Positions 1-64,000 of a stretch of DNA of 64,000 bases are shown here, in pieces (position 1 is the stretch's first letter; each line of letters opens with the position of its first letter). The notes under the pieces are model-generated. The model was not told the origin of the DNA and searched no databases. It saw nothing but the letters and a program-made list of their open reading frames with translations. A program made the position numbers and the translations under genes. The DNA lies in assembly GCF_035917275.1 (NCBI RefSeq), contig NZ_CP108508.1:8122001-8186000 (forward strand). Reading direction: 5' to 3'. Source of the stretch: Streptomyces sp. NBC_01237. Its GTDB lineage: Bacteria > Actinomycetota > Actinomycetes > Streptomycetales > Streptomycetaceae.

Positions 1-125
1 GTTCATCACGATCATTGGCCGAGAAGGAGCTGTTGCTACGGCCGGACCGCCGTACAAGCAGCCGTGCCCGTACCCGTGCCCGGTACGGTGCCCGGGACAA
101 CGGCGGCAGCAGGAATGGGTGGAAC

Positions 126-605
126 GTGACGGCAGGACCGGTTCGACGGCGCGGAGATGTGCTCGGCTTCGGCCTGGCGGTCGTGTTCTTCCTCCCCGGA
201 GTCGCCTACCTCGGGATCCGCAACGGGCACGACTTCATCGAGAACGACTTCTTCGCCTTCATGTACTGCGTGGCCTGCGTGAGCTTCGCGTCGGTCCCTC
301 TGCTGGGGTGGCGCATGGGAGGGCACTGGCACGCGGACCCGGGCTTCGGCCGGATCACCTGGTTTCCATGGCTGTTCACGGCCGGGCAGGGCATGGCCTA
401 CAGCGGTCAGCGCACCGACTCCAACCTCTTCGTCCTGGCTCTCGGCTGGGGCGCGTTCATGGGCGCCGGCATCGTCGCCATGTACTACCTCGGGCACGCG
501 CTCTGGCTGAACGACCAGGAGCGCGCCGCACGCGATGCCGACAAGACCTTGGCCGCAGAGCAGGCCGGACAGCGGGAGCCCCGCGAGCCGGAGGCCGGTG
601 CCTGA
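126..605 (+). CDS. Small integral membrane protein of unknown function
   Basis: I do not recognise the family. From the GTG at 126 it reads as 159 residues with hydrophobic stretches at about 11-30, 43-62 and 101-122 and a weaker one near 78-93, so it should sit in the cell membrane, followed by a charged C-terminal tail of about 35 residues. A TTG at 15 in the same frame would add 37 low-complexity Arg-rich residues without a ribosome binding site, so I prefer 126, which has AGGAATG upstream. The gene stands alone at the left edge of the window, so its upstream context is unknown. Confidence 0.6.
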   Translation: MTAGPVRRRGDVLGFGLAVVFFLPGVAYLGIRNGHDFIENDFFAFMYCVACVSFASVPLLGWRMGGHWHADPGFGRITWFPWLFTAGQGMAYSGQRTDSNLFVLALGWGAFMGAGIVAMYYLGHALWLNDQERAARDADKTLAAEQAGQREPREPEAGA

Positions 606-1064
606 ACGCCGCACGCGCGCTGTTCGTCGTCCAGGTGGGCCATCGCGTAGCCGTGCTCGTCGGGATGGCGGGCGAGCCGGGCCATCACCCACGCGGTCCT
701 CGCGTCCTTCCCCGTACCGAAGTCGGCGTCCAGGCGCCGCGCCTGCCACGTCGTACGCGGGGCGAGCACCCACCGCGTGAGCGAGAAGCGGACCCTGCCG
801 GCGCGGGCGGTGTCAGAACAGCCCGCCCGGCGCCGGCCACCCCGGCTGCGCACCACACTCCAGAAATGGGACGAGCAGCACGGCACCACCGACGCCCGAC
901 AGACCGCCGCCTGACAGTGCGGACGCACCTCGACGAAGGTCTGCAAGCCACGCAAACCCAACAGCGAGCGGGAGACCCCGCACATTGTTGACATGATGAA
1001 CGTGCGGACCGTATTTCGTGCGGCCAGCCGCGCCCTCGGGCCCAGGCTCCGGGCGGCCGGATAT
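606..1064. other. Intergenic stretch, possible decayed minus-strand coding
   Basis: No convincing complete gene is seen here. A minus-strand frame between about 615 and 835 contains a protein-like stretch with Trp, His and acidic residues in a plausible pattern (it includes WVLAPRTTW and ARHPDEHGYA). However, it runs into low-complexity sequence on both sides and overlaps the end of the preceding plus-strand gene, so it may be a remnant. Confidence 0.25.
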
Positions 1065-2711
1065 CTAGTTACCGGGCCACCGAAGCCTGAATTGTCTTGC
1101 ACGCTCCGGGTGTGGGTGGCTGCTGCGAGGCCTGCAGTGATACCCTGGCGTCGCGGCGCAGTCAGGACAGGCAATATCCGTCACCTTCCATGACGGGCCT
1201 GCCATCGAGTCCCGACCCGTCCGTGGTTCTCGCTGGACCGGCTTTGCTCCCTGAGCGGGACGCCGATTGACCGCAGGTCCCCGGCCCTTCCGTGCGTTCT
1301 GGCCGACCTCATGCTTCGTGGCAGGAGACGACGTGGTCCTGTCCAGCCGGGTGCTGTCTCGCGGCTGCTCGTCCTGTTCTTCGGAAGCGCTGTGGTGTCT
1401 CTGCTTCCACTGCGCGATCTGACGCTTGTGGTGAATCGTCAGTCGTCCGCCGGCGATTTTCGCGAAGCGGTCGAGTTCCTCGATCTCGCTACCCAAATCT
1501 TCGTACTTGCCGCGACGCAGGTTGTTGAGGATCTTCCCGACACTGCTCGCGGCATCCGCAGACGCAGTCTTGGCGGCCACCTTCGCCTGAATTCTCCTCT
1601 GCGTCACAAGAGCCGCAGCGGCGAGGTGCTCAGCCGCCCGGTCGACAACAGCTTGCTCACTCCCGGTACGCCTTTCGGTGACCGACGAGTTGATCTTCCC
1701 CATCAGGGAGCGAACATGCTGAGAGTCTTGTGCGTCAACGGCTTGCTCCAGGCTGGAGAACAGCTCACGGCGTGACTCGGCCAGTTCCTCTCTCCAGACC
1801 TGAGCCTCTGCCACTGCGACGTCCAGTGCCGCTCGCACCGACTCGCTCACCCCTTCCAGCCGGGCGATCTGCCAGCAGACGTGATCAGCGGCACTTTCGC
1901 TCTTGAATACACGTGTGTCGGTCAAACGGCTCAGGAGAGCGTGCGCTTGGGCGTCCGGGGTTACTCCTTTACGGGTGGGCGGGGACCACCGCGGTGATGG
2001 TGCGGTGCGGGACTCCACGATGCGCTGCACTGCCGGCGTGGAGAGTCCGCGCTGTGTCATCGTGCATTCGTTCAGCCCGAACCACTCGGTGGGCCGGGCG
2101 AAGGCCTCGGTGCCGATCTGGACCTGGCGGGTGGTGCCCTGGCTGTCCAGCCGGATGCGGTGGACGTACCACCGGCGGATCAGTGTGTCCGGGTCCACGG
2201 GCACGGAGACTCCGAGCACCGGTTCATGGCCCTCTCGATCCCACTCAGGTGTGACCTCGCCGTCCAAATGCACGCGCAGCGCGGTGTGCTGAAACCGAAT
2301 GTCCACCACGGAACCGACCCGTCCCCCGCCCGGCCGGGCAAAGTCGAAGGCGGCCCCCTCGCCCCGGGCACGCAGCCAGGCGACCGCTGCGGACTTCACA
2401 TACAGGTGGTCCGCACTGCTCACCCCCCGGGAAGAGCGGCCACACAGATGGGAGTGCCCTTCGGCTCCGGGGTTGTGTGCGAAATGACAGACCCTGTCGG
2501 TGTAAAGCTTGGTCGTCAGCCTGCCGCCACAGCCGCCGAGCAGCAGTCCGCACCAGTACGTGTCGCGCTCGTGACGGCGCCGGAAGGCATCCAGCTCAAT
2601 AGCCTCCAACGGAAGCATCAACGGGTCTTCCGACTCCGCACTGCCCAAGACCGCCGTCTGGATCTGCCGCCTGTCACCCCGCACGAACCCCCACCTTTCG
2701 TCGCAACTCAT
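1065..2711 (-). CDS. Competence CoiA-like nuclease with C-terminal zinc motif
   Basis: A 548-residue protein of the CoiA-like type often found on actinobacterial mobile elements. The N-terminus carries a cysteine/histidine cluster (C54, C61, C75, H79, C90) expected to bind zinc. It is followed by a region resembling the CoiA nuclease core, with H102, K106 and an Asp-containing strand near D137. The middle (about 270-430) is helical and charged, possibly coiled coil. The last 35 residues hold a second putative zinc site (CPDC, then Cys and His) of a type common in actinophage proteins. CoiA-family proteins are linked to uptake or processing of DNA; the function here is inferred. A second CoiA-like gene lies at 9717. 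Confidence 0.6.
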   Translation of the reverse strand: MSCDERWGFVRGDRRQIQTAVLGSAESEDPLMLPLEAIELDAFRRRHERDTYWCGLLLGGCGGRLTTKLYTDRVCHFAHNPGAEGHSHLCGRSSRGVSSADHLYVKSAAVAWLRARGEGAAFDFARPGGGRVGSVVDIRFQHTALRVHLDGEVTPEWDREGHEPVLGVSVPVDPDTLIRRWYVHRIRLDSQGTTRQVQIGTEAFARPTEWFGLNECTMTQRGLSTPAVQRIVESRTAPSPRWSPPTRKGVTPDAQAHALLSRLTDTRVFKSESAADHVCWQIARLEGVSESVRAALDVAVAEAQVWREELAESRRELFSSLEQAVDAQDSQHVRSLMGKINSSVTERRTGSEQAVVDRAAEHLAAAALVTQRRIQAKVAAKTASADAASSVGKILNNLRRGKYEDLGSEIEELDRFAKIAGGRLTIHHKRQIAQWKQRHHSASEEQDEQPRDSTRLDRTTSSPATKHEVGQNARKGRGPAVNRRPAQGAKPVQREPRTGRDSMAGPSWKVTDIACPDCAATPGYHCRPRSSHPHPERARQFRLRWPGN

Positions 2712-2765
2712 GTTGCCAGGAATGGTGTTGTAAGGAGGGCCGCTTCACGCTGCCGGAACCTCCGC

Positions 2766-3230
2766 TCACCCTGTAAGCCCCAGAGAGCCGGGCGCGACCG
2801 CCGGTGTGATCGTGGCCAGCCCGGCCCGCTCGGCCGCGAGCCGCTGGAGAGCGCGGGCCTGCGCGGCGTCGCTCGCCCTGGTGCCGGTGGTGGTCGCCGC
2901 GGTTTTGGCCCGGAGGGTGGCGAGCGCGTCCTGGCCGTCGCCGAACAGTTCCTCCGGCTCGCGCAGCCGGTTGCGGATCTGCTGGTCCCGGGCGGCCTGG
3001 ACCGCCGGGTCGACCGCGGGTACTGGGGACTGGCGGTGGGTGTGGTGTGCGGCGAGGGCGGCCCGGTAGCCGTCCGACGCGGTCTCCCGGGTCCGTACCG
3101 GCCTGTCCTCAACGGCCGGTGCAGCACAGGGGCTGAGGGCCAGACACCAAGGACAGTCGTCACTGTGATCATCCAGAGAGCTTCGGGGGGGCTCAGCGGA
3201 GGAAGGTGAGGGGGCGGGGTGGACGTGCAA
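2766..3230 (-). pseudogene. DciA-like (DUF721) C-terminal remnant
   Basis: The 154-residue frame matches what I recall as the C-terminal tail of DciA-like proteins on Streptomyces elements: a VRTRETASDGYRAALAAH segment, an EELFGDGQDALATLRAK helix and an ARALQRLAAERAG helix. The DNA-binding N-terminal half is missing. The frame begins with a weak TTG just beside the inverted repeat at 3249, so it is probably truncated. A second, more broken relative lies at 8825-9552 on the same strand. DciA recruits the replicative helicase; this remnant is unlikely to do so. Confidence 0.5.
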
Positions 3231-3248
3231 GAAGGCCGTCCGACGGTG

Positions 3249-3293
3249 TCCTCTGACAGATGATCTTGACCGATTGCCAGGCTTCTTTGACCG
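3249..3293 (+). repeat. Inverted repeat copy A, left boundary of first cassette
   Basis: Begins CCTCTGACAGATGATCTT and continues with CCGATTGCCAGG and TTTGACC. Copies B (minus), C (plus) and D (minus) carry the same core. The repeat starts directly after the DciA-like remnant, and its inner edge meets the stop codon of the gene at 3295. Confidence 0.8.
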
Positions 3294-3294
3294 G

Positions 3295-3756
3295 TCAGGG
3301 CGCGTAGGGGTACAGCTCCACCTTGTCCGCTTCGACGCTGATCTCTACCCAGGCGTTGTCGGGCGGTGGCGGTGAGCCGACATCGAACAGCACCTGCGAG
3401 TCGCCCACCTGAAGGACAGCGGCGCCGTCTTCGGTGAGCTGGAGCAGTCCTCGCAGGACTACCTGGCCAGCTTCCTCGCGCGCCCCCGGTTCGGCGAGCG
3501 TGGCCGATCGCGTGTTGCGGCCCCAGAGGATGTCTCCGTCGACGGTCCATTCGATGTGGTGCTGGCCAACCGCGTTGTCCAGGTCGCCTCGCCACACCGC
3601 CACGATGTCGCCAACGGGCGTGTGGACCCGGACCCTCGGCAACCTGGACGGGCCCGGCGGCAGCAACTCGGTACGCACCAGCACACCCCGATCATCCACC
3701 ACTCGGCCGACGCGGTCACGGGCAACCGAGGCAGGACGGTCAAGATCTCTTGACAA
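3295..3756 (-). CDS. Conserved hypothetical protein inside inverted-repeat cassette 1
   Basis: Unrecognised protein of up to 153 residues, predicted soluble and rich in beta strands. It contains VAVWRGDLDNAVGQHH and WTVDGDILWG motifs and ends in ELYPYAP. The first start is a TTG inside repeat copy B; GTG codons around 3682-3690 giving a protein beginning LVRTELLPP are more likely true starts. The gene fills the space between repeats A and B almost exactly: its stop touches the inner edge of A. That suggests it travels as a unit with the repeats. No transposase is encoded between the repeats. Confidence 0.55.
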   Translation of the reverse strand: MSRDLDRPASVARDRVGRVVDDRGVLVRTELLPPGPSRLPRVRVHTPVGDIVAVWRGDLDNAVGQHHIEWTVDGDILWGRNTRSATLAEPGAREEAGQVVLRGLLQLTEDGAAVLQVGDSQVLFDVGSPPPPDNAWVEISVEADKVELYPYAP

Positions 3757-3784
3757 TCGGTAAAGATCATCTGTCAGAGGTCAG
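3741..3784 (-). repeat. Inverted repeat copy B, right boundary of first cassette
   Basis: Reverse complement of copy A with a few changes. Together with copy C it forms a perfect palindrome with 22-bp arms from 3763 to 3807, centred on position 3785. Confidence 0.8.
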
Positions 3785-3785
3785 A

Positions 3786-3835
3786 CTGACCTCTGACAGA
3801 TGATCTTGGCCGTTTGCCATCTGACTTTGACGGTC
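3786..3835 (+). repeat. Inverted repeat copy C, left boundary of second cassette
   Basis: Shares CCTCTGACAGATGATCTT with copies A, B and D, then CCGTTTGCCA and TTTGACGG. It is joined head to head with copy B. Confidence 0.8.
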
Positions 3836-3911
3836 CTGGGGGTGCTTGCGGCGGTGCTTTTCACGCCGATGGGATGATCACGAGAAGGGACGTCCGGCAG
3901 CGTGGGAGCAG

Positions 3912-4592
3912 ATGATGGGCAGGCGGGAGATGCGGCGGAAGGTTCATGCTCCGCTGCGTCGAGCGGGCTTGCAGGTGCTTGAGGGCGGGGTGCCGGAGAG
4001 CCCGTTGCCGGTGTTCGCGGTGGGCGCGACGGTCAGTTGTGGCGACGGGACGGGGCGGCGTGACGCTTACGTCGACTTCGACGCCCCGTCCCTCATCGAG
4101 CGCGCCAACCAGGGCTGGTACGAGTTGGCGACCTCTTTCAGGCTGTTCGGAGCCGACCGGGAGTTCCTGCTCGCCCTGCCCGCTCATCTTCATAGCCCGC
4201 GGGCGGCATCCCGACACCGCAAGGCTGTCTGGCGCCGAGTGCGTCTGCTCGACGACTGGGACGTGATGGGCGCCGGGTGCGCCATTAGTCGGGGGATGAA
4301 CGAGCACGGATACCCCGAGTACCTGCTCGGCTCAGGCGCCGGCCGCCCGGAGTTCGCCATGCTGTCCCTCGACAGCACCGTCGCCGTGATCGGGACCACC
4401 TGGCAGACCGGCATCAGCTCCCTGGCCGTGCCCAATCCGAGCGACACAGAACCCGTACGCAACACGATCGGCTGGGCGGCGACCAGGGAATGGGACCCCC
4501 GCGAGGAATGGTTCATGGGGGTTCCCCGCTCGGACCGCGCTGAAGCACTCACGTGGCTGCGACACCACGAGCCAAGCACGCAAGAGGCATAG
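3912..4592 (+). CDS. Conserved hypothetical protein inside inverted-repeat cassette 2
   Basis: A 226-residue soluble protein of unknown family. Start chosen at the ATG at 3912 (followed by another ATG), with GGGAGC six bases upstream; the frame is open to a weak TTG at 3846. Visible features are an acidic YVDFDAPSLIERANQGWYEL segment, a basic Arg-rich patch near the middle, and a Trp-rich C-terminus (WAATREWDPREEW). It lies between repeats C and D, again with very short spacers, so the two neighbouring genes at 3295 and 3912 look like adjacent passengers of the same type of element. Confidence 0.6.
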   Translation: MMGRREMRRKVHAPLRRAGLQVLEGGVPESPLPVFAVGATVSCGDGTGRRDAYVDFDAPSLIERANQGWYELATSFRLFGADREFLLALPAHLHSPRAASRHRKAVWRRVRLLDDWDVMGAGCAISRGMNEHGYPEYLLGSGAGRPEFAMLSLDSTVAVIGTTWQTGISSLAVPNPSDTEPVRNTIGWAATREWDPREEWFMGVPRSDRAEALTWLRHHEPSTQEA

Positions 4593-4603
4593 AACGGCAC
4601 CGA

Positions 4604-4657
4604 AGCCGGTGATCAAAGTCATCTGGCAATCGGTCAAGATCATCTGTCAGAGGACAC
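4604..4657 (-). repeat. Inverted repeat copy D, right boundary of second cassette
   Basis: Inverted copy of the A/C core. Its reverse complement and copy A share the block TGTCCTCTGACAGATGATCT. Outside the core, both A and D are flanked by a further GAAGGCCGTCCG in inverted orientation (around 3231-3242 and 4669-4682), so the outer pair is related beyond the core. Confidence 0.8.
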
Positions 4658-4846
4658 AGACGGATGCCGGACGGCCTTCGGTCTCACATCTCACAGACTC
4701 ACCAGAAGGACGTTCACCTGCGGGAACACCCCACGAGGCTCACAGGCTCAGCCAGTCCTCACAGACTGACGGACTCGGGCTCGGTGCCCCCGGCCCCCCA
4801 GTCCGTGAGTCCAGGGCGCAGTCCCCCGGGGTCAGCAGAGCCTGGG

Positions 4847-5337
4847 CTACACCTTCTCGGGGATTGTGTCGTCGATGACGATCTCCGGCTCCGGGTCGTT
4901 CGGACTTGAGGCGGCCTTGATCCGGTCGATCGCGGGGCGATGGCGTCGTACACCCGGCGGGAAGCCGCCCCGTTCTCCGGCGTGCCGTTCCACGACGACG
5001 GGTGAGCGTTGGCGTCCAGTTCCTTGAGGTAGGCCACGAGGTTCGTGCCGGTCATCGACACCTCCACGAGCCCCCGGTCGGCGCGCGGGCCGGTGGAGAT
5101 CCCGGACACCGTCGCCTTCACCGTGACCGCGGGTCCGTTGCTGATGTTCTTGCCGTCCGGCTTCGTCTCGTCCCACAAGTCCTTCGAGCAGACGATCGTG
5201 ACCCGGGCGATGCCGGCGGCCTTGGTGAGCCGGTCGTCGTGCTTTGCCGGGGACTGGGTGCAACCCGCCAGCGCGAGGCAGGCGACAACAACAGCAATGG
5301 CCAGGGCAGTACGCGGCGAGCGAGAGGATTTCGACAT
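4847..5337 (-). pseudogene. Secreted lipoprotein gene with C-terminal frameshift
   Basis: Starts at the ATG at 5337 with an N-terminal signal peptide: basic MSKSSRSPRT, then a hydrophobic stretch ending in the lipobox LAGC at residues 22-25. The mature part would be anchored outside the membrane. The frame is normal to about 4940 (through RRVYDAIAP), then shifts. The open frame runs on as Arg/Ser-rich nonsense to 4759, whereas the adjacent frame continues as AIDRIKAASSPNDPEPEIV and stops at 4847. Adding one G in the CCCCG run near 4937 restores a single gene of about 163 residues. Either the gene is broken or the read has a one-base error. Confidence 0.6.
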
Positions 5338-5462
5338 ATTCACCACGTCATCCTTGAGCAGCACCGCAACCCAAACCGCCCCATGACGGAAAGACGGCCG
5401 AAAATGCTATTTGAGGCCGATTTCCGCGTGTGCGGGCGCCACCTCGACGGTGGCCACCCTCC

Positions 5463-5900
5463 TCAGCGGCGGCCGACAGCGATCCGGACGAGGACGTTCG
5501 GAACGAGGCAGAACGCAGCGAGACTGCAGACGACAAGGAGTGTGAGGAACAACCAGTAGGTGGACCCGTGTCCGGTGGACTGCGCGGCAAGCGAGGCGTA
5601 AGTCAGAGTGATCAGGGACGCGGTCAAAGCGAGCCCCGCCGCCCAGCCTGTGCAGCTCAGGCCCAGCCCCAGCCCGATGAACGCCCAGAACAGGGCAGGG
5701 CCGAGCATCGCCACGACCGCGGAGACCGGCGAGGCAGGCACATCATGCGTGGCGATCAGGGCGTTGAGGGACGGGAATCAGACAACCGCCCAGAACAGGC
5801 TGTACGCGCCGAGCAGACCAACGAGGGCGAAGCCGGCGGCTCCCAGAGGTCGACGCGCGGGGGCCGGGGCGGGACGATCGGAACGGGGAAGTGTGGTCAC
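5463..5900 (-). pseudogene. Membrane protein gene interrupted by an in-frame TGA
   Basis: From the GTG at 5900 the minus strand reads 40 codons (ending LLGAYSLFWAVV), then a TGA at 5778-5780, then continues in the same frame as hydrophobic protein sequence to a stop at 5463. The sense stretch past the stop reads FPSLNALIATHD, then LGPALFWAFIGLGLGL and further membrane segments. Without the TGA this would be a membrane protein of about 145 residues with four hydrophobic segments. A GTG at 5741 could still start a 92-residue three-segment product. The neighbouring lipoprotein gene is also broken. Confidence 0.55.
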
Positions 5901-5974
5901 GGCCTGATGGTGGGCGGTCCTGCCCCTGTCCGAGAGGGCTTTCGCCAGCGGTCACCGGAACGGGTGTCCCACCA

Positions 5975-6205
5975 TCACGACGACCCCCTGTCCCGACTTC
6001 TGTCCCCGGGACCGACGACGGAACGGTACCGGTCGATGAACCCGGTCTGGGCCTGGTACAGCCCACAGTCCCCGCGGTGCAGCAGTGCTGGCGACGTCGG
6101 CGTCTTCTGCTGGATCTTCCACCGCAGCGCGGCACGCTCCTGCTCCTCCAGGTCCCGGATGCGTTTCTGAACCTGCCCGAGCTGCCAGCGCAGCCACTCC
6201 TCCAA
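5975..6205 (-). CDS. Small DUF6233-like protein, probably truncated
   Basis: A 76-residue frame from a TTG at 6205. The N-terminal half is a charged helix (LEEWLRWQLGQVQKRIRDLE), followed by a short LHRGDCGLY motif. This pattern resembles the DUF6233-type proteins that occur in many Streptomyces copies of unknown function. The expected C-terminal Cys pair is replaced by an unrelated Arg/Ser tail, and a TGA lies just upstream of the helix, so both ends may be lost. Another remnant, of the opposite end of such a protein, is seen near 58925-59150. Confidence 0.4.
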   Translation of the reverse strand: MEEWLRWQLGQVQKRIRDLEEQERAALRWKIQQKTPTSPALLHRGDCGLYQAQTGFIDRYRSVVGPGDRSRDRGSS

Positions 6206-6272
6206 CGCCCTGTTCTTCTCCAGCAGCGATAGCCCCTCGGCCGGCCCTCCGGGGCGTCATCGTCGGGCACGA

Positions 6273-6506
6273 CTACGCCTCGGCTGCCGACTCGTGGGCG
6301 TGCTTCAGCCGCATCCTGGCCTCCACTACCTTGCCGTTCTCGACCGTCTCCCAGAACGGGTGCGTGGACACTACGGCGGACAACCGCAGCACCTCCGCAC
6401 GCAGACGGGCCACCTCGGACCGCTGGTCGTCGGTGTAGCCGGGGCTGTCCGGCTTGCCGGACCGGTAGGAGGAGTGCAATTGCTTGTCGGCTTCCCACCC
6501 GGTCAT
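6273..6506 (-). CDS. Small conserved protein whose N-terminus lacks a start codon
   Basis: A 77-residue frame starting MTGWEADKQLHSSYR, with a C-terminal helix (VARLRAEVLRLSAVV, then HPFWETVE). Reading the same frame upstream gives about 40 further protein-like codons (FDFPSDLLDAQVALHRARNA, then LPWSAEP) that have no ATG, GTG or TTG. The natural start has probably been lost, and only the internal ATG at 6506 remains. A paralogue at 46853 begins with exactly this upstream part (DFPQDLRDAQ, then LPWSAEP), which supports the extension. The family is unnamed to me. Confidence 0.5.
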   Translation of the reverse strand: MTGWEADKQLHSSYRSGKPDSPGYTDDQRSEVARLRAEVLRLSAVVSTHPFWETVENGKVVEARMRLKHAHESAAEA

Positions 6507-6792
6507 GGGCTCGGCGGACCAGGGGAGGGCGCGGGCGTACTCCTCGGAGGCGTTGCGGGCGCGGTGAAGAGCGACCTGGGCATCGAGAAGATCGCTCGGG
6601 AAGTCGAAACCGGTCTCATTCTTGGGTACCCCCCAATGGTACGTCTGTTCGATTTTCGGATGCGAGCAGCCGCACCGGGAACCGGCCGCCGCTCCCCCGG
6701 CCGGCGTCCCGAGCTGAGGGGAGTTTTACGGCCGAACCTCCTACGCGCCCGGCCATGACCAGCCAGCAACCGGGCACCGAAGTCCGGGCGGT

Positions 6793-7389
6793 TCAGCGGT
6801 AGGTGCGTAGTTGGTCCTTGGTCTGGCTGGGAGTGCATCCGAGGGCGGTTGCGACGGCGGCCGGGCTGATCCCGTCTCGTTGGATGGTCCGTGCCGCGTT
6901 CTGCTGGGACATCCGGGTGTGTTGTTGGAGGATGTTGGCCGCGCGCAGGGCGACCAGCGGTTCGCGGTCGGAAAGGATGGACACCTGCTCGTTCACCTGG
7001 TCCAGGAGAGCCGCAAGGTTCTCGGGCAGCGGCACGAGGGCGGACCGGACGTCTTCGGTGTGCTGCAGCCAGTCCCGCTCCGGGCCCGAGGTGTCGTACT
7101 CGTAGGGCTGTTGTTCGTGGGCCTGGTCCCAGTCGACCGGGTAGAGGGTCTCACCCCGCCAGCCGCACGAGCACGAGCCGCGCAGGTGTGTGGCGGCCGT
7201 GGGGTCCATGCTTCCGTCGTAGGCCCACCACTCGGTGAGCGTGCCGAGGCTGCCGCCGGAGTTGGACGGGATGGTGACAGGGCCGGGCTCCGTGCCGTCC
7301 GCGTTCACCACCCCGGGCTGGCCCCCGTGCATCTCCTCCAGCTCGTCCGTCACCCACGGGTACATGCTGACAAAGCCCGTCTGGAACAC
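6793..7389 (-). CDS. Conserved plasmid protein with CSCGW motif and HTH-like C-terminus
   Basis: A 198-residue soluble protein. The GTG start at 7389 has GGGAGG at the right distance. The centre holds GSCSCGWRGE, a possible metal-binding or structural Cys pair. The last 35 residues (TIQRDGISPAAVATALGCTP) read like a helix-turn-helix, suggesting DNA contact. A helical segment with LLDQVNEQVSIL lies between them. I do not know its function. Confidence 0.6.
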   Translation of the reverse strand: MFQTGFVSMYPWVTDELEEMHGGQPGVVNADGTEPGPVTIPSNSGGSLGTLTEWWAYDGSMDPTAATHLRGSCSCGWRGETLYPVDWDQAHEQQPYEYDTSGPERDWLQHTEDVRSALVPLPENLAALLDQVNEQVSILSDREPLVALRAANILQQHTRMSQQNAARTIQRDGISPAAVATALGCTPSQTKDQLRTYR

Positions 7390-7913
7390 ACTGCCTCCCG
7401 GTTACACCACGCTGTCTCAGCACTGCCGAGAGCAAGCATGACCATCCCGTGACGGCCATGGAGAGAAAACGGCCAGAATGGCTGCGCCCGCTGTCCCGGC
7501 CGACGGCGGCCGGCATCCGCCCGGACGCCACGCACAGCCCGGCCAGCCTCCCCGCAGAGAACCTCCAGGGCAGGAAGGTCCGCGCTGAAACTCCGGGGCG
7601 CATACGCTCGCCCGTAGACCGCACCGACATGGAGTGTGTGGGACAGGCCCGGTGCCTTACAGGCTTGGTCCTGGGATGGAGTACGACCGGGTGCGCAGCG
7701 GCCCCGGCAGCCCACGCGGGCCGCCGGGGCTGTTCCTGTACAGACCGCAGCCGACCCTGATTCCCGCCCCGCAGGCACACGCGGAAGGGTCACGTGGAAC
7801 GGCCGAAGGGCCACCAGCTGTGCTTGGTGGCCCTTCGGAAAGTCATAACCCCGGAAGCATGCAAGCAGGGGCCGCACGGGGTCTTCACAAATAACTATAT
7901 GGTTTGCCCCGTG
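7390..7913. promoter_or_regulatory. Intergenic region with a strong stem-loop at 7803-7838
   Basis: No convincing gene. A perfect 14-bp stem (arms 7803-7816 and 7825-7838, 8-base loop) sits about 75 bases before the Abi-like gene. There is no T-run, so it could be a terminator of leftward or rightward transcription or an attenuating leader of the Abi gene. AT-rich DNA around 7890-7905 is a plausible promoter or leader. Confidence 0.4.
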
Positions 7914-8564
7914 ATGGCACAACCTCCCCCTGAGCGTTTCCTGCCACAGCGGCTGTCCCCCGGGCGGCTGGCGCCCTACCAGGCAGCCGCCGGCAGCCAG
8001 CGTGCGGCTGTGGACCTGTACCGCTGGAACATCGCCGTGTCCGCCGCTGTCTACGAAGGGCTCCACCTGCTCGAGGTGGTGCTGCGCAACGCCGTGCACG
8101 ACCAGCTCGTCATCTGGCACCAGAGCACCGGCAACAGCGGCAGCTGGATGGACGACCGGGCCGGAATACTAGAGGACCGGGCGCGCAAGGACATTGCGAT
8201 CGCCCGTGCCCGTACCCGAAAGCCCTCGCCCACCGAAGGGCACGCGGTCGCGGAGCTGACCTTCGGGTTCTGGCGCTACCTGCTGGCCCGCCGCTACCAG
8301 GACAACCTCTGGCGCCTGGCCGTACGCCACGCCTTCCCGCACCTGCAGCCGCAGACGCGATCGGTGGTGGAGAAGCCGCTGATCAGCCTCCACAAGCTGC
8401 GCAACCGCATCGCCCACCTCGAACCGGTCCACCGCCGCGACCTGCTCGCCGACCGGCAGGACATCCTCACCGTGCTCGGCTACATCTGCCCCGACACCCG
8501 CGACTGGTACCAGACCGGATGCCGCATCCCCGACACCGTCAAAGAGCGGCCCCACACCCGGTAG
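7914..8564 (+). CDS. Abi-like protein with HEPN RNase motif
   Basis: A 216-residue protein from the ATG at 7914 (an overlapping GTG at 7911 is also possible). It shows the layout of Abi-family (AbiD/AbiF-like) abortive-infection proteins: an N-terminal helix with LEVVLRNAVHDQL, a central ELTFGFWRYLLARRY and, at residues 163-168, RNRIAH, which fits the HEPN ribonuclease signature R-x4-H. Such proteins are thought to cut RNA and stop growth during phage infection. No partner antitoxin is visible next to it. AT-rich leader DNA precedes it. Confidence 0.65.
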   Translation: MAQPPPERFLPQRLSPGRLAPYQAAAGSQRAAVDLYRWNIAVSAAVYEGLHLLEVVLRNAVHDQLVIWHQSTGNSGSWMDDRAGILEDRARKDIAIARARTRKPSPTEGHAVAELTFGFWRYLLARRYQDNLWRLAVRHAFPHLQPQTRSVVEKPLISLHKLRNRIAHLEPVHRRDLLADRQDILTVLGYICPDTRDWYQTGCRIPDTVKERPHTR

Positions 8565-8570
8565 ACCCGC

Positions 8571-8759
8571 TCACGTGGTAGGCCCCGGTCGAGTGCGGCG
8601 GTCCTTCGCCTCCCGGGCTCTGTTCGCCTTCTTAGCCTTCGTCGACGCCTCGCGTGCCTTCACGATCGGCTCGATCCGCTCGTCATGGCCGTGCTCGCGC
8701 TGGACCGCCTGACTGCCGGGCTCGCCCGGGTCGTCCGTTTTCGGTTTTCCGTGGCTCAT
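8571..8759 (-). CDS. Small hydrophilic protein, unknown
   Basis: A 62-residue protein from the ATG at 8759, very charged, with a Lys/Arg-rich C-terminal half (KAREASTKAKKANRAREAKD) likely to form one long helix. It converges on the Abi-like gene, with 6 bases between the stop codons. No recognisable domain; it could bind nucleic acid simply because it is basic. Confidence 0.4.
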   Translation of the reverse strand: MSHGKPKTDDPGEPGSQAVQREHGHDERIEPIVKAREASTKAKKANRAREAKDRRTRPGPTT

Positions 8760-8824
8760 CCCGCACGGTCTGGCGTGCCGGCGGGTGCGCCGGACCGCAC
8801 CAGGTGCTCGCACTGCCCGCGATC

Positions 8825-9552
8825 CGCGGACGACGGCCGGGCGCGGCCGCCGGTGTGATTGTGGCGAGTCCGACCCCGCTCAGCTGCCAGGCGTTGCAGG
8901 GCCCGTGCCCGGGCCGCGTCGCTGGAACGGGCACCGTGGTGCATCGCAGCTTTGGTGCGGAGTTCCTCCACCGCCTGGCGGCCGTCGGCGAACCGCTCTT
9001 CGGGCCCTCCCGCCCCACAGCTGGACGCGCCGGAGTGCTGCTGGCTGCGGGCCTGCCGAACTCCGTTTTCGCTCAACCGCATTTGGTGCGGGGGAGGGAG
9101 GCCTTCCGTGTGTGATCAGCTCTTCTCAGAATGCGGCTTGGCGTCGAGGAAGGCGGTGTCGACGACGATCCGGGGAGGAGGTTCGTTCGGGCCCGGTCGC
9201 TTGGTGGTCCGGTCCAGCACTCCGGAAATCTCGTTGTACATGCGGATGGACTCGGATTCGCGCTTCCGGTCTGGGTCGCGAGGCTGATGGCCGCGGTGCA
9301 GGCCTGGAGTCCCTCCGGCGCTGCGCTGACCGGGGCAGCGACAGATGGCTGATCACCGCCTCGCCTCGGTGCCCTCGGCACCCAGGTGGCGCGGTGGGCG
9401 GCGAGAGCCGCGCTATCCCTCCGGCGTCTCTTGCCGCGCAGATTCCACGAGTGCAACTGTCGGCGCAGGTGCCCGGTCGCTGCTGGTCACCGCCGGGTCG
9501 TCTGGAGGGCGATGCGGGCCAGGTCGGCTCCGCTCAGGGTGTTCTCGCTCAT
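8825..9552 (-). pseudogene. Broken DciA-like (DUF721) gene, second copy
   Basis: The ATG at 9552 has a good GGGAG site and begins MSENTLSGADLARIAL, closely like the N-terminus of Streptomyces DciA (SGVDLARVAL). The frame stops after 21 codons. Pieces in other minus-strand frames follow: ESESIRMYNEISGVLDRT at about 9250, then PEERFADGRQAVEELRTKAA and ARALQRLAAERG at 8850-9030, and finally GLATITPAAAPG in a shifted frame. The last three match the remnant at 2766-3230. At least two frameshifts or stops separate them, so no product is expected. Confidence 0.45.
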
Positions 9553-9716
9553 GCCGGGGCTCCCGTCCCTGCCGGCGAGGCAGGCCCTGCAGTGCAGTGC
9601 GGTTGAGACGATCTACCCCTTTCTCCTTTTCAGCCGATTTTCGCAGGTCAGCCCACATTGTCAGTAGTGCCCCGTACTGTTATGGGTCCTATTCGTGGCG
9701 GCTGTGGGGAGCACCA

Positions 9717-10940
9717 ATGGACGAAGACCTCCAGATCGACAGCGACGAGGACCTCTATCGCAACCCCGTCTACTACGAACCGGCCGGCCGTAACCTCGAC
9801 CTCGACCGCGCCGACCTCGGCGTCTCGCACGGCCAGGACCTTTTGAATGTGCTCATTCGCATGCGAGGCCGCGTCCCCGTCGAGAAGCGCGGCCTCATCT
9901 GCCCCGACTGCCGGGACCTCCGCGCCCGACGTGTCCCTATGTACCTCGTCCAGCGGGGCGACGTATGGCTCGCCTCCCACTACCGGAAGCCTGGGGAGAA
10001 GCCCGTCAGTCACGAGTCCGACGAACATCTCGCTCGTAAGGAACGTGTTGCCAAGGACTCCGAGGACCACGGCTTCCGCGCCGACATCGAGTCGCGCACA
10101 TCGGACGGGCACGCGTGCCTCGATGTGCGCATCAGCGGCGCCAACGGCATCGTTCTTGGCTACGAGCCCCAGTTGAGTGCCCAGACTGTCCGCGGAATGC
10201 GTTCACGGGAAGGGTTCCGACGTCGCAGTGGTATCCAGTCTGTCTGGGACTTCGCTGACCCCGACCACGCAGGCATCGGCACCGTGCCCTACGTCCGCAC
10301 ACCCAACCTGCCAGCCTCCGTCATCCGCGTGCAGAAGAACCCCATCGCGATCCGGGACGGCAACTTCGTCCTGGAGGAGGGCCAGTGCACTCAGAGCGGC
10401 GCTCTCACCCGGTGCCCGGACAAGCCCTACGACCCGGAGAACCCCACCGATGCCGGGTACTGCGGAGGCTGGCACCGCCTCCTCGTGCCCGCCCACCAGT
10501 CGAGCGCCTTCACAGGAGAAGACGGTCTGACCCTCACCCGGTTCATCGTGGAAGCTGCGGCCGGCGAGCGGATCCCGTTCCAGCGAGGCGGTCACCACGG
10601 TTGGCTCCCCGCACAGCAGTGGCAGAAGTACATGGAGGCGAACGGGCCCGCTGTGGACGAGAAGGAGCGCCGTCCTTCCGTACGGCAGGGCGACCGTCGC
10701 GACAGGTGCACTGAGGACCGTCCGGCCTCGGAGGTGCGGTCAGAGCCGAAGCAGAAGCGTGGCAGTCGCTCGATTGTTCTTGAGTCCCGCCCCTGGGAAT
10801 CGGAGGCAGCAAGGGTTCCGGTTGACGCGTCGGGAAAAGCGATCCCGCTGTGCCGTTTAGGCTGCGGTCAGCCTGCAAGTCTTCCGGGGCCGGAAGGGCT
10901 GCCCGAGCACTTCTCGTGCCGCAGGAAACACGAGGCATGA
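9717..10940 (+). CDS. CoiA-like nuclease family protein with zinc motifs
   Basis: A 407-residue protein. The ATG at 9717 has GGGGAG upstream and is preferred to the earlier in-frame starts, which give Arg/Ser-rich noise. Features in order: C62/C65 and H88 as a possible zinc site; then a CoiA-type nuclease core with E100, H104, K109, D123, the strand GYEPQLS (E150, Q152) and QSVWDF at 174-179; a Cys-containing segment (CTQSGALTRCPD); and a C-terminal tail with three Cys and a His. The Asp/Glu-Gln arrangement fits a restriction-endonuclease fold. It shares the general CoiA-like plan with the gene at 1065 but is clearly divergent. Confidence 0.6.
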   Translation: MDEDLQIDSDEDLYRNPVYYEPAGRNLDLDRADLGVSHGQDLLNVLIRMRGRVPVEKRGLICPDCRDLRARRVPMYLVQRGDVWLASHYRKPGEKPVSHESDEHLARKERVAKDSEDHGFRADIESRTSDGHACLDVRISGANGIVLGYEPQLSAQTVRGMRSREGFRRRSGIQSVWDFADPDHAGIGTVPYVRTPNLPASVIRVQKNPIAIRDGNFVLEEGQCTQSGALTRCPDKPYDPENPTDAGYCGGWHRLLVPAHQSSAFTGEDGLTLTRFIVEAAAGERIPFQRGGHHGWLPAQQWQKYMEANGPAVDEKERRPSVRQGDRRDRCTEDRPASEVRSEPKQKRGSRSIVLESRPWESEAARVPVDASGKAIPLCRLGCGQPASLPGPEGLPEHFSCRRKHEA

Positions 10941-10986
10941 TCTACCAGGGCGCGCCAAGCGCCTCACGAACTTGGGGAGGGATCAC

Positions 10987-11268
10987 ATGGCGGAAAGCCC
11001 CGGCATCTACCGATGGCCGACTTACTTCCACGAAAGCGACTCATCGGACGTTCTCTATCAGGAAGATGAAGGCCTGCTGACCCTTCCCGTTGGCGCAGGC
11101 GTTCTCGTCCTCGGCGAGTGCTACCGGGTAGTGGACACCTGGTTCAGCTACGACCACCACGGCGTCTTCAACCTCGGCTGGCACGTCTTCCTGGAGAGGG
11201 CCACCAAGGAAGACAACCGCCTCCAGCGGCTTGCCCCCGACTACTTCCAGGATGCCCCGGAAGCCTGA
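10987..11268 (+). CDS. Hypothetical protein downstream of CoiA-like gene
   Basis: A 93-residue protein from the ATG at 10987, which has a strong GGGGAGGG site. Rich in aromatic residues (YRWPTYFHESD, then TWFSYDHHGVFNLGWHVF), acidic and predicted soluble. It follows the CoiA-like gene by 46 bases and is probably co-transcribed with it. Family not recognised. Confidence 0.6.
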   Translation: MAESPGIYRWPTYFHESDSSDVLYQEDEGLLTLPVGAGVLVLGECYRVVDTWFSYDHHGVFNLGWHVFLERATKEDNRLQRLAPDYFQDAPEA

Positions 11269-11280
11269 CCACTGAGGTAT

Positions 11281-11312
11281 CGCCGCCCCTCCGCGGTTCG
11301 GGTGGGGCGGCG
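11281..11312 (+). terminator. Stem-loop terminator
   Basis: Arms CGCCGCCCC and GGGGCGGCG (9 bp) around a 14-base loop, starting 12 bases after the stop at 11268. No long T-run, as is common in this GC-rich genus. Confidence 0.6.
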
Positions 11313-11865
11313 TGTTCCCGGCGGGCTGCCGCTTCACCGCTTTCGAGATGGCCGAGTCTACCCGGGATGGCCGCGTGGCCTGGCGGTGCGCCCGATCGGA
11401 CGGCGATACTCATCCGGCGGCGTCCGGCGCTCCACCGGTACGACGGGCGCCGCCGACTGCAGGCTCGGATCGGCGACCGGCACAGCGGAACTGGCCTCCA
11501 CCGGCCCCGGCGCCGACAGCGTGCGCCCCCTGTCTCGACCAGCTCGAAGAGTACGACCGGGACATGGATGGCCGGGCCGCTCGCTACGGGTTCCGAGAAG
11601 CGGCGCGACACCGAGGGATTGGCGCACGCACTGGGCCGGAGGCGTCGGCCCAGTCCTCACCTGGCTTCGTGCCGTCTGGGACGAAGCCTGGCTCGGCGCA
11701 GCCAGGCGGAGTGATGCCGGTTAGCCCGCTGCCATGCTGTCTCCCGCCGTGCTGTACATCCATGCGGGTGGGCATACCAGTTCGAGCGGGCGGAGAGTTT
11801 TCCTCCCGAGAGGCTGACGTGGGCACTTCGGCGCAACCTTTCGGGGCTGTCTGCGATATCAGGAC
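11313..11865. other. Intergenic stretch without a convincing gene
   Basis: Several overlapping open frames exist on both strands, none with a ribosome site and a coherent protein. One plus-strand segment near 11535-11600 reads CLDQLEEYDRDMDGRAARYG, which looks coding-like and may be a remnant. Confidence 0.3.
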
Positions 11866-12204
11866 GTGCCCAAGAAATTTATTGGTGATCCAGAAAGCGC
11901 GTGGCCACGTTTCAAGCACGACCATGAAGTAGGTGGTCGCCCGTGGGACTGTCAGGAGTGCTTCTCTCCGCGGATTTTTACCGCTGGCGAAGCGCGAATC
12001 TGCGCATCTTGCGGCTTCCAGCAGAAGCCTGGTCTGCGGTGCATGCGGTGCGGCATCCAGCTCTCGCGCAGTAATCAGTCGGGCTACTGCCATGGGTGCG
12101 TGAGCCCTGTCAGCAGTGAGCCACGGAGCGCTCAGGAAAGGTCTGCGAGTGATCGTCAGGGCCTGGATCAGCGGAATATTGCGGCGATCCCGGATGACAT
12201 TTAG
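11866..12204 (+). CDS. Zinc-ribbon protein with four CxxC motifs
   Basis: A 112-residue protein from a GTG at 11866 with AGGA upstream. It contains four Cys pairs in order: CQEC, CASC, CMRC and CHGC, giving two likely treble-clef or rubredoxin-type zinc ribbons. The N-terminus is basic. Lower GC than its neighbours suggests separate acquisition. The last 95 bases overlap the 3' end of the convergent zinc protein gene at 12110. Possibly a nucleic-acid-binding accessory protein; the function is not known. Confidence 0.6.
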   Translation: MPKKFIGDPESAWPRFKHDHEVGGRPWDCQECFSPRIFTAGEARICASCGFQQKPGLRCMRCGIQLSRSNQSGYCHGCVSPVSSEPRSAQERSASDRQGLDQRNIAAIPDDI

Positions 12205-12493
12205 GGCATTTGGCCATGCGGGTCCCCTCTCCGGGCATGGTGACGTCGACCATGCGCAGTGCGGGAGCCGGCCCTCCGCAGGTGCCGCACCATTCGGGCC
12301 AGGGCTCGGACCGGGCGGCCGGGACCCCTCCGAGGTCCGGGATCAGTTGCTGACGGGCATCGGCAGCCTCAAGGAACGCTGCCGCGACTCGTGCGTGGGC
12401 TACCGCTGCGTGGGGGCGGTCGCCAGCCAGGAGTTCCTGCGCCCGGCTGAGTAGTTCTTCTGCTGTGATCAGGTGCTCGTACGGAGAGGGCAT
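12110..12493 (-). CDS. Small zinc-binding protein with helical N-terminus
   Basis: A 127-residue protein from the ATG at 12493. Residues 5-55 form amphipathic helices (TAEELLSRAQELL, AVAHARVAAAFLEAAD) of a kind seen in many Streptomyces phage and plasmid proteins. They are followed by a zinc-like knuckle, CGTCGGPAP then CPKC. It probably belongs with the 226-residue Cys/His protein just upstream on the same strand (25 bp gap). It converges with and overlaps the gene at 11866. Confidence 0.6.
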   Translation of the reverse strand: MPSPYEHLITAEELLSRAQELLAGDRPHAAVAHARVAAAFLEAADARQQLIPDLGGVPAARSEPWPEWCGTCGGPAPALRMVDVTMPGEGTRMAKCPKCHPGSPQYSADPGPDDHSQTFPERSVAHC

Positions 12494-12517
12494 CGGTAGT
12501 TACCTTGGCGTCAGTGG

Positions 12518-13198
12518 TCAGGGGGTGTAGCGGCGGCGAGCCGGATGGCGCACGCGGTCGCGGATCTGGGGCGGCGGGACCGCTCGTGCCCGCTTGTTCG
12601 CGGCAGTTGAGCAGAACAGGCATTGCGGACCGCCTGGTGCGTCCGGGTCGATCGGGGCGCCGGGGTGGACTCGGCACTTAGATGTGGACCGGGGTCGTGA
12701 CAACTCACGAGCGATGATGAAGGCCCCGTGCATGAGATCGGCTACGACGCCGAAGGCGTCGTCCGGTGAGCACAGGGCGAGTTCGTAGACTGCGTCGTTG
12801 ATCTGCCGCATCCGGTTGTAGAGGATTTCGTAGGTGTATGGCGGTGGGGGAACGTCGTACTGGCTCGCGCTGACGGGCCCGCCGCTACGGGCCTGTGGGT
12901 TCCCGATCCGGCGGTTGCTGTTGCAGAAGAGACACCGTCCCCAGCCCTGAGGCGGTTCAGGGTCGATCGGCCCGTTCGGGTGGGTGGCGCAGTTGGTCGT
13001 GTTCCTGGTGGGAGCCAGGTTCCGGGCGGTGACGAAGACCCTGTAGAGGGCATCGGCGACGGCCTCGTACTCGGTGGGATCATGCCCCGAGATCGACCGG
13101 ACACGATCATCCGCGCTGGGGAGCTGGGATCGCAGCTCACGCAGGAGGTAAGGCCGCTTGGTCGGGACGCGGAAGTCGGAAGGCTGCACACGGAGCAC
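12518..13198 (-). CDS. Protein with duplicated helix plus Cys-His zinc module
   Basis: A 226-residue protein (GTG at 13198; a shorter start is possible). It contains the same module twice: a helix with ALYRVFVTARNLAP or LMHGAFIIARELSR, followed by C-x2-HP-x-(G/A)PIDP and then a CLFC pair. The first repeat spans about residues 35-95, the second about 125-205. Each would bind one metal. The internal duplication is obvious in the sequence. I do not know a name for this family. The gene lies just upstream of the zinc protein at 12110. Confidence 0.6.
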   Translation of the reverse strand: MLRVQPSDFRVPTKRPYLLRELRSQLPSADDRVRSISGHDPTEYEAVADALYRVFVTARNLAPTRNTTNCATHPNGPIDPEPPQGWGRCLFCNSNRRIGNPQARSGGPVSASQYDVPPPPYTYEILYNRMRQINDAVYELALCSPDDAFGVVADLMHGAFIIARELSRPRSTSKCRVHPGAPIDPDAPGGPQCLFCSTAANKRARAVPPPQIRDRVRHPARRRYTP

Positions 13199-13533
13199 GT
13201 CACCGTATGGATGAGGAGTTCGCCAGCGAAGTCAGGCGATACCACTCAGACGCGTGAACGGGTCCCCCTCTTCCGGGGAAACGCACCGCCTTTTGACCGC
13301 GTTCTCGACCTTGCGTGTGAGGCCAGGGCATTCGCGCTCGGCACGGCGCACGCAGCTGTTCGGTACTGCGGGTGCCGCATCGCGCCGAAAACCTCGCCGA
13401 GCGGCTCACCGGCCAGCGCGCCCGGCAAAGCCAGCACGCGGCTTCGGGCTTGATGCTCGCCTGCTTCGTCCCGGTGGTTCGCGAGACGGAGCCGCCCGGG
13501 GAGACAGGTGCGACAACGCCCTGCTGGATACCG
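13199..13533. other. Gap between the zinc-protein genes and the large winged-helix gene
   Basis: No supported gene. A plus-strand ATG at 13207 with a GTATGGATGAGGAG context would give only 16 residues. Probably leader and promoter DNA for the genes at 12518 and 12110. Confidence 0.35.
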
Positions 13534-16161
13534 TCACACAGTCAACGTGCCGGTGGTTTCGTGGCCCAGCGGACGCGTGGCAAGTTCGGCCAGCCGGCCC
13601 GTCCACGGTGCAACGGCCGGCCCCTGGGGTTGGGCAACCGCGGCCTTGCGCAGCTGCTCCAGCCGCCTTGCCAGCAGGTGTTGCGCGGTGCGCTCCCGGG
13701 CCGCGTCGGCGGCCTTAGTCGCGGCGGCGACCGCGTCCGCGCCGTTCGGGTTGTGCCGGTACCAGCGTCGTCCCTGCTCGGTGCGGAACGCCCGGCGGGC
13801 CTCCGCCTCGGCTTCCTCGGTCCGGCCCAGCCGCCCCAGCGCGCTGCTGCAGTACTCCGGCAGCGCAGCTTCCACCGTCTGGAGCGCGGCGAAGGCGAGC
13901 ACGGATGCCGCACCGTCCGGGTCCGTGTCCAGGTCGCCCGGCTCCACCGAGTCCAGGAACTCCTGCCGGGTACGTTCGATGTCGGCCGCCAGCGATGCCC
14001 GGACGTCGGCGGTGACGGCGTCGACATCGGCCCGGTCGTCGAGCACGGCCGCCCAGGTCGCGGCGACCATTCCGGCCTCCACGATCAGGACCTCGGTCCG
14101 GCGCCGGTAGCCGCACGCCTCGCACAACCCGCCTGCCCGCTCCTGCCCGCAGTCCTCACACGCCAGCATCTGACGGACGGCGTCGGCGGCAGCCGCCGTC
14201 CGCCGTTCGCCCTCCGCCCGGCTCAGGGCGGCCGTGCGGGCCTCATCCCGCCGGTGCTTCTCCGCGCGAGCCTGCTCCCGCCGCCAAACAAGGTCTTCCG
14301 CCTCGATGGCAGCCTGCTCTCGCAGCCGGTCCTCAAGGAGCCGACGGCGCGCCTCTCCGCTGAGAGCAGGCAGTTCCCGGTCAATCTGGGCCGCGATCCG
14401 CGCTCGCTGAGACCGCCGACTGTGGATCACGTTCCCGCAGTTTTCACAATCGCTGCCGGTGTCCAGGCGGATCCCGTCGTCGCAGCGCGGGTCCGAGCAC
14501 GCCTGGCGCTGGACCAGTCCGCGCCTGATCAGCCACCCGTATGGACCGGTCACCAGTGCCTCGCCGCCGGTCTCCTCAAGGCGGTCGGTGAGCCGGTCGG
14601 CCAGCAGCCGCGGCGCACTACCCGGCAGCGCCAGCAGGCCCTCCAGACTGGCCAGCTCCGCCTTCGCGGCTTCCTCGACACGGTCCTGCTGCCAGCCGGA
14701 CAGCCGCGCCCACAGCCAGGAGACCGGCCCCAGAGCCACCCGCAGACGAAGATCAGCAGGCAGGCCCACCCTCCGCTGCTGCTGCGCCTTTCCACCACCC
14801 ACAGCCTTCGGCCGGCCACCGGCCCCAGCCCCGGCAGCCCGCTGCCCCACCCGCTCGTCGACCGGGGAATCCTTCGGCTTTTCCCCGCGGAGCGGGCCGC
14901 CCTCAGCCACCGGCGACCTGGTCCCGGCAGCGGCGGTCCTGCCGTCGGCGGCCTGGTCCTCGCGCACGCACACGCGCTCCGGCCGACGGCCTTGCCCCCC
15001 ACGGCCTTCGCCGGAAAAGCCACAATCAAGCTGCTGAGGAACGACGGGAGTAACCAGGTAAGGGTGATCAGTGTGAAGGGTTGCCGTAACGTCGGGCTCT
15101 GCGAATTCAGCCCTCCCGGCCTCCTCAGCCTCACTGACCTGCGCTGTTTCCCCGGTCTCAGGAGCCTCACTAGGCCCTGCCGCATCATCGGGGTCTGAAA
15201 AACCGGGATCCGGAGCTTCCAGGCGCTCCTCCTGGAAGCCGGCGGCGGTCCTGTGGCCGTGCGCGGCGGCGACCGCCGGTACCACCAGCCGACTGCGCTG
15301 GTTCAGCCTGGACACCGTCTTCCTTCGAGGCCGCAGCACCAGCTGCATGTCCTCCAGCCGCTCCAGTACCTGCTCTGCCGCCGACACGGTGCAGCCCAGC
15401 AGCCGGGCCAGGGTCGCCACCGGGCGGCCGCGCCGGGTATCCACGCTGCCGCCGCACTGCCGCACCCACCCGTTCTCCCGCGCCTCCAGCACCAGCAACA
15501 GCAGCGCCAACCGGTCCGTCGCCGCACCCCGGCCCGTACGCGCACCGAGCAGCCCGACCGGAGTGACCGAGCCGTCCCGGTGCGCCCATCCCGGGGCCAT
15601 CACGGCCTCCATCAGCCGCAGGAACGTGGCGAGTTCCTTCTTCTTCAGGTTCAGCGCGTGCCCCACCACGCCCTGGGCAGCCCACATGGGCTGTACCCGG
15701 CACCGCAGTCCGTCGTGCTGGTTGAACTCGCCTTCCGCCGTCTCCACCGTGACCAGACCGGACTTCTGCAGGGCCGGGACGACCGCCGTAGCGGTACGGG
15801 ACTTGGACAATCCGATCCACCGGCCGAGCTCCGCCGTACGGATCTCTACCTCACCCGACTCCGACGGCGTCCGCGACGCCAGCACCACCACCGCCAGACG
15901 CACCGGATCCGGCATACCGTCCAGACCATCGGCGTCCAGCAGCGCACGCACCGCGCCCTTCAGCCGTGAACAGGCATCCTCACTCAGCACCAGCGGGTGC
16001 CCCGCCTTGCGCCTCGGGGCCGGCCCGGCCTGAGCCGGAAGCGGCCCGCGGCGCGTGCGCGTACGCCTCGACACCGACCTCAGCCGGTGCGGATCCTCGC
16101 TGACGGCCGACAGATGCGGAGCAGGGAGCGGCGCGGCGGCCGGTGCCGCCACGCCGCTCAT
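13534..16161 (-). CDS. Large double-winged-helix zinc protein, possible plasmid replication protein
   Basis: An 875-residue protein. Residues about 60-160 contain a winged-helix domain (RTAELGRWIGLSKSRTATAV), and about 195-290 a second helical DNA-binding domain (ATLARLLGCTVSAAEQVLERL). A variable acidic linker follows to about 470, then a conserved-looking helical block (PVSWLWARLSGWQQDRVEEA), a Cys cluster (CSDPRC then CENC), a long charged helix, and a second zinc ribbon (CEDCGQ then CEACGY). It starts 4 bases inside a short upstream ORF (ATGA overlap). Proteins of this build recur on Streptomyces plasmids; a role in replication is my inference from its size and the hairpin-rich leader. 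Confidence 0.5.
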   Translation of the reverse strand: MSGVAAPAAAPLPAPHLSAVSEDPHRLRSVSRRTRTRRGPLPAQAGPAPRRKAGHPLVLSEDACSRLKGAVRALLDADGLDGMPDPVRLAVVVLASRTPSESGEVEIRTAELGRWIGLSKSRTATAVVPALQKSGLVTVETAEGEFNQHDGLRCRVQPMWAAQGVVGHALNLKKKELATFLRLMEAVMAPGWAHRDGSVTPVGLLGARTGRGAATDRLALLLLVLEARENGWVRQCGGSVDTRRGRPVATLARLLGCTVSAAEQVLERLEDMQLVLRPRRKTVSRLNQRSRLVVPAVAAAHGHRTAAGFQEERLEAPDPGFSDPDDAAGPSEAPETGETAQVSEAEEAGRAEFAEPDVTATLHTDHPYLVTPVVPQQLDCGFSGEGRGGQGRRPERVCVREDQAADGRTAAAGTRSPVAEGGPLRGEKPKDSPVDERVGQRAAGAGAGGRPKAVGGGKAQQQRRVGLPADLRLRVALGPVSWLWARLSGWQQDRVEEAAKAELASLEGLLALPGSAPRLLADRLTDRLEETGGEALVTGPYGWLIRRGLVQRQACSDPRCDDGIRLDTGSDCENCGNVIHSRRSQRARIAAQIDRELPALSGEARRRLLEDRLREQAAIEAEDLVWRREQARAEKHRRDEARTAALSRAEGERRTAAAADAVRQMLACEDCGQERAGGLCEACGYRRRTEVLIVEAGMVAATWAAVLDDRADVDAVTADVRASLAADIERTRQEFLDSVEPGDLDTDPDGAASVLAFAALQTVEAALPEYCSSALGRLGRTEEAEAEARRAFRTEQGRRWYRHNPNGADAVAAATKAADAARERTAQHLLARRLEQLRKAAVAQPQGPAVAPWTGRLAELATRPLGHETTGTLTV

Positions 16162-16274
16162 CGGCCCACCGTCCCGGCCGGAGTCGTGGATACCGTCTGC
16201 GTCGTCATCGGGCGGGTGTACACGCCAAGGCGGACACCCCCCTCAGTAGGCAGAACTCGTGCTTCCTCATCCAT
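16158..16274 (-). CDS. Short leader ORF overlapping the winged-helix gene
   Basis: A 38-residue frame from the ATG at 16274 whose stop overlaps the next start as ATGA, suggesting translational coupling. No strong ribosome site is seen before it, so it may be only a leader peptide. It is hydrophilic and rich in Thr and Gly. Confidence 0.35.
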   Translation of the reverse strand: MDEEARVLPTEGGVRLGVYTRPMTTQTVSTTPAGTVGR

Positions 16275-17158
16275 CTGCCGACCCTGCACCGGACGGCTTG
16301 TGGACAGGGGCTGTACAGCCCTGAGCGCCCCCGGCGCTCCAGCACGGTGGGCAAAAATCTTGGATCGCGTCCCGTCACACGGGATGACGCTCTGCTGCGG
16401 CCCCCTGTCGAAGAACTCTGAGAGCGGGTGCCCGAGCGGGGCGGCCGCCGCCGACACGGGGCAGGAGGAGGAGAAGTAGAGAGGCATGGGCGGCACCGTG
16501 GCCCGAGCGGGGGTTAGCCCCGCAAGCCTCGTTCCCACCGACCCGGTCCGCACTGTTCGAGCCACCGGCGGCGTTTGTCGCGTCGGTTACACCTCTGGCC
16601 AAGGATTTATGTGGACAAAATGAATCAAAGGCCCAGACTGTAAGTGCCTTCCTTCGTGTACAGGAAGATCGCTCGACCCGTACCGGGGTGAAACGGACAG
16701 GGTCAAGCTGACAGGGGACACCACTCTCAGGCACTATGGGAACGACCTACCGTCCATATCGCTGGACCGGCCAGAGCCCCTTCGGGCTGGACGGCCAGAT
16801 GTGCGGATGTGTCAGGGACGCCCCCTTCGTGAGAAGCGGGCGGCGCTGGATCGAGTGGAGGGAGATTTCTCCTCTTGATCTCGGTGAACCGCAGGGCCCC
16901 TGTCACAGGGCCCCGCGGCGGTGGGGCGTCGGCCGTTGTCAGCGGCCGTGTCGTGCTGGAGGCCCGTGTCACGGGGCCGACCCGCTTGTCGAAGGCGGGG
17001 TAGTGCTAGATGGAATGGCTCGATGAGCCGAAGCTCAGGACCGGCGTCAACCGGTACTGAGCAGCCGAACTGAGGTGTCACGCCCAGTCGGCGAGAAGGG
17101 CCGCGCGGCCGAAGTGGATTGTCAGTCCACAATGTGGCGCGCGGCCGGTGGCGTTATG
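16275..17158. promoter_or_regulatory. Hairpin-rich leader, candidate replication origin
   Basis: About 0.9 kb without a supported gene, upstream of the large winged-helix gene. Between 16894 and 17000 four short inverted repeats follow each other, at 16894-16914, 16931-16947, 16961-16978 and 16981-16999, each with TGTC in or near its loop. A further small hairpin with a TGTCA loop lies near 17112-17130, flanked by GC-rich arms (GGCCGCGCGGCC around 17099). Regularly spaced hairpins before a putative Rep gene are what one might expect of an origin or of Rep binding sites. The function is inferred. Confidence 0.35.
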
Positions 17159-17467
17159 TCACCCCGACCCCCTTGAATCCGAGGATGGCGTCGGCGTACC
17201 CGCATCCAGCTCAGCAGCCTCGGGGAATCGCTCCGCGAGCCGCTTGAGCAGGTGGATGTAGGCAGTGCGCTGCGGGCGCCGAGGGTTGCTCTTTCCCAAC
17301 TCCCAACGCACTACGGCGAGGCGCTTCACGCCGACTGCGTCCGCGACCTCCTGCTGCGTGAGGTTCGCGGCGAGGCGCAGCTGAGCACGTACGCGCGGCG
17401 GCGGCAGGACGTCGTCCAGGCCGTCGAGCAGGGAATCAACCCGCTTCAGGCGGTCCGGGTCAGACAT
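17159..17467 (-). CDS. XRE-family helix-turn-helix regulator
   Basis: A 102-residue protein from the ATG at 17467 with GGGAGC nine bases upstream. Residues 25-75 contain a lambda-repressor-type HTH (ANLTQQEVADAVGVKRLAVV then RWELGKSNP). It is transcribed away from the HAD gene at 17582; the 114-bp space between them contains a GATCGATC palindrome near 17483 and an AT-rich segment, so it probably regulates itself and perhaps the divergent HAD-dehydrogenase pair. The longer open frame upstream of 17467 on this strand is a shadow of the genes opposite. Confidence 0.7.
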   Translation of the reverse strand: MSDPDRLKRVDSLLDGLDDVLPPPRVRAQLRLAANLTQQEVADAVGVKRLAVVRWELGKSNPRRPQRTAYIHLLKRLAERFPEAAELDAGTPTPSSDSRGSG

Positions 17468-17581
17468 AGCGCAGGCTCCCATGATCGATCGATCTCTGAA
17501 ACATACACCATTTGATCTCCGGTGGGGGTGCGCTGCTGCCGTGAATGGCGCTGCGCCCGACGCCCGGTAGGGTCCGGGACC

Positions 17582-18232
17582 GTGCATCGACTCGCGCTTT
17601 TCGATCTGGACGGCACGCTGGCCGACCGGCAATCGGCGCTCAGCGACGCGTTGACGTGCCTGTGCCGCTCCCACGCGCTCTCCCCAGATGCCGAGCGGTG
17701 GCTGCGCGTCGAGCTGGCCGACCGCGCGACTGTCAACGACTTCGCCCGGCTGCGGGACGCCTTCGGTCTGGAGGCGTCGGCCGCGGACCTGTGGCAGGAG
17801 TACGTCGACCTCATGTCGGCCGCCGTCACCTGCCACCCCGAGGTCCTCAAGGGCCTGGCCCGCCTGCGCGCGGCCGCCTGGACGATCGGGATCATCACCA
17901 ACGGGGCCAGCGACATCCAGCGCGCCAAACTCGCCGGGACCGGCCTTGCCTCCCTGGTCGACGGCGTCGCCGTCTCGGGCGACCTGGAGATCCGCAAGCC
18001 GGACTTGAGGCTCTTCGAGCTCGCGGCGTCCCGGTGCGGCGTCAGCCTCGCGGACGGCGGCTGGATGATCGGCGACAACCCGGCCGGAGACATCGGCGGC
18101 GGACACCAGGCCGGCCTGCGCACCATCTGGCTGCGCGGCCGACCATGGCCCGACGGACTCCCCGTCGCTCACTACGTCGTCGACGATGTCACCGACGCCA
18201 TCACCATCCTGCTCAACGAGACCTGGGAGTAG
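17582..18232 (+). CDS. HAD-family phosphatase
   Basis: A 216-residue haloacid-dehalogenase-type hydrolase. The GTG at 17582 gives a protein that starts just before motif I, LFDLDGTLAD (Asp8 nucleophile, Asp10 acid/base). Motif II is IITNGA, the motif III lysine is in IRKPD, and motif IV is IGDNPAGDI. It has the size and cap position of phosphoglycolate-phosphatase or pyrimidine-nucleotidase relatives. The next gene starts 4 bases after its stop, so the two are an operon. The substrate is unknown; a phosphorylated sugar or nucleotide is likely. Confidence 0.75.
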   Translation: MHRLALFDLDGTLADRQSALSDALTCLCRSHALSPDAERWLRVELADRATVNDFARLRDAFGLEASAADLWQEYVDLMSAAVTCHPEVLKGLARLRAAAWTIGIITNGASDIQRAKLAGTGLASLVDGVAVSGDLEIRKPDLRLFELAASRCGVSLADGGWMIGDNPAGDIGGGHQAGLRTIWLRGRPWPDGLPVAHYVVDDVTDAITILLNETWE

Positions 18233-18236
18233 CACC

Positions 18237-19076
18237 GTGGACCAGCCGACCGTGGGCATCCTCCACCCCGGCAGCATGGGCGCCGCCGTCGCCGCCTGCG
18301 CCGCGACCAACGCGGCCGCGGTCCTGTGGTGCGAGACCGGGCGCAGTGTCTCGTCCGTGGAGCGCGCCACCCAGTTCGGGCTGACACCCGTGGCCACGAT
18401 GGCTGAGCTGCTGGACCGCAGCGACATCGTCATCAGCCTCTGCCCGCCAGCCGCTGCCGAGGACTTGGCCCGCGACGTCGCCGGGCACCGATTCGCCGGG
18501 GTGTACGTGGAGGCGAACGCCATCAGCCCCGAGCGGGCGCTGCGGATCGCTGCGCTGCTCGAACCGGACGTGACCGTCGTGGACGGCGGCGTCGTCGGCT
18601 CCCCGCCGGTCGGCGGCAAGACGCCGACCCTGTACCTGTGCGGTCCGGCCGCCGCGAGCGGGCGCATCGAGGAGCTGTTCGCGGGCACCGCCGTCCGGAC
18701 GAAGGTGTTGGGGACGGAAATTGGGAAGGCATCCGCGCTGAAGCTGTCGTACGCCTCTTTCCAGAAGGCATCGCGAGTGCTGGTGGCCCTCGCGGTCGGC
18801 ATGGCACGGGAGCACGGCGTCGACCAGGAGCTCATCGACGTGGCCTCCCGGCGCACCGAATCGTACCTCGCGGAGCCGCAGTACGTCGCCAAGACGGCCG
18901 CGCGCGCCTGGCGCTGGGGCCCGGAGCTGGAGGAAGCTGCCGACGCGCTCGCGGCCGCCGGCCTTCCGCCGGAGATGCTGCGCGCGGCCGCGTCCACGCT
19001 GGCACGGTGGCACAACGACAAGGACAACACGGAGCTCACGCTCACCGACGCCCTGGACCGTCTCGCCCACCCGTAG
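18237..19076 (+). CDS. NAD(P)-dependent 6-phosphogluconate-dehydrogenase-like oxidoreductase (DUF1932 type)
   Basis: A 279-residue protein from the GTG at 18237. The N-terminus has a Rossmann dinucleotide motif variant (VGILHPGSMGAAVAA, glycine at 7, 11 and 14) and the substrate-side VDGGVVGSPP segment of beta-hydroxyacid dehydrogenases. The C-terminal half contains GKASALKLSYASFQKASR, with the expected catalytic-type lysine, and fits the all-helical DUF1932 domain. It probably oxidises a hydroxy acid or reduces an aldehyde or keto acid in tandem with the HAD phosphatase. The two converge on the kinase pair on the other strand. Confidence 0.7.
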   Translation: MDQPTVGILHPGSMGAAVAACAATNAAAVLWCETGRSVSSVERATQFGLTPVATMAELLDRSDIVISLCPPAAAEDLARDVAGHRFAGVYVEANAISPERALRIAALLEPDVTVVDGGVVGSPPVGGKTPTLYLCGPAAASGRIEELFAGTAVRTKVLGTEIGKASALKLSYASFQKASRVLVALAVGMAREHGVDQELIDVASRRTESYLAEPQYVAKTAARAWRWGPELEEAADALAAAGLPPEMLRAAASTLARWHNDKDNTELTLTDALDRLAHP

Positions 19077-19083
19077 CCCGCGC

Positions 19084-19653
19084 TCATGCCGTCGCCGCTC
19101 CCGACCGCCGCGACAGCAACTGGTCGATGAGCCGCGCTGCCTCCTGAGGTGTGGACGCCGTGGTGTCCACTGTCAGGTCCGAGCCCAGGCCCGGGTGCGC
19201 GTTCACGTCCTCGCGGGTCGCGTCCCATGCCGCCAGGCGTGCCGCGGTGTCGCTGTCGCCGCGCCCTGCCGACCGCTGCTCGGTCACCTCGCGCGGGCAC
19301 CACAGCAGCACCACCGACCAGTTCGTCGGGTAGCCGTCGACCAGCGCGCGGATGCCGTCGGCCTGCCCGAGGTGCACCACCGGCACCCCGGCCGCGAACG
19401 CCGCGTCCAAGCCTGGCCGGTCGATCACGTACGTGTTGCCGTAGCGCGCGTTTGCGTAGAGGATTCCGCCCGCAGCCTCCAGCTCGCGCAGCTGCTCCGC
19501 CGTGCCCATTCGGTAGCCGGCGGACTTCCCTGTTCCGACCTTCAGCCGGGCGAACTGCGTGTACTTGAAGTCGAGTTCGCTGAGTGCTGCGGTGACGGTG
19601 TCCTTGCCCGCCGCCGGCGGTCCGTACAGGATCACACCTTGCTTCAGGCTCAT
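19084..19653 (-). CDS. Guanylate-kinase-like P-loop nucleotide kinase
   Basis: A 189-residue kinase. Walker A is at residues 11-18 (GPPAAGKDT). The order of segments (a YTQFARLKVGTGKSAGYRMG loop resembling the GMP-binding region, ILYANARYGNTYVID, then a lid with Arg/Asp near REVTEQRSAGRGDSD) is that of guanylate-kinase relatives. It overlaps the upstream HTH-kinase gene by 4 bases and so is translationally coupled. It would phosphorylate a nucleotide or nucleoside using ATP; the actual substrate cannot be read from the sequence. Confidence 0.65.
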   Translation of the reverse strand: MSLKQGVILYGPPAAGKDTVTAALSELDFKYTQFARLKVGTGKSAGYRMGTAEQLRELEAAGGILYANARYGNTYVIDRPGLDAAFAAGVPVVHLGQADGIRALVDGYPTNWSVVLLWCPREVTEQRSAGRGDSDTAARLAAWDATREDVNAHPGLGSDLTVDTTASTPQEAARLIDQLLSRRSGAATA

Positions 19654-20687
19654 GCGTACATTGCCCCCATCGCTTGACGGGCCTGGTCAGCGAGGCTGAC
19701 GGCGGTGCCCAGCCGATTGTCGACGACCAGGTGCGGCACTGCCGGGCGCAGGTCGAGGTCGATGGTGGCCGTGTACTCGTCCCACCGTTGGAGCTTCCAG
19801 CCATCCCTCGCCGCAGAGCGGAAGGTGATGTACTCCCGCATCGACTCCTCATCGCAGCGCACCCAGATCGGGTAGACGTCGACGCCCATCGCCCCAGCAC
19901 GGTTGGCCAGGCGCTCCATCCAGGCCGGGTCTGTCATTTCCGCGATGAACGGCGCGCTCAACACGGTGCTGATCCCGCACTTCACGTTGGCCATGGCCGA
20001 TTGCATCAGGCAGTCGTATTCCACCGGCCGGACGTTCTCGCGGTAGAGGTCGGTGTGCCGGTCGTTCGGGTCCCCGCCGAGCGCGACCAAGAGGCGCTCC
20101 ACCAGGGGGCGGGTGAGGGGGTCCTTGTCGAGCAGCGGCCAGCCGGTGAGTTGGACAACAAACCGCGCCAGTTCGGTCTTGCCGCTGCCTGCGTACCCGC
20201 CGACCAGGATCAGAACGGGGCGGTGCGGATCGCCACCAGTGTGCCGCCGCTTCCAGGCGTCGATGATCCTCTGCTGGAGACCGAGGTGATCGGCATCCTC
20301 GCCGCCGGACGAGATGCGGTGCACGGCGCGCTCGACGGCAAGGACGTGCGAGCCGTTGACGCGGTCCTCCATCGGCGTGAGCGCGAACGTCGACGTCTCT
20401 TCGCCGGGCAGAGCTGCCCGGAAGCCGAGGTCCGGCTCGGTGGCCCGGTAGAGGAGGCAATAGGCGCGCCGGTAGTGCGGGCCCGGATAGACCTCACCCT
20501 GCTCGTGCTGCCACAAAGTCTGGGGATTCGCGGCCGGGATCCCCTGCAGCCGGGCCTGCTCAGCGACCTCCCGGAGCCGCTCGCCGGCCGCTTCCAGGGT
20601 CAGGCCGTGAGCCGCCCGCTGCTCGCGCAGCCGGTCTGGCCTCCACCCCGCATGATGCTTCCCCACCCCGTGCGCCTCCGTCGTCAT
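19650..20687 (-). CDS. Fusion of helix-turn-helix domain with P-loop kinase
   Basis: A 345-residue protein. The first 70 residues (LREQRAAHGLTLEAAGERL, then NPQTLWQHEQGE) read as an XRE-like HTH. From about 150 onward it is an AAA_33/zeta-like P-loop kinase with Walker A GGYAGSGKTE at about 163-172, a DKDPL segment, and a lid with Arg near ITFRSAARDGW. A DNA-binding domain fused to a small-molecule kinase suggests it senses a substrate and controls its own operon. It is the first gene of the minus-strand operon with the guanylate-kinase-like gene. Confidence 0.65.
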   Translation of the reverse strand: MTTEAHGVGKHHAGWRPDRLREQRAAHGLTLEAAGERLREVAEQARLQGIPAANPQTLWQHEQGEVYPGPHYRRAYCLLYRATEPDLGFRAALPGEETSTFALTPMEDRVNGSHVLAVERAVHRISSGGEDADHLGLQQRIIDAWKRRHTGGDPHRPVLILVGGYAGSGKTELARFVVQLTGWPLLDKDPLTRPLVERLLVALGGDPNDRHTDLYRENVRPVEYDCLMQSAMANVKCGISTVLSAPFIAEMTDPAWMERLANRAGAMGVDVYPIWVRCDEESMREYITFRSAARDGWKLQRWDEYTATIDLDLRPAVPHLVVDNRLGTAVSLADQARQAMGAMYA

Positions 20688-20858
20688 GGCCGCGAGCCTA
20701 GGGCTCGGGCCTCAAATCCCATGTGTACGTGGATGTTGAAAACCCGTGAATGAAAGTGCGTACGGACTTCAACACGTCCCTGTGATGTTCCGAGCTGCCG
20801 AGCGCGAGTGTGATGGGCCCCACACGACGATCAGTCAGGAGTGGGGCCGGTGAAACGC

Positions 20859-21611
20859 TCAGGCATCGAATGCGTATTCCAGGACGTAGGCGGCGCTGTC
20901 CATAGTCATCTCATTCACTTCGACCGCCCGGTGATTCGCGTCGTATGCCGTGCGGTACACCTTGACGACGGGGCGCTCAAGAGGCATACCGAGCTTTTCA
21001 GCCTCTGCGGCAAGGGGGAGCCGGCACCGGATCTCCTCCCGGAAATGGGCAGGGGCGTGGCCGAGTTCCGCGAGTCGTGCGTAGGTTCCGCCGTTACCGG
21101 TGTCCACGCGCATGATCGGCGTGCCCTCGACCAGCGCCAGGGGCAGGTACGACGTTGCGAGCATGACCGGACGCTCGGCCAGTACGAAACGGCGAGATCG
21201 AGCACATACAGCCTGTTCGACCGTCAGGTCCAGCATGTGGGCGATATGGGCCGGTGCTGTCACCGTGTCGACTCGGACGTCGATTGTTACGGGGCGTTCC
21301 TCGTCGGCGGACCAGATGGTTTTGCCGGAACCCCATTGCTCTTGCTTCAGGCGCTGGATGCCGTGACGCCGAATGGGGCGGAACGAGATCACGCGAGCTC
21401 CAGCACCCCTCTTCGTCTCCACCAGGCCTTCAGTCCGGAGGATCTTCAACGCCTGGCGAGCGGTGAGGGTGGCGACGTCGTATTGCGCGGCGAGTGCGCT
21501 CTCTCCTGGAAGCCGGTCGCCCGGGCCGTACTCGCCTGCCTCGATTGCTGCTTTCAGGTCGTCGGCGATCCGTTGGTATTTGGGCCGCTGCGTGCCCGTC
21601 TCGCTTGCCAT
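20859..21611 (-). CDS. GntR/UTRA transcriptional regulator, KorSA-like
   Basis: A 250-residue GntR-family repressor. The winged HTH is at about residues 10-75 (IADDLKAAIEAGEYGPGDRL then LTARQALKILRTEGLVETKR). The C-terminal UTRA ligand domain is at about 95-245. Regulators of this class (KorSA of pSAM2 is the classical example) control transfer and excision genes on Streptomyces integrative plasmids. Its own start is directly preceded by four near-identical palindromes (see 21626-21781), so autoregulation and control of the rightward genes are likely. Confidence 0.75.
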   Translation of the reverse strand: MASETGTQRPKYQRIADDLKAAIEAGEYGPGDRLPGESALAAQYDVATLTARQALKILRTEGLVETKRGAGARVISFRPIRRHGIQRLKQEQWGSGKTIWSADEERPVTIDVRVDTVTAPAHIAHMLDLTVEQAVCARSRRFVLAERPVMLATSYLPLALVEGTPIMRVDTGNGGTYARLAELGHAPAHFREEIRCRLPLAAEAEKLGMPLERPVVKVYRTAYDANHRAVEVNEMTMDSAAYVLEYAFDA

Positions 21612-21625
21612 GCCATCTCCCTACC

Positions 21626-21635
21626 TCGCTAGCGA
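21626..21635. promoter_or_regulatory. GntR operator palindrome 1
   Basis: TCGCTAGCGA, a perfect 10-bp palindrome 15 bases before the GntR start codon. Confidence 0.6.
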
Positions 21636-21713
21636 TCGTACGGCTGCCAGATATCGAGGCGCCGATGTGGGTGCCGCGGCCGTGTCGTGCTGGTCTCGCC
21701 GTCAGAGTCTACC

Positions 21714-21723
21714 TCGTTAACGT
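21714..21723. promoter_or_regulatory. GntR operator palindrome 2
   Basis: TCGTTAACGT, one change from the perfect palindrome TCGTTAACGA of site 3; the two centres are 21 bp apart. Confidence 0.6.
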
Positions 21724-21734
21724 ACTTCTTGACA

Positions 21735-21744
21735 TCGTTAACGA
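21735..21744. promoter_or_regulatory. GntR operator palindrome 3
   Basis: TCGTTAACGA, a perfect palindrome. It is flanked by TTGACATCG, which could overlap a promoter -35 box (TTGACA at 21729-21734). Confidence 0.6.
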
Positions 21745-21771
21745 ACTTGGGTCTACTGGTTCCACCGAACC

Positions 21772-21781
21772 TCGTTAGCGA
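21772..21781. promoter_or_regulatory. GntR operator palindrome 4
   Basis: TCGTTAGCGA, followed by GGCGAGG. Sites 2 to 4 lie in the rightward leader of the gene at 22073; the rest of the leader (21782-22072) shows no supported gene. Confidence 0.55.
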
Positions 21782-22072
21782 GGCGAGGAAGGCGCCCGGA
21801 CACGCCTGGAAGCAGGCACGAGGCGCTGGATGTGGGAGCCGGAACCTTCGGTTCTCTTGCGCGGCCACAACAGAAAAGGCAGCACCGCACAGAGCTATGT
21901 GTATGCCCGCCTCAACGGGGGCTGCCGGGTGACGAACGACGAGGTCCCCGTGCCGGCTCGTGTGGTCGCACCTGACAGCAGTTGCGCTGCCCGTCCTCCA
22001 CGGCCCCTCGTAAGCCCGTGGCGGGCGGAGAACGCAACCAAGTCCGAACCCTTCGTTGACCAGGGAGTTCCT

Positions 22073-22876
22073 ATGCGTCCCAGTCGTCGGCCCGCCCTCA
22101 AGGCGAGCGAGATCCCGCCCCAGAACATGAACCTCCGCGACGGCGAGCGCCACTCCATCGTCTGTCCCGACTGCGACACGTGGCACCCGCTCTACCGCAA
22201 GATGATCAAAACCCACCACCTGGACCGCGAGGTCCGCGGCGGCCGCGCTCCCCGCTGCCCCGGCAGCGCGCAGCTGATCGACATGGACATCACCGTCGAG
22301 CAGTGGGGCGAGGCGATGGTCGCCGCAGACAGCACGGCGACGGGCCGCCGCTCCGCCCGCCAGCACTACAAGCCGCTCGCCGAGGCCCCGATGCCGGTGT
22401 CCCGCATGGCTCAGGCGCCGAAGTCCGAGACCGACCGGTACTTCCCGACCGAACTGAACAGCGCTTACCAGCGGGCCCGGGAAGCCGTCGTGCTCCACCG
22501 CTCCGGCTGCGAGGCGTGCCGGAGCGGCAGGTTCTGCGGCACCGGCCGGCAGCTGGATGAGCGCGAGACGTGGACCGAAGCGGCCCGCGAGGAGCAGCGC
22601 ACGAAGCAGGCCCGCGAGCAGCAGGCGGACCGAAACGGTGAGCGCGCCCGCGACACGCTGTACGCCCTTCGCCGGAGGAGCCAGTGGGCCGAGCAGGCCG
22701 GGGAGACGGCCGAGCGGATGAACAACCGGTGCACGCCCCGGATTCGGGGATCCCGCTCGGAGTTTCGAGGCCCTCAGCTCCCGCTGTCCCCGTACAACCA
22801 GGCGGCGCACGACCAGAGGCAGGCCGAACTGGGCAAGCAGTACGCCCGGAAGACTCAGGCACCGTCCCCCGCCTGA
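22073..22876 (+). CDS. Conserved hypothetical protein, first gene of the transfer block
   Basis: A 267-residue soluble protein from the ATG at 22073 (GGGAG site upstream; the frame is open further left but without a good start). An N-terminal zinc-like knuckle (CPDCDTWHPL) and a second Cys group (CEACRSGRFC) are visible, and there is a long Glu/Arg/Gln-rich helix at about 190-225. It resembles proteins repeatedly found at the start of small-gene runs on Streptomyces integrative plasmids. It is probably under GntR control and is followed by a strong terminator. Confidence 0.6.
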   Translation: MRPSRRPALKASEIPPQNMNLRDGERHSIVCPDCDTWHPLYRKMIKTHHLDREVRGGRAPRCPGSAQLIDMDITVEQWGEAMVAADSTATGRRSARQHYKPLAEAPMPVSRMAQAPKSETDRYFPTELNSAYQRAREAVVLHRSGCEACRSGRFCGTGRQLDERETWTEAAREEQRTKQAREQQADRNGERARDTLYALRRRSQWAEQAGETAERMNNRCTPRIRGSRSEFRGPQLPLSPYNQAAHDQRQAELGKQYARKTQAPSPA

Positions 22877-22897
22877 CCCGTACACCGCGACGAACGA

Positions 22898-22944
22898 CCG
22901 AGGCCGCCGACCAACCCCATCGCGGGGTTGGTCGGCGGCCTCGG
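22898..22944 (+). terminator. Strong stem-loop terminator
   Basis: Perfect 21-bp stem with a 5-base loop, starting 21 bases after the stop at 22876. No T-run. Confidence 0.75.
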
Positions 22945-22989
22945 CTGCTCGTACAGCAGTCGCTGCCGCCCCGACCCGGAGGACCCCTG

Positions 22990-23334
22990 ATGCGTACCAC
23001 TCTGACCAGCCTCTACTCCCGCTACTCCGCCCGGCTCGCCGCCGCTGCTGCCGAGCAGCTCGCCGAGATGGCCGCCGACCCGGTACGAGACGCGGACGAC
23101 GTCACCCAGGACGTGTGGCTGGCCGCCGCGCAGCTGCGGGCGCTGCCCGAGCCGGAGTCCGCGTGGGCGGTGCTGACCGGGCTGCTCGATCAGGCGCTCG
23201 GACATCTGGAGACCTCCCGGAGCCGGGAGTTCCCGTGCGGGATGGAGCCGCCCGTGGCCCGGGGTCTCCCGCCGGCCCCGCTGGAGCCGCTCCTGTCCGC
23301 GGTGGTGTGGGTGCCGACCGTCAGGGCTGCCTGA
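22990..23334 (+). CDS. Sigma-factor region-2-like small protein
   Basis: A 114-residue protein from the ATG at 22990 with GGAGG upstream. Residues 5-75 look like region 2 of an extracytoplasmic-function sigma factor (DADDVTQDVWLAAAQLRAL compares with the typical DAEDVVQDTWLRA). No region 4 follows; the tail is Pro-rich. It may bind core RNA polymerase or simply be a domesticated fragment. Short distance to neighbours on the same strand fits an operon. Confidence 0.5.
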   Translation: MRTTLTSLYSRYSARLAAAAAEQLAEMAADPVRDADDVTQDVWLAAAQLRALPEPESAWAVLTGLLDQALGHLETSRSREFPCGMEPPVARGLPPAPLEPLLSAVVWVPTVRAA

Positions 23335-23442
23335 CCTGCCCGGTGACGATCGACTGACCTGCCCGCCATGACCGGTCCCAGGACCCCTGGGTCCGCCGAT
23401 TCCACGAATGCTCAGCTCAGGCCACAAGAAAGGTAGGACCCC

Positions 23443-23748
23443 ATGCCGCTCGGTTACAGCTTCTGGATCACCACGGAGGAGCTGGAGGAGATCGTTGCCC
23501 GCGTCGGGCCGTACTTCCCGACGTACCTGAAGAAGATCGGTGCCGGGCCCCATGGCGGGCTTAGTTTCGAGTTCGAGCCGTTCAGCGGGTGTGAGGAGGA
23601 GCCGTGGGAGCCCTCCACCCACGAGGACCCGAAGCTCACCTACATGCCGCAGTCGGAGAACAAAGCCGAGCATCTGCTCCGTGAGAAGGCCCGCGTCGTC
23701 CTGTCCAGGCTGTACGAGGGGAGTGGCCGTCGGCGGTCTCCCGCCTGA
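23443..23748 (+). CDS. Hypothetical protein, probably frameshifted into the next frame
   Basis: A 101-residue product from the ATG at 23443. The N-terminal 90 residues are coherent (EELEEIVARVGPYFPTYLKK, then PHGGLSFEFEPF). The final GSGRRRSPA is not: the neighbouring frame continues seamlessly as EWPSAVSRLIDAQDRT and then into the protein annotated at 23769. One missing base in the GGGG run near 23718-23721 would join them into a single protein of about 200 residues. Confidence 0.5.
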   Translation: MPLGYSFWITTEELEEIVARVGPYFPTYLKKIGAGPHGGLSFEFEPFSGCEEEPWEPSTHEDPKLTYMPQSENKAEHLLREKARVVLSRLYEGSGRRRSPA

Positions 23749-23768
23749 TCGACGCCCAGGACCGCACC

Positions 23769-24050
23769 ATGGCCGCCGCTGTCGCGTTCGACGGGCCGGG
23801 GCGGGAGATCGCCCGCGTCCACGACAAGCACCTCTACGCCGGCCTGGACCACGTCGCCGCGCTGACGGCCGCGGGCTTCCCGGAGGCCGGGAAATGGCCC
23901 ATCGCGGACGCCAGCCTCTACGGCCTGAGCCACTACAGCGACTGGGACACCCGCCCCCCGCTGGAGGAGCAGGTCCGGCGCCTGGCCGAGCGGCAGGACG
24001 CCCACATCGCGAAGGTCGCCCGACTGTCCGGCGCGACCGTCGGCAGCTGA
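23769..24050 (+). CDS. Hypothetical protein, likely C-terminal half of the preceding gene
   Basis: A 93-residue frame from the ATG at 23769, which has CAGGA seven bases upstream, so independent translation is possible. The sequence (FDGPGREIARVHDKHLYAGL, then a long helix EEQVRRLAERQDAHIAKV) is soluble and unrecognised. See the entry at 23443 for the suspected frameshift. Confidence 0.5.
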   Translation: MAAAVAFDGPGREIARVHDKHLYAGLDHVAALTAAGFPEAGKWPIADASLYGLSHYSDWDTRPPLEEQVRRLAERQDAHIAKVARLSGATVGS

Positions 24051-24071
24051 CCGCCGACGAGCGATCACCGT

Positions 24072-24101
24072 GGCCCCCACCGGCTTTGACCGGTGGGGGC
24101 C
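24072..24101 (+). terminator. Stem-loop terminator
   Basis: Arms GGCCCCCACCGG and CCGGTGGGGGCC (12 bp) with loop CTTTGA, 22 bases after the stop at 24050. Confidence 0.7.
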
Positions 24102-24150
24102 GCCGTGGCTGCTCGTCCGACCAGCCACAGGGCCGCCGGCCCCGAAGCGG

Positions 24151-24182
24151 CGTACCCCCGGGCTTAGGCCCCCGGGGGTACG
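24151..24182 (+). terminator. Second stem-loop
   Basis: Arms CGTACCCCCGGG and CCCGGGGGTACG (12 bp) with an 8-base loop, 50 bases beyond the previous terminator and just before the next gene. Either a tandem terminator or a leader structure. Confidence 0.55.
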
Positions 24183-24218
24183 TCTTCGCAGCTCACCCTC
24201 CATAAAGGGGACCTACGC

Positions 24219-24734
24219 ATGATCAGCATGACACTTACTCAGGCACGGCCCGCACTCGGGGCGGCACTCGCCGGCAGGTGCGCGGCGACCGGGAACTGCC
24301 CGTACTGCAAGGGCACCTTCGAGACCTGCGGGTGCAGGGGCGGAGTCGCGGTCCCGACCACGCTCCGTGCTCCGTGGGCCGACTCGCGCACGACTGCCGA
24401 GGAGATCGGCCGGCAGGACGACCGGGGCGGGGACGACGGCCGCGGCTACGACCGCGACGAGACCGACACCCGGCAGCACCACCGGCTCGTCGAGCGCCTG
24501 GTCGCCGACGGCGACCACCGCGCCCACACCGCCGGCCGCCACGCCCGCCGCACCCTCGGCGAGATGGTCCCCGGCCACACCCGCCAGCCCGTCCTCATCC
24601 TCCACCGGCCCCAGATGGCCGGCGCCTGCCCGCTCTGCGACAAGACCCCGTGCCGCCCCATGTGCCCGTTTCGCGCCACGCCCGTCTCGGGCCCGGCAGC
24701 CCTGGCCACCGGGTCGGCACGGAAGGCCTCATGA
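24219..24734 (+). CDS. Cys-rich hypothetical protein
   Basis: A 171-residue soluble protein. The start could be 24219 or 24228. Two Cys groups are obvious: CPYCKGTFETCGC near the N-terminus and CPLCDKTPCRPMC near the C-terminus, separated by an Asp/Arg/His-rich region. Zinc binding is likely. It overlaps the next gene as ATGA. Such small zinc proteins are typical fillers between regulators and transfer genes on Streptomyces plasmids. Confidence 0.55.
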   Translation: MISMTLTQARPALGAALAGRCAATGNCPYCKGTFETCGCRGGVAVPTTLRAPWADSRTTAEEIGRQDDRGGDDGRGYDRDETDTRQHHRLVERLVADGDHRAHTAGRHARRTLGEMVPGHTRQPVLILHRPQMAGACPLCDKTPCRPMCPFRATPVSGPAALATGSARKAS

Positions 24735-24952
24735 CACACCCGGGGCAGGCCGGTCCCGGTGCACGGCCGCAGGACCTCCTCCAGCGCTGCTACCGCGCCA
24801 GTGACCTCTGGACCGCGCACGTCACGGCCTGCCCGGCCTGCCAGGCATGGATCCGCTCCCTCACCGGGAGCCCCTGCACCGGCGGCGCCCCGCTGTACAA
24901 GGCGCTCGCCACCCTCCAGGACGCCTACCTCCGCCAGCTGCGCACCCGCTGA
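24731..24952 (+). CDS. Small hypothetical protein coupled to the Cys-rich gene
   Basis: A 73-residue protein from the ATG at 24731, overlapping the previous stop by 4 bases. It has a helical N-terminus, ACPACQAW in the middle and a helix LYKALATLQDAYLRQL at the end. Function unknown. Confidence 0.5.
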   Translation: MTHPGQAGPGARPQDLLQRCYRASDLWTAHVTACPACQAWIRSLTGSPCTGGAPLYKALATLQDAYLRQLRTR

Positions 24953-25063
24953 CGGTCTGCCAGCTGCCTGATCCGTCCGTACCGGCCGCTGCACCCTGGC
25001 GGCCGGCCCGGGTGGTGAAGGGGAGCCGGAAAGCCCGGAGCCACGCATTCACCGGAGGACGCC

Positions 25064-25129
25064 GTGACCCACACCGACCCGCAGGACGACGGCAGCAGCA
25101 CGACCCGGATTCCGCTCGACGAGGTCTGA
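25064..25129 (+). CDS. Tiny ORF with good ribosome site
   Basis: A 21-residue acidic peptide from a GTG at 25064 preceded by CGGAGGACGCC, ending RIPLDEV. Short, but the ribosome site and position in a tightly packed operon argue for translation. Confidence 0.35.
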   Translation: MTHTDPQDDGSSTTRIPLDEV

Positions 25130-25180
25130 CACCCCGCTGATCCGCCCGATTCTGCTCCACTCAACCTGAAGGGCACCACG

Positions 25181-25372
25181 ATGAATCTCGACTTCTTCGC
25201 CGCAGCCCTGGGCTCCGTGGTCGCGGAAGCGGCCCAGGCCGCGACCACCACGGTGCAGACCAACGCGGTGATCTCCGCCGCCGCGTCCGGCGGCACGGCC
25301 GCTGTCGAGGACCTCGCGGCGACGATGTCGACCGAGGACCTGCTGCGCGTGCGGGCCCGGCTGGAGGGCTGA
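25181..25372 (+). CDS. Small Ala/Thr-rich protein
   Basis: A 63-residue protein from the ATG at 25181. The N-terminal 45 residues are Ala/Thr-rich and weakly hydrophobic; the C-terminus is helical (MSTEDLLRVRARLEG). A small protein in the pre-transfer region; function unknown. Confidence 0.5.
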   Translation: MNLDFFAAALGSVVAEAAQAATTTVQTNAVISAAASGGTAAVEDLAATMSTEDLLRVRARLEG

Positions 25373-25386
25373 CCACCCGGCATAGC

Positions 25387-25425
25387 CCGTCGTCCCCGCC
25401 CCTTTCGCCGGGGCGGGGACGACGG
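25387..25425 (+). terminator. Strong stem-loop terminator
   Basis: 16-bp perfect arms (25387-25402 and 25410-25425) 14 bases after the stop at 25372. Confidence 0.75.
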
Positions 25426-25510
25426 AGAGCGCCCCAGCCCGACTCCCGCCGGACGGGAGCGGCGGGCGGCTTTTCGACCGATCGCGCCCGCCTCGCGCAC
25501 CCGCCGGCAA

Positions 25511-25541
25511 CGGCAGCCCGTACGACGGGCTGCCGCCTTTT
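25511..25541 (+). terminator. Intrinsic terminator with T-run
   Basis: 11-bp arms CGGCAGCCCGT and ACGGGCTGCCG with a 3-base loop, then CCTTTTCG. It lies in the leader of the Spd-like gene, so it may separate two transcription units. Confidence 0.65.
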
Positions 25542-25633
25542 CGCACGCCCGCAGCCGGGCAGATCCCCGGATCCAGCCGCGGCCGCTCGCACCGGACAAC
25601 CACACCACCAACCCGAGAAAGGGAGAAGACGCC

Positions 25634-26776
25634 GTGGAAGAGGACGACAAGAAGACCAAGAAGGCCGGGGAGACGAGGCCGTGGGAGGCGTGGGGGGAGA
25701 AAGCCTCCGCGCGAGGGGCGGTGCTCTGTGTGCTGGGGCTGATCACCCTGGCCGTGGCGATCCTCTCCGTAGCTGTCAGCTACGACATCCTGGAGCCCGT
25801 CTTCGGCGGGTGGGCCGTGCCGACCGTCGGCGCCCTGGACGCCCTCTGGGTCGTCGTCCAGGTGACCGAGATCCTGGCCGGCAACAACCGCCGCCGCGCC
25901 CGGCGTGTCCAGATCGCCGGGTTCCTGCTCACGGCCGTCAACGCGGCCGTGCCCACGGCCGATCTGATCCTGTCGTCGATGGACAACGACAAGTTCGAGC
26001 TGGCCGTGGTCCTCACCCCGGTCGCGATCGTCATGACCAAGCTCGCCTGGTGGGTGGTGCTGCCCTCGCTCGGGCGGCCGGTGTCGGACCGGACGCGGCA
26101 GGACCTCGCCACCAAGCGCCAGCAGGTCGCGGACCACCTGGAGGAGATGGAGGCCGAGGCCGCACACCGCATCGAGCTCCTGAAGCTGGCCGCCGAGCTG
26201 GAGACACGGGTGGCCAAGGCCGAGACCACCTACCGCAGGAGCGTCCTCAAGGCCCAGCAGACCACGACCGAGAAACTGCACGGCCAGGCCGCGACCACCG
26301 AGAAGACGGTCGCGGAGAAGGCGCTGCCGCCGTCCGTGGCGGCGATCCGCCTGCCGGTCCTCGGGGAGTGGAAGCCGTCCGCGCTCGCCCTGCCCGGCAC
26401 ACCCGACGGTGCCCGGCACATCGGCGGCACGCAGGTCAACGCCCTGCCGCCCGGAACCGGCACACCGAACGGCGGCACACCGGCACACCCGACCGTGCCC
26501 ACCGTCACGCTCGCCGAACTCGCGTCCGTGGCGGGCGTGCCGGTTCCGGAGCCCGGCCAGCCCCTGACCGACGAGCAGCTGGACGTGGTGCTGCGGCACG
26601 TGCGCTACGCCGAGGACCCGCCGACGTCCTACCGCAAGGCCCGCGACACCTTCCGCCGCGCCGGATACGTCGGCTCGACACGGCGGATCCGCATCGCGTG
26701 GGGCGCGCTGCTGGCCCACGAGAACGCCGACGAGACCTTCGAGGACGAAGACGAGTCCGAGGACGCCAGCGTCTGA
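25634..26776 (+). CDS. Spd/DUF2637-like membrane protein for plasmid spread
   Basis: A 380-residue protein from the GTG at 25634. Four membrane segments lie at about residues 29-53, 58-80, 93-112 and 122-145 (for example LCVLGLITLAVAILSVAVSY), then a long coiled-coil-like helix (about 155-235), a Pro/Thr-rich linker and a C-terminal helical domain resembling a winged helix (about 305-365). This order matches the membrane proteins that accompany TraB on Streptomyces plasmids and help spread DNA through the recipient mycelium. It sits directly before the candidate clt and traB. Confidence 0.6.
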   Translation: MEEDDKKTKKAGETRPWEAWGEKASARGAVLCVLGLITLAVAILSVAVSYDILEPVFGGWAVPTVGALDALWVVVQVTEILAGNNRRRARRVQIAGFLLTAVNAAVPTADLILSSMDNDKFELAVVLTPVAIVMTKLAWWVVLPSLGRPVSDRTRQDLATKRQQVADHLEEMEAEAAHRIELLKLAAELETRVAKAETTYRRSVLKAQQTTTEKLHGQAATTEKTVAEKALPPSVAAIRLPVLGEWKPSALALPGTPDGARHIGGTQVNALPPGTGTPNGGTPAHPTVPTVTLAELASVAGVPVPEPGQPLTDEQLDVVLRHVRYAEDPPTSYRKARDTFRRAGYVGSTRRIRIAWGALLAHENADETFEDEDESEDASV

Positions 26777-26827
26777 CCGCCGTCCGGCACGAGCAGTCCT
26801 GAACCACCGTCCGGCACCACCGGTGAT

Positions 26828-26855
26828 GGCCAGCCCGCCCCTGTGCGGGCTGGCC
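26828..26855 (+). terminator. Stem-loop terminator before the clt repeats
   Basis: 11-bp arms GGCCAGCCCGC and GCGGGCTGGCC with a 6-base loop, 51 bases after the stop of the Spd-like gene. Confidence 0.65.
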
Positions 26856-26888
26856 GTCGCCGCGACTGCCGGAAACAGCACAGCAGTC

Positions 26889-26956
26889 GACCCGGTGCAG
26901 ACCCGGTGAGTGACCCGGCGAGCGAAACCTCGCAGACCCGGCGGAGCAGACCCGGC
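26889..26956. repeat. Candidate clt: five GACCCGG TraB recognition repeats
   Basis: Five direct copies of GACCCGG followed by T or C begin at 26889, 26900, 26912, 26935 and 26949. Streptomyces TraB is known to bind 8-bp TRS repeats in the clt locus, and GACCCGGA is the published motif for pSVH1. The copies here lie immediately before the traB start at 27012, where a clt would be expected. Confidence 0.7.
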
Positions 26957-27011
26957 GAGCACCGCACGCACATCAAGACCGATCGATTCGCCAACCAACG
27001 AAAGGACGGGT

Positions 27012-28664
27012 GTGGCAAGCAAGAAGCAACAGCAGGCCGGAGCCGGAGAAGACGCCTACGGGCAACTGGCCGGCGGAATCGGCACCCTCGCCATCACCTT
27101 CGGCATCCTCGGCGCCATCAAGGACCAGCTCGGCCTGTCCTGGCCGGCCACCGTGCTGCTCACAGCCGGGTCCCTGGTCGCGCTCGGAGCCCTGGCCTGG
27201 CGGATCCGCAAGGCCTTCCAGAGGCTCCGGGCGGGCGGGAAACAGCCCGCGGCCGCCCTGAGGCAGGAAGCGCCCGGCACGGCTCTCAGTGAGGTCGTGG
27301 ACGGGGCGGACGGCGGGGACGGTACGGGCGAGCAGCCCGCCGTCCACGGGGCCCTGACGGCAGTACTGACGCAGGCCGGGGCCATCGGGAAGGAGGAAGC
27401 GGTCCTGGACGACGAGGTCACCGTCGAGCAGCTCGACGTCGGCACCGTCTACAGCTTCCTTCTGCCCGCGTCCCGGACAGCCGCCGACGTCGCCGGAAGG
27501 CTCGGCCCCATCGCGAGCATGTTCGGCGTCACCCGGTTGCACCTGAAGCTGGAGACCAGCCGCCGGAGCGAGCGTCACGTCCGCCTCCTGGTGCTGAAGG
27601 AGCCGCCCTTCACCCAGCCTTTCCCCGCACCGACCCGGGAGGAGATCACCGCATTCTCCGGAGTCCCTTTCGGGCACGACGTGACCGGAAAGCTGGCGGG
27701 AGTTACCACTTTCGACAGGGCGTCGCTACTTGTCGGCGGGATGACTCAGATGGGCAAGACGACGCTGGTCAACGGAATCATCACGTGCCTGCTGATTGCG
27801 TACGGAGATTTCGATCTGTATCTGCTCGACGGAAAGCTGTGCGGGCTCACAGAATTCGAGAAGATCGCCGTCCGCTATGAGGCATCGGACGATCCGGCCG
27901 TCCTGGAGAGCATGCTCGATGAGCTGATCGTCCGCGTGGACGACCGGTACACGAGAATGCAGCTGGCCAAGCGAAACCGGCAGCCCGCGCCCGAATTCAA
28001 GCCGGTCTTCTTCATCATCGATGAGGCGGCCGACTTCTACGTGGACGACGGCACCAAGGAATCCCAGGAAACGGTTCGAAGTAACGAGGACAAATCGCGG
28101 AAGCTGGTGTCGAAATCACTGGAATCCGGTATTGCCACGATCATGCTGACGCAGCGCCCTTCGAATGACGCCATTCCGGTCAAGGTCCGCGATCAGTTCC
28201 TTTACCGGATGTGCCTCTACGTGGCGGCGAAGGGAACGGCAAAGGTCGCTCTCGGGGACTCGTACTTCGAAACAGTTTCCCCGATCGCGCCCGCGCTCCT
28301 CGACTCGAATATCCCGGGCCAGGCCGTCCTTTTCGCGCGTGGTACCTCAACTCTGATCCGCGGCTTCAAGTTCCCCGAAGAATTCATCTGGGATGCGGTC
28401 GATGAGGTGCATGACCGCCGGAATCAAGCGATCGCTGAGCTCCCCGAAACTCCTCTCACGAAGGCTATCGCCATCATGGAATCCCAAGGTGTGGACTTCA
28501 TGCTCACGGCCGACCTGGCGCCCGCTCTGGGAATCATGGAAGAGGATTCAGGGAAAGCCGGAAAGCAGCTCAGCAGCCTTCTGGGCGTCCCTGCGCACAA
28601 GGCAGGGAAGGGCCGCGGCCACCTGCTCGTGAACCTCAAGGCCGCCGCGATGTCCGTTTCGTGA
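27012..28664 (+). CDS. traB: TraB/TraSA FtsK-like DNA translocase for conjugative transfer
   Basis: A 550-residue protein from the GTG at 27012 (AAGGACGGG site); the frame is open upstream only through the clt repeats. Order: one or two N-terminal membrane segments at about 20-65, a linker, an FtsK/SpoIIIE motor with Walker A GGMTQMGKTT (242-251) and Walker B VFFIIDEA (332-339), an arginine-rich strand IMLTQRPS, and a C-terminal winged helix (DLAPALGIMEEDSGKAGKQL) of the gamma type that reads the 8-bp TRS. It forms a hexamer at hyphal tips and pumps double-stranded plasmid DNA into the recipient. The GC content dips slightly in the motor domain. Confidence 0.85.
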   Translation: MASKKQQQAGAGEDAYGQLAGGIGTLAITFGILGAIKDQLGLSWPATVLLTAGSLVALGALAWRIRKAFQRLRAGGKQPAAALRQEAPGTALSEVVDGADGGDGTGEQPAVHGALTAVLTQAGAIGKEEAVLDDEVTVEQLDVGTVYSFLLPASRTAADVAGRLGPIASMFGVTRLHLKLETSRRSERHVRLLVLKEPPFTQPFPAPTREEITAFSGVPFGHDVTGKLAGVTTFDRASLLVGGMTQMGKTTLVNGIITCLLIAYGDFDLYLLDGKLCGLTEFEKIAVRYEASDDPAVLESMLDELIVRVDDRYTRMQLAKRNRQPAPEFKPVFFIIDEAADFYVDDGTKESQETVRSNEDKSRKLVSKSLESGIATIMLTQRPSNDAIPVKVRDQFLYRMCLYVAAKGTAKVALGDSYFETVSPIAPALLDSNIPGQAVLFARGTSTLIRGFKFPEEFIWDAVDEVHDRRNQAIAELPETPLTKAIAIMESQGVDFMLTADLAPALGIMEEDSGKAGKQLSSLLGVPAHKAGKGRGHLLVNLKAAAMSVS

Positions 28665-28697
28665 CCCGCCATCCGACCCGCCCAGGCACCGCCCAGG

Positions 28698-28739
28698 CAC
28701 CCGCCACCACCCGCCACCCATGGCGGGTGGTGGCGGGTG
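28698..28739. repeat. Large GC-rich hairpin after traB
   Basis: 19-bp perfect arms (28698-28716 and 28721-28739) with a CCCA loop, built of CCCGCCA units that also continue on both sides. It could be the traB terminator or an additional DNA-binding site. Confidence 0.6.
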
Positions 28740-28816
28740 GGTGGCGGCAGCTGGGCGGGTCGGGTGGCGGACCTGACCTGCACAAACGTCCAGAACGCCA
28801 GGAAGGAGGAAATCAC

Positions 28817-29821
28817 GTGCTGCGAGCCACCACGGCCGTCTCGCTCGGGATAGGAGCCACGGCGGCTGTCGTCGTCGCCAGCCTCGTGCAGGCGGCCGGC
28901 GCCGGACCCGTGGGAGAGGCCCTGGGAATCGGTGTCCCGGTGCCCGCCGAGTACCGGCAGCTCATCGAGGACGCGGGACACGAGTGCCCCGAAGTCAGCC
29001 CCAATCTACTCGCCGCGGTCCTCACCCAGGAATCCGGCTTCAACCCCAAAGCGCAATCGGGGAAAGGGGCCCAGGGGATCGCACAATTCGTCCCTGCCAC
29101 GTGGGAGGCCCACGGGATCGACGGCAACGGGGACGGCAAGCGGGACGTATGGGATCCCGAGGACGCCATCCCGTCCTCGGCGAAATACCTGTGCACCGTC
29201 GCCGGGGAAGTCGACGGCGTCCCCGGCGACAAACAGGAAAACATGCTCGCCGCCTACAACGCCGGATCCAGCAACGTCCGCAAATACGGCGGCGTCCCTC
29301 CCGGATTCGAGGAAACACAGAACTACGTCAAAAACATCACCACCCTCGCCAACCGGAAAACGGGTGGCGCAACAACAAATGCCAACCAGGGTGCTACCGC
29401 CGTCAACACAGCGGCAGAAAAAATCGGCACACCCTATTCATGGGGCGGCGGGAACGCCAACGGCGCCAGCACCGGAATCTGCTGCTCCCCCAACGGGAGC
29501 TCCGGAAAGAGCATCGTCGGATTCGACTGCTCCGGCCTGACCCTCTACGCCTACGCGAAAGCAGGTATCAGCCTGCCGCGCACGGCAGCCCAGCAGTACG
29601 CGGCATCGGAACCCGTGGAACCCGGAAAAGCGCGCCCCGGGGATTTGGTCTTCTACGGATCCAGCGCGGCCAGCATTCACCACGTCGGTATCTACGTCGG
29701 CGGCGGCTGGATCATCAACGCCCCGCGTCCCGGCGCAAAGGTCCGCTACGACCGCCTCGACATGATGTCCGACCTGTATTCCCTTGCACGCCCCACCCCG
29801 AACACCACCAAGGAGACCTGA
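28817..29821 (+). CDS. Bifunctional lytic transglycosylase/NlpC-P60 peptidase (VirB1-like)
   Basis: A 334-residue secreted or membrane-anchored wall hydrolase; GTG at 28817 with GGAGGA. A signal-anchor is at about 8-30. Residues 55-180 form an SLT/goose-lysozyme-type transglycosylase (catalytic Glu in LTQESGFNP, then QGIAQFVPATW and AAYNAGSSNV). Residues 205-325 form an NlpC/P60 domain with Cys in FDCSGLT and His in IHHVGIY. It would open the peptidoglycan for the transfer machinery. It overlaps the next gene by one base (TGATG), so the module is an operon. Confidence 0.8.
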   Translation: MLRATTAVSLGIGATAAVVVASLVQAAGAGPVGEALGIGVPVPAEYRQLIEDAGHECPEVSPNLLAAVLTQESGFNPKAQSGKGAQGIAQFVPATWEAHGIDGNGDGKRDVWDPEDAIPSSAKYLCTVAGEVDGVPGDKQENMLAAYNAGSSNVRKYGGVPPGFEETQNYVKNITTLANRKTGGATTNANQGATAVNTAAEKIGTPYSWGGGNANGASTGICCSPNGSSGKSIVGFDCSGLTLYAYAKAGISLPRTAAQQYAASEPVEPGKARPGDLVFYGSSAASIHHVGIYVGGGWIINAPRPGAKVRYDRLDMMSDLYSLARPTPNTTKET

Positions 29822-30090
29822 TGTCCAAGTCGCTTTTCACCCTCGCCGAGGCCACCGACATGTCCGGCGGCTTCACCGACTTCTTCGCCACGATCGGCAT
29901 GACCGGCAGCGGACTCGTCACCAAGGGGATCCCCGCCGTCATCGCCGTCGTCGCGCTGCTGATGCTGCTCAAGCTCCCCAACGACCCCAAGGGCGCGCTG
30001 CGCAAGGGCAGCATGGCGCTCGGCACCCTGTTTGTCGCCCTGGTCCTGGCGCTCTACGGCAGCACCCTCTTCGCCACCGTCGGGGTCTGA
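29821..30090 (+). CDS. Small two-helix membrane protein, pilin (VirB2/TrbC)-like position
   Basis: An 89-residue protein. Hydrophobic segments at about 37-51 (IPAVIAVVALLMLLK) and 67-86 (MALGTLFVALVLALYGSTLF) are separated by a short basic loop, as in VirB2/TrbC-type subunits. The position between the wall hydrolase and the TrbL-like gene supports a role as a structural subunit of a secretion-like apparatus. No signal peptidase motif is obvious. Confidence 0.55.
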   Translation: MSKSLFTLAEATDMSGGFTDFFATIGMTGSGLVTKGIPAVIAVVALLMLLKLPNDPKGALRKGSMALGTLFVALVLALYGSTLFATVGV

Positions 30091-30095
30091 CGGCG

Positions 30096-31286
30096 ATGCC
30101 GGACAGCAACCCGTGCGCCGACATCAAGGGCCTGGCGCGGGAGTACTGCGAGACCGACGACGGCAAGACCCCGTTCTCCAGAGAGGGGAGCGGCGGTGAA
30201 GGCGTCGTCGACTCGGCATCCGAGACGGTCAAGGACCTCGCCAAAAGACTCGCCGACACCATCAGCGGACTCGTCGCACCGAGCAGAACATCAGCACCCG
30301 CGGAGAAGACACATGAGATGTATGTGCAGTTCCACGGGTTCGGTCAGCATCTGGCTGTAGCGATCTTCGTGTGCGTGGTGGTGGTGTGCGCCCTGACCGC
30401 ATGGCAGGGCACACCCCGCCTCAAGCAGCTCGGCGCCACCACCGGGTGGACCCTCGTGGCCGTCGCCGGTATGGCGGCGGTCCCGGGAGCCGTCCTGCTC
30501 CTCAACGCGGCCGCGAGCAAGGCGTTCACAGCCGCTTTCAACAGCAACGAGTCCACGCTGTTCGGCGCCATCAACGAGTCCTTGGAGAAGGGGGGCGACG
30601 CCGGGAACCCTCTGGGGCAGCTGCTGATCATTTCGGCGCTCGTCGTCTGCCTGGGCTTCGCGGCGCTGGTGTACACGGTGCGCACGCCCGGCATTCTCGT
30701 GTTCGTGTGCATCGCGCCCCTGGTGCTGGCCTCGCTGGCACGCGGGGGCGACACCACAGCGGTCAGGGCCTGGGCTGCTCGGCTGCTGGGGCTGATCTTC
30801 GCCCCGCTCGCCCTGCTGCTGATCAGCCCGCTCATCCCGCTCGCCGGCGGATCCCTCGTGCTCCACACCGTTCTCCTGCTGGCGGCCGACGCCCTCATGC
30901 TCCGCATGATCTTCCACGGGATCCCCTATTTCGGGCCCAGGGTCGCGAGGGCGGCACGGTCCATGGTGGAGCGCCGTACGCCCAACGCCGTGGCGATGGG
31001 TGTTGTGCGGGCGGGTGTCCCGCAGTTCTACGAGCAGGAGTCCGCACCCCGCGGTCCCCGCACACTCCCCACGCCCGGCCGCGCCGCGCGGCAGGACGGT
31101 GGAGTGCTGCTCGCCGCGTACGGCATCAACAAGCAGTCGTCCCGGCCGGGACGACTGACGACCGCGTCGGCGGTCGCGTCGGCGCGGCGGGAGGAGACCG
31201 ACCGCGCCGACCGCACGGCCCAGATCAGCCAGGCACGGCGCCAGGCACGAGCCGCCGCCCAGCGGCAGAACCCGCCCACACCGTAG
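30096..31286 (+). CDS. Polytopic membrane protein, VirB6/TrbL-like
   Basis: A 396-residue protein from the ATG at 30096, 5 bases after the preceding stop. It has a soluble N-terminus (about 1-80), then at least five membrane segments between about 88 and 290 (for example LAVAIFVCVVVVCALTAW and LLGLIFAPLALLLISPLIPL), and a basic cytoplasmic tail of about 100 residues. Size, topology and gene order fit the inner-membrane channel component (VirB6/TrbL) of type IV systems. Followed by a strong terminator-like stem. Confidence 0.6.
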   Translation: MPDSNPCADIKGLAREYCETDDGKTPFSREGSGGEGVVDSASETVKDLAKRLADTISGLVAPSRTSAPAEKTHEMYVQFHGFGQHLAVAIFVCVVVVCALTAWQGTPRLKQLGATTGWTLVAVAGMAAVPGAVLLLNAAASKAFTAAFNSNESTLFGAINESLEKGGDAGNPLGQLLIISALVVCLGFAALVYTVRTPGILVFVCIAPLVLASLARGGDTTAVRAWAARLLGLIFAPLALLLISPLIPLAGGSLVLHTVLLLAADALMLRMIFHGIPYFGPRVARAARSMVERRTPNAVAMGVVRAGVPQFYEQESAPRGPRTLPTPGRAARQDGGVLLAAYGINKQSSRPGRLTTASAVASARREETDRADRTAQISQARRQARAAAQRQNPPTP

Positions 31287-31297
31287 AACCACCAGCA

Positions 31298-31350
31298 GGC
31301 CGCGGCGCCCGCCCCTTGACCACCACGGTCAGGGGGCGGGCGCCGCGGCC
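31298..31350 (+). terminator. Very strong stem-loop
   Basis: 18-bp outer arms (31298-31315, 31333-31350) with an inner TGACC/GGTCA pairing, 11 bases after the stop at 31286. Since the next gene starts 21 bases later, it may attenuate rather than end transcription. Confidence 0.7.
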
Positions 31351-31371
31351 CTTTCATCTCAGGAGGACCTG

Positions 31372-32445
31372 TTGTATTCCCTGACGCCCGGCTACCGGAT
31401 CCCCGCCCTGCAGCGCGGACTCAGCCCCGTCGAGACCCTGCTGACGCGTGCGAACGCGGGCGTCGGGGGCGCCGTGCTGATGTCGGCGCTGATCTCCCCG
31501 CCGCCCTTCTGGGCGCTCGGTACGGTCGGCGCGGCCGCGGCCGCACTCAACGTCACTCCCGGTCCCCGCTCGGTCGCCCGCTGGGCCGCGGTCGGATACC
31601 GGCGTGTGCGCGAGCGCACCGCACCCGACGCCATGACCGCCCAGGCCGGGGCGACCGCGACATGGACGCTCTACCCGGACCACGGCACCATGCAGGACCC
31701 CCACCGCCGAGCCGGTTTCCACGACGCGATCTCACGCGCGCTGGCCTTCGCCGGCGGGCAGGCCCGGACCGCCGGAGTGCAGGTCCACATCACCCACCAC
31801 GCGACCGTCGGCGACACCACCGACCACACACAGACCATCTCCGTCCACGTCCCCAAAGCGCTGACCGGCCAGCCGGCCCGCATCCTCGACACCCTCGCGG
31901 CAGAGTTCGCCGCCCTGGGCGCCCTGGACGCATTGGACCCCGAGCCGGTTCCCACGGTGGCCGGGCGCGGCCCGGGGTGGGTGGAGCTGGAGGACGGGCG
32001 GCACGCGGCGACCGCCCGGATCACCGGATGGCCCGAGGAGACCGGCGGCGACCTCATGCCGCGGCTGCTCCTGGGCCAGGAGCAGGACCGGTCGCTCGCC
32101 GTGCTGTACCGGCCGCTGCCACCCGACCAGTCCCGCCGCTCCGCGAAATGGCAGAAAGCGGCCAGCGAGGTATTCACGACCGACCAGGTCAAGGCCGACG
32201 CGCACGGCCTGGCCAGTGGCACCACGCACGGCGCGCTTGTCCAGGGCGCGGCCCTCGTCGATGTCGACGCCTACCTCACGGTCTGGGGCGACAGCCCCGA
32301 CGAGGTGACGGATGCCCGCTGGCAGACATCGCTGGTCGCCGACCGGCACCGCATCCACCTCGACTGGCTCACCGGCCAGCAGCACCGCGCCCACGTCATG
32401 ACCACCCCGCACGGCGCCTCCACACGGAAAGGAGCGATCCTCTGA
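31372..32445 (+). CDS. PrgI/VirB3-like protein with VirB4-N-like domain
   Basis: A 357-residue protein with a TTG start at 31372 directly preceded by AGGAGGACC, so the unusual start is well supported. Two membrane segments at about 25-58 (AGVGGAVLMSALI, FWALGTVGAAAAALNV) recall PrgI/VirB3. The soluble remainder (about 85-350) has mixed alpha/beta sequence like the N-terminal part of VirB4-type or SCO6880-type proteins. It overlaps the VirB4-like gene by one base (TGATG); the two could be a split VirB4. Confidence 0.55.
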   Translation: MYSLTPGYRIPALQRGLSPVETLLTRANAGVGGAVLMSALISPPPFWALGTVGAAAAALNVTPGPRSVARWAAVGYRRVRERTAPDAMTAQAGATATWTLYPDHGTMQDPHRRAGFHDAISRALAFAGGQARTAGVQVHITHHATVGDTTDHTQTISVHVPKALTGQPARILDTLAAEFAALGALDALDPEPVPTVAGRGPGWVELEDGRHAATARITGWPEETGGDLMPRLLLGQEQDRSLAVLYRPLPPDQSRRSAKWQKAASEVFTTDQVKADAHGLASGTTHGALVQGAALVDVDAYLTVWGDSPDEVTDARWQTSLVADRHRIHLDWLTGQQHRAHVMTTPHGASTRKGAIL

Positions 32446-34673
32446 TGATCCGTCTGCCCTCCAACCACGCCGCGGTCACCGCCCCGCTCGTCGCTTCCAG
32501 CACCCGCTTCCCCGGTATCCCGATCGGCCGGTCCCTCCTCGACGGGCGGCCCTTCCACCTCTCCCCCGTTCTCGTGGACGACAGTGTCCTGCCGTCCACG
32601 AACAGCCTTGCGCTGGGCGGCCTGGGCTCGGGCAAGTCCACGACGGCGAAGACGTGCATCCACCGCGAGATCCTCCACCGCGACCACCAGGCCGTCGTCG
32701 TCGACTCCTTCGGAGAGGGCGCCGACGGTGAGTGGGCAGCGCTGGCACGGTCCCTCGGAGGCCGGGTCATCAAGGCGGGCGACTTCACCCTCAACCCCCT
32801 CAGCCCCCTCTTCCCGCCCCAGGTCCGCGAGCAGCTGGTCCGCTCGCTGATCCTCGCGGTCGAGCCCGGAGCCCTCACCCCGCAGGCCACCCACGCACTC
32901 CAGCACGCCCTCAACCACCCGAAGTCGGCCTCGCTGAACGGGCTCGTGGACGCGCTGGCCTGCCCGGAGGACGGCCGGTGGCCGGCGGCCACACTCGCGG
33001 ACTGGGGCGTGGGCGCAGCGATCGCCCTGTCCCGCTACACCGAAGGGTCCCTCCGCGGGCTGTTCGACGGGGAGGGCGCGAGCCTTCCGCCGACGGATCT
33101 GCCGATCCTGAGCTTCGATTTCTCCGGCCTGGACCGAAACTCCCCGGCGATCCCGTCGCTGATGGCGGCAGTGTCGTGCTGGGCGGAGCAGGTGTGGCTG
33201 CCTCAGTCGACCGCCGTGCACCGGCACCTGGTCATTGAGGAGGCGTGGCAGATCCTGCTGTCCCCCGCCACCGGCGAACTCATCCAGCGCCTGCTGAAGA
33301 ACTCCCGTAGGGCGGGACTGTCCCTGAAAGCGATCATGCACACCCTGTCCGACCTCGGTACCGGGAAGGCGCAGGACCTGGCAAAACTGTGCGAGATCGC
33401 GCACGTCGGGCGCCTGGGCCCCGAGGAAGCCGCGCTCACCGGTGCACTGCTGGGCCTGCCGCAGTGGGCCATCGACATGATCCCCACCCTCGGACCCGGA
33501 CAGGCCGTCTGGCGGGTCGGACCCGACTACGTCGACATCATCCAGACCACCCTCACCGACGACGAAGCCGCACTGACCGACACATCCTCACGCCGCCGCA
33601 CCGCACAACAGGCTCAGGCCCCCGCAGTTGAGCAGGCCCCCGCGGACGACGCGGAGCCCGACATCACCACGGGAGCCGAGGCCGAGGCCGACATCGAGGA
33701 GACCTCGCCGGTACCGGCTGAGCCCGACACCGGCACCGGCAGCGATGACGAGGACCAGGTCGACGGCGGTGGCGAATGGGCGTGGGACATGCCACCCAAT
33801 GTCGTCGACATAAGGCACCACGACGCTCTCCAGGCTGCGAGGGAAGGGCGGTGCGCGGAGGCCGCAGACCTTGCCGCGCTCGGCGAACGCGCGGACATCG
33901 CCGCCCACGGCATCAACAGCACCGAAGCCGTCGCCTGGATCTCGACCCGGGCCCTCGTGGCTGAACTGTGCGGGAACCCCGATCAGGCAGTGCGGCTGCG
34001 CGCTACCGTCGCCCGCATGGGCAACCATCATCCCGAGACGACGGTGAACTACGAGCCTCAGCAGCAGGCCAAGCTGAGCCCTGACCAGGATCCTGAGGGC
34101 CCCGAGGACCCGACCGCCGCATCGCTCCGGCGGCTCTGGCCCGCCGCTGCTGCCATCGTCGGATTGTCCCTGGCCATTGCCTTCGTCTGGGCCACCCCCG
34201 GAGGCGAAGAGAAGCAGCGCCAGGAACGCCAGCAGCACCAACAGAGCCAAGAGCGCCAGGAGCGCCAGGAGCGAGAAGAGAAGGCCGCCCGGTACCAGGG
34301 AAAGGTGCCAGTGGCGCTGGTCATCGACGGAATCCACGTCAACCTCGTTGGCAGGTGGGACGCGGCCAAGAAGCGCACTGTTCTCAGCCTGCGGGCGCGA
34401 TGGGACCAGCACGCGCAGTTTCTTCGCATGGACGTCGGGGACGAAACCGTCAGCAGTGTTCGCTCTAAAGACACCGAACCCATGCGCTCACCCGAACTGG
34501 TGCTGCCGGTCGATGACCCCCGCGCCGATATCACAGTCCGGGTAGCGGTCGGAGGGAAGCACTACAAGCAGAACTCTCGGTCACCCTCCCGCGAGATCCG
34601 CCTCTCCCCGGCCACCGGCACCGCGTTCGACGCCAGGACTGGCAAGAAGTTTCCCGAGGTGACCGTGTTCTGA
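32445..34673 (+). CDS. VirB4-like ATPase with an unusual membrane and beta-domain extension
   Basis: A 742-residue protein from the ATG at 32445 (GGAGC site); the longer open frame to the left overlaps the previous gene and is rejected. Residues 1-390 are a VirB4/TraC-type motor with Walker A GGLGSGKST (58-66) and Walker B LVIEEA (262-267). After an acidic linker comes a helical segment, then a single membrane span (AAAAIVGLSLAIAFVW, about 565-585), a Gln/Arg/Glu-rich coiled coil, and a C-terminal domain rich in beta strands of about 110 residues. VirB4 proteins normally end after the motor, so this extension is exceptional. Confidence 0.7.
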   Translation: MIRLPSNHAAVTAPLVASSTRFPGIPIGRSLLDGRPFHLSPVLVDDSVLPSTNSLALGGLGSGKSTTAKTCIHREILHRDHQAVVVDSFGEGADGEWAALARSLGGRVIKAGDFTLNPLSPLFPPQVREQLVRSLILAVEPGALTPQATHALQHALNHPKSASLNGLVDALACPEDGRWPAATLADWGVGAAIALSRYTEGSLRGLFDGEGASLPPTDLPILSFDFSGLDRNSPAIPSLMAAVSCWAEQVWLPQSTAVHRHLVIEEAWQILLSPATGELIQRLLKNSRRAGLSLKAIMHTLSDLGTGKAQDLAKLCEIAHVGRLGPEEAALTGALLGLPQWAIDMIPTLGPGQAVWRVGPDYVDIIQTTLTDDEAALTDTSSRRRTAQQAQAPAVEQAPADDAEPDITTGAEAEADIEETSPVPAEPDTGTGSDDEDQVDGGGEWAWDMPPNVVDIRHHDALQAAREGRCAEAADLAALGERADIAAHGINSTEAVAWISTRALVAELCGNPDQAVRLRATVARMGNHHPETTVNYEPQQQAKLSPDQDPEGPEDPTAASLRRLWPAAAAIVGLSLAIAFVWATPGGEEKQRQERQQHQQSQERQERQEREEKAARYQGKVPVALVIDGIHVNLVGRWDAAKKRTVLSLRARWDQHAQFLRMDVGDETVSSVRSKDTEPMRSPELVLPVDDPRADITVRVAVGGKHYKQNSRSPSREIRLSPATGTAFDARTGKKFPEVTVF

Positions 34674-34791
34674 TCCAGCCTGTGGGGCCAGCGTATTTGT
34701 GAGCCCTCACAGCTAATCCGGCCGCTTTGCCTGGCCCTCGCCCCCGTCACAGGAATGGGCGAGGACCGGACAAGCCGACCGGCCCGACCTC

Positions 34792-34834
34792 ACACCCGTG
34801 CCCCGCCGGCCACCCGGTCGCGGGGCACGGGTGT
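34792..34834 (+). terminator. Stem-loop terminator of the secretion-like operon
   Basis: 14-bp arms ACACCCGTGCCCCG and CGGGGCACGGGTGT with a 15-base loop, followed by TGCTGTT. It lies about 120 bases after the stop of the VirB4-like gene; the DNA between shows no gene. Confidence 0.7.
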
Positions 34835-34887
34835 TGCTGTTCGCCTGACGAGAGCTCGCACCAGTGGCGAGGCCCCGCTCCCGGCTC

Positions 34888-35088
34888 TCACTTCGTGGTG
34901 TCACCGGCGCTGTCGGCCGATCTGCGTTGCTCGCGGCGTTTCTTCGCTACCCAGTCGTGCATCGCCTCGATGAGCACGGCCGACGACGAGCGGCCCTCCG
35001 CCTTCGCGATCGCTTCGAGTTCCTGCCGCAGTGCAGGCGGCGGGCGGAAAGCCATGACCGGCGTCTGTCCGGTAGCCGGACGTCCCAT
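34888..35088 (-). CDS. Ribbon-helix-helix (CopG/Arc-type) DNA-binding protein
   Basis: A 66-residue protein from the ATG at 35088. Residues 10-55 (VMAFRPPPALRQELEAIAKA then EGRSSSAVLIEAMHDWV) show the strand-helix-helix pattern of Arc/CopG regulators; the tail is basic. Directly upstream are two nearly identical palindromes (35100-35116 and 35166-35182) that are probably its operators, so it should regulate itself and the tiny rightward ORFs. Confidence 0.65.
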   Translation of the reverse strand: MGRPATGQTPVMAFRPPPALRQELEAIAKAEGRSSSAVLIEAMHDWVAKKRREQRRSADSAGDTTK

Positions 35089-35099
35089 TGTCTTCTCCG

Positions 35100-35116
35100 T
35101 TTCTGTTTAACAGGAA
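35100..35116. promoter_or_regulatory. RHH operator 1
   Basis: TTTCTGTTTAACAGGAA, an imperfect palindrome with core CTGTTTAACAG, 12 bases before the RHH start codon. Confidence 0.55.
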
Positions 35117-35129
35117 CCAGTCTCCACCT

Positions 35130-35162
35130 GTGCAGCGGCCTTGACAAGTAAGGCCGCTGCAC
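35130..35162. other. Perfect 13-bp hairpin between the two operators
   Basis: Arms 35130-35142 and 35150-35162 with a GACAAGT loop. Being placed between divergent operators, it may be a bidirectional attenuator or a further protein site. Confidence 0.45.
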
Positions 35163-35165
35163 TGT

Positions 35166-35182
35166 TTTCTGTATAACAGAAA
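35166..35182. promoter_or_regulatory. RHH operator 2
   Basis: TTTCTGTATAACAGAAA, a perfect 7-bp-arm palindrome related to operator 1. A half site (TTTCTGTAT) follows near 35207. Confidence 0.55.
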
Positions 35183-35258
35183 CCAGGATTGAACAGCCTC
35201 TTCGAGTTTCTGTATCCATCCGCAGCGCCCACTGCCGTCCCGCACCCGGAGGACCACC

Positions 35259-35354
35259 ATGCCCAAGTCCCGCATCACCGGCACCGCTTCCGCCGCCGCC
35301 AGGGCGACCGAGAAGACGACGTCCCGCGTCCGCATCAACGGCCGCAGCGAGTAA
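35259..35354 (+). CDS. 31-residue basic peptide
   Basis: ATG at 35259 with CGGAGG upstream, ending in GRSE and TAA. Rich in Ala, Thr, Arg and Lys. Short but with an excellent ribosome site, divergent from the RHH gene. Confidence 0.4.
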   Translation: MPKSRITGTASAAARATEKTTSRVRINGRSE

Positions 35355-35388
35355 CCCTCAACCGTCACCGAGGTATGGAGGAACAGCG

Positions 35389-35520
35389 ATGGCCCGCCCC
35401 CGGAACAGGCGCCGCCGCGAAGTGAGACGGGTACCGCGCACCACCGCGACCCTGCCAACTGGAGTCCACGCGGGTTCCTTCGCGACGCGGCTGCCGAGAA
35501 GAGGGCAAGTGGTGAGGTAG
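35389..35520 (+). CDS. 43-residue Arg-rich peptide
   Basis: ATG at 35389 with GGAGGA upstream. The first 17 residues (MARPRNRRRREVRRVPR) are strongly basic, so nucleic acid binding is possible. Forms a pair with the preceding tiny ORF. Confidence 0.4.
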   Translation: MARPRNRRRREVRRVPRTTATLPTGVHAGSFATRLPRRGQVVR

Positions 35521-35608
35521 GAGCCCTCCTATCAGCCTTGATCTGTGCGTGTGAGGTGTTCGCAGTAACTGGCAGATTCTGCGAGCGCGGCCGGTAACTT
35601 GCGATGCC

Positions 35609-36784
35609 ATGCAGGATTCGGGAAGTCGCCGCCGTCTGACACTGCTGACTGGGCAGGTGGGGGACGGCGACGCACAGGGTTCAGGCGAGGCCGAGGACCG
35701 TGGTCTGGCCGATGTTCAGATACTCCAGCGGCGGGCTGCCGCACAGAGTGATGTCGATGAGCAGGGCTTCTATCTGGAAACCGTGTCGGAGTACCTGTGG
35801 GCCCGCGACGTCGCTGGTCTTGCGCCCAGCACCTTGGAGAACCTGGTCAGGCCGGTGCTGGAGCTGTGTTCCTTCTACGACTTGGTGCCCTGGCGGCTCA
35901 CCCCGCGGCATGTGGACCGGTTCTACACCGGGCCGGGACGCCGGGCCCGTTCGACAGTGCGGAGCAAGCTGACCAAGCTTGACAGCTACTTCGCGTTCCT
36001 GGAACAGCGTTACGCAGGGGAGATCGCACGCCGCTTCGGCGCCAGGGTGGAGTCACCGGTCGACTCGTTCAACAGGCCGGTGCACCGCGGGGACTTCGGG
36101 CTGCGGATTCCTCCTTCGCAGCGGGCCCTGGCCGAGTGCTTCTCGAAGTGGCGGGCGTCGCTTCCGTCAGCACGCAAGTATCCGGTGGCCGTACGCGACT
36201 ACGTGATGGCGAAGATCGCCTACATTTCCGGTGTCCGGGCGAGCGAGCTCTGCGCGGTCCGTCTCGGGGACATCCACTGGGAGCTTGGCCAGTGGGGCCG
36301 GTTCGTGGTTCAGGGCAAAGGGGCCGGCGGGTCGGGCAAGCGCGAACGGCAGGCATACCTCTTCGCTGAGGGACGCGAACTGCTGTGGTGGTACATCGAG
36401 GACGTCCGCGGTTTGTTCAGCGACGACGCCCTGGACCCGGCTGCACCGCTCTTCCCTTCGGAGCGGCGGCCGCAGGCGGTGGTGGACCTGAACATTGCAG
36501 TGGGTATGCCGGTGCGTCCTGATGCGTTCCGCAAAGCGCTCAAGACTGCTGGCGGTCTCTATCTTCCAGGCCCGGTGACCTGCTTGTTCCCGCATCTGCT
36601 GCGGCACGCGAGGGCGACGCACCTCTACGAGAGCGGCATGGCGCTCTGGGACGTGCAGAAGGTCCTCGGCCATATCTGGGCCAGTACGACGGTCGGCTAC
36701 CTTTCGACCGTCCAGGCTGATCCCGAACTGGCGAGTCTGCAGTCCGCGCGCCGGGCGGTCCGACGTTTGAGTATGGAGGCTTGA
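35609..36784 (+). CDS. Tyrosine recombinase/integrase
   Basis: A 391-residue site-specific recombinase. The N-terminal SAM-like core-binding domain is at about 55-170 (YLETVSEYLWARDVAGL). The catalytic domain has Arg in SGVRASEL, the Lys-bearing strand GKGAGGSGKR, HLLRHARATH (H-x2-R), the GHIWAS histidine and TVGYL with the nucleophile Tyr. It is the first of three closely packed genes with a short HTH gene and a large zinc-finger recombinase-like gene, an arrangement reminiscent of the Tn554 TnpA/TnpC/TnpB type, which integrates without terminal repeats. Confidence 0.75.
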   Translation: MQDSGSRRRLTLLTGQVGDGDAQGSGEAEDRGLADVQILQRRAAAQSDVDEQGFYLETVSEYLWARDVAGLAPSTLENLVRPVLELCSFYDLVPWRLTPRHVDRFYTGPGRRARSTVRSKLTKLDSYFAFLEQRYAGEIARRFGARVESPVDSFNRPVHRGDFGLRIPPSQRALAECFSKWRASLPSARKYPVAVRDYVMAKIAYISGVRASELCAVRLGDIHWELGQWGRFVVQGKGAGGSGKRERQAYLFAEGRELLWWYIEDVRGLFSDDALDPAAPLFPSERRPQAVVDLNIAVGMPVRPDAFRKALKTAGGLYLPGPVTCLFPHLLRHARATHLYESGMALWDVQKVLGHIWASTTVGYLSTVQADPELASLQSARRAVRRLSMEA

Positions 36785-36786
36785 GG

Positions 36787-37125
36787 GTGAAATGGAACCT
36801 GCGGATGGTCGCTGCCCAACGGGACATCTGGCGCCCGACCCAATTGCAGACCGTCCTGGCCGAGGTGGGCTTCACCCCGTCGCTGAGTAAGGTCGCGGCG
36901 TTGTGGAGCGGAAAGCCCGTGACGGTGCGGCTTGAGGACCTGGACAAGATCTGTGCGGCTCTGGACTGCACCGTCGCGGACCTGATGCAGGCCGAGCCCG
37001 AGCCGCACCTCGCCTCCCGGGAGCAGGAGGAACGCAGGGTGGCCGGCACCCGGCCAGACCGGGGTTCTGCGGTCCGGCCGATTCCGGGAACGGGGCGTGG
37101 TCCGCGCGGCCTTCCGCCCAACTGA
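36787..37125 (+). CDS. Helix-turn-helix protein of the recombinase module
   Basis: A 112-residue protein. The GTG at 36787 lies 7 bases after GGAGG, a better fit than the TTG at 36781 that overlaps the recombinase stop. Residues 10-70 (TQLQTVLAEVGFTPSLSKVA, then RLEDLDKICAALDCTVADLM) form an XRE-type HTH close to the Cro/C1 pattern. The C-terminal tail is disordered. It probably binds recombination sites or regulates the module. Confidence 0.65.
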   Translation: MKWNLRMVAAQRDIWRPTQLQTVLAEVGFTPSLSKVAALWSGKPVTVRLEDLDKICAALDCTVADLMQAEPEPHLASREQEERRVAGTRPDRGSAVRPIPGTGRGPRGLPPN

Positions 37126-37137
37126 GGACAGGGTTCG

Positions 37138-39126
37138 ATGCACTGGCGTCAGCGGGTTCTCCGGTTCCCCGAGTTGCCCATCCCGGACGGCCACTGGCGG
37201 CCCTTGGCTCTAGAGCCACAGGCGCCGCTGGTCTGTGACGACCAACGGATCTGCCCGGCACAGGTGCGCGGCCAGATATCCTGGCCGGCGCCGCCGCGGG
37301 CACTGAGGGTTGAGCACGCCCAGCGGATCAGGGACCGGGACTTTCCGGAACTACCAGCCCTGGGCGCCGTCATCGCGCAAATGGCGGCGGAGCGGAACCT
37401 GAGCGACGCCTGGGAAAGGCTCGCCCTCCACATGGCCCGTCTCGCACTCGCCGTCCGGGAGGCCGACCAGGTCCTGGTGAGCGAACAGGACATTGCCCAA
37501 CTGCCGCAGTTACGCGGGCCCGTGGTGGAGATCTTCCGTCGCGCGGGTCTGCTTCGGCGCCGTCCGAACCAGTGGCATCTCGCACTTCACCCCCAACCCT
37601 CGGCGGTCAGCTGCGGGCACTGCCTGTCCTGGTCAGGAACCGCCGCGAAACTGTGCTCCGCCTGCAAGAACTGGCGACGCTCCAGCCAGAGGGGCCCTTG
37701 CCGACGCTGCCACCGGACGCTTCCGCTCTCCCTGGGACGCTGCCGTCGATGCCGCGTCGTCGAACTGGAGCAGACGCTGGCCGACGCCCCGGTCCCTGAC
37801 CAGCTGTGGTTCGGCGGCGACATCGACCTCTACGTCAACAAGACCGGCCGCGAACTCAACAACGCGCGAGACCGGCAGGCTCAACAGCACCGGGCAGAGC
37901 TTCGCTACTGGCCCCGGCACCTGATCGACGCCAACCAGCTCGAAATCTTTCCGGCACCGGAGAGGAACTGGAAGGCCATCGCGAACCCGGGCCTGCTGAG
38001 GCTCAGCGAACCGGCGCAGGAGGTCGTCAGCGAGCTCGACCGGCTCGCCCGCGACCAGGCATGGTCGAGCGCCACCCGCAAGAAGAGCCTTCGCACTCTG
38101 CGGGTTCTCCTGGCCTGGCTCGGCGCCGCAACCGCGATCCCCGAGCGTGATGTCGTGGGCGTCGGTGATCTCTCACCGCACTACAACACTGTCCGGGTCG
38201 CCGGATTCCTGCAGACCAAGGGCATGCTGGCGTTCGACTCGGACGCCGTCGGCACTCACGAGGCTTCGGTTCGCCGATGGGTGGACCAGGCACCGGCCCA
38301 GTTCCAGGCTGATCTCCACACCTGGATAGCCGTGCTCCGGGGCCACGGCAAACGTCCCTCCCCGCCCATGCGCTGGGGCACGATCCGCGGATACGTCCTT
38401 CACGTCGTGTCCGTCCTCAGCACCTGGGAGCATCTCGCCTCGCTGGGCGAAGTGACCGAGCAGGAAGTGAAGACAGCGGCCGTCAACTATTCGGTCTTCA
38501 CCTCACTACGCTCCTTGTTCCGGGCCCTGCGACGCGAGCGCCGAGTCTTCCGCGACCCAGCCAGAAACGTACATCTCACTACCCCGGTCAGAGTCCCCAG
38601 GCCGATCCCGGCGGACCGCCTCAAAGGTCTGCTCAACCTGGCAGGCGGCGCGAAAGACCGGCTCGCGCTGGTTTTGATGGCTGTCTACGCGGTCCGCCCC
38701 AAGCAAGTCGCCGAGATCCTCCTCGACGACCTCGACCGGTCCACGGGACGCTTGCGAATCCGCAGGCCAAACCGACTCGATCACGTGATCTGCCTTGACG
38801 AGTTCGCTCTGCGACTCGTCAAGGAATGGCTGGCTGAACGTCACCACCGGTGGCCCCTGAGCACCAATCCCTACCTGATCGTCAGCCCTCTCACCGCACT
38901 GCACATCGATCGTCCGGCCGTCGGCATCGCCAATTTCTCATCGCTCCGCGACCGCATCGGCATCAACTTCACTCAGCTCCGACAGGACCGGTTTCTCGAC
39001 GAAGCCCGAGAAACCGCCGACCCGGTCCGGCTGATGCGCCTGTTCGGGATCACCTCGCACACAGCGATCCACTACGTCCGCACGGCTTACCCCGAGCGCT
39101 TCACCATCGACCCCACCCAGGCGTGA
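37138..39126 (+). CDS. Large recombinase-like protein with N-terminal zinc fingers
   Basis: A 662-residue protein from the ATG at 37138 (GGACAGGG site). Residues about 155-205 carry three Cys pairs (CGHC, CSAC, CRRC with CRRC again), likely zinc fingers. The C-terminal third resembles a tyrosine recombinase fold: AVYAVRPKQVAEILLDDLD (Arg), a Lys/Arg strand RLRIRRPN, LRQDRFLDEA (Arg), and a terminal SHTAIHYVRTAYPE with Tyr. The usual H-x-x-R is altered (LRQDR), so catalysis may be impaired. It probably works together with the recombinase at 35609. Confidence 0.6.
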   Translation: MHWRQRVLRFPELPIPDGHWRPLALEPQAPLVCDDQRICPAQVRGQISWPAPPRALRVEHAQRIRDRDFPELPALGAVIAQMAAERNLSDAWERLALHMARLALAVREADQVLVSEQDIAQLPQLRGPVVEIFRRAGLLRRRPNQWHLALHPQPSAVSCGHCLSWSGTAAKLCSACKNWRRSSQRGPCRRCHRTLPLSLGRCRRCRVVELEQTLADAPVPDQLWFGGDIDLYVNKTGRELNNARDRQAQQHRAELRYWPRHLIDANQLEIFPAPERNWKAIANPGLLRLSEPAQEVVSELDRLARDQAWSSATRKKSLRTLRVLLAWLGAATAIPERDVVGVGDLSPHYNTVRVAGFLQTKGMLAFDSDAVGTHEASVRRWVDQAPAQFQADLHTWIAVLRGHGKRPSPPMRWGTIRGYVLHVVSVLSTWEHLASLGEVTEQEVKTAAVNYSVFTSLRSLFRALRRERRVFRDPARNVHLTTPVRVPRPIPADRLKGLLNLAGGAKDRLALVLMAVYAVRPKQVAEILLDDLDRSTGRLRIRRPNRLDHVICLDEFALRLVKEWLAERHHRWPLSTNPYLIVSPLTALHIDRPAVGIANFSSLRDRIGINFTQLRQDRFLDEARETADPVRLMRLFGITSHTAIHYVRTAYPERFTIDPTQA

Positions 39127-39146
39127 AGGGGCACTTCCTGCCCTGC

Positions 39147-39611
39147 TCAGCCGCTGTTCAAGGCAGTGAGCACGTGATCCAACTCATTCGGCATCACAGC
39201 AACAAGAAGAGCGCCTTCGGGAGAGCTGCACTCGACGATTCTGGACCTACCGTTGATCTTCATCGACTCACGCCATGACGGTGACCGCAAGCTGACCTGC
39301 CGCAGCCCCTCCGGGAGGGACACTGCCGCACCGGCTTTGGTCCGTGGCTCCCAGCCCATTCCAGAGGGGCCTACCAACAGTCGCCCCCGCAGCCACCGCC
39401 CTTCAAGCGAAGGATGGCGGAGCAGGCAGGGAATCTTGATCACATTTCCCTGAGCGGCACTCTCTGCCCGCTGCTTCACTCTGCGGCGGAGCAACCACGC
39501 CGTCAGTCCTGCCGCTGCCAGGACAACCACCAGTTCGATCACTAGAGCATTCAAGCAGCGCAGAACCTGAGTGCCCAGCCCTTCCAACGCCCGCCATTCC
39601 AGCGGGTTCAC
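39147..39611 (-). CDS. Single-span membrane protein, DUF2550-like
   Basis: A 154-residue protein; I prefer the GTG at 39611 because starting at 39689 would overlap the divergent gene. A membrane segment is at about 22-42 (LVIELVVVLAAAGLTAWLL), followed by Arg-rich residues and a cytoplasmic beta-rich domain (IPCLLRHPSLEGRWLRG, then IVECSSPEGALLVAV). The layout resembles the small DUF2550 proteins of actinobacteria. It converges with the recombinase module, 20 bases after that stop. Confidence 0.5.
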   Translation of the reverse strand: MNPLEWRALEGLGTQVLRCLNALVIELVVVLAAAGLTAWLLRRRVKQRAESAAQGNVIKIPCLLRHPSLEGRWLRGRLLVGPSGMGWEPRTKAGAAVSLPEGLRQVSLRSPSWRESMKINGRSRIVECSSPEGALLVAVMPNELDHVLTALNSG

Positions 39612-40044
39612 TTCCAGTCGACCTTCAGAATCTGCGAACCCGCTGGTTTCGGAACACGACCGGTCCGCCTGCCCGGAGGAACTGGTCACGCGCAGGCAGC
39701 TGCGCGAGCGGGACTTGAGCCCCGGCGGGCACGGACCCGTCGCGGTCCTGCGCTGCGGGTACTGCTCCTACCGGCCCGACCGGTCGTGCATCCACCCCAC
39801 CCGGGCCTGGCTCTACAGCCTGGACCACGCCCGACCGAAGCGGACTCCGACGCTCGCCCAGGAATGGGCCCTGGACCGGGCCATGGCCGCACGTCAGACC
39901 TGCCCCGTCCTCACCTGCCGCCGGCGCTACAGCTACTGCCTTCCCCTGAAAAAGCTCGGGTCCTGCCTGGAGTGCCACGACGGCACCCCCGCCGACCCGA
40001 ACAGCTACATCGCTCCCCCGGCCCAGCACCCGCCGGCCGCCTGA
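39571..40044 (+). CDS. RRQRL-type zinc-binding protein, start unclear
   Basis: The conserved part begins TRRQLRERDLSPGGHGPVA at about 39686 and contains CGYC, a TCPVLTCRRRYSYCLPL segment and CLECHDGTPADP, the hallmarks of the RRQRL zinc-binding family found on most Streptomyces integrative plasmids. A GGAGGA site precedes it, but the expected start codon position reads GTC. The only in-frame starts are the ATG at 39571 (unlikely N-terminus) and a TTG at 39715 that would remove the RRQ motif. The upstream DNA may have been altered when the recombinase module arrived. Confidence 0.6.
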   Translation: MPSPSNARHSSGFTSSRPSESANPLVSEHDRSACPEELVTRRQLRERDLSPGGHGPVAVLRCGYCSYRPDRSCIHPTRAWLYSLDHARPKRTPTLAQEWALDRAMAARQTCPVLTCRRRYSYCLPLKKLGSCLECHDGTPADPNSYIAPPAQHPPAA

Positions 40045-40062
40045 CCCGAGAGGACACCAGTC

Positions 40063-40314
40063 ATGAGCACCACTCTCCGCTCCACCTCCGCCTTCACCGA
40101 GCCCGCCCGGCCCCAGGGCCTCCTGATCCGGTTCCTCACCATCGGCGGCAGCTACGTGGACGTCACCGGCCTCGGTGAGCACTCCTCCGACAACCGCTGG
40201 GCCTGCCGCGGCTGCGGGGACTCCTCCAGCAGGCCGGAGCAGGACTACCTGTTCCGTATCCGTCGGAACGCCAACGGCCACGCCAGCACCTGCCGGGCCA
40301 TCCCCCTGGACTGA
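40063..40314 (+). CDS. Small Cys-containing hypothetical protein
   Basis: An 83-residue protein from the ATG at 40063 (GAGAGGA site), 18 bases after the RRQRL gene. Contains CRGCGD and a single later Cys with His (HASTCR), a possible zinc site, and a beta-rich N-terminal half. Typical companion of RRQRL genes. Confidence 0.55.
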   Translation: MSTTLRSTSAFTEPARPQGLLIRFLTIGGSYVDVTGLGEHSSDNRWACRGCGDSSSRPEQDYLFRIRRNANGHASTCRAIPLD

Positions 40315-40372
40315 CCGCCCGCCCACGGATACCGGCGCACCAGCCGCTGAGCACCTGATCTGACGCCCTGCC

Positions 40373-40408
40373 CGGTCCTCGGCCACCCCCGCCGGTGACC
40401 GAGGACCG
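40373..40408 (+). terminator. Stem-loop
   Basis: 10-bp arms CGGTCCTCGG and CCGAGGACCG with a 16-base loop, midway between two genes. Confidence 0.55.
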
Positions 40409-40449
40409 GACAGGCCGCCGGGCCTCCCCCACCGACTTGAGAGGACCCC

Positions 40450-40944
40450 ATGTCCGACCTGACCCTGCACCCCGGCACTCTCTGCACCCTGATCGGGCCC
40501 CCGGGCTGCGGCAAATCCACCTTCGCCGCCCGGTATCCGGCCAGCTGGCGTATCTGCCTGGACCTCTACCGCGAGCTCGCCACCGACTCGCAGGCCGACC
40601 AGTCCGCCACACCGGTCGCCGCCCAGATCCAGAACCTGCTCCTGGACGCCCGCCTCGCGAGGGCCCGAACCGTCGTGGTCGACTCCACGAACGTGTTCGG
40701 GCACGTGCGGGCCGGACTGCTGGCCCGCGCCCGCTACTGGCAACGCCCCACTCTTGCCGTGCTCTTCGACACCCCGCTGCCCACGGTCGAGGCGCAGAAC
40801 GCGAGCCGCGACCGGGTCGTGCCCCCGCACATCGTGCGCGAGTACCACCAGCTGCTGCCCACCGCCGACCAGCTGCACGACGAAGGCTTCGGCACGGTGT
40901 ACCTGGCATCCGAGCTCAACGCCCCCACCGGCGGCCGCCGATGA
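40450..40944 (+). CDS. AAA_33/polynucleotide-kinase-like P-loop ATPase
   Basis: A 164-residue kinase-like protein. Walker A is GPPGCGKST at residues 16-24. A VVVDSTNV strand plays the Walker B part, and the lid ASRDRVVPPHIVREYHQLLP is typical of the kinase domain of bacterial Pnkp and related polynucleotide or small-molecule kinases. It overlaps the next gene by 4 bases. Together with the downstream HIT-domain fusion it suggests nucleotide or RNA-end metabolism. The substrate is unknown. Confidence 0.65.
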   Translation: MSDLTLHPGTLCTLIGPPGCGKSTFAARYPASWRICLDLYRELATDSQADQSATPVAAQIQNLLLDARLARARTVVVDSTNVFGHVRAGLLARARYWQRPTLAVLFDTPLPTVEAQNASRDRVVPPHIVREYHQLLPTADQLHDEGFGTVYLASELNAPTGGRR

Positions 40945-41258
40945 CCACACCCGGCACCCGCGACAACCCCCTCCGGACGACACCGGACACCCTGCCGTCG
41001 CGCTGCCTCTGGTACACGGACCCCGACGGGACACTCTGCCTCGCCCCCGGATGCATGGCCCGCGCCCAGGACCCCGACGCGGAATGCCTGTGCGACTCCC
41101 TCACCGCCCGCCACCGCCGCACCCTCGAAGAGCTCCGTGCCCTGCAGGCGCGTCAGCGGTATGCCGAGCGCTGGCGGCACGCGCTGCAGACGGCGGTCGA
41201 CGCGCACCCCGACCGGCAGTCCATCCGAGCCGACGCCCAGCGCCGTACCGGCCGCTGA
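40941..41258 (+). CDS. Hypothetical protein coupled to the kinase
   Basis: A 105-residue protein from the ATG at 40941 (ATGA overlap). The N-terminal half has four Cys (CLWYTDPDGTLCLAPGC, then CLCD) that could bind zinc; the second half is an Arg-rich helix (TLEELRALQARQRYAERW). No known family. Confidence 0.55.
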   Translation: MTTPGTRDNPLRTTPDTLPSRCLWYTDPDGTLCLAPGCMARAQDPDAECLCDSLTARHRRTLEELRALQARQRYAERWRHALQTAVDAHPDRQSIRADAQRRTGR

Positions 41259-41312
41259 CCCACCCAGCCGTTCATACCTCCACTCCCCCACTGCTGATTC
41301 AGGAGAACCCCC

Positions 41313-41915
41313 ATGACGCCGCTCACCGTTGTCGAGCGTCTCGCCCTGCTGGGCACGCTCGTCGCCCTCTTCGAAGGCCTGCATCCGTCGCTGGACCAGT
41401 GGGCCCAGAGTTCCAAGGACTCCAGCTGCAAGGGCCTGTACGGCGACCACCCGGTCTACCGGGACGGGACACCCGTCGGGCAGGAAACCGACGACCGCAC
41501 CGGAATGCCGACCCTGACCGCAAGCCAGCTGGGACGCCGCAGCGTGGCCCGCCACGTCGCCTCCTATTCGGCCGGGCAGCTCGCAGGCACAGTGGCAGCG
41601 ACCCGTGTCCTCGGCTACCGCATTCCGGGCCGGGCACTGCTGGCAGGCGCGGCGATCAACGCGGTCACCCACGCGGTGATCGACCGTCGCAAACCGCTGC
41701 TCTGGCTCGCGGGCAAAGCCGGTAAGCGCGGGTACGTCGACCACTGCACCGCTGTCCGTATGGACACCGAGGGCGCTCTCACCGCTGAGCTGAGCGGTCC
41801 CGGGTCAGCGCTGATGGAGCTCGACCAGTCGCTCCACAGGTCTATCGGCGTGCTCGCCGCAGTCGTGACCACCTACCTCGCCACCCGCACCAGCGGCAGC
41901 GGAACCGCGAACTAG
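41313..41915 (+). CDS. Membrane-associated protein, DUF3307-like
   Basis: A 200-residue protein from the ATG at 41313 (AGGAG site). An N-terminal hydrophobic helix precedes a HPSLDQWAQSSKDSSCKG motif. Central and C-terminal hydrophobic segments include LAGAAINAVTHAVIDRR and GVLAAVVTTYLA. The His-Asp-Gln and Asn-His-Asp patterns recall phage-associated DUF3307 membrane proteins. Role unknown; it lies between the kinase operon and the RapZ-HIT gene. Confidence 0.5.
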   Translation: MTPLTVVERLALLGTLVALFEGLHPSLDQWAQSSKDSSCKGLYGDHPVYRDGTPVGQETDDRTGMPTLTASQLGRRSVARHVASYSAGQLAGTVAATRVLGYRIPGRALLAGAAINAVTHAVIDRRKPLLWLAGKAGKRGYVDHCTAVRMDTEGALTAELSGPGSALMELDQSLHRSIGVLAAVVTTYLATRTSGSGTAN

Positions 41916-42098
41916 CCCACTGAGACGCGCTGCAGTGCAGCGCGCCCAGAGCACCACCGCCGCCCGCGCCAGGATGGACCACCGGCTTCTTCCTGGTCAC
42001 CACCACCACTGAATACCGACGCCACCATGCTCCGCCCCGCCCTTCCCGGACGGGGCGGCGCACGGCGTTTCCACCTCCCCTCGATCCAGGAGGCCCAC

Positions 42099-42881
42099 AT
42101 GACTCCCGACCTGTTCATCGACTCCTTCGGCGCCCGCTGGCAGGACACCCCGCCGCCCCGCTACCGCGCCGCAGTCCTCGGCATCAACCTCACGAACGAA
42201 CTGCTCAACCCGCCGGACGACCCGGCCCTCGCCGACATCGTCGCCCGCCAGACCGGACGGGACGCGGGCGTACGCGACTACGTCCTCAACACCCCAGGCG
42301 CCGCCCGCATCATCACCGACGCCGTCCACGAACTCACCGCACTCCGCACCGCCGCGAACGGCCGCCCCGTCCAGCTCCTGGTGAACTGCTGGTACGGACG
42401 CCACCGCGCACCCGCCATCGCCGACGCCATCGCCCACCAGATGCAGGAGACCGGCACCACCGTCCACGTCACCCACCACCACATCAACCGGCCACCGGTC
42501 CCCCGCAAACACCCCCGCCCCGACTGCCCGTTCTGCCAGATCATCCACGACGGAGCTCCCGCAGAGATCGTCCGCGAATGGCACGACACGATCTCGATCG
42601 TGCCCCGCAGCGGCGGCTGCACCACCGGCCACCTCCTGCTCATCCCCCGCGGCCACGTCGCCGACTTCACCGTCGACCCGGTCGTCTCCGCCACCACCCA
42701 ACACCGCGCCGCCGAACTCGCAGCGGAACTCGGAGGCCAGTGGAACTACCTCACCTCCGGCGGCCCGGACGCCACCCAGACCGTGCAGCACCTCCACGGA
42801 CATCTACTCCCCCGCACCGCCGACGACGGCCTCACCCTCCCCTGGACCCACCCCAACCACGACCAGGAGCCCACCCGATGA
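42099..42881 (+). CDS. RapZ-C-like domain fused to a HIT hydrolase domain
   Basis: A 260-residue protein from the ATG at 42099 with AGGAGG. Residues 1-130 resemble the C-terminal (RNA- and ligand-binding) domain of RapZ: VLGINLTNEL, GVRDYVLNTPGAARIITDAV, LVNCWYGRHRAPAIADAIAHQM. Residues 142-255 are a HIT domain with CPFCQIIHD, GHLLLIPRGHVADF and the catalytic triad motif HLHGHLL. HIT enzymes cleave nucleotidyl phosphates. The combination suggests a nucleotidyl hydrolase guided or regulated by the RapZ-like part. ATGA overlap with the next gene. Confidence 0.7.
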   Translation: MTPDLFIDSFGARWQDTPPPRYRAAVLGINLTNELLNPPDDPALADIVARQTGRDAGVRDYVLNTPGAARIITDAVHELTALRTAANGRPVQLLVNCWYGRHRAPAIADAIAHQMQETGTTVHVTHHHINRPPVPRKHPRPDCPFCQIIHDGAPAEIVREWHDTISIVPRSGGCTTGHLLLIPRGHVADFTVDPVVSATTQHRAAELAAELGGQWNYLTSGGPDATQTVQHLHGHLLPRTADDGLTLPWTHPNHDQEPTR

Positions 42882-43582
42882 AGCTGCGACTCTCCCGCCG
42901 CCGCTGCGGCAACACCCCCGACCCTGCCCTCGCCTCCGAGGACCAGGCCGTCGTCGACGCATTCCGCTCCATGCTCGCCGCCCTGCGCACCCCGCAGCCC
43001 TGGGCACCCGGATGCGCCCAGGACATCGCCGTGCGCGTCGGCCCGTTCGTCGAGCGCGCCCGCCCCCGCCCCGGCGACGACCACGGCCCCGACCTCATCG
43101 CCATCGCCCTGCAACACCCCGACACCCCACACGCCACGGCCTGCCTCCACGGCCACCAACTCGGCTACACCAACAAGGGCTGGCTCCGCTGCGAGACAGC
43201 CACGATCCTCGGAGTCTGGAACCCCGCCTACACGCCGCTCACCCACGCCGCGGCCGGCCTCGACCTCCCCGACAGCGTCGGCATGAAACCCGCGCACTAC
43301 GGAGTCCACGTCGAAGCCCGCCGCGGCGACGGCACCGGCCACACCTTGCTCCGCCTCGGCCCCTACACACAGACCTGGCTCGCCGACCGGGACGCCGACC
43401 GCCTCAACACCGAACTGGAGGGCAGGGCAGCCACCGCCATCCCCGGATTCACCATCACCGCGCACGGCGCGCCGTTCGACTTCCATGGCCACGAGCGCTA
43501 CGCCGATCCGTACGAGGCGGACGTCGTCGCGCTCCTGGCCGCCGCTGTCGAGGACGGTGAACGTGGGACGCGAACTGGCTGA
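42878..43582 (+). CDS. Hypothetical protein coupled to the RapZ-HIT gene
   Basis: A 234-residue soluble protein from the ATG at 42878 (4-base overlap). Many His and Asp residues but no motif I can name; segments such as HGPDLIAIALQHPDTPHATAC and GMKPAHYGVHVEARRG look conserved. It probably acts with the preceding hydrolase, given the translational coupling. Confidence 0.55.
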   Translation: MKLRLSRRRCGNTPDPALASEDQAVVDAFRSMLAALRTPQPWAPGCAQDIAVRVGPFVERARPRPGDDHGPDLIAIALQHPDTPHATACLHGHQLGYTNKGWLRCETATILGVWNPAYTPLTHAAAGLDLPDSVGMKPAHYGVHVEARRGDGTGHTLLRLGPYTQTWLADRDADRLNTELEGRAATAIPGFTITAHGAPFDFHGHERYADPYEADVVALLAAAVEDGERGTRTG

Positions 43583-43602
43583 CATGTACGACTGACAGGA
43601 AA

Positions 43603-43650
43603 GGCCCGTGCCCACCTGGACGTTGGTGGGCACGGGCCGTTTGTGTTTTC
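43603..43650 (+). terminator. Intrinsic terminator with T-rich tail
   Basis: 14-bp arms (43603-43616 and 43625-43638) followed by GTTTGTGTTTTC. It ends the operon that runs from 42099. Confidence 0.8.
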
Positions 43651-44460
43651 GGGCGCCCCTGCAGGCCAGGGAAGGTCTCGACGGCATCTCCCCGGTAACC
43701 CGCTGACCACCCCTGTGCGGTCGTCCTCATCGCCCCTTCGTGGGGTCACAACGTCGGCTCCCACGCCATCCTCGGCACCGCGACCTGGGCCTGCGCCAGC
43801 GGGCTGCGGACGCAGCTACGGGGGATGTGCTCACTCGCAGCCGAGATGTGTGGCGCATTCGGAGCTGAAGTCCTTGTGCTCGCGATCCAGTGGTCGCCAG
43901 CACATCAATCCGGCAAAAGGCTTGAGTTCCCAGAAAAGCGACGCACAGAATGGCGCCTCAGGCGGCTGATCTCGATGCAGCTGGTGGGAGACGCTATCGA
44001 GCTTCACAGTGGGCCACCAGAGAGGCGCACAGCGGTTTTTGGCGCCATGGAAGTGGCGTTGATGCACCATACGAGCCGCTGAAGCCCCGCTGCGACTGAT
44101 TCCTTGCCGTCGTCCAGGAGCCGGAGTGTGGCGCGGGACGGGGCGAGCTCGCGGTCAGGAACGTGCGCCACGGTGATGCCGCGCCAACGACAAGAGCGGC
44201 GCGGAGACGACGATCTGCGTGTTCATGCCGCCACCGCCTTCGACCGGAAGGGCCTGCCCGTCCCACCCGAGACGCACAAGGCTCCCTATCTGTGCAGGGA
44301 CGGCTCAGATCAACTCCACGCTGTGCTGCGAAGAACCCGAGCGCGTGGCAGTTGGCCGCGCGGGATGCCGCACACGGATCAGTACTCACCCCCCCCAGTC
44401 CCTCCCTCTACATCAGGAGTGGACAGAGGCTGCTGACCTCAACCCGGCGGCTGGGCATCG
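43651..44460. other. Decayed region between the RapZ-HIT operon and parS
   Basis: No intact gene is supported. Plus-strand codons 43699-44082 read as a coherent protein (VVLIAPSWGHNVGSHAILG and onward to AMEVALMHHTSR) but lack a start until the ATG at 43825. On the minus strand, MNTQIVVSAPLLSLARHHRG from about 44219 shifts frame into VPDRELAPSRATLRLLDDG and ends near 44005. GC is lower here than in the neighbouring genes. It looks like an old insertion site. Confidence 0.35.
43825..44082 (+). pseudogene. Possible truncated gene without its N-terminus
   Basis: An 85-residue frame from an internal ATG at 43825. The same frame is open and protein-like back to a TAA near 43696 with no start codon, so the 5' end has probably been lost. 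Family unknown. Confidence 0.3.
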
Positions 44461-44464
44461 GCCC

Positions 44465-44485
44465 GTTCAAAACCCGGTTTTGAAC
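44465..44485. promoter_or_regulatory. parS-like palindrome 1
   Basis: GTTCAAAACC, one base, then its exact inverse. Candidate ParB binding site 172 bp before the parA start. Confidence 0.7.
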
Positions 44486-44525
44486 AATGCCCCAGTTCAT
44501 ACATCGACAGCGCGGTTGACCGCTC

Positions 44526-44548
44526 GGTTCAAAACCAGGTTTTGAACC
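44526..44548. promoter_or_regulatory. parS-like palindrome 2
   Basis: Same palindrome extended to 11-bp arms (GGTTCAAAACC and inverse) with a central A; centre 62 bp from site 1. Confidence 0.7.
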
Positions 44549-44657
44549 GACACGCCGACGCACCACGGTGCGAGTCCCTGCATGGCATCCTGTCCAGGTC
44601 CGCTAGTACCGACCCAAACCGGGCCGGGAAGCATACGGAGCATCAGGAGTACCACCC

Positions 44658-45392
44658 ATGGCACGGATCACCGCGCTTATCAACCGCAAGGGCGGAGTCG
44701 GGAAATCGACTCTCACTGTCAACACGGCAGCCGTCACTGCCCACGTTCTGGGCGAGTCTCCGGAAGGTGACCCGCACTACGTTGCCGCAGTATCTGCCGA
44801 CCCCCAGGGCTCCACCACCTGGTGGTCACAGCGGGTCGGCCAGGACCTTCCCTTCTCTTTCGAGCAGATCAAATCCAGGGAAGACCTGGAGCTGTTCTCC
44901 CACCTCAAGAAGTCCCGGAAGGTCAAGCACGCGTTCGTCGACACTCCCGGATGGATGGACCTGCCCGAGGATGAGAAGGAAGAAGCCGGCGACCCCTTCG
45001 GCATGAGCGCCGCAGCCGATGCGATGCGTGCCTTGCTGGCCAACACCGACGATGTCGTCGTCCCTCTTGAGACCGAACCGCTGGGCTTCATGCCGACACG
45101 CGACACCATCGAAGAAGTGGTCAAGCCTCTCGGACTCCCCTACATCGTCGTCATCAACAATTGGGACCCCCGCGACGGCGACGCCGACCTCGTCCAAACC
45201 AAGGACTTCGTCCGCTCCCAGGGCTGGAACCTGGCGAACACTGTCGTCCGGCACTACAAGGTCCACACCCGAGCAGCGCTTGAAGGCACCGTCGTCACCC
45301 AGTACAAGAAGAACCGGGTCGCGATGGAGGCCCGCGAGGACTTCTACCAGCTCGCCCTAGAGCTCGGTGCTGGGAAGAAGGAACGCCGCTGA
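44658..45392 (+). CDS. parA: ParA-family partition ATPase
   Basis: A 244-residue Walker-type partition ATPase. Deviant Walker A is KGGVGKST at residues 11-18 (Lys11 signature lysine and Lys16), and a VDTPGW strand acts as the switch. The VVVPLETEPLGFMPTRDTIEE and VINNWDPRDGD segments are typical of plasmid ParA. There is no N-terminal HTH, so it is the short type Ib-like or chromosomal-like form. It overlaps parB as ATGA and is preceded by two parS-like sites. Confidence 0.85.
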   Translation: MARITALINRKGGVGKSTLTVNTAAVTAHVLGESPEGDPHYVAAVSADPQGSTTWWSQRVGQDLPFSFEQIKSREDLELFSHLKKSRKVKHAFVDTPGWMDLPEDEKEEAGDPFGMSAAADAMRALLANTDDVVVPLETEPLGFMPTRDTIEEVVKPLGLPYIVVINNWDPRDGDADLVQTKDFVRSQGWNLANTVVRHYKVHTRAALEGTVVTQYKKNRVAMEAREDFYQLALELGAGKKERR

Positions 45393-46537
45393 TGGCCGCG
45401 AAGAAGCCCTGGACCGATTTGCTCGACGGACCCGGAAAGACCGGGAAGAAAGGTGCGGTCGCAGCCGAAGAGCCGGCCCAGCCCGTCAGCCCGCCTACGA
45501 CCGTGTACATGCACACAGTCGTAGGGAGCCCGGACAACCCGCGCACCGAACTCGACTACAGCGACGACGACGCTGATTTTCGCGAGCTGAAGAGCTCCAT
45601 GAAATCCGTTGGCCAACTGCAGCCAGCAGTCGCGATGTCGAGCGAGGCGTTTCAGCGAGCCAAACCGGAGCATGCCGACGCAGTGAAGGACGCCGACTGG
45701 GTCATCGTCCTCGGTAACCGACGTCTTCACGCCGCCCGCCAGCTCGGCTGGACCAAACTTGAGATCCGGGTCCGAGACCGCCTTGGCGATGAAGGCGACG
45801 ACAAGGTCGACGAAGCCGTCATCATCGAGAACATCCACCGCAAGAACATTCCGCCCTACAAGGAAGCGGAGTTCCTACAGCGGATGGTGGATCGACACGG
45901 GTCTCAGGAGAAGGTCGCCGAACGCATCGGCAAGTCACAGATGTACGTCTCCAACCGCCTGGCGCTGCTCAACCTGGCCCCGGAGCTCAGAGACGTGGTC
46001 GACACCAAGCAGATCAAGGTGAAGACAGCCGAGCAGATCGCCAAGATCAAGGATCCAGAACAGCAGAAGGCCAAGGTCGCAGAGGAACTGCATAGAGCCT
46101 CTCAGCCGAAGGAACGAAAGCCTCGGGGGCCGAAGTCAGGCGCGGCCACTGCCTTGGTTCAAAACCCGGTTTTGAACCAAGGGGCACCCGAGCCAGTCGA
46201 GACCCTGACCGCACCTACGTCCTCCAGCCAGAACCAAGGACCGCTGACACGCAGCCCTGTGCCCGAGCCACGTCCCGGAACCGATGAGCCTCAACCTGCA
46301 GCTGGAGAGACGTCGTCCCTTGCGGTGCCGTGGGACAACGGAGCCAGCCTCATGGACCTAGCCTTCGCCCGACTGGACGACCGGCAGCGAAGCTTCTTCA
46401 TTCAGCGCTACTTCCAGCGAAGCCAAGGCGTGGAACAAGTAGCAGCAGACATGAAGGGGCAGCTTCGACCTGAGGACTGCTCTACCTTGGCTGCGATCCT
46501 GCAACGGGTCTCCAACCTCATGACCATGGACACGTAG
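45392..46537 (+). CDS. parB: ParB-family centromere-binding protein
   Basis: A 381-residue protein. The ParB/Spo0J core: ELDYSDDDADFRELKSSMKS, then VIVLGNRRLHAARQLGW (catalytic GxRRxxA-type CTPase motif GNRRLHAA), ENIHRKNIPPYKEAE, and an HTH at about 165-200 (GSQEKVAERIGKSQMYVSNR). After a variable linker the C-terminus has a dimerisation-type helix. A third parS-like palindrome lies within the linker codons at 46152-46182. ATGA overlap with parA shows one operon. Confidence 0.85.
   Translation: MAAKKPWTDLLDGPGKTGKKGAVAAEEPAQPVSPPTTVYMHTVVGSPDNPRTELDYSDDDADFRELKSSMKSVGQLQPAVAMSSEAFQRAKPEHADAVKDADWVIVLGNRRLHAARQLGWTKLEIRVRDRLGDEGDDKVDEAVIIENIHRKNIPPYKEAEFLQRMVDRHGSQEKVAERIGKSQMYVSNRLALLNLAPELRDVVDTKQIKVKTAEQIAKIKDPEQQKAKVAEELHRASQPKERKPRGPKSGAATALVQNPVLNQGAPEPVETLTAPTSSSQNQGPLTRSPVPEPRPGTDEPQPAAGETSSLAVPWDNGASLMDLAFARLDDRQRSFFIQRYFQRSQGVEQVAADMKGQLRPEDCSTLAAILQRVSNLMTMDT
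46152..46182. promoter_or_regulatory. parS-like palindrome 3, inside parB
   Basis: 15-bp perfect arms (CCTTGGTTCAAAACC and inverse) around a central C, encoding ALVQNPVLNQG in the ParB linker. It is the longest of the three copies. Confidence 0.65.
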
Positions 46538-46592
46538 GCTCACGAACACACGCTCCGCTCCTCAATACTCAAGGGGGGCGGAGCCTTGTCGT

Positions 46593-46760
46593 TGCGCCCT
46601 GTTGGGGCTCGTACCCGACCAGGTAGCGGAGATCAGCGCGGACACCGCCATCGACCGCGGAACCTGGCGCCACCCGCTCCGCTTCGTCCGGCTGCGCCTG
46701 GACGTCACCGCAGTCGCTGTGCCGCCCTTCGGGGAAGGCGCGGCGCCAGCTGCTGGATGA
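46593..46760 (+). pseudogene. C-terminal fragment of an ATP-dependent DNA ligase
   Basis: About 55 codons read LVPDQVAEISADTAIDRGTW, RHPLRFVRLRLDVT and VPPFGEG, ending PAAG-stop. This matches the conserved last segment of actinobacterial ATP-dependent DNA ligases as I remember them. No start codon and no remaining catalytic domain are present; the fragment directly follows parB. A chromosomal or plasmid ligase gene was probably cut here. Confidence 0.45.
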
Positions 46761-46852
46761 ATGCATCCAGGGCAGCCGTCCGTCGCCCAGGGCCGGGATG
46801 GCAGAGGTGCGGTCACTCGCATCCGATATTCGAACATTAGTACTATCTAGCG

Positions 46853-47359
46853 GTGGCCCAGTACGACTTCCCCCAGGACCTTCGCGACGCTCAGCCCGCT
46901 CTTCTCCAGACTCGTGCGGAGTGTGAGGAGTACGCCCGCACCTTGCCGTGGTCGGCCGAGCCGATGCCCGGGTGGGAGGTGGAGAAACAGCTCCACAGCA
47001 GCCACCGTCCCGCCAAGCAGGACAGCCCCGGCTACACCGAGGAACAGGCGGAGCGGCTCGCCGACACTCCTGGCGCGCACTACCTCGCGCGGCCGCGAGT
47101 TGGACACACGTTGCTCTTTACCGGCTCGGACCGGTCACGGTGGTCATCGGGACGATCAGCGAACCAGTCGGCGACCCGTGCTCGCGAGGTGGCCGTCGGC
47201 CAGGGGCCGGTCCAGGATGCTGTGGGTCCCGATCCGGTGCCACACGATGTGGGGGAGTCCGGCGGCCTTCTCCCCGCCGTACGTCCACGTCGCGCGCCCG
47301 TCCGGCGCCCAGGTCAGCTCGTAGACACCAGGGGCGCGGCGCACGCCTTTGATCCGTAG
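46853..47359 (+). pseudogene. Truncated paralogue of the gene at 6273
   Basis: The first 72 codons read MAQYDFPQDLRDAQPALLQT, LPWSAEPMPGWEVEKQLHSS, KQDSPGYTEEQAE. They match the frame at 6273-6632 both in its expressed part and in its start-less N-terminal part. After about 47075 the similarity ends: the expected RLRAEVLRL helix is missing, and the frame runs on antisense into the gene at 47156. The start (GTG at 46853) is intact here, so this copy kept the front and lost the back. Confidence 0.45.
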
Positions 47360-47497
47360 GCCGGGGCGGAACTGGCGGCCGGTGCGCAGGTCCGGCACGA
47401 AGGCGTCCAGCACTACGCGGCGGAAGCGGTGGCGCTGGGCGGGGGTGAGGTGGTGGAGGTCGGTGGTGAAGCGGGGGCAGGTCTCGAAGGTGGGCAC
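47156..47497 (-). CDS. RelE/ParE-like toxin-type protein
   Basis: A 113-residue protein from the ATG at 47497. An N-terminal helix pair (FTTDLHHLTPAQRHRFRRVV) precedes a beta-sheet part with RPGLRIKGVRRAPGVYELTW, RATWTYGG and HIVWHRIGTHSIL, a pattern like the RelE/YoeB ribosome-dependent RNase fold. No antitoxin-like HTH gene follows or precedes it on this strand, so it may be an orphan. Function inferred. Confidence 0.5.
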   Translation of the reverse strand: MPTFETCPRFTTDLHHLTPAQRHRFRRVVLDAFVPDLRTGRQFRPGLRIKGVRRAPGVYELTWAPDGRATWTYGGEKAAGLPHIVWHRIGTHSILDRPLADGHLASTGRRLVR

Positions 47498-47695
47498 GGT
47501 GGACTCCTTCGGGGCAGCACGACGAAGCCCCCGGCGGTTGCCAGGGGCTGTGTAGGCGGGGCTCGTTGTTGGGGTGTTCGTTCCGTGGTGCCGGATGGCG
47601 CCGAGTGGTGCTCAGTGGTGCTTGTTGGTGTTGCTCGGGCCCGTGGTGTGAGGGCTGCCGGAGAGCGATGACATTCGCGTCCGGCCCGGGGCCGC

Positions 47696-47751
47696 TTCCC
47701 GCCTGACGGGAACCGGTGAAGAAAGTCCGGCCGCGCTCCCGCCTGGCGGGA
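47696..47751. repeat. Repeated hairpin upstream of the relaxase, candidate oriT element
   Basis: TCCCGCCTGACGGGA (inside 47696-47712) and TCCCGCCTGGCGGGA (47737-47751) are direct repeats 40 bp apart, each an inverted repeat. They lie within 110 bp of the relaxase start, where oriT sites are often found. The rest of 47498-47804 shows no gene. Confidence 0.4.
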
Positions 47752-47804
47752 CGTACGACTGATCGGCCTTTTCTTGCAGGTCAGAGCCGTGTGACGTGGT
47801 CTCC

Positions 47805-49766
47805 ATGACAGTGGATATCAGTGTTGTTCGGGACGGTCAGATGCACCGCTACTACCTGCGCGAGACCGTCGTCGGCGACGGCCACCGCCCGGCCCGCACG
47901 CCGCTGCGCGCCGCCCAGGAGCAGGCCGGGGTCCCGGCCGGGCGATGGATGGGCCGCGGCCTGGCCGCGCTCGGACTCGCACCGGGTGAGGAAGTCACCG
48001 AGAGCCAGTTGCGGAACCTCTTCGGCGAGCGGGGCCGCCACCCGTACGCGGACCGCATCGAGGCCGACCTGCTCGCCGAGGGCGCCTCCCCGAAGAAGGC
48101 GTTCAAGGCCGGCGCCCTCGGACGCCAGGTGACGGTCACGGGGGTCGACTTCGTGTTCCGGCCGCAGCCGACGATCTACCTCCTGTGGGCGCTGGGGGAC
48201 GAGGAGACCAGCAGGGTGATCGAGGCCGCACACGAGCGCGCGATCGTACGGGTGCTGGAGTGGATCGAGGACGAGGTCGCGGTGATCCGGTACGGCAAGG
48301 ACGGCATCTACCGGGTCCGGCCGCCCGGCGGTCTGGTCGCCGCCCGCTTCCGCCACTACGAGGCACGCTCCGGGATGCCCTTGCTCCATGACCATCTGAT
48401 CCTGTCCGTGAAGGGGCAGCGCCTGGACGGGAAGTGGGGCTCGATCCACACCACGGCCCTGCACGAGAGCACGGTCGCGGCCTCCGCGCTCTACAACGAG
48501 CTCGTGGCCGCGGAGGTCTGCCAGACGCTGGGGCTGGCGACCGAGCCGCGCACCGTCACCCCGGGGCGCCGGCCGGTCATGGAGATTGCCGGGGTGCCGC
48601 ACGAGCTGATCCGCTGGACCTCCCGGCGCAGCGACCAGATCGCCGCCTGCCTGGCAGAGCTGGAGCACGAGTACGTCACCGCCGTCGACGACGACGGCGA
48701 GCCCAAGTTCCTGCCCGTGGTCTCCGAGCGGGCCCGCGCCAAGCTGAACCAGATCGCCGCCCGCAAGACCCGCCCGCCCAAGCAGAAGACCCGGCCGCTC
48801 GCGCAGCTGCGCGCATGGTGGAAGACGAGCGCGATCCTCACCTCCGGGGTCGCCGCCGACACCATCAACTCCCTCCTCAAGCACGCCCGCGCCGCGGCTG
48901 CCGCGATCCGGGCCCGGGTCATGGCCGTGGTCGACGTCGCCCTGGCGGCCGTCGATGTCGCCGCGACCGTGTTCGTGATGAACAAGGGCGGGCGGTTCCA
49001 CCGCAGGCACCTGCTCGCCGAAGCCCGACGCCACCTCGCCCTCGTCCAGCGCGGCCGCCGCCGCGACCCCGGCTTGGACGACCGGATCGTGGCCGCCGCC
49101 ATCTCCACCTACTGCCTGGACATCAGCGAACCGAAGACCGTACGCGGCCTGGAGGCCGGCTACCGCCTCTACACCGCCCGCTGGGCCCTGTCCGACCTCA
49201 CCGGCCGACGCCGCCCACCCACCCCCGTCCCCGACCCGGACGGGCAACCCCCGGCCGATCCCGGCGAGCCGGCCGCACCCCAGCCCTCGGGCCAGGACGC
49301 GGGGGAGTGGGAGATACCCCGCATCCCGCTCCAGTACGACCGCGCCGTCCTCGCCGGCGCGGTGGTGCGGGAGAAGCTGCGCACCGCCGTCGTGCGGGGC
49401 CGGGGGTACGACGTCGTCGCGCATCAGCAGGCGGCGATGCCCGAGCTGCTGCTCGGGCATCGGGACGCCGCTCCCGGGGACGACGATCAGGAGCCGGAGG
49501 CCGGGGGTCAGGAGGCGGTCGACTTCACGGAGCTGCGGGCCCTGAAGGCGTCCCGCACGGACGTGGAGGCCCTGGACTTCACCGCCGAGCAACTGCGCCG
49601 CGCGACGGAGGTCTTCACGAAGGCCGGCGACGAAGCCGCCGCCAGGACGAGGAAGTCCACCGGCCCCCAGGACGCTCGCGCACCGCGCCCGGTGCGCGAG
49701 GACGACCAGCGGGCGCACCGCCCCCAGCAGCCGGACCCGCATCGTGGGCCGGAAGCCGGCCGCTGA
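47805..49766 (+). CDS. MobF/TrwC-type relaxase without helicase domain
   Basis: A 653-residue protein; start taken at the ATG at 47805 because it gives the usual short N-terminus MTVDISVV then Tyr16-Tyr17, the nicking tyrosines. The metal site is H184 (RHYEARSG) with H195 and H197 (LLHDHLIL), characteristic of TrwC relaxases. Residues 330-450 are helical and basic; the C-terminus is Pro/Asp/Arg-rich and lacks the RecD-like helicase motifs of full-length MobF proteins. It would nick oriT and lead single-stranded DNA into a type IV system. Its coexistence with TraB is notable. Confidence 0.75.
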   Translation: MTVDISVVRDGQMHRYYLRETVVGDGHRPARTPLRAAQEQAGVPAGRWMGRGLAALGLAPGEEVTESQLRNLFGERGRHPYADRIEADLLAEGASPKKAFKAGALGRQVTVTGVDFVFRPQPTIYLLWALGDEETSRVIEAAHERAIVRVLEWIEDEVAVIRYGKDGIYRVRPPGGLVAARFRHYEARSGMPLLHDHLILSVKGQRLDGKWGSIHTTALHESTVAASALYNELVAAEVCQTLGLATEPRTVTPGRRPVMEIAGVPHELIRWTSRRSDQIAACLAELEHEYVTAVDDDGEPKFLPVVSERARAKLNQIAARKTRPPKQKTRPLAQLRAWWKTSAILTSGVAADTINSLLKHARAAAAAIRARVMAVVDVALAAVDVAATVFVMNKGGRFHRRHLLAEARRHLALVQRGRRRDPGLDDRIVAAAISTYCLDISEPKTVRGLEAGYRLYTARWALSDLTGRRRPPTPVPDPDGQPPADPGEPAAPQPSGQDAGEWEIPRIPLQYDRAVLAGAVVREKLRTAVVRGRGYDVVAHQQAAMPELLLGHRDAAPGDDDQEPEAGGQEAVDFTELRALKASRTDVEALDFTAEQLRRATEVFTKAGDEAAARTRKSTGPQDARAPRPVREDDQRAHRPQQPDPHRGPEAGR

Positions 49767-49859
49767 ATGCCAGGTGCGAGGGCATGCCCCATCGGACGCT
49801 CTTCGATGGCGGAAGTCAGTCTCTTCAGTCACTCGGACGACTGAATGATCAGCTGTGGT

Positions 49860-49884
49860 GGCCCGTCAGTTGTACTGGCGGGCC
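49860..49884 (+). terminator. Stem-loop after the relaxase
   Basis: Arms GGCCCGTCAG and CTGGCGGGCC (one mismatch) with a 5-base loop, 93 bases after the stop at 49766. The remainder of 49767-50071 holds no supported gene. Confidence 0.5.
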
Positions 49885-50071
49885 GTCCTGGCGGCACACT
49901 CCTGAGTGGCCCCCTTTGGTGGGCCTGCATCCGCAGGGCGCTCTCCGGTCCAGACGCCCCCTGTCTTGCCGCGGATGCGAAGGAGCCAGGCCCCGACCCC
50001 GCACCTCACGTAACCCGTTCGCACCTACCTGTGCGGGCCGGGGCCGGACGGTCCGCAGCTGGGAACCGCTC

Positions 50072-51097
50072 ATGAGTCACGGCGAAATCCTCACCCAGAA
50101 GGCCCGCTACCGTGCCCGATGCACTGGCCTCGGGCACCAGACCAGTCTTCAGCACCTTCAAGCCGTCCAGGGGCAAGACCCGGTCCCGGCCGCCGCCAGC
50201 CGGGACCAGGCATGCCTGGAAGCCGCCGTGTTCGAGCGGCTGGGTGGCACGGCCGATTACTGCGCCCATCCCGCCGGCGTCGCCCAGGTCCGCCCCGGCG
50301 CCGACCACCTGGTCGTGGAGCTCGATCCCAAACTCGGCCCCAAGCTCTCCCTGCCGGAGCACTCTCTACTGTCGCTCCTGCCCACCCAGTACACCGGGCC
50401 TGACGAAGACGAAGGAGACCCGGGAGGCATCGCCGGAGTCAGGCTCCTCGGGATCGACACGGCCGGCGCCCACCTCGGCCTGGTCGGCACCGATGCCCGC
50501 GTCACCCTCACCGGACCGGCCCCCACACAGTGGCGGGCCATCATCACCGCACGCCGCGCCGCTTGCCGGGACGGCAACCTCGTCCCCCTGTGGGACGCGC
50601 CCGCCCTGACCCCGTTCGAGTCCGACTCCCTGGCCGCAGACCACACCTGGCACGAGGAACGAGCAGATCTCGCGTGGGTCGCCAGCGGCTTGCTGCGCCG
50701 CATCGCCCTCTTCCACACCGTGGCCAAGCCGTACTGCGTCAGGTACTGGCAGCACGGATTGGGCTGGAAGTTCGAGCTGCGCTACGAGCACGACGTCCCG
50801 ATGGACCATGAGGCGCTCCTTGCGTACCTGACCCACCCGGTATGGGGAATGCCGCTGAAGGCCAACCGTGAGCACTGCGTGTGCAAGCCGTGCGACTGCG
50901 ACCGCGGACAAGAGCGCAACTGCTGGTACACCCTCGATGCGGGGGGAGGCCGTCACGACGAGATCGGGATCCACTTCCGGCGTGGCCGCCTGGATCGCGA
51001 CACAGGGAAGGAGTACGGGCGACTGGTGGGAGCAGGCGCCACCCCCGACTGGCTCGCGCAGGTCCTCCCCTCCCACTACCAGCGTTCAGCTGCATAG
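50072..51097 (+). CDS. Conserved plasmid protein of unknown function
   Basis: A 341-residue soluble protein from the ATG at 50072 (CTGGGA site); the long upstream open frame is a shadow of the relaxase gene. It has a Leu-rich first half, TWHEERADLAWVASGLLRRIA in the middle, and a Cys/Asp-rich loop (CVCKPCDCDRGQERNC) near residue 270, followed by HDEIGIHFRRGRLDRDTGKEYG. The Cys loop could bind zinc. It lies next to the relaxase and the palindrome region, so a role in mobilisation or replication is conceivable. Confidence 0.5.
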   Translation: MSHGEILTQKARYRARCTGLGHQTSLQHLQAVQGQDPVPAAASRDQACLEAAVFERLGGTADYCAHPAGVAQVRPGADHLVVELDPKLGPKLSLPEHSLLSLLPTQYTGPDEDEGDPGGIAGVRLLGIDTAGAHLGLVGTDARVTLTGPAPTQWRAIITARRAACRDGNLVPLWDAPALTPFESDSLAADHTWHEERADLAWVASGLLRRIALFHTVAKPYCVRYWQHGLGWKFELRYEHDVPMDHEALLAYLTHPVWGMPLKANREHCVCKPCDCDRGQERNCWYTLDAGGGRHDEIGIHFRRGRLDRDTGKEYGRLVGAGATPDWLAQVLPSHYQRSAA

Positions 51098-51139
51098 AAC
51101 GCACCCCGGCCAGCGGTCTGCACCGCGGGCCGGAAGTCG

Positions 51140-51470
51140 GCCGCTGAGTGCGCCCGGCGTGGTCCACTCGATGCTCACCGACGATGCCGTGCACCCACCG
51201 GGTGAATGCGCGGCATCGCCTCGGAGTGCACAGCATCGTGGTGACGATGCCCTGCATCCACCCCCGCGAGCCCGCCGCGTTTTCCCTTGACACGGGCCCG
51301 TGTCAAGGGAAAACGCGTGGCACCGGGCGCGCCTGGAACACCGCATCGAGTGGGCTCCACCCGGTGGCCTTCAACGGGTGGAGTGGATGACATCGGCGGG
51401 GGCGAGTCCTCGCCTTCACCCGGGCCCGTTCCACCGAGTCCACCCGATGCGCATCACGGCACCAGCGCAT
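51140..51470. repeat. Palindrome-rich intergenic region with a 42-bp perfect palindrome
   Basis: Positions 51276-51317 form a perfect palindrome with 21-bp arms and no spacer (left arm CGCGTTTTCCCTTGACACGGG less its last base in text: CGCGTTTTCCCTTGACACGG). Around it are smaller inverted repeats: GATGCCG/CGGCATC enclosing CACCC/GGGTG near 51182-51216, GCATCGT/ACGATGC near 51233-51250, and CCACCC/GGGTGG near 51358-51384. No gene is supported here. Candidate recombination, replication or transfer site. Confidence 0.55.
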
Positions 51471-51478
51471 CGGCGTGG

Positions 51479-51922
51479 CTACGGGTGCGCGGTCATGGAC
51501 TGCACGGTGCGGGCCCACTCCAGGTGTTCGCCGCGCATGGTCTCCAGGGTGGCGCGGGTGTCTCCGTGGTCGTCGGGGTCAGGGATGACGTTCTCGACGA
51601 AGCGGATGATGCTGCGGGCGATGCCCAGCGTGGCCGTGGTGGGGGAGTCGCGCGTCCAGTCCCGCAGGGCGGACAGCAGGATGCACCCGACCTCGTCCAG
51701 GGCGAAGGAGTCCGCGTGCGGCTCCCCGTCGCCCAGGACCCCCGTGGCGGGGAAGACGATGTTCTCGGCGAGCCGCAGCAACAGGAAGGCCAGCTCCGCA
51801 GTGGCCGGCGTGCGGCTGGAGGCATAGTTCCCGCCGCCGCCCTGCAGAGCGAGGAGGTAGTCGAAGGCGCGGTCGACTTCCTCCTCGGTGAGCGGGGTAC
51901 GGGACGGGATCAGGTACGGCAT
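51479..51922 (-). CDS. Hypothetical helical protein
   Basis: A 147-residue protein from the ATG at 51922 (GGAGAC site). Predicted all-helical: TEEEVDRAFDYLLALQ, TAELAFLLLRLAENIVFP, GCILLSALRDWTRDSP, SIIRFVENVIPD. No known domain. Downstream on the same strand comes the palindrome region; upstream are the iterons, so it could be a replication accessory gene. Confidence 0.55.
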   Translation of the reverse strand: MPYLIPSRTPLTEEEVDRAFDYLLALQGGGGNYASSRTPATAELAFLLLRLAENIVFPATGVLGDGEPHADSFALDEVGCILLSALRDWTRDSPTTATLGIARSIIRFVENVIPDPDDHGDTRATLETMRGEHLEWARTVQSMTAHP

Positions 51923-52046
51923 GAGGTCTCCTCAACTTTCGGTCGCCGCGAGGATCACGACGACTCCCCAGCAGGATTCAGCCGCGGCCCTGTGGACAGA
52001 GAGCGCAGATTTCTCCCTGCCCACGGGATCGGGTGAATCGGTGTTA

Positions 52047-52248
52047 CTTTGATCGATAGTTGGCGGGTTTGATTTCTAGTTGGCGAGACCGACGCGGTTG
52101 ATCACTTGAACTGCGGTTTCGCTGCCGGAGCCGCCCGATCTGGGTCCCTGACTCGCCAACTACGCGTCAAAGACCTCGCCAACTACGGATCAAAGCGGGC
52201 CACTGAGCTGCGGCTGGTGGAGGGCGACTCGCCAACTACCGATCAAAG
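52047..52248. repeat. Five 21-bp iterons, candidate replication origin
   Basis: Consensus CTCGCCAACTA, four variable bases, TCAAAG. Minus-orientation copies at 52047-52066 and 52068-52087; plus-orientation copies at 52152-52172, 52175-52195 and 52228-52248. Direct neighbours are spaced 21-23 bp apart, two helical turns, as in iteron-controlled origins. The surrounding DNA is lower in GC than the genes. The Rep protein that would bind is not identified. Confidence 0.6.
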
Positions 52249-52704
52249 TCACAATCGGGTGGAAAGGGTCGAACCGGGCCTCCTTGTCCACCTGCCGAAC
52301 CCGGCGGCGAGCCGGACCGCCGACCCCTTGTCCAGGTCCGCCGCCCGGCCCCGCGCGCCGCATTCCTCCTTGACCAGCAGTACGTCATCGACATCCAACA
52401 AGCCTGGCCGGGCACGACACATCAGGAACCGGAGCAGGACCAGGAGCAGACTTTGCCCGAGCAGAAGGCCGGCGGAACCTGGCTCTCTCGCTTCCGCAGG
52501 TGACTCCTGGGCGAGCCTCCCGTCGGCGAAGCGGGCAAGCCGTCTGGACGGGAGGCTTGCCCGGAGCGGTGGCAAACAGAAGCGGCAACGGAGGTTGCCC
52601 TACAACTTGCTCTACAACTTGCCTTTCAAGTTGCCCTACAAGTTGCCCTACAAGTTGCCCCCAGAATTTCCGGGCACGCGAGAACCCGCACGTCAGAGCA
52701 CTAG
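52207..52704 (+). pseudogene. Start-less reading frame interrupted by TGA at 52501
   Basis: One plus-strand frame reads as protein through APRAAFLLDQQYVIDIQQAW, EPEQDQEQTLPEQKAGGTWL and SRFRR, then a TGA, then continues as EPPVGEAGKPSGREACPERW and a heptad-like VALQLALQLAFQVALQVALQ, ending at a TAG at 52702. No start codon precedes it, and the frame overlaps the last iteron. Probably a degraded plasmid gene, perhaps of replication. Confidence 0.35.
52595..52661 (+). repeat. 12-bp tandem repeat array
   Basis: Five full units of TTGCCCTACAAG or close variants (TTGCTCTACAAC, TTGCCTTTCAAG) plus a partial sixth, exactly 12 bp apart. In the frame above it encodes the four-residue repeat VALQ. Confidence 0.75.
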
Positions 52705-53249
52705 TCAAGGGGTGGCAATCGCGCTGACTACTTCTACTAGAGACCCTGGGAACGGGATATCTGCAGAAGCACGATCTGACAGGGGCCCATCGACCCGAGC
52801 GAGAGCAGGCGGTCCCGAGCGGGCGAGGCCGAAAAGCCAGCCTGGCCCCCGGTGCCGCAGGCCGCGGGCACGCGGGCGGTTGTCCTCGCGGTCACCCGCC
52901 GCTGACCCCGGGCAAGCCGCGCGGGCTGCCGGACAAGCCCCGCCCATGCTTGTCCGCCCGGTTGGGTATGCCCCGCTCCGCTGGCTCCCTGATGGCTGCT
53001 CAGCGCCCTTCCGGGGCCGCCTGGGGCGCCCGGAGGGGTTGCACCGGAGGTTGTCTCCACAGGGGGTTGCACGGTTGTTCCGGAGGTTGCACCGGAGGTA
53101 CTGCCGGAGGTGTGAACCCCCGTTTCGGCTGTCCGCCCGTTTGTGCAGGTCAGACCGTGCGGGCAAGCCGGTTCCGCAGACCGACACATCTTTCTCCGCG
53201 ATAGCCGGAGGAGATGTCGGGTCAGGATTCGGGCCGTGGCCGGCAGGAG
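52705..53249. other. Repeat-rich DNA without a supported gene
   Basis: Between about 53036 and 53116 the unit GGTTGCACCGGAGG recurs in full or part (near 53037, 53066, 53081 and 53100). The long plus-strand open frame across 52106-54322 is Ser/Arg/Pro-rich and lacks coding character. I see no other features here. Confidence 0.45.
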
Positions 53250-53507
53250 CTAGTCGCTCGTTTCCATGGCCGTCAGGATGTCCGTGGCCGTGGCTGTGGC
53301 CGGTGCGGTGCGGGCGAGGAGATCCGTCATGTGCACGGCGGCCGTCATCAGCCGCTCCGCCTGGCCGGGGTCGTCGGCCGCCTCGCGTCCGGCGGAGTGG
53401 GAGAGCAGGCGCACCGCGTGCGCGAGCGCGTCCCGCAGCTCCTCGACGTGCTGGAGCAGGGCAGCGGTGGACTGGTCGCCGCGGACGGTGTGGTCGGTGT
53501 CGGTCAT
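53250..53507 (-). CDS. Small helical protein
   Basis: An 85-residue protein from the ATG at 53507. Two helices (AALLQHVEELRDALAHAVRL, then AERLMTAAVHMTDLLARTA) and an Asp/Thr-rich N-terminus. Coupled by an ATGA overlap with a short upstream ORF. Function unknown. Confidence 0.5.
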   Translation of the reverse strand: MTDTDHTVRGDQSTAALLQHVEELRDALAHAVRLLSHSAGREAADDPGQAERLMTAAVHMTDLLARTAPATATATDILTAMETSD

Positions 53508-53620
53508 GGGTCGGGTCCTCTCGTGCGGCCGGCCGGGGTGGCCGTGTACGTCTTCGGGTGCCGCTGTGCGTCTCCGGGATGACGTACGACGGCGAGCACC
53601 AGGAGCACGGCGCCGTTCAT
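53504..53620 (-). CDS. Short upstream ORF coupled to the helical protein
   Basis: A 38-residue frame from the ATG at 53620 with a GGAACCC context. It begins with a hydrophobic stretch (MNGAVLLVLAVV) and a basic tail; its stop overlaps the start at 53507. Confidence 0.35.
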   Translation of the reverse strand: MNGAVLLVLAVVRHPGDAQRHPKTYTATPAGRTRGPDP

Positions 53621-53759
53621 GGGTTCCGGCGGCAGGAGACCCCGGGCTGGGGCGTCCGGGGTCTCCGTGCGACAGGACGTGACCGTCTGCCCCGACCGGT
53701 TCAACGAACGCCCACGCCCGGTGTCACGCCCCGCCATGGACCCCGCGAGCAGGGGCTCC

Positions 53760-53795
53760 GTGCCGCCGCCCGGCCGTACGGCCGGGCGGCGGCAC
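53760..53795 (-). terminator. 36-bp perfect palindrome, likely terminator
   Basis: 18-bp arms without spacer (GTGCCGCCGCCCGGCCGT and its inverse), 40 bases past the stop of the 44-residue gene on the minus strand. Confidence 0.6.
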
Positions 53796-53834
53796 TGGGC
53801 GCCCTACGGTTGCCGCAGGGCGCCAGCGCGCCCG

Positions 53835-53969
53835 TCAGGCGGCGTCCTCGTCCTGGGACCACGCCTCGTCCAGGAGGAGTTCGGCGCAGCTGCACGATTC
53901 CGGGTCGGCGAAGGTCGGGTACATGCAGTCCTCGTGGTGGTCCTGGCCGTCGTACACGATCTCGATCAC
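53835..53969 (-). CDS. Acidic 44-residue protein with three cysteines
   Basis: GTG at 53969 with AGGAGG eight bases upstream. Contains YDGQDHHEDC, then ESCSCAELLLDEAW; very acidic, with Cys15, Cys26 and Cys28. The strong ribosome site and clear terminator argue for a real small gene. Confidence 0.5.
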   Translation of the reverse strand: MIEIVYDGQDHHEDCMYPTFADPESCSCAELLLDEAWSQDEDAA

Positions 53970-54264
53970 GCGGGTCCTCCTGGTGGGTGAAGCGGTGCGG
54001 TACTCCCGTACACCGCCGCATGGTCGGAAGGCGGCGGATCCGGGCGGAGGACATCAGAGTTGAGGCTGGTGTGACGTGCCGGGGCCAGCGGTCGCCGAGG
54101 ACGGCGTCGGCCGGGCCGGAGGGTTCAGACGGGCCTGGTGGAGAAGTAGGAGAGGGGGCGCGGCAAGCCCCCTGCCGCCTGAGGGCCTGGCACAGCTTGG
54201 CCGGGGGCGCCCCCCGACTCGGGCGGATGATGGTCGGTATCCGCAGGCGGGAAGCCGCGAGGGC

Positions 54265-55446
54265 CTACCGGAGAGAGGCAGGCAGCTGCGTATCCCTGTC
54301 AACGATGGCTGAGTCAACCTGATGCCTCGTCAGGCCCTCCGCCTGGCGCAGGTCCGCCCGGCTCAGGTCCGCGCCCAGCAGGACCGCCTGGCGCAGGTCC
54401 GCGTCGCTGAGGTCCGTGCCGCGCAGGTCCGCGCCGCTCAGGCCCGCCCGGCTCAGGCCCGCGCCGCTCAGGCTCGCGAAGCTGAGGTCCGCGTCGCTGA
54501 GGTCCGTGCCGCGCAGGTCCGCGCCGCGCAGGTCCGCGCCGCTGAGGTCCTTGCCGCGCAGGTTCACGTCGCTCAGGTCCGCGCCGCTCAGGTCCGCGCC
54601 GCTCAGGTCCGCGCCGCGCAGGTCCGCGCCGCTCAGGCCCGCCCGGCTCAGGCCCGCGAAGTTGAAGTCCACGTTGCTCAGGTCCACGTTGCTCAGGTCC
54701 ACGTTGCTCAGGTCCACGTCGCGCAGGTCCGCGCCGCGCAGGTCCGCGCCGCGCAGGTCCGCGCCGCTCAGGCCCGCCCGGCTCAGGTCCGCGCCGCTGA
54801 GGTCCGCGCCGCTGAGGTCCGCGCCGCTCAGGTCCACGTCGCTCAGGTCCGCGCCGCTCAGGTCCGCGCCGGGCACGTCTGCGCCGTTTAGGTCCCTCGT
54901 TGGGAGGAGGCTGATGTTGGGGAGTTTGGCGGCGTGGAGGTCAAGGAGGAAGGTGCCGTCCCGGGTTGTGTCGCGGGTGGCGAGGACGGTGAGGGCGGCG
55001 TGGACGTCGGCCGGGACGTCCTGGCCCTTCGCGGGGGGTTTGGCGGCGTGGGTGCGGATGTAGGTGGCGAGGACGTTGGCGATGGTGGGCTGGTCACGGC
55101 GGGAGTCCTGCATGATCCGCTGCAGGGCGTAGATACCGCCCAGCCGCACGTCCATCTTGTCCTCACCGAGGTTTCCCACCGCCGCCGTGTACCGGTCGGT
55201 GATCTGCCCCTCCTTGGCCAGCGCCCGGTCATCCCGCGCCTGCTCGTTGGCCTGTCTGGTCTGAACGTTCGAGTACCAGAGACCCACCACCGCCACCACA
55301 GCGGCGACCACGACAGTGAACAACTCGATCCGCCGCGCCCAGTCCAAACCCTCCGGGGCAGTAGCAGGGGCAGCGCCCGGGCCGGTCCGGGCAGTGAGTC
55401 GGGTGGTACGGCGTAACCGCAGGCGACGGGCAGGCGTGGAAGGCAT
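54265..55446 (-). CDS. Membrane-anchored pentapeptide-repeat protein
   Basis: A 393-residue protein from the ATG at 55446 (an ATG/TTG at 55467 is also possible). A membrane segment is at about 40-60 (ELFTVVVAAVVAVVGLWY), then a helical domain with RYTAAVGNLGEDKMDVRLGG and IYALQRIMQDSRRDQ. From about residue 190 to the end come more than 30 pentapeptides of the A(D/N)LSG type, expected to fold as a right-handed beta helix. Such proteins often mimic DNA or inhibit gyrase, but the membrane-anchored form with this helical domain is common in actinobacteria and of unknown role. Confidence 0.75.
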   Translation of the reverse strand: MPSTPARRLRLRRTTRLTARTGPGAAPATAPEGLDWARRIELFTVVVAAVVAVVGLWYSNVQTRQANEQARDDRALAKEGQITDRYTAAVGNLGEDKMDVRLGGIYALQRIMQDSRRDQPTIANVLATYIRTHAAKPPAKGQDVPADVHAALTVLATRDTTRDGTFLLDLHAAKLPNISLLPTRDLNGADVPGADLSGADLSDVDLSGADLSGADLSGADLSRAGLSGADLRGADLRGADLRDVDLSNVDLSNVDLSNVDFNFAGLSRAGLSGADLRGADLSGADLSGADLSDVNLRGKDLSGADLRGADLRGTDLSDADLSFASLSGAGLSRAGLSGADLRGTDLSDADLRQAVLLGADLSRADLRQAEGLTRHQVDSAIVDRDTQLPASLR

Positions 55447-55647
55447 ACCTGTATTCGATCCCAACACCCCACTCCGGCGCAGCGATTCGGTTCTATCAAG
55501 CCGAGCTCCCAGTGCGGCACACCCCTGGTGTGGCGGGTTTCCGGGAGCGGCGGCACTCCAGGGATGCCGACCCGCTCTGCACCTGCCTTCTGGCTGGATT
55601 GCTCACCTGTAGGGGTGTCTGCCTCGTACGGTGAGGTGGTGGACGAC

Positions 55648-55839
55648 ATGACGACCATGGTCGAGCTGTACGGCGGGCCGCTCGATGGGTGGGTGGTGCC
55701 GGTGGACACCGGTGATCCGGATCCCTGGACCGCGATCATCAGCGACTATGGCGAGCACCCCGGTGGCCGGTCTCTGTACGCACCCGATACGACTGGCTGG
55801 TGGCGCTGGGTCCGGGACCTGCGGCCGGAGGAGATGTGA
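55648..55839 (+). CDS. Small hypothetical protein
   Basis: A 63-residue protein, ATG at 55648 with GGTGAGG upstream. MVELYGGPLDGWVVPVDTGD and a Trp-rich end (TTGWWRWVRDL). The stop overlaps the next start (TGATG). Confidence 0.55.
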   Translation: MTTMVELYGGPLDGWVVPVDTGDPDPWTAIISDYGEHPGGRSLYAPDTTGWWRWVRDLRPEEM

Positions 55840-56054
55840 TGGGACGGCAGCCTGCCCCGGAGCCGGGCGATACCGCACGCCTCGATCAGCTGGCGGCCCA
55901 TTGGCGGGAGGCACCGCCGGAGATCCGGCAGGACATCCTCACCGCGGCCGCAGCGGTCCAGGATGCCCCGGAGCCCGGTCGCGGCCGCGTCGCTCACCTG
56001 CTGGAAGCGCTCGGCCGCCTGGACCTCCCGGACACCCCGGACGGCGCCCCGTGA
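55839..56054 (+). CDS. Small helical hypothetical protein
   Basis: A 71-residue protein from the ATG at 55839. A single helical region with RLDQLAAHWREAPPEIRQDI and HLLEALGRLDLPD. Coupled to the previous gene; followed by a terminator that lies in a duplicated 98-bp block. Confidence 0.5.
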   Translation: MGRQPAPEPGDTARLDQLAAHWREAPPEIRQDILTAAAAVQDAPEPGRGRVAHLLEALGRLDLPDTPDGAP

Positions 56055-56064
56055 TGCCAGCGGC

Positions 56065-56162
56065 GCCGACAGCACGAGACCCCGGGCGATGATGCCCGGG
56101 GTCTCTCTGTGCAGTGCCTTAACAGACGGTTAACGGCCGGCCAGGGCCGGTGTCACGCCCGC
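56065..56162. repeat. 98-bp duplicated block, copy 1
   Basis: About 87 percent identical by eye to 57702-57799, same orientation and no gaps. It includes a terminator hairpin (56077-56104, arms AGACCCCGGGC and inverse) and ends in GGTGTCACGCCC. Confidence 0.75.
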
Positions 56163-56234
56163 TGCATCGCCCGGCGCGTGTACCGGCTCGTGGTCAGCTG
56201 ACGCTGGCCGGTTTCCCGTCTCGGTTCTTACGCG

Positions 56235-56648
56235 TCACGCGGAGGCGTTTTCCGTCTTGCTGACGGAGCAGGTGGCTTCGAGGATGTTCTTGGACCCGTA
56301 TTCTCCCAGGCAGACCTTGTAGCGGATCCACCCGTTCTCGGGGAGGTTCAGGTTGTGGTCGACCTTTCCGTCGCCGTCCGAGCCGGAGTGGTTCCACTTT
56401 TCCAGCGGCAGTCCGTCGGACCGTGATCCGGTGACAACGACGGAGTGGCCATCGGCCTTGTTGTCCCAGATCAGCATGTGGTCCCCCGCCTTGACGAAGG
56501 ACGCTGACCCGGCACACGTGGTGTAGTTGTTGCTGGTACACAGATCGCCGACATGCTGGGCTGCGGCCTGTGCGATGGCCGGGGGGACACCGACCGCGAC
56601 CGCGGCGGTGAGCGAGGAAACCGCTAAGGCCCATTTCCTGACGTTCAT
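56235..56648 (-). CDS. Secreted small protein with cysteine pairs
   Basis: A 137-residue protein from the ATG at 56648 (AGGAGGG site). A signal peptide is at 1-30 (RKWALAVSSLTAAVAVGVPP then AQAAA). The mature domain has four Cys (CTSNNYTTC and VCLGEYGSKNILEATC), probably two disulfides, and Lys/Asp-rich beta strands. It resembles small secreted Streptomyces proteins of unknown role. Longer upstream frames are rejected because the signal peptide would be internal. Confidence 0.65.
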   Translation of the reverse strand: MNVRKWALAVSSLTAAVAVGVPPAIAQAAAQHVGDLCTSNNYTTCAGSASFVKAGDHMLIWDNKADGHSVVVTGSRSDGLPLEKWNHSGSDGDGKVDHNLNLPENGWIRYKVCLGEYGSKNILEATCSVSKTENASA

Positions 56649-57285
56649 CTGGTTCGACCCTCCTGCGAAGTTTTCCAAAGGGGCGGGCCGGCATACGGTG
56701 CGCCTCCGCTCCCTTCTTCGTGGAGGAACTCTAGGGCCGTGTATGTGCGGGATACAGTCATGCGGCGGCAATTGGCGGGTAACGGTGGACCGCTTGACAC
56801 TGGACCATGCCTGACGTGGCCTCGGCATATTCCCCATTCGAGGGGCTGTTCATACCCATGCTGGTGTCCACGGGGCATCTCGCGAATGGCCGGGATTTCC
56901 GCCGTTCGCCCGATGGCTCTGCCAGCAGAACCCTTGGAAACACCTGTTCAGCAACTGGCAGCGGCCGGAGTCCCGCCCACCGCATTCCGAGCCCGGTGAG
57001 GACCTCACGCCGCTCGGGGGAGCTTGTCCCGCCGGGCCCGGGTCCCGGTGTCCCGCACCGCCCGGCCGTGCCGGTGTCCGCTGCGGCAGTTCCCTGTTTG
57101 TGCTGGGCGAGGGCGGCATTCCTGCCCGGATGTCCCGGTCCGCCGCCCTGGTCCAAAGTCGGTGTGTGGGGGTTGCATAAGGTTGCAATCGGGGGAGACC
57201 CATCCGGTGGGGATGGCGGCGGCGAATGATCATCAGGCGGCGGCCGGCCGCCGGTGACCGGGAGAAACCCCCAGGGTGAGGGCTG
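56649..57285. other. Intergenic region with no supported gene
   Basis: Promoter for the secreted protein is expected near 56680-56770 (AT-richer). A minus-strand frame reads GMRWAGLRPLPVAEQVFP and SPSNGEYAEAT around 56810-57000, possibly coding-like, but without a ribosome site. Confidence 0.3.
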
Positions 57286-57681
57286 ATGAAACCGAACACG
57301 CACACCGTTCTCCACGACCCCCACGGGCTGTTCGGAGCGGACTTACCCCTGGACCGCGCCCCCTATGAGCGCTTGGTCGCCGCGGTTCTGTCCTGGACCG
57401 ACCCGGCCGCCCTCACCCCGCACGACTTCGAGCAGATCGCCCTGCAGCTGACCGGCCACGCCCGCGCCGTCGCCACCGACGTCCGCCACCACACCGATCT
57501 CCTCGACGAGGACACCGGGCCCCGCGCCCTGGCCGAGATCATCCTCGCCGAAACACAACGCCGCCTCAGCACACCCCACCAGGGCACCCTTCGCAGCGTG
57601 CAGAACCGGGCCCGCCTCGTCCGCGCCCTCTACGAACGCCTCGACCGCCTCCAGACCGCCCCCGACGACGCGACCACCTGA
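57286..57681 (+). CDS. DUF6415-like protein
   Basis: A 131-residue helical protein from the ATG at 57286 (GAGGG site). TPHDFEQIALQLTGHARAVA, RALAEIILAETQRRLS and VQNRARLVRALYERLDRL match the helical pattern of the DUF6415 family, a Streptomyces group present in many copies and sometimes annotated with natural-product genes. The actual role is unknown. The second 98-bp repeat copy with a terminator follows it. Confidence 0.55.
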   Translation: MKPNTHTVLHDPHGLFGADLPLDRAPYERLVAAVLSWTDPAALTPHDFEQIALQLTGHARAVATDVRHHTDLLDEDTGPRALAEIILAETQRRLSTPHQGTLRSVQNRARLVRALYERLDRLQTAPDDATT

Positions 57682-57701
57682 ACCCTTCACCGGTCACCGC
57701 A

Positions 57702-57799
57702 GCCGACAGCACGAAACCCCGGACGGTGATGCCCGGGGTCTCACGGTGCAGTGCCGTAACAGACGGTCAACGACCGGCCAGCGCTTGTGTCACGCCCAC
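57702..57799. repeat. 98-bp duplicated block, copy 2
   Basis: Direct repeat of 56065-56162, again immediately downstream of a small gene, with the same terminator core (ACCCCGGAC, loop, GCCCGGGGT) and GTGTCACGCCC at the end. Confidence 0.75.
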
Positions 57800-58086
57800 T
57801 CCACACCGAGCTCCGCGAGGACCTGACGCTGCTCAGGGGTGAGCCGGTCGCGTCGGCTCTTGGCGCTACTGCATAGATACGCCGATCTTCACCAGATGCT
57901 CCTGGCCGTGGAAGGGTCTTGGGATGGGGCCGGTTTGTGAAACCGGGTGCCGTGGCCGTGTTCGCTGCCGCTGGTGCCGTACCGCGTTGGGTACCAGGAG
58001 CGCTGCGTCCTTGCCGGGGCGGTCCTGTGGTTGCTTGTTCCTGACGGCCCGGGACACGGGAGACGCGGTGTCCTTACGATGGCCCG
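57800..58086. other. No supported gene
   Basis: A minus-strand 63-codon frame here is His/Arg/Pro-rich noise. I see nothing else. Confidence 0.35.
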
Positions 58087-58317
58087 GTGACCGCCCGCCG
58101 CACGCTTGGCCCCGGCCCGGAGGATCCCGCGCACGGTGTCCGCGCCTCCGAGGCAGATCTCCTCGACGTGTTCCCCGGTGTCAGGAGCCCCGACCTCGAC
58201 GGGCTCCGGGCCCGCGGCGTCCTCGGAACCACCACGACCGCGCCCCCGGCCACCCGGCGGGCCCTTGGCACCGGCGGCCACACCGACGGGGACACCCCGC
58301 CGGACAGCTCCGTCTGA
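58087..58317 (+). CDS. Hypothetical small protein, doubtful
   Basis: A 76-residue frame from a GTG at 58087. The middle (SEADLLDVFPGVRSPDLDGL) looks coding-like; the tail is Thr/Gly-rich. No strong ribosome site. Confidence 0.3.
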   Translation: MTARRTLGPGPEDPAHGVRASEADLLDVFPGVRSPDLDGLRARGVLGTTTTAPPATRRALGTGGHTDGDTPPDSSV

Positions 58318-58334
58318 CCCGGCCACCGCGACTG

Positions 58335-58457
58335 GCGTGCCGCGTCCGTTCCCCTGGCGGGCCCGGCTTCCCGATCTGGATCTCCGACCACTTCAAAGGC
58401 GCCGACGGCGCCACCCTGCTGGACCCCGACAAACTCGTCAGCGTGCTGCGCCGCTGA
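58335..58457 (+). pseudogene. C-terminal remnant of an unknown gene
   Basis: A plus-strand frame ends GFPIWISDHFKGADGATLL then DPDKLVSVLRR-stop at 58457, clearly protein-like, but the preceding 130 bases are frame-shifted noise, so only the tail survives. Confidence 0.3.
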
Positions 58458-58479
58458 AGCCGGTAGCCACACTGGGAGC

Positions 58480-58767
58480 ATGAGCGAATTCGAGGACACG
58501 CTGGCCGAACTCCGCGCGGCTGCCGCACGCTTGGCCCTGCAGGCTGACGCACCGGCTGATCCCTGTGAGGCCCTGCGCGGTATCGGCGGCACCGTGGACA
58601 TGCTGCGGGGGCCGGTCCGGGCCCTTGACCAGCTGGTGGCGGAAGGGCAGGGATCCTGGCAGCCGGGCGTCCGCGCGGAAGTGGTGGCAGAGCTGAATTC
58701 CGCCCAGGCCGCGTTGACCCAGGCGGTACGCGCACTTTCCCGGGCCGCTGACCCCGACGCGCTCTGA
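58480..58767 (+). CDS. Small helical hypothetical protein
   Basis: A 95-residue protein, ATG at 58480 with CTGGGAGC. Three helices (FEDTLAELRAAAARLALQAD; GTVDMLRGPVRALDQLVA; VVAELNSAQAALTQAVRALS). Acidic. No known function. Confidence 0.55.
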   Translation: MSEFEDTLAELRAAAARLALQADAPADPCEALRGIGGTVDMLRGPVRALDQLVAEGQGSWQPGVRAEVVAELNSAQAALTQAVRALSRAADPDAL

Positions 58768-58924
58768 ATACCCAACAGGCGACCCGGGGCGGCCGCCGGC
58801 CACGAGCCCGGCCGCCCCGGCGTCACTCTCCACACAGAACGGACCCGGGCGACTGCTGTCTGAGCCCGCCCAACACGAACACGAAGGCCCGTACCCCTGT
58901 GCTTAGGTTCTAGCGGTCCTCGCA

Positions 58925-59150
58925 ACACCCACGACGCGACGTCCAGGGCGCGCTGCACATCGAGCAGCGGCGCACCCTGGGGTGCCTCTTCACAGTCCGG
59001 TGCGTGCAGCACACCACGGGCCGGGCCCCGGCCCTCACACACCTTCGCCAGCACCCAGCCCGAAGCCGTCGGTCCCCGAGGACCTCGCGGACCGACGCGG
59101 CGCTGGCGGAAGCGGCTCGGTGGGGCCTGGTCGTAGTCGACGCCGTCGGC
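58925..59150 (-). pseudogene. DUF6233-like C-terminal remnant
   Basis: The minus strand reads SGWVLAKVCEGRGPARGVLH, APDCEEAPQGAPLLDVQRAL and DVA before the similarity to the DUF6233-type pattern (HAPDCEEAPQGAPxL) ends. The final Cys pair is missing and no start is present. It lies inside a long meaningless open frame. Confidence 0.35.
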
Positions 59151-59257
59151 CGGCCGCACGTGCCCGGGCGGCCACTGCCTCGTACTGCTTCGCACGATCT
59201 GCCCCGGGGCGAGCCGGGTCGATGGACGACGCGCAGGCGTGGGGCGGGAGCGACGCG

Positions 59258-59704
59258 CTACGACATACGGCTGTAGTCCTGCGGCGCCTTGCGCAGGATC
59301 GCGACCATTTGTTCCTGGGTGCGCGAGCGGTGCACCGGAGCGGAACAGCTGGCGATCTTCTGGAACAGGACTTCGGCCGGGATCGGGGGAACGTTCGCGA
59401 AGAGCGGGTGGTGGTCTGCCCCGGCGCCCTCGCTGAACTCCCGGTGCAGGAGCCAGATGGCCTCGGCGAACATGGGGTAGTTGCTTTCGTGCTTGGCCCA
59501 GAGGCATTTCAGCGACTCGAAGCCGGTGTCGCGCTTCACGAAGCCCCACCAGTACGACATCTCGGCAGTCTTGTCCTCGAACTTGTCGTCGTGCTGGTAC
59601 TGAGTCCAGTCGTTGAGGATCTCCCAGCGCAGTGCGTTGACGATCACTCCGCTCGGTGCGTCGGTCTGCGCCATGTCGGACATGAACCCTTTAGTGAAAG
59701 ACAT
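59258..59704 (-). CDS. Hypothetical protein, lower GC
   Basis: A 148-residue protein from the ATG at 59704 (AGGG site; internal ATGs at 59683 and 59674 are possible). Soluble, aromatic-rich: RWEILNDWTQYQHDDKFEDK, MSYWWGFVKRDTGFESLKCL, FAEAIWLLHREF. GC is visibly lower than in neighbours, suggesting separate origin. No family recognised. Confidence 0.55.
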   Translation of the reverse strand: MSFTKGFMSDMAQTDAPSGVIVNALRWEILNDWTQYQHDDKFEDKTAEMSYWWGFVKRDTGFESLKCLWAKHESNYPMFAEAIWLLHREFSEGAGADHHPLFANVPPIPAEVLFQKIASCSAPVHRSRTQEQMVAILRKAPQDYSRMS

Positions 59705-60074
59705 CCAACCACCCTAGCGATTTGGTGAGTTGGCGACTCCCGATCCGTGGCCTCAGCCGGTTCGGAACGCGAAGAGTTTCAGGACCGGGCGATGCCTGAC
59801 AGGTCAGCGTCGCAGCTTGCCTCATTTCGGCGCCTTCGTATTCGGTCGCGTCTTCGTGCTCGGTCATGCAGCCCCTCCCGGTTGATCTCTCCCACCGTTG
59901 TACCGGGCGCGCCGCACAAGCGGGGCGCCTGCGGATTCCTGGGCCGGAAAGTTGTCCACAGATCGCAGCTCAGGGCCCTAAATTCCGCTGAATCTATGCA
60001 CAGGCCAACGGCTTTACGGTTCGTGTCCGCTTCCGGGTGTGAGGTGCCGGGACGCAGACCGAAAGGGCACGGCC
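59705..60074. promoter_or_regulatory. Leader of the FtsK-like operon
   Basis: No gene is supported. The segment GAGTTGGCGACTC near 59729 resembles part of an iteron from 52 kb. AT-rich stretches around 59960-60010 are plausible promoter DNA for the operon starting at 60075. Confidence 0.35.
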
Positions 60075-62027
60075 ATGGCACGGACGAAGTTCGACAAGCA
60101 GGTGGATGAGTCCGCCGACACTCTCGCGCGAGGGATCGCCCGGATGCTGGCCGGCCGGGACCTGGACGGGGTCCGCCGTACGGACGCGACGTTCTGGCGT
60201 GCGGGCACCCGGGTCCTGCCGGCGGTGGAGGGCAAGGTCCGCCGCCGCTCCTACAAGCCCGGGTGGCGCCGGTTGTCCTTCCGCCTCGCCCTTGGTGGCG
60301 GGGTCGCGGAGAGCGGATACCTGACCACCCGGGACCTGGACGCCACCCGCGAGACCCTGAGGGAACTGACGGAGCTGTGGGAGAACCGCGAGGCGGCGCT
60401 CGCCGCACTGGAGCCCGCCGGGATCGGCGCGGCCTCCGTCCTCACGGTGGGTACCGCGACGTACATGGTCCTCACCCGCGAGCGCCGGGAGCTGATGCGC
60501 GAGTGGGTGCGCCCGCTGCACGAGGCCCTGCACCAGCCGCTCGGGCTGGCGGAGCAGACCGACCCGCGCCGCTACCTCCGCGTCCCGAAGAACTTCTCCG
60601 ACGACGACGCACAGATACGCATCGACCTGCCCACCCGGCTCGGGTTCTCCCGCGACGTGGTGGCCGACCTCATCACCCAGAAACTCGCCCTCCAGGGCGT
60701 CACGTTCTCCTGGCACCCGGAGGGCCGCAAGCCGTACGTGCTGGTGAAGAAGACCCGCAAGCCCCCGGCGAAGGCCCTCTTCAAGGACCCCAAGACGCGG
60801 GAGCTGGTGGCCAAGGCCAAAGAGTCCGCGCCCATCATCGGGTTCGGTGCCGGCGGGGGGATCGTCTCCGTCGACCTGGACGCCGAATCCCCGCACATCC
60901 TGGTCAACGCCTCCACCGGCGGCGGCAAGTCGGTGACCCTGCGCTGCATCGCCTGCCAGATGCTCCACCACGGCAGCCACGTCTTCGTCCTCGACACCAA
61001 GCGGATCTCCCACCCGTGGGCGCGCGGCGTTCCGAACGTCACCTACTGCGCCGACATCGCCGACATCCACGACCAGCTCATCGCGCTCGGCATGGAAGGC
61101 CGACGCCGCACCCGGGTCGCCGACGAACTGGGCATCGGCGCCGACCCCAAGGCCATCGGCCCCCGGCTGCTGATCCTCCTCGAAGAGATCAACGCGACGA
61201 TGAAGCAGCTGGCCCGCTACTGGGAGAAGACCCGCGAGCCCGGCGACCCGAAGGGCTCCCCGGCCCTCGACGCGCTCAACGAGATCCTCTACATGGGGCG
61301 CCAGCTGCGCATGCACGTCCTCCTGGTCGCCCAGTCCGCCACCGCCCGCGCCCTCGGGGGCCCGGAGGTCCGCGAGCAGTTCTCCACCCGCATCCTCGCC
61401 CGCTACAGCGTCAACGCCTGGCGCATGCTCGCCCCCGAGGTCCACCCCGCGCCGAAGTCCACCAAGCACCCCGGCCGCGCCCAGGTCGTCAGCGGCGGGT
61501 CCGCGCGCGAGACACAGATCCTCTTCTTCACCGAGGACGAAGCCCGCGAGTGGGCCAGCACCGGGAAGGCTGCCACCGAACCGCAGCACGCGGGCCTCCC
61601 CGCGCAGCCGGGCCCGGCGGTGCTGCACAAGCCTGCCGTCCCGCCCGCCGACTCCCTGGCCGAAGCCTGGAGCGACCCGGCCCTCCCGCCCACCACCCCC
61701 GATCCGGCGCAGGCCGCCGATGTCGACGTCCTCGCCGACGCCTGGAACACCAAGCCCCCGGCCGCCGATCCGGGCAACCCCGCGGCAACGCCGCCGGCGA
61801 ACCCGGCCCCGGTCGACGACGACCAGGCGCTGGGACTGCGCGAGGCCCACCAGCACCACCTGCCGGACATCACCGTCGCGGCGCTCCGCTACGCCCGCGC
61901 CAACGACCGCACCTTCCCCAAGCCGGTCGACAAGCGCGGCACCGAACTCCTCTACCGGGTCGGTGACCTCAAGCGCTGGGCACGCAACCGGCCCCGCGCC
62001 GCCACCGGCACCACCGACCTCGACTGA
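60075..62027 (+). CDS. FtsK/SpoIIIE-like DNA translocase ATPase
   Basis: A 650-residue protein from the ATG at 60075. A helical N-terminal part (about 1-110) with a single hydrophobic stretch at about 113-133 is followed by a domain with HEALHQPLGLAE and RVPKNFSDDDAQIRIDLP (about 148-190). The motor starts at about 255, with Walker A TGGGKSVT (281-288, Lys285) and Walker B LLILLEE (365-371), plus FVLDTKRISHPWA and VLLVAQSA. After a Pro/Ala-rich linker the C-terminus (about 590-645) holds a small HTH-like helical domain (ITVAALRYARANDRTFPKPV). The next two genes are shorter copies of the motor core. Confidence 0.7.
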   Translation: MARTKFDKQVDESADTLARGIARMLAGRDLDGVRRTDATFWRAGTRVLPAVEGKVRRRSYKPGWRRLSFRLALGGGVAESGYLTTRDLDATRETLRELTELWENREAALAALEPAGIGAASVLTVGTATYMVLTRERRELMREWVRPLHEALHQPLGLAEQTDPRRYLRVPKNFSDDDAQIRIDLPTRLGFSRDVVADLITQKLALQGVTFSWHPEGRKPYVLVKKTRKPPAKALFKDPKTRELVAKAKESAPIIGFGAGGGIVSVDLDAESPHILVNASTGGGKSVTLRCIACQMLHHGSHVFVLDTKRISHPWARGVPNVTYCADIADIHDQLIALGMEGRRRTRVADELGIGADPKAIGPRLLILLEEINATMKQLARYWEKTREPGDPKGSPALDALNEILYMGRQLRMHVLLVAQSATARALGGPEVREQFSTRILARYSVNAWRMLAPEVHPAPKSTKHPGRAQVVSGGSARETQILFFTEDEAREWASTGKAATEPQHAGLPAQPGPAVLHKPAVPPADSLAEAWSDPALPPTTPDPAQAADVDVLADAWNTKPPAADPGNPAATPPANPAPVDDDQALGLREAHQHHLPDITVAALRYARANDRTFPKPVDKRGTELLYRVGDLKRWARNRPRAATGTTDLD

Positions 62028-62113
62028 ACGGCCCCGGCCGCTCCAGCCGACACGCCCTCGCCCGGAGAACACCCGGTTCACCAGGCACACCACAGAAAAG
62101 GAACACCGCCGCC

Positions 62114-62935
62114 ATGTGGAAGACCACCAACAAGAGCACCCTCCCGCAGCAGCTGCGCCTCACCGACCCGGGCGTCCGCGAGCAGCTGGAAGCGCTGCCC
62201 GCCTCCCAGGTCCTCATCGGCCACGGCACCGACGGGCAGCCGGTCTGCGTCGACCTGGACAACGACTCGCCGCATGTCCTGGTCTACTCCGCCTCGGGCG
62301 GCGGCACCTCCACCGCCCTGCGCACCCTGACCGCCCAGCTCCTGCACAACGGCGGGCACGTCCTGGTCCTCGACTTCAAGCGCATCTCCCAGTCGTGGGC
62401 GCGCGCCCTGCCGACGGTGACCTACCGGCGCGACATCGACGACATCCACGACGCCCTTCTCGGCCTGAGCGCCGAACTGAAGCGCCGCATCCACCACGCC
62501 GACGAGCACGGTGACACCGAAGACCTGCCCCGGCTGACGGTGGTGTTCGAGTCCGCCGGCCACACCCTGCGACAGCTGGCCCGCCACTGGGAAAAGGTCC
62601 GCCAGGCGGGCGACCCGAAGACGTCCCCGGCCGTGAACGCGTACGAGGAGCTCCTCTTCGCCGGGCGCGAGGTCCGCATCCACATCCTCGCCGGCGCCCA
62701 GAGCTTCAGCGCCGCGCTGGGACGCGAGCACTTCTCCACCGTGCTCCTGGGACGGGTCACCACCCGCACCTGGAGCCAGGCCGCCCCGCAGGTCGCCACC
62801 GTCCCGAAGGGAAGCGCCCACCCGGGCCGCTTCCACGCCGTGCAGCGCGACACCGCCCACCCCACGCAGGTCCTGCTCCTGAGCGAGACCGAAGCCGCGA
62901 CGTGGGCCGCCGCCCCGCAGACCGAAAAGGACTGA
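62114..62935 (+). CDS. Degenerate paralogue 1 of the FtsK-like motor
   Basis: A 273-residue protein, ATG at 62114. It aligns with residues about 250-540 of the preceding ATPase: VCVDLDNDSPHVLVYSASGG compares with VSVDLDAESPHILVNASTGG, then VLVLDFKRISQSWARALPTV, QLARHWEKVRQAGDPKTSPA and KGSAHPGRFHAVQ. The Walker A lysine is replaced (GGGTST, Thr65) and the Walker B acids are lost (LTVVFESAG), so ATP hydrolysis is not expected. It lacks the N- and C-terminal domains. Probably a regulatory or structural partner of the active motor. Confidence 0.7.
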   Translation: MWKTTNKSTLPQQLRLTDPGVREQLEALPASQVLIGHGTDGQPVCVDLDNDSPHVLVYSASGGGTSTALRTLTAQLLHNGGHVLVLDFKRISQSWARALPTVTYRRDIDDIHDALLGLSAELKRRIHHADEHGDTEDLPRLTVVFESAGHTLRQLARHWEKVRQAGDPKTSPAVNAYEELLFAGREVRIHILAGAQSFSAALGREHFSTVLLGRVTTRTWSQAAPQVATVPKGSAHPGRFHAVQRDTAHPTQVLLLSETEAATWAAAPQTEKD

Positions 62936-63043
62936 GGCCGAATCGGCCGGACCGGGCCCTGTCCGGTCCGGCCGACACGATCCCCCTCGACCTGGTGAAC
63001 ACCCTGCTCCCCAGGCACAGCACAGAAATGGAACACGGGCACC

Positions 63044-63859
63044 ATGACGAACACGACCGCGCTCCCGCAGATGCTGCACTTCACCGACCCCGGCCTGCGC
63101 GAGCAGATCGAGGCGATGCCCGAAGGCACCGCGCTGATCGGCATCAGCACCACCGGCCGCGCCATCGCCGTCGATCTGGACGCCGAATCCCCGCACGTCT
63201 TGGTCTGCACCGCCACCGGCGGCGGCAGCACCACGGTCCTGCGCTCCCTCACCGCGCAGTTCCTGCACCAGGGCGCCCACGCCCTGGTCCTCGACGTCAA
63301 GCGGATCTCGCACCTGTGGGCGAAGGCGCTGCCGACGGTGACCCACCGCGGGAACATCGCCGGCATCCACGACGCCCTCGTCCATCTCGCCGACGAGCTC
63401 AAGCGCCGCAACGAACTCGCCGCCGACGAGCTCGCCGACGTCCCGCGGCTGATCGTCGCGATCGACAGCGCCAACGGCACGCTGCGCCAGCTCGCCCGCT
63501 ACTGGGAGACGTTCCGGCAGCAGGACGACCCCAAGACGTCCCCGGCCGTCACCGCGCTCGAGGAAGCCCTCTGGACGGGACGCTCGGCCCGCGTCCACGT
63601 TCTTCTCGACGGCACGCCCCAGACCAGCGTCCTCGGAGCGGCGGCCCACGAGCTGTTCGCCACCGTGATCCTGGCACGGGTCACGGCCGACACCTGGCGG
63701 CGCCTGGCCCCGATAGCAGGCCCCGCCCCGAAGAGCAGCCGGCACCCGGGCCGCGCCCACGTCGTCCAGGAGGGCATTGCCCACCCGACGCAGGTCCTGC
63801 TGATGACCGACGCCGAAGCAGCTGACTGGCTCGCCGCCACGGCGGCCGGGAAGAACTGA
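63044..63859 (+). CDS. Degenerate paralogue 2 of the FtsK-like motor
   Basis: A 271-residue protein, ATG at 63044. Same core again (IAVDLDAESPHVLVCTATGG, VLVLDVKRISHLWAKALPTV variants, QLARYWETFRQQDDPKTSPA, KSSRHPGRAHVVQ) with Walker A reading GGGSTT (no lysine). It keeps an Asp in the Walker B strand (LIVAIDSAN) but not the following Glu. The leaders of paralogues 1 and 2 share AGGCACA, CACAGAAA and GGAACAC just before the start, so the gene was duplicated with its ribosome site. Confidence 0.7.
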   Translation: MTNTTALPQMLHFTDPGLREQIEAMPEGTALIGISTTGRAIAVDLDAESPHVLVCTATGGGSTTVLRSLTAQFLHQGAHALVLDVKRISHLWAKALPTVTHRGNIAGIHDALVHLADELKRRNELAADELADVPRLIVAIDSANGTLRQLARYWETFRQQDDPKTSPAVTALEEALWTGRSARVHVLLDGTPQTSVLGAAAHELFATVILARVTADTWRRLAPIAGPAPKSSRHPGRAHVVQEGIAHPTQVLLMTDAEAADWLAATAAGKN

Positions 63860-63878
63860 CCCGGCGCCGGACACACCA

Positions 63879-63917
63879 CGGGCCCCGGGGGATCAGCCAT
63901 GACATCCCCGGGGCCCG
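63879..63917 (+). terminator. Terminator of the FtsK-like operon
   Basis: 12-bp arms CGGGCCCCGGGG and CCCCGGGGCCCG around a 15-base loop, 20 bases after the stop at 63859. The last 83 bases of the window show no feature. Confidence 0.7.
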
Positions 63918-64000
63918 GTATGGGTCACGCTGTCCAACGACGGCGCGGCAGGGTCGTCACGCGACAGCGGCCCCAGTCCGACGGCCAACACGTCATCTCC

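Follow-up and report, generated by a model that had tools for sequence, protein, structure and literature searches.

The usual picture of an FtsK-family ring translocase is one of six equal subunits, and whether every subunit of such a ring must fire is a long-standing question. FtsK rings consist of one active subunit type, and we know of no partner gene for FtsK whose product lacks the Walker A lysine (hereafter K-less, as opposed to K+). In EccC/EssC of type VII secretion, an active motor domain is followed within a single chain by degenerate ones, for which a regulatory role has been proposed (PMC11154593). The motor of the locus described here belongs to the family of the FtsK-like Tra proteins of the pRL2.11 type, carried by the linear plasmids pRL2, pFRL3 and pFRL6.

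The window is a stretch of 64,000 nucleotides from Streptomyces sp. NBC_01237 (NZ_CP108508.1, positions 8,122,001 to 8,186,000), and the coordinates below are counted from its first letter, all on the plus strand. It holds three separate genes on one strand, with all frames open: A (60075..62027), an FtsK/HerA/TcpA-like motor of 650 aa recognized from its open frame and homologue annotations; B (62114..62935), a core paralogue of 273 aa identified by open frame, alignment and family census; and C (63044..63859), a core paralogue of 271 aa identified by open frame, alignment and predicted fold. The frame of A contains an earlier GTG at 60039, upstream of the 60075 start. The locus lies in the chromosome, some 45 kb from a contig end, and not on a plasmid. 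Its context includes ParA-like and ParB genes forming a plasmid-type partition pair by family matches (44658..46537) and, about 10 kb upstream of A, a MobF/TrwC relaxase (47796..49766; PF08751, E 1.1e-59), which possibly belongs to the same transfer region as A. A leader comparison revealed a conserved element before B (62067..62113, beginning GAACACCCGGTTCACCAGGCAC and running up to the start codon) and one of the same kind before C (62997..63043); none was seen before A, which suggests a separate control of B and C. RNAalifold found no common RNA fold in 38 leaders.

By its sequence, A is an intact motor. Its P-loop TGGGKSVT, with K285 encoded at 60927..60929 (alignment, family census), and its Walker B segment LLEEIN provide the Walker A GxxGxGK[S/T] and the catalytic glutamate of the FtsK/HerA superfamily. 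An N-terminal domain precedes the motor core (residues ~230-500), a C-terminal tail follows it, and the hydropathy profile shows one stretch, around residue 107, that is weakly hydrophobic (mean 1.55) and a doubtful candidate for a membrane anchor. The similarity to TcpA covers residues 247-309 only (phmmer E 2.7e-6). As to a link with defence systems, the PADLOC matches are local, around the P-loop only (best mad8, E 2.3e-10). Homologues are annotated as pRL2-11, DUF87 protein, Tra protein or cell division protein FtsK; from these names and the nearby MobF relaxase we infer that A is a Streptomyces conjugation motor needed for plasmid transfer.

The initial annotation, made from the letters alone, had described three consecutive genes sharing a motor core of which only the first keeps the Walker A lysine, and the alignments bear this out. 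Over 259 aa, B and C share 56% identity (E 8e-98), and C is 46% identical to the core of A (E 1e-75, far above chance). The aligned P-loops read TGGGKSVT in A, SGGGTSTA in B (the annotated GGGTST) and TGGGSTTV in C (GGGSTT), the lysine giving way to Thr65 in B (codon 62306..62308) and to Ser62 in C (codon 63227..63229). The DxKRIS and HPGR segments, also claimed to be retained, are common to the three proteins, and a DPK segment resembling the former is present in FtsK motors. Two further statements stood only in part: the Walker B acids were said to be changed, which is true of the catalytic glutamate (VFESAG in B, AIDSAN in C) but not of the first acid; and length was said to be kept along with intact frames, but the open frames of B and C encode the motor core only, the N-terminal ~230 and C-terminal ~150 residues of A being missing. 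B and C thus lack both the lysine of Walker A and the catalytic glutamate, which ATP hydrolysis requires in cis. They keep the P-loop glycines with the Thr/Ser that follows, as well as the first Walker B acid; an arginine before strand 4 is mostly kept too. Both have the RecA-like motor fold of the FtsK/HerA superfamily; the predicted model of C has a complete motor-core fold matching TcpA/FtsK motors, with EccC/EssC structures among its best matches. Altogether, B and C look like pseudo-ATPase relatives of this superfamily rather than active members.

The lysine is absent from all 161 relatives listed by three database searches with the K-less proteins (a few lack the loop), and its loss here is therefore not local decay. 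These relatives fall into four families, B to E. In the B family (n=42; T35, A4, S2 and one gap) none of the 41 readable proteins has lysine and the position is loosely fixed (44th entropy percentile), whereas in the C family (n=118) all 114 readable proteins have serine, with four gaps, and the GGGSTT loop is nearly invariant. The catalytic glutamate is found in 2 of 42 B and 33 of 118 C proteins, its position being among the most variable in the latter family. The equivalent of Arg409, located where the helix preceding strand 4 ends, is present in 114/118 C, 36/42 B and 12/27 D proteins; its entropy percentiles (33rd in C, 47th in B) make this retention ordinary for these cores. An FtsK motif suggests that this residue is a putative trans-acting arginine finger; so does its place at the end of helix 4, read by analogy (PMC11154593). 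A second A-type arginine, R439 (44/48 A proteins), has been lost, being found in 1/42 B and 0/118 C proteins.

Comparison places K-less genes in the neighbourhood of K+ motors in several deep lineages. Their loci are found on linear plasmids of Streptomyces and close to chromosome ends, frequently accompanied by a MobF relaxase. Loci with one K+ motor and two K-less paralogues number nine after removal of redundancy and are of three types, B and C being together in seven of them; 1+1 is the more frequent arrangement. For 16 related motors of Streptomyces, the stretch retrieved around each contains no K-less gene. Outside Streptomyces, no short K-less gene was seen among the P-loops of the class-scan loci and a few more (at most six candidates scored per genome, 33 matches listed, the weak long-frame matches G441, G692, G133, G679 and G533 being set apart); all readable P-loops there have lysine, except for arginine in EccC-like long-frame domains (L116, L124). 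One of these genomes (G573) has a 296-aa frame carrying a normal lysine and, inside Streptomyces, L117 holds a 506-aa K-less frame that is only distantly related.

As for the history of the loss, a FastTree phylogeny of 157 cores resolves the 109 that are K-less as a single clade (0.993). When the catalytic columns are removed, E falls among the K+ motors in a reduced tree and a better-sampled tree yields two K-less clades, while AU tests without these columns rejected no tried arrangement. The lysine would therefore have been lost one or more times, two losses being the best-supported count.

We propose that A, B and C form one conjugative DNA-translocation module of the Streptomyces linear-plasmid kind, residing in a chromosome arm, with B and C as partners of A, preferably in a mixed ring; we give this reading a probability of about 0.5. 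We regard it as probable that B and C serve A as partner subunits. The mixed ring is our preferred mechanism, held tentatively: B and C protomers would take places next to A protomers in a shared ring and supply the arginine finger to the adjacent A site, delivering no stroke themselves, and the resulting asymmetric ring would regulate or anchor DNA transfer. Its weight is reduced because the conservation of Arg409 is merely average. Also counted against the proposal are the 16 motors without a K-less neighbour, the low figure for D, the loss of R439, the loose lysine position of B, a non-significant B-C distance correlation (6 loci, p 0.066), and the broken or fragmentary copies of C described below. 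The A-B and A-C distance correlations could be explained by co-inheritance alone, and L076, considered as a natural A-C fusion and hence as evidence of contact, was discarded, the N- and C-terminal ends of A being out of frame there.

An ATP-independent ring or collar of B and C stacked on A, acting as cap, DNA guide or relaxosome adaptor in an in-trans parallel to the degenerate EccC/EssC domains, appears rather improbable. The complete fold of the C model, its matches to EccC/EssC, the regulatory role proposed for the degenerate domains and the absence of A's terminal parts would all suit such a ring, as would pFRL6, where the K-less D gene lies between TcpC-like and VirB4-like genes, found near its A, and may serve other parts of the machine; a passive ring, though, needs no Arg409, which most B and C proteins retain. 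We hold it equally improbable that B and C act in solution as inhibitors or timers, capping the A ring or poisoning its assembly and thereby keeping transfer down, whether for self-repression, fertility inhibition or the exclusion of like plasmids. A dominant-negative subunit typically has the shape of a short, core-only, inactive copy, which is that of B and C, and their leader fits a separate control; yet it is not obvious why an inhibitor would need the nearly invariant altered P-loop of C, and a single one would suffice where B and C co-occur.

The initial annotation had further supposed that these pseudo-ATPases are under selection, to be doubted if short homologues had normal lysines or had lost constraint, and the recurrence of gene order and lysine losses across loci, together with the codon-ML omega values (C 0.147, B 0.243, A 0.06-0.08), which indicate purifying selection, agrees with it, as does the absence of the lysine from the 161 relatives. 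The picture of constraint is less uniform in other respects. The MG model, which has no kappa, gives higher omega (A 0.12-0.16, C 0.32, B 0.49), and among 40 codon bootstraps for C a single one yielded 1.0, possibly by optimiser failure. The NG86 dN/dS medians are 0.33 for A (350 pairs), 0.72 for C (274) and 0.97 for B (90), the last of which, read literally, would bring B close to the lost constraint named as a refutation in the initial annotation; but NG86 is biased here, neutral simulations with the same third-position composition giving medians of 1.82-1.96 (5th percentile 1.19-1.26), and codon ML was therefore used. Of 30 C loci, six have a broken C frame (L058, L073, L078, L087, L088, L090); seven further loci, holding only pieces of C, are excluded from the 30 (L014, at a contig edge, L018, L035, L037, L040, L044 and L047). 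That B and C are functionless tandem duplicates in decay, as these breaks and NG86 ratios might imply, is very improbable given the omega values set against a neutral NG86 of 1.8-2.0, the breakage or absence of A itself in nine of these 30, the uniform serine of C with no regained lysine seen and the depth of the K-less clades; a fresh duplicate in decay was rejected on omega, census and trees.

That selection keeps one or two shorter, ATP-dead-looking sisters behind one working motor gene suggests inactive partner subunits in a conjugation motor. A broader formulation is more doubtful still than the mixed ring: that one active and two ATP-dead subunit types, from separate genes, would make an asymmetric conjugation motor on Streptomyces linear replicons, the second dead copy having been duplicated separately at least three times (B/C, the L099 pair and the L104 pair) and the dead subunits paired with quite different motors. 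If true, natural combinations of a live subunit with one or two dead ones as separate genes would make the question of firing testable, and an overlooked component of conjugation would exist in the main antibiotic-producing genus, located on linear plasmids and chromosome ends, where genes are exchanged. Among the open-licence papers searched, in part with narrow terms, no title or abstract opening names FtsK-like paralogues that lack the lysine and adjoin a Streptomyces motor, which is weak evidence.

Among known systems, the pRL2.11-type plasmids also have such paralogues: pRL2 carries a short K-less paralogue of the E family and pFRL3 and pFRL6 one of the D family, two K-less genes being present in some relatives only. 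D is a 'hypothetical protein' in the plasmid records seen and often cell division protein FtsK in databases, and pRL2.14 is 'pRL2-14'; none of these names mentions the lysine loss. B and C differ from TcpA, the coupling protein of pCW3, by their lost lysine and catalytic glutamate. Of the partners that a TcpA-type protein would have in a type IV secretion apparatus (VirB4, TcpC), neither the TcpC family nor AAA_10 above the cut-off was found on any of 14 relatives' plasmids, where divergent or unlinked partners could escape. From FtsK, a dsDNA motor like Streptomyces TraB, the set of A, B and C departs in that the FtsK ring has a single active subunit type. The initial view that no named family explains a 1+2 arrangement does not hold: besides 1+1 being commoner, the EccC/EssC chain, whose structures the C model matches, already joins an active motor domain with degenerate ones and is the nearest precedent. 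There, however, the domains are fused in one polypeptide and serve protein export, whereas A, B and C are three separate genes found in plasmid-type transfer regions, and their lesion, unlike that of EccC/EssC, is a lysine swap within an otherwise preserved loop.

Three consecutive open frames on the plus strand of the window (bases 8,122,001–8,186,000 of a contig 8,231,337 bases long; the genome, in four contigs, totals 10.19 Mb) carry related motor cores: A (60075–62027), B (62114–62935), which begins 86 bases after A, and C (63044–63859), which follows a further gap of 108 bases. All three were matched only loosely, near the P-loop, to HerA/FtsK/TraD/EccC-like motors in Pfam and NCBIfam. 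B and C, 56% identical to each other, begin some 230 residues into A in a three-way alignment and end about 150 before its C-terminus; C is 46% identical to the A core. As the initial annotation had stated, this alignment places the common core in the three genes and the Walker A lysine in A alone (P-loop TGGGKSVT), the corresponding loops being SGGGTSTA in B and TGGGSTTV in C. Its further statement that the Walker B acids are changed in the paralogues holds for the second acid, mostly lost, but not for the first, which is kept (LLEEIN in A, VFESAG in B, AIDSAN in C).

The C query returned 226 proteins and, among the 120 listed, nearly all those with names are from Streptomyces; full-length motors are absent from this search because candidates were restricted to 0.55–1.75 times the query length. 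Two further short families without the lysine were found near other motors, D (pFRL6; 26 proteins) and E (pRL2.14 of pRL2; 15 proteins). Normal lysines, by which the initial annotation had proposed to judge its idea, occur in 0 of the 161 listed relatives from the C, D and E searches, a few of which lack the loop. A census of listed proteins plus loci (rows with fewer than 170 aligned positions dropped, and one divergent row, perhaps of class D, excluded) gives at the lysine position 35 Thr, four Ala, two Ser and one gap in B (n = 42), 114 Ser and four gaps in C (n = 118), 26 Thr and one Met in D (n = 27), and Ala in all 16 E; class A, 48 cores all taken from loci, was defined by the lysine, so its 48/48 holds by construction. 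The first Walker B acid is Asp or Glu in 42/42 B, 116/118 C, 27/27 D and 16/16 E, and the second is Glu in 48/48 A, 2/42 B, 5/27 D, 0/16 E and 33/118 C, in which the glutamate thus persists, yet the lysine in no readable C. Short frames bearing the lysine do exist (L048, 319 aa; L067, 362 aa; L100, 429 aa, stop to stop), each solitary in its stretch. These comparisons indicate that the lysine loss is old and fixed.

Furthermore, within the C core the GGGSTT positions rank at entropy percentiles 0–14, against the 94th for the catalytic-Glu position, which points to a dead site conserved in C in its own right; in B, the Glu position falls in the 99th percentile and the lysine position in the 44th. 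In the C model, Arg180 lies between a helix (167–178) and a strand (184–189), so that the equivalent of the A409 arginine ends the helix before strand 4. This arginine is present in 48/48 A, 114/118 C, 36/42 B, 16/16 E and 12/27 D of the census, at unremarkable entropy percentiles (the 33rd in C and the 47th in B). The arginine finger of FtsK, too, lies where helix 4 ends. In a study of EccC5, the arginine finger is sought at that same place (PMC11154593). Gln420, the likely sensor, occurs in 47/48 A and in half of B (21/42); in C it falls outside the six most frequent residues. B, C and E have lost R439, which is present in 27/27 D of the census.

The initial annotation had also suggested that dN/dS be computed for the paralogues, and constraint was indeed found. 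Over the 20 loci matched for A and C, codon maximum likelihood (GY+F3X4) estimated omega at 0.061 in A and 0.147 in C; over the 13 matched for A and B, the estimates were 0.080 in A and 0.243 in B. Fixing omega at 1 worsens the fit (2dlnL 575 for C, 252 for B). Forty codon bootstraps put B at 0.195–0.314; the C replicates have their median at 0.156 and their lower bound at 0.116, a single one returning 1.0. NG86 ratios were 0.33 (A), 0.72 (C) and 0.97 (B), where neutral simulation with the same base composition yields 1.8–2.0. Constraint therefore acts on both paralogues, though more weakly than on A.

Among non-redundant Streptomyces loci, A-B-C occurs in seven (the window, L012, L013, L015, L069, L077, L130), with order and common strand verified by script in six and read likewise in L130. 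A with an intact C and without B occurs in 14 (L006–L011, L049, L052, L070, L074, L076, L079–L081), A itself being damaged in L052, L070 and L076; A with a broken C in five (L073, L078, L087, L088, L090); a broken A with C in L005 and L057, the latter without C's N-terminal residues in frame; and A with B, without C, in seven (L082–L086, L089, L091), the A tail being out of frame in L083 and L091. Odd loci are L016 (A, broken B), L058 (broken C, A tail), L059 (B, piece of A) and L075 (broken B, C). A accompanies D in three loci (L061, L072, L098) and E in one (L071), and in two (L099, L104) a more distant lysine-bearing motor has two other lysine-less genes, lying about 3.7 kb beyond the motor in L104. 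Sixteen motors (L060, L062–L067, L092, L096, L097, L100–L103, L105, L106) have no such neighbour in the fetched stretch, which for some ends at a contig end. The arrangement of one live motor and two dead genes is thus recurrent (9 loci), though a minority plan. Setting aside loci with only pieces of C (L014, L018, L035, L037, L040, L044, L047), C is frame-broken in 6 of 30 C loci (L058, L073, L078, L087, L088, L090) and A broken or missing in 9 (L005, L052, L057, L058, L070, L075, L076, L078, L090). A genus scan, scoring at most six candidates per genome, gave matches in 50 of 392 genomes, many mere fragments, and a class scan in 26 of 394; across the class scan and the loci inspected, short lysine-less genes were seen in Streptomyces only. 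Outside the genus, L116 and L124 hold long frames that combine several motor domains, in some of which Arg replaces the Walker A Lys; these frames look EccC-like.

A 58-sequence tree, built without the P-loop and Walker B columns (SH-aLRT/UFBoot supports), groups B, C, D and both dead L099 genes in one clade (98.5/99), and E with both dead L104 genes in another (99.2/100); within these, separate duplications gave B/C, the L099 pair and the L104 pair. The L099 motor falls in a different lysine-bearing clade (99.3/100) from the A of pFRL6, both lying near D-type dead genes, and the L104 motor (99.8/100) likewise stands apart from that of pRL2, both near E-type ones. Since motors of different clades stand near dead genes of the same type, we infer that live and dead partners have changed over time. 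The backbone of the lysine-bearing motors is poorly supported; on whether E joins the other lysine-less families, analyses disagree and AU tests do not decide. Distances correlate between A and B (Mantel 0.69, 13 loci) and between A and C (0.39, 20 loci); for B and C the value is 0.43 (6 loci), not significant at p 0.066.

C-query matches occur in 65 plasmid records of a plasmid-only collection; those examined are linear except the circular L078, the genes often lying some 5–20 kb from an end. Chromosomal copies also exist (genus scan), in G158 at both chromosome ends, where A and C (L052, L053) lie about 24 kb from each, as in a terminal inverted repeat. The order MobF relaxase, replication-relaxation protein, A, (B), C and, further on, terminal helicase is complete in some of the stretches inspected and partial in others. 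The window has a MobF/TrwC relaxase (47796–49766) and a ParA-like/ParB pair (44658–46537); a search of its genome for the Replic_Relax gene, run without a positive control, gave no match. On 14 plasmids searched, no TcpC-family protein was found and VirB4-type AAA_10 gave no match above cut-off, weak ones (9/14) falling in A, B or C. On pRL2 and five plasmids of 54–72 kb, A is probably the transfer motor, because the FtsK-family matches there are A and the short paralogues alone. On pFRL6, TcpC-like and VirB4-like genes surround A and D. The window's genome also holds a second FtsK-like motor with a normal lysine (L129:5725–7932, on a 41-kb contig), and two of its contigs, C2 and C3, show identical MobF relaxase positions and may be mutual copies. 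A 400-aa pentapeptide-repeat protein (PF00805, E 6e-57) is encoded at 54265–55467 on the minus strand, and a DUF6415 gene (57286–57681) lies upstream of the module, with a look-alike frame, judged by eye, downstream (L004:12417–12995); several relatives carry a DUF6879/helix-turn-helix/DUF6415 set downstream.

Conserved intergenic leaders precede B (62023–62113) and C (62936–63043). In a set of 38 leaders (24 from C, 14 from B), identity per 10-base block is 0.72–0.94 over the last 70 bases, against 0.56–0.58 for the outermost 20 bases and 0.69–0.87 for the first codons. The motif occurs at these two places only in the window and is therefore absent before A. It could represent a translational or operator site common to both genes, and no common RNA fold was found in the 38 leaders. 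A strong GC-rich hairpin (GGCCGGACCGG ... CCGGTCCGGCC, 62945–62973) lies between B and C, and similar ones precede C in some relatives, e.g., L012 and L069.

A normal hydrolysis cycle is unlikely in B and C, which have lost the lysine and mostly the glutamate. Their phosphate loop and first acid are still in place, as in most cases is the arginine, and the simplest mechanism using all these kept parts, preferred here, would be a mixed ring in which B or C supplies the arginine that completes the active site of the adjoining A; B and C may in addition bind nucleotide but not hydrolyse it. A stacked ring or a role as inhibitor would be possible alternatives. Dead partners of a conjugation motor encoded by separate genes, as in these four families, were not found among the papers that searches of an open-licence library listed. 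Degenerate FtsK-like domains are known from EccC/EssC (PMC11154593), but there they lie inside a single chain, whereas the dead partners described here are separate genes.
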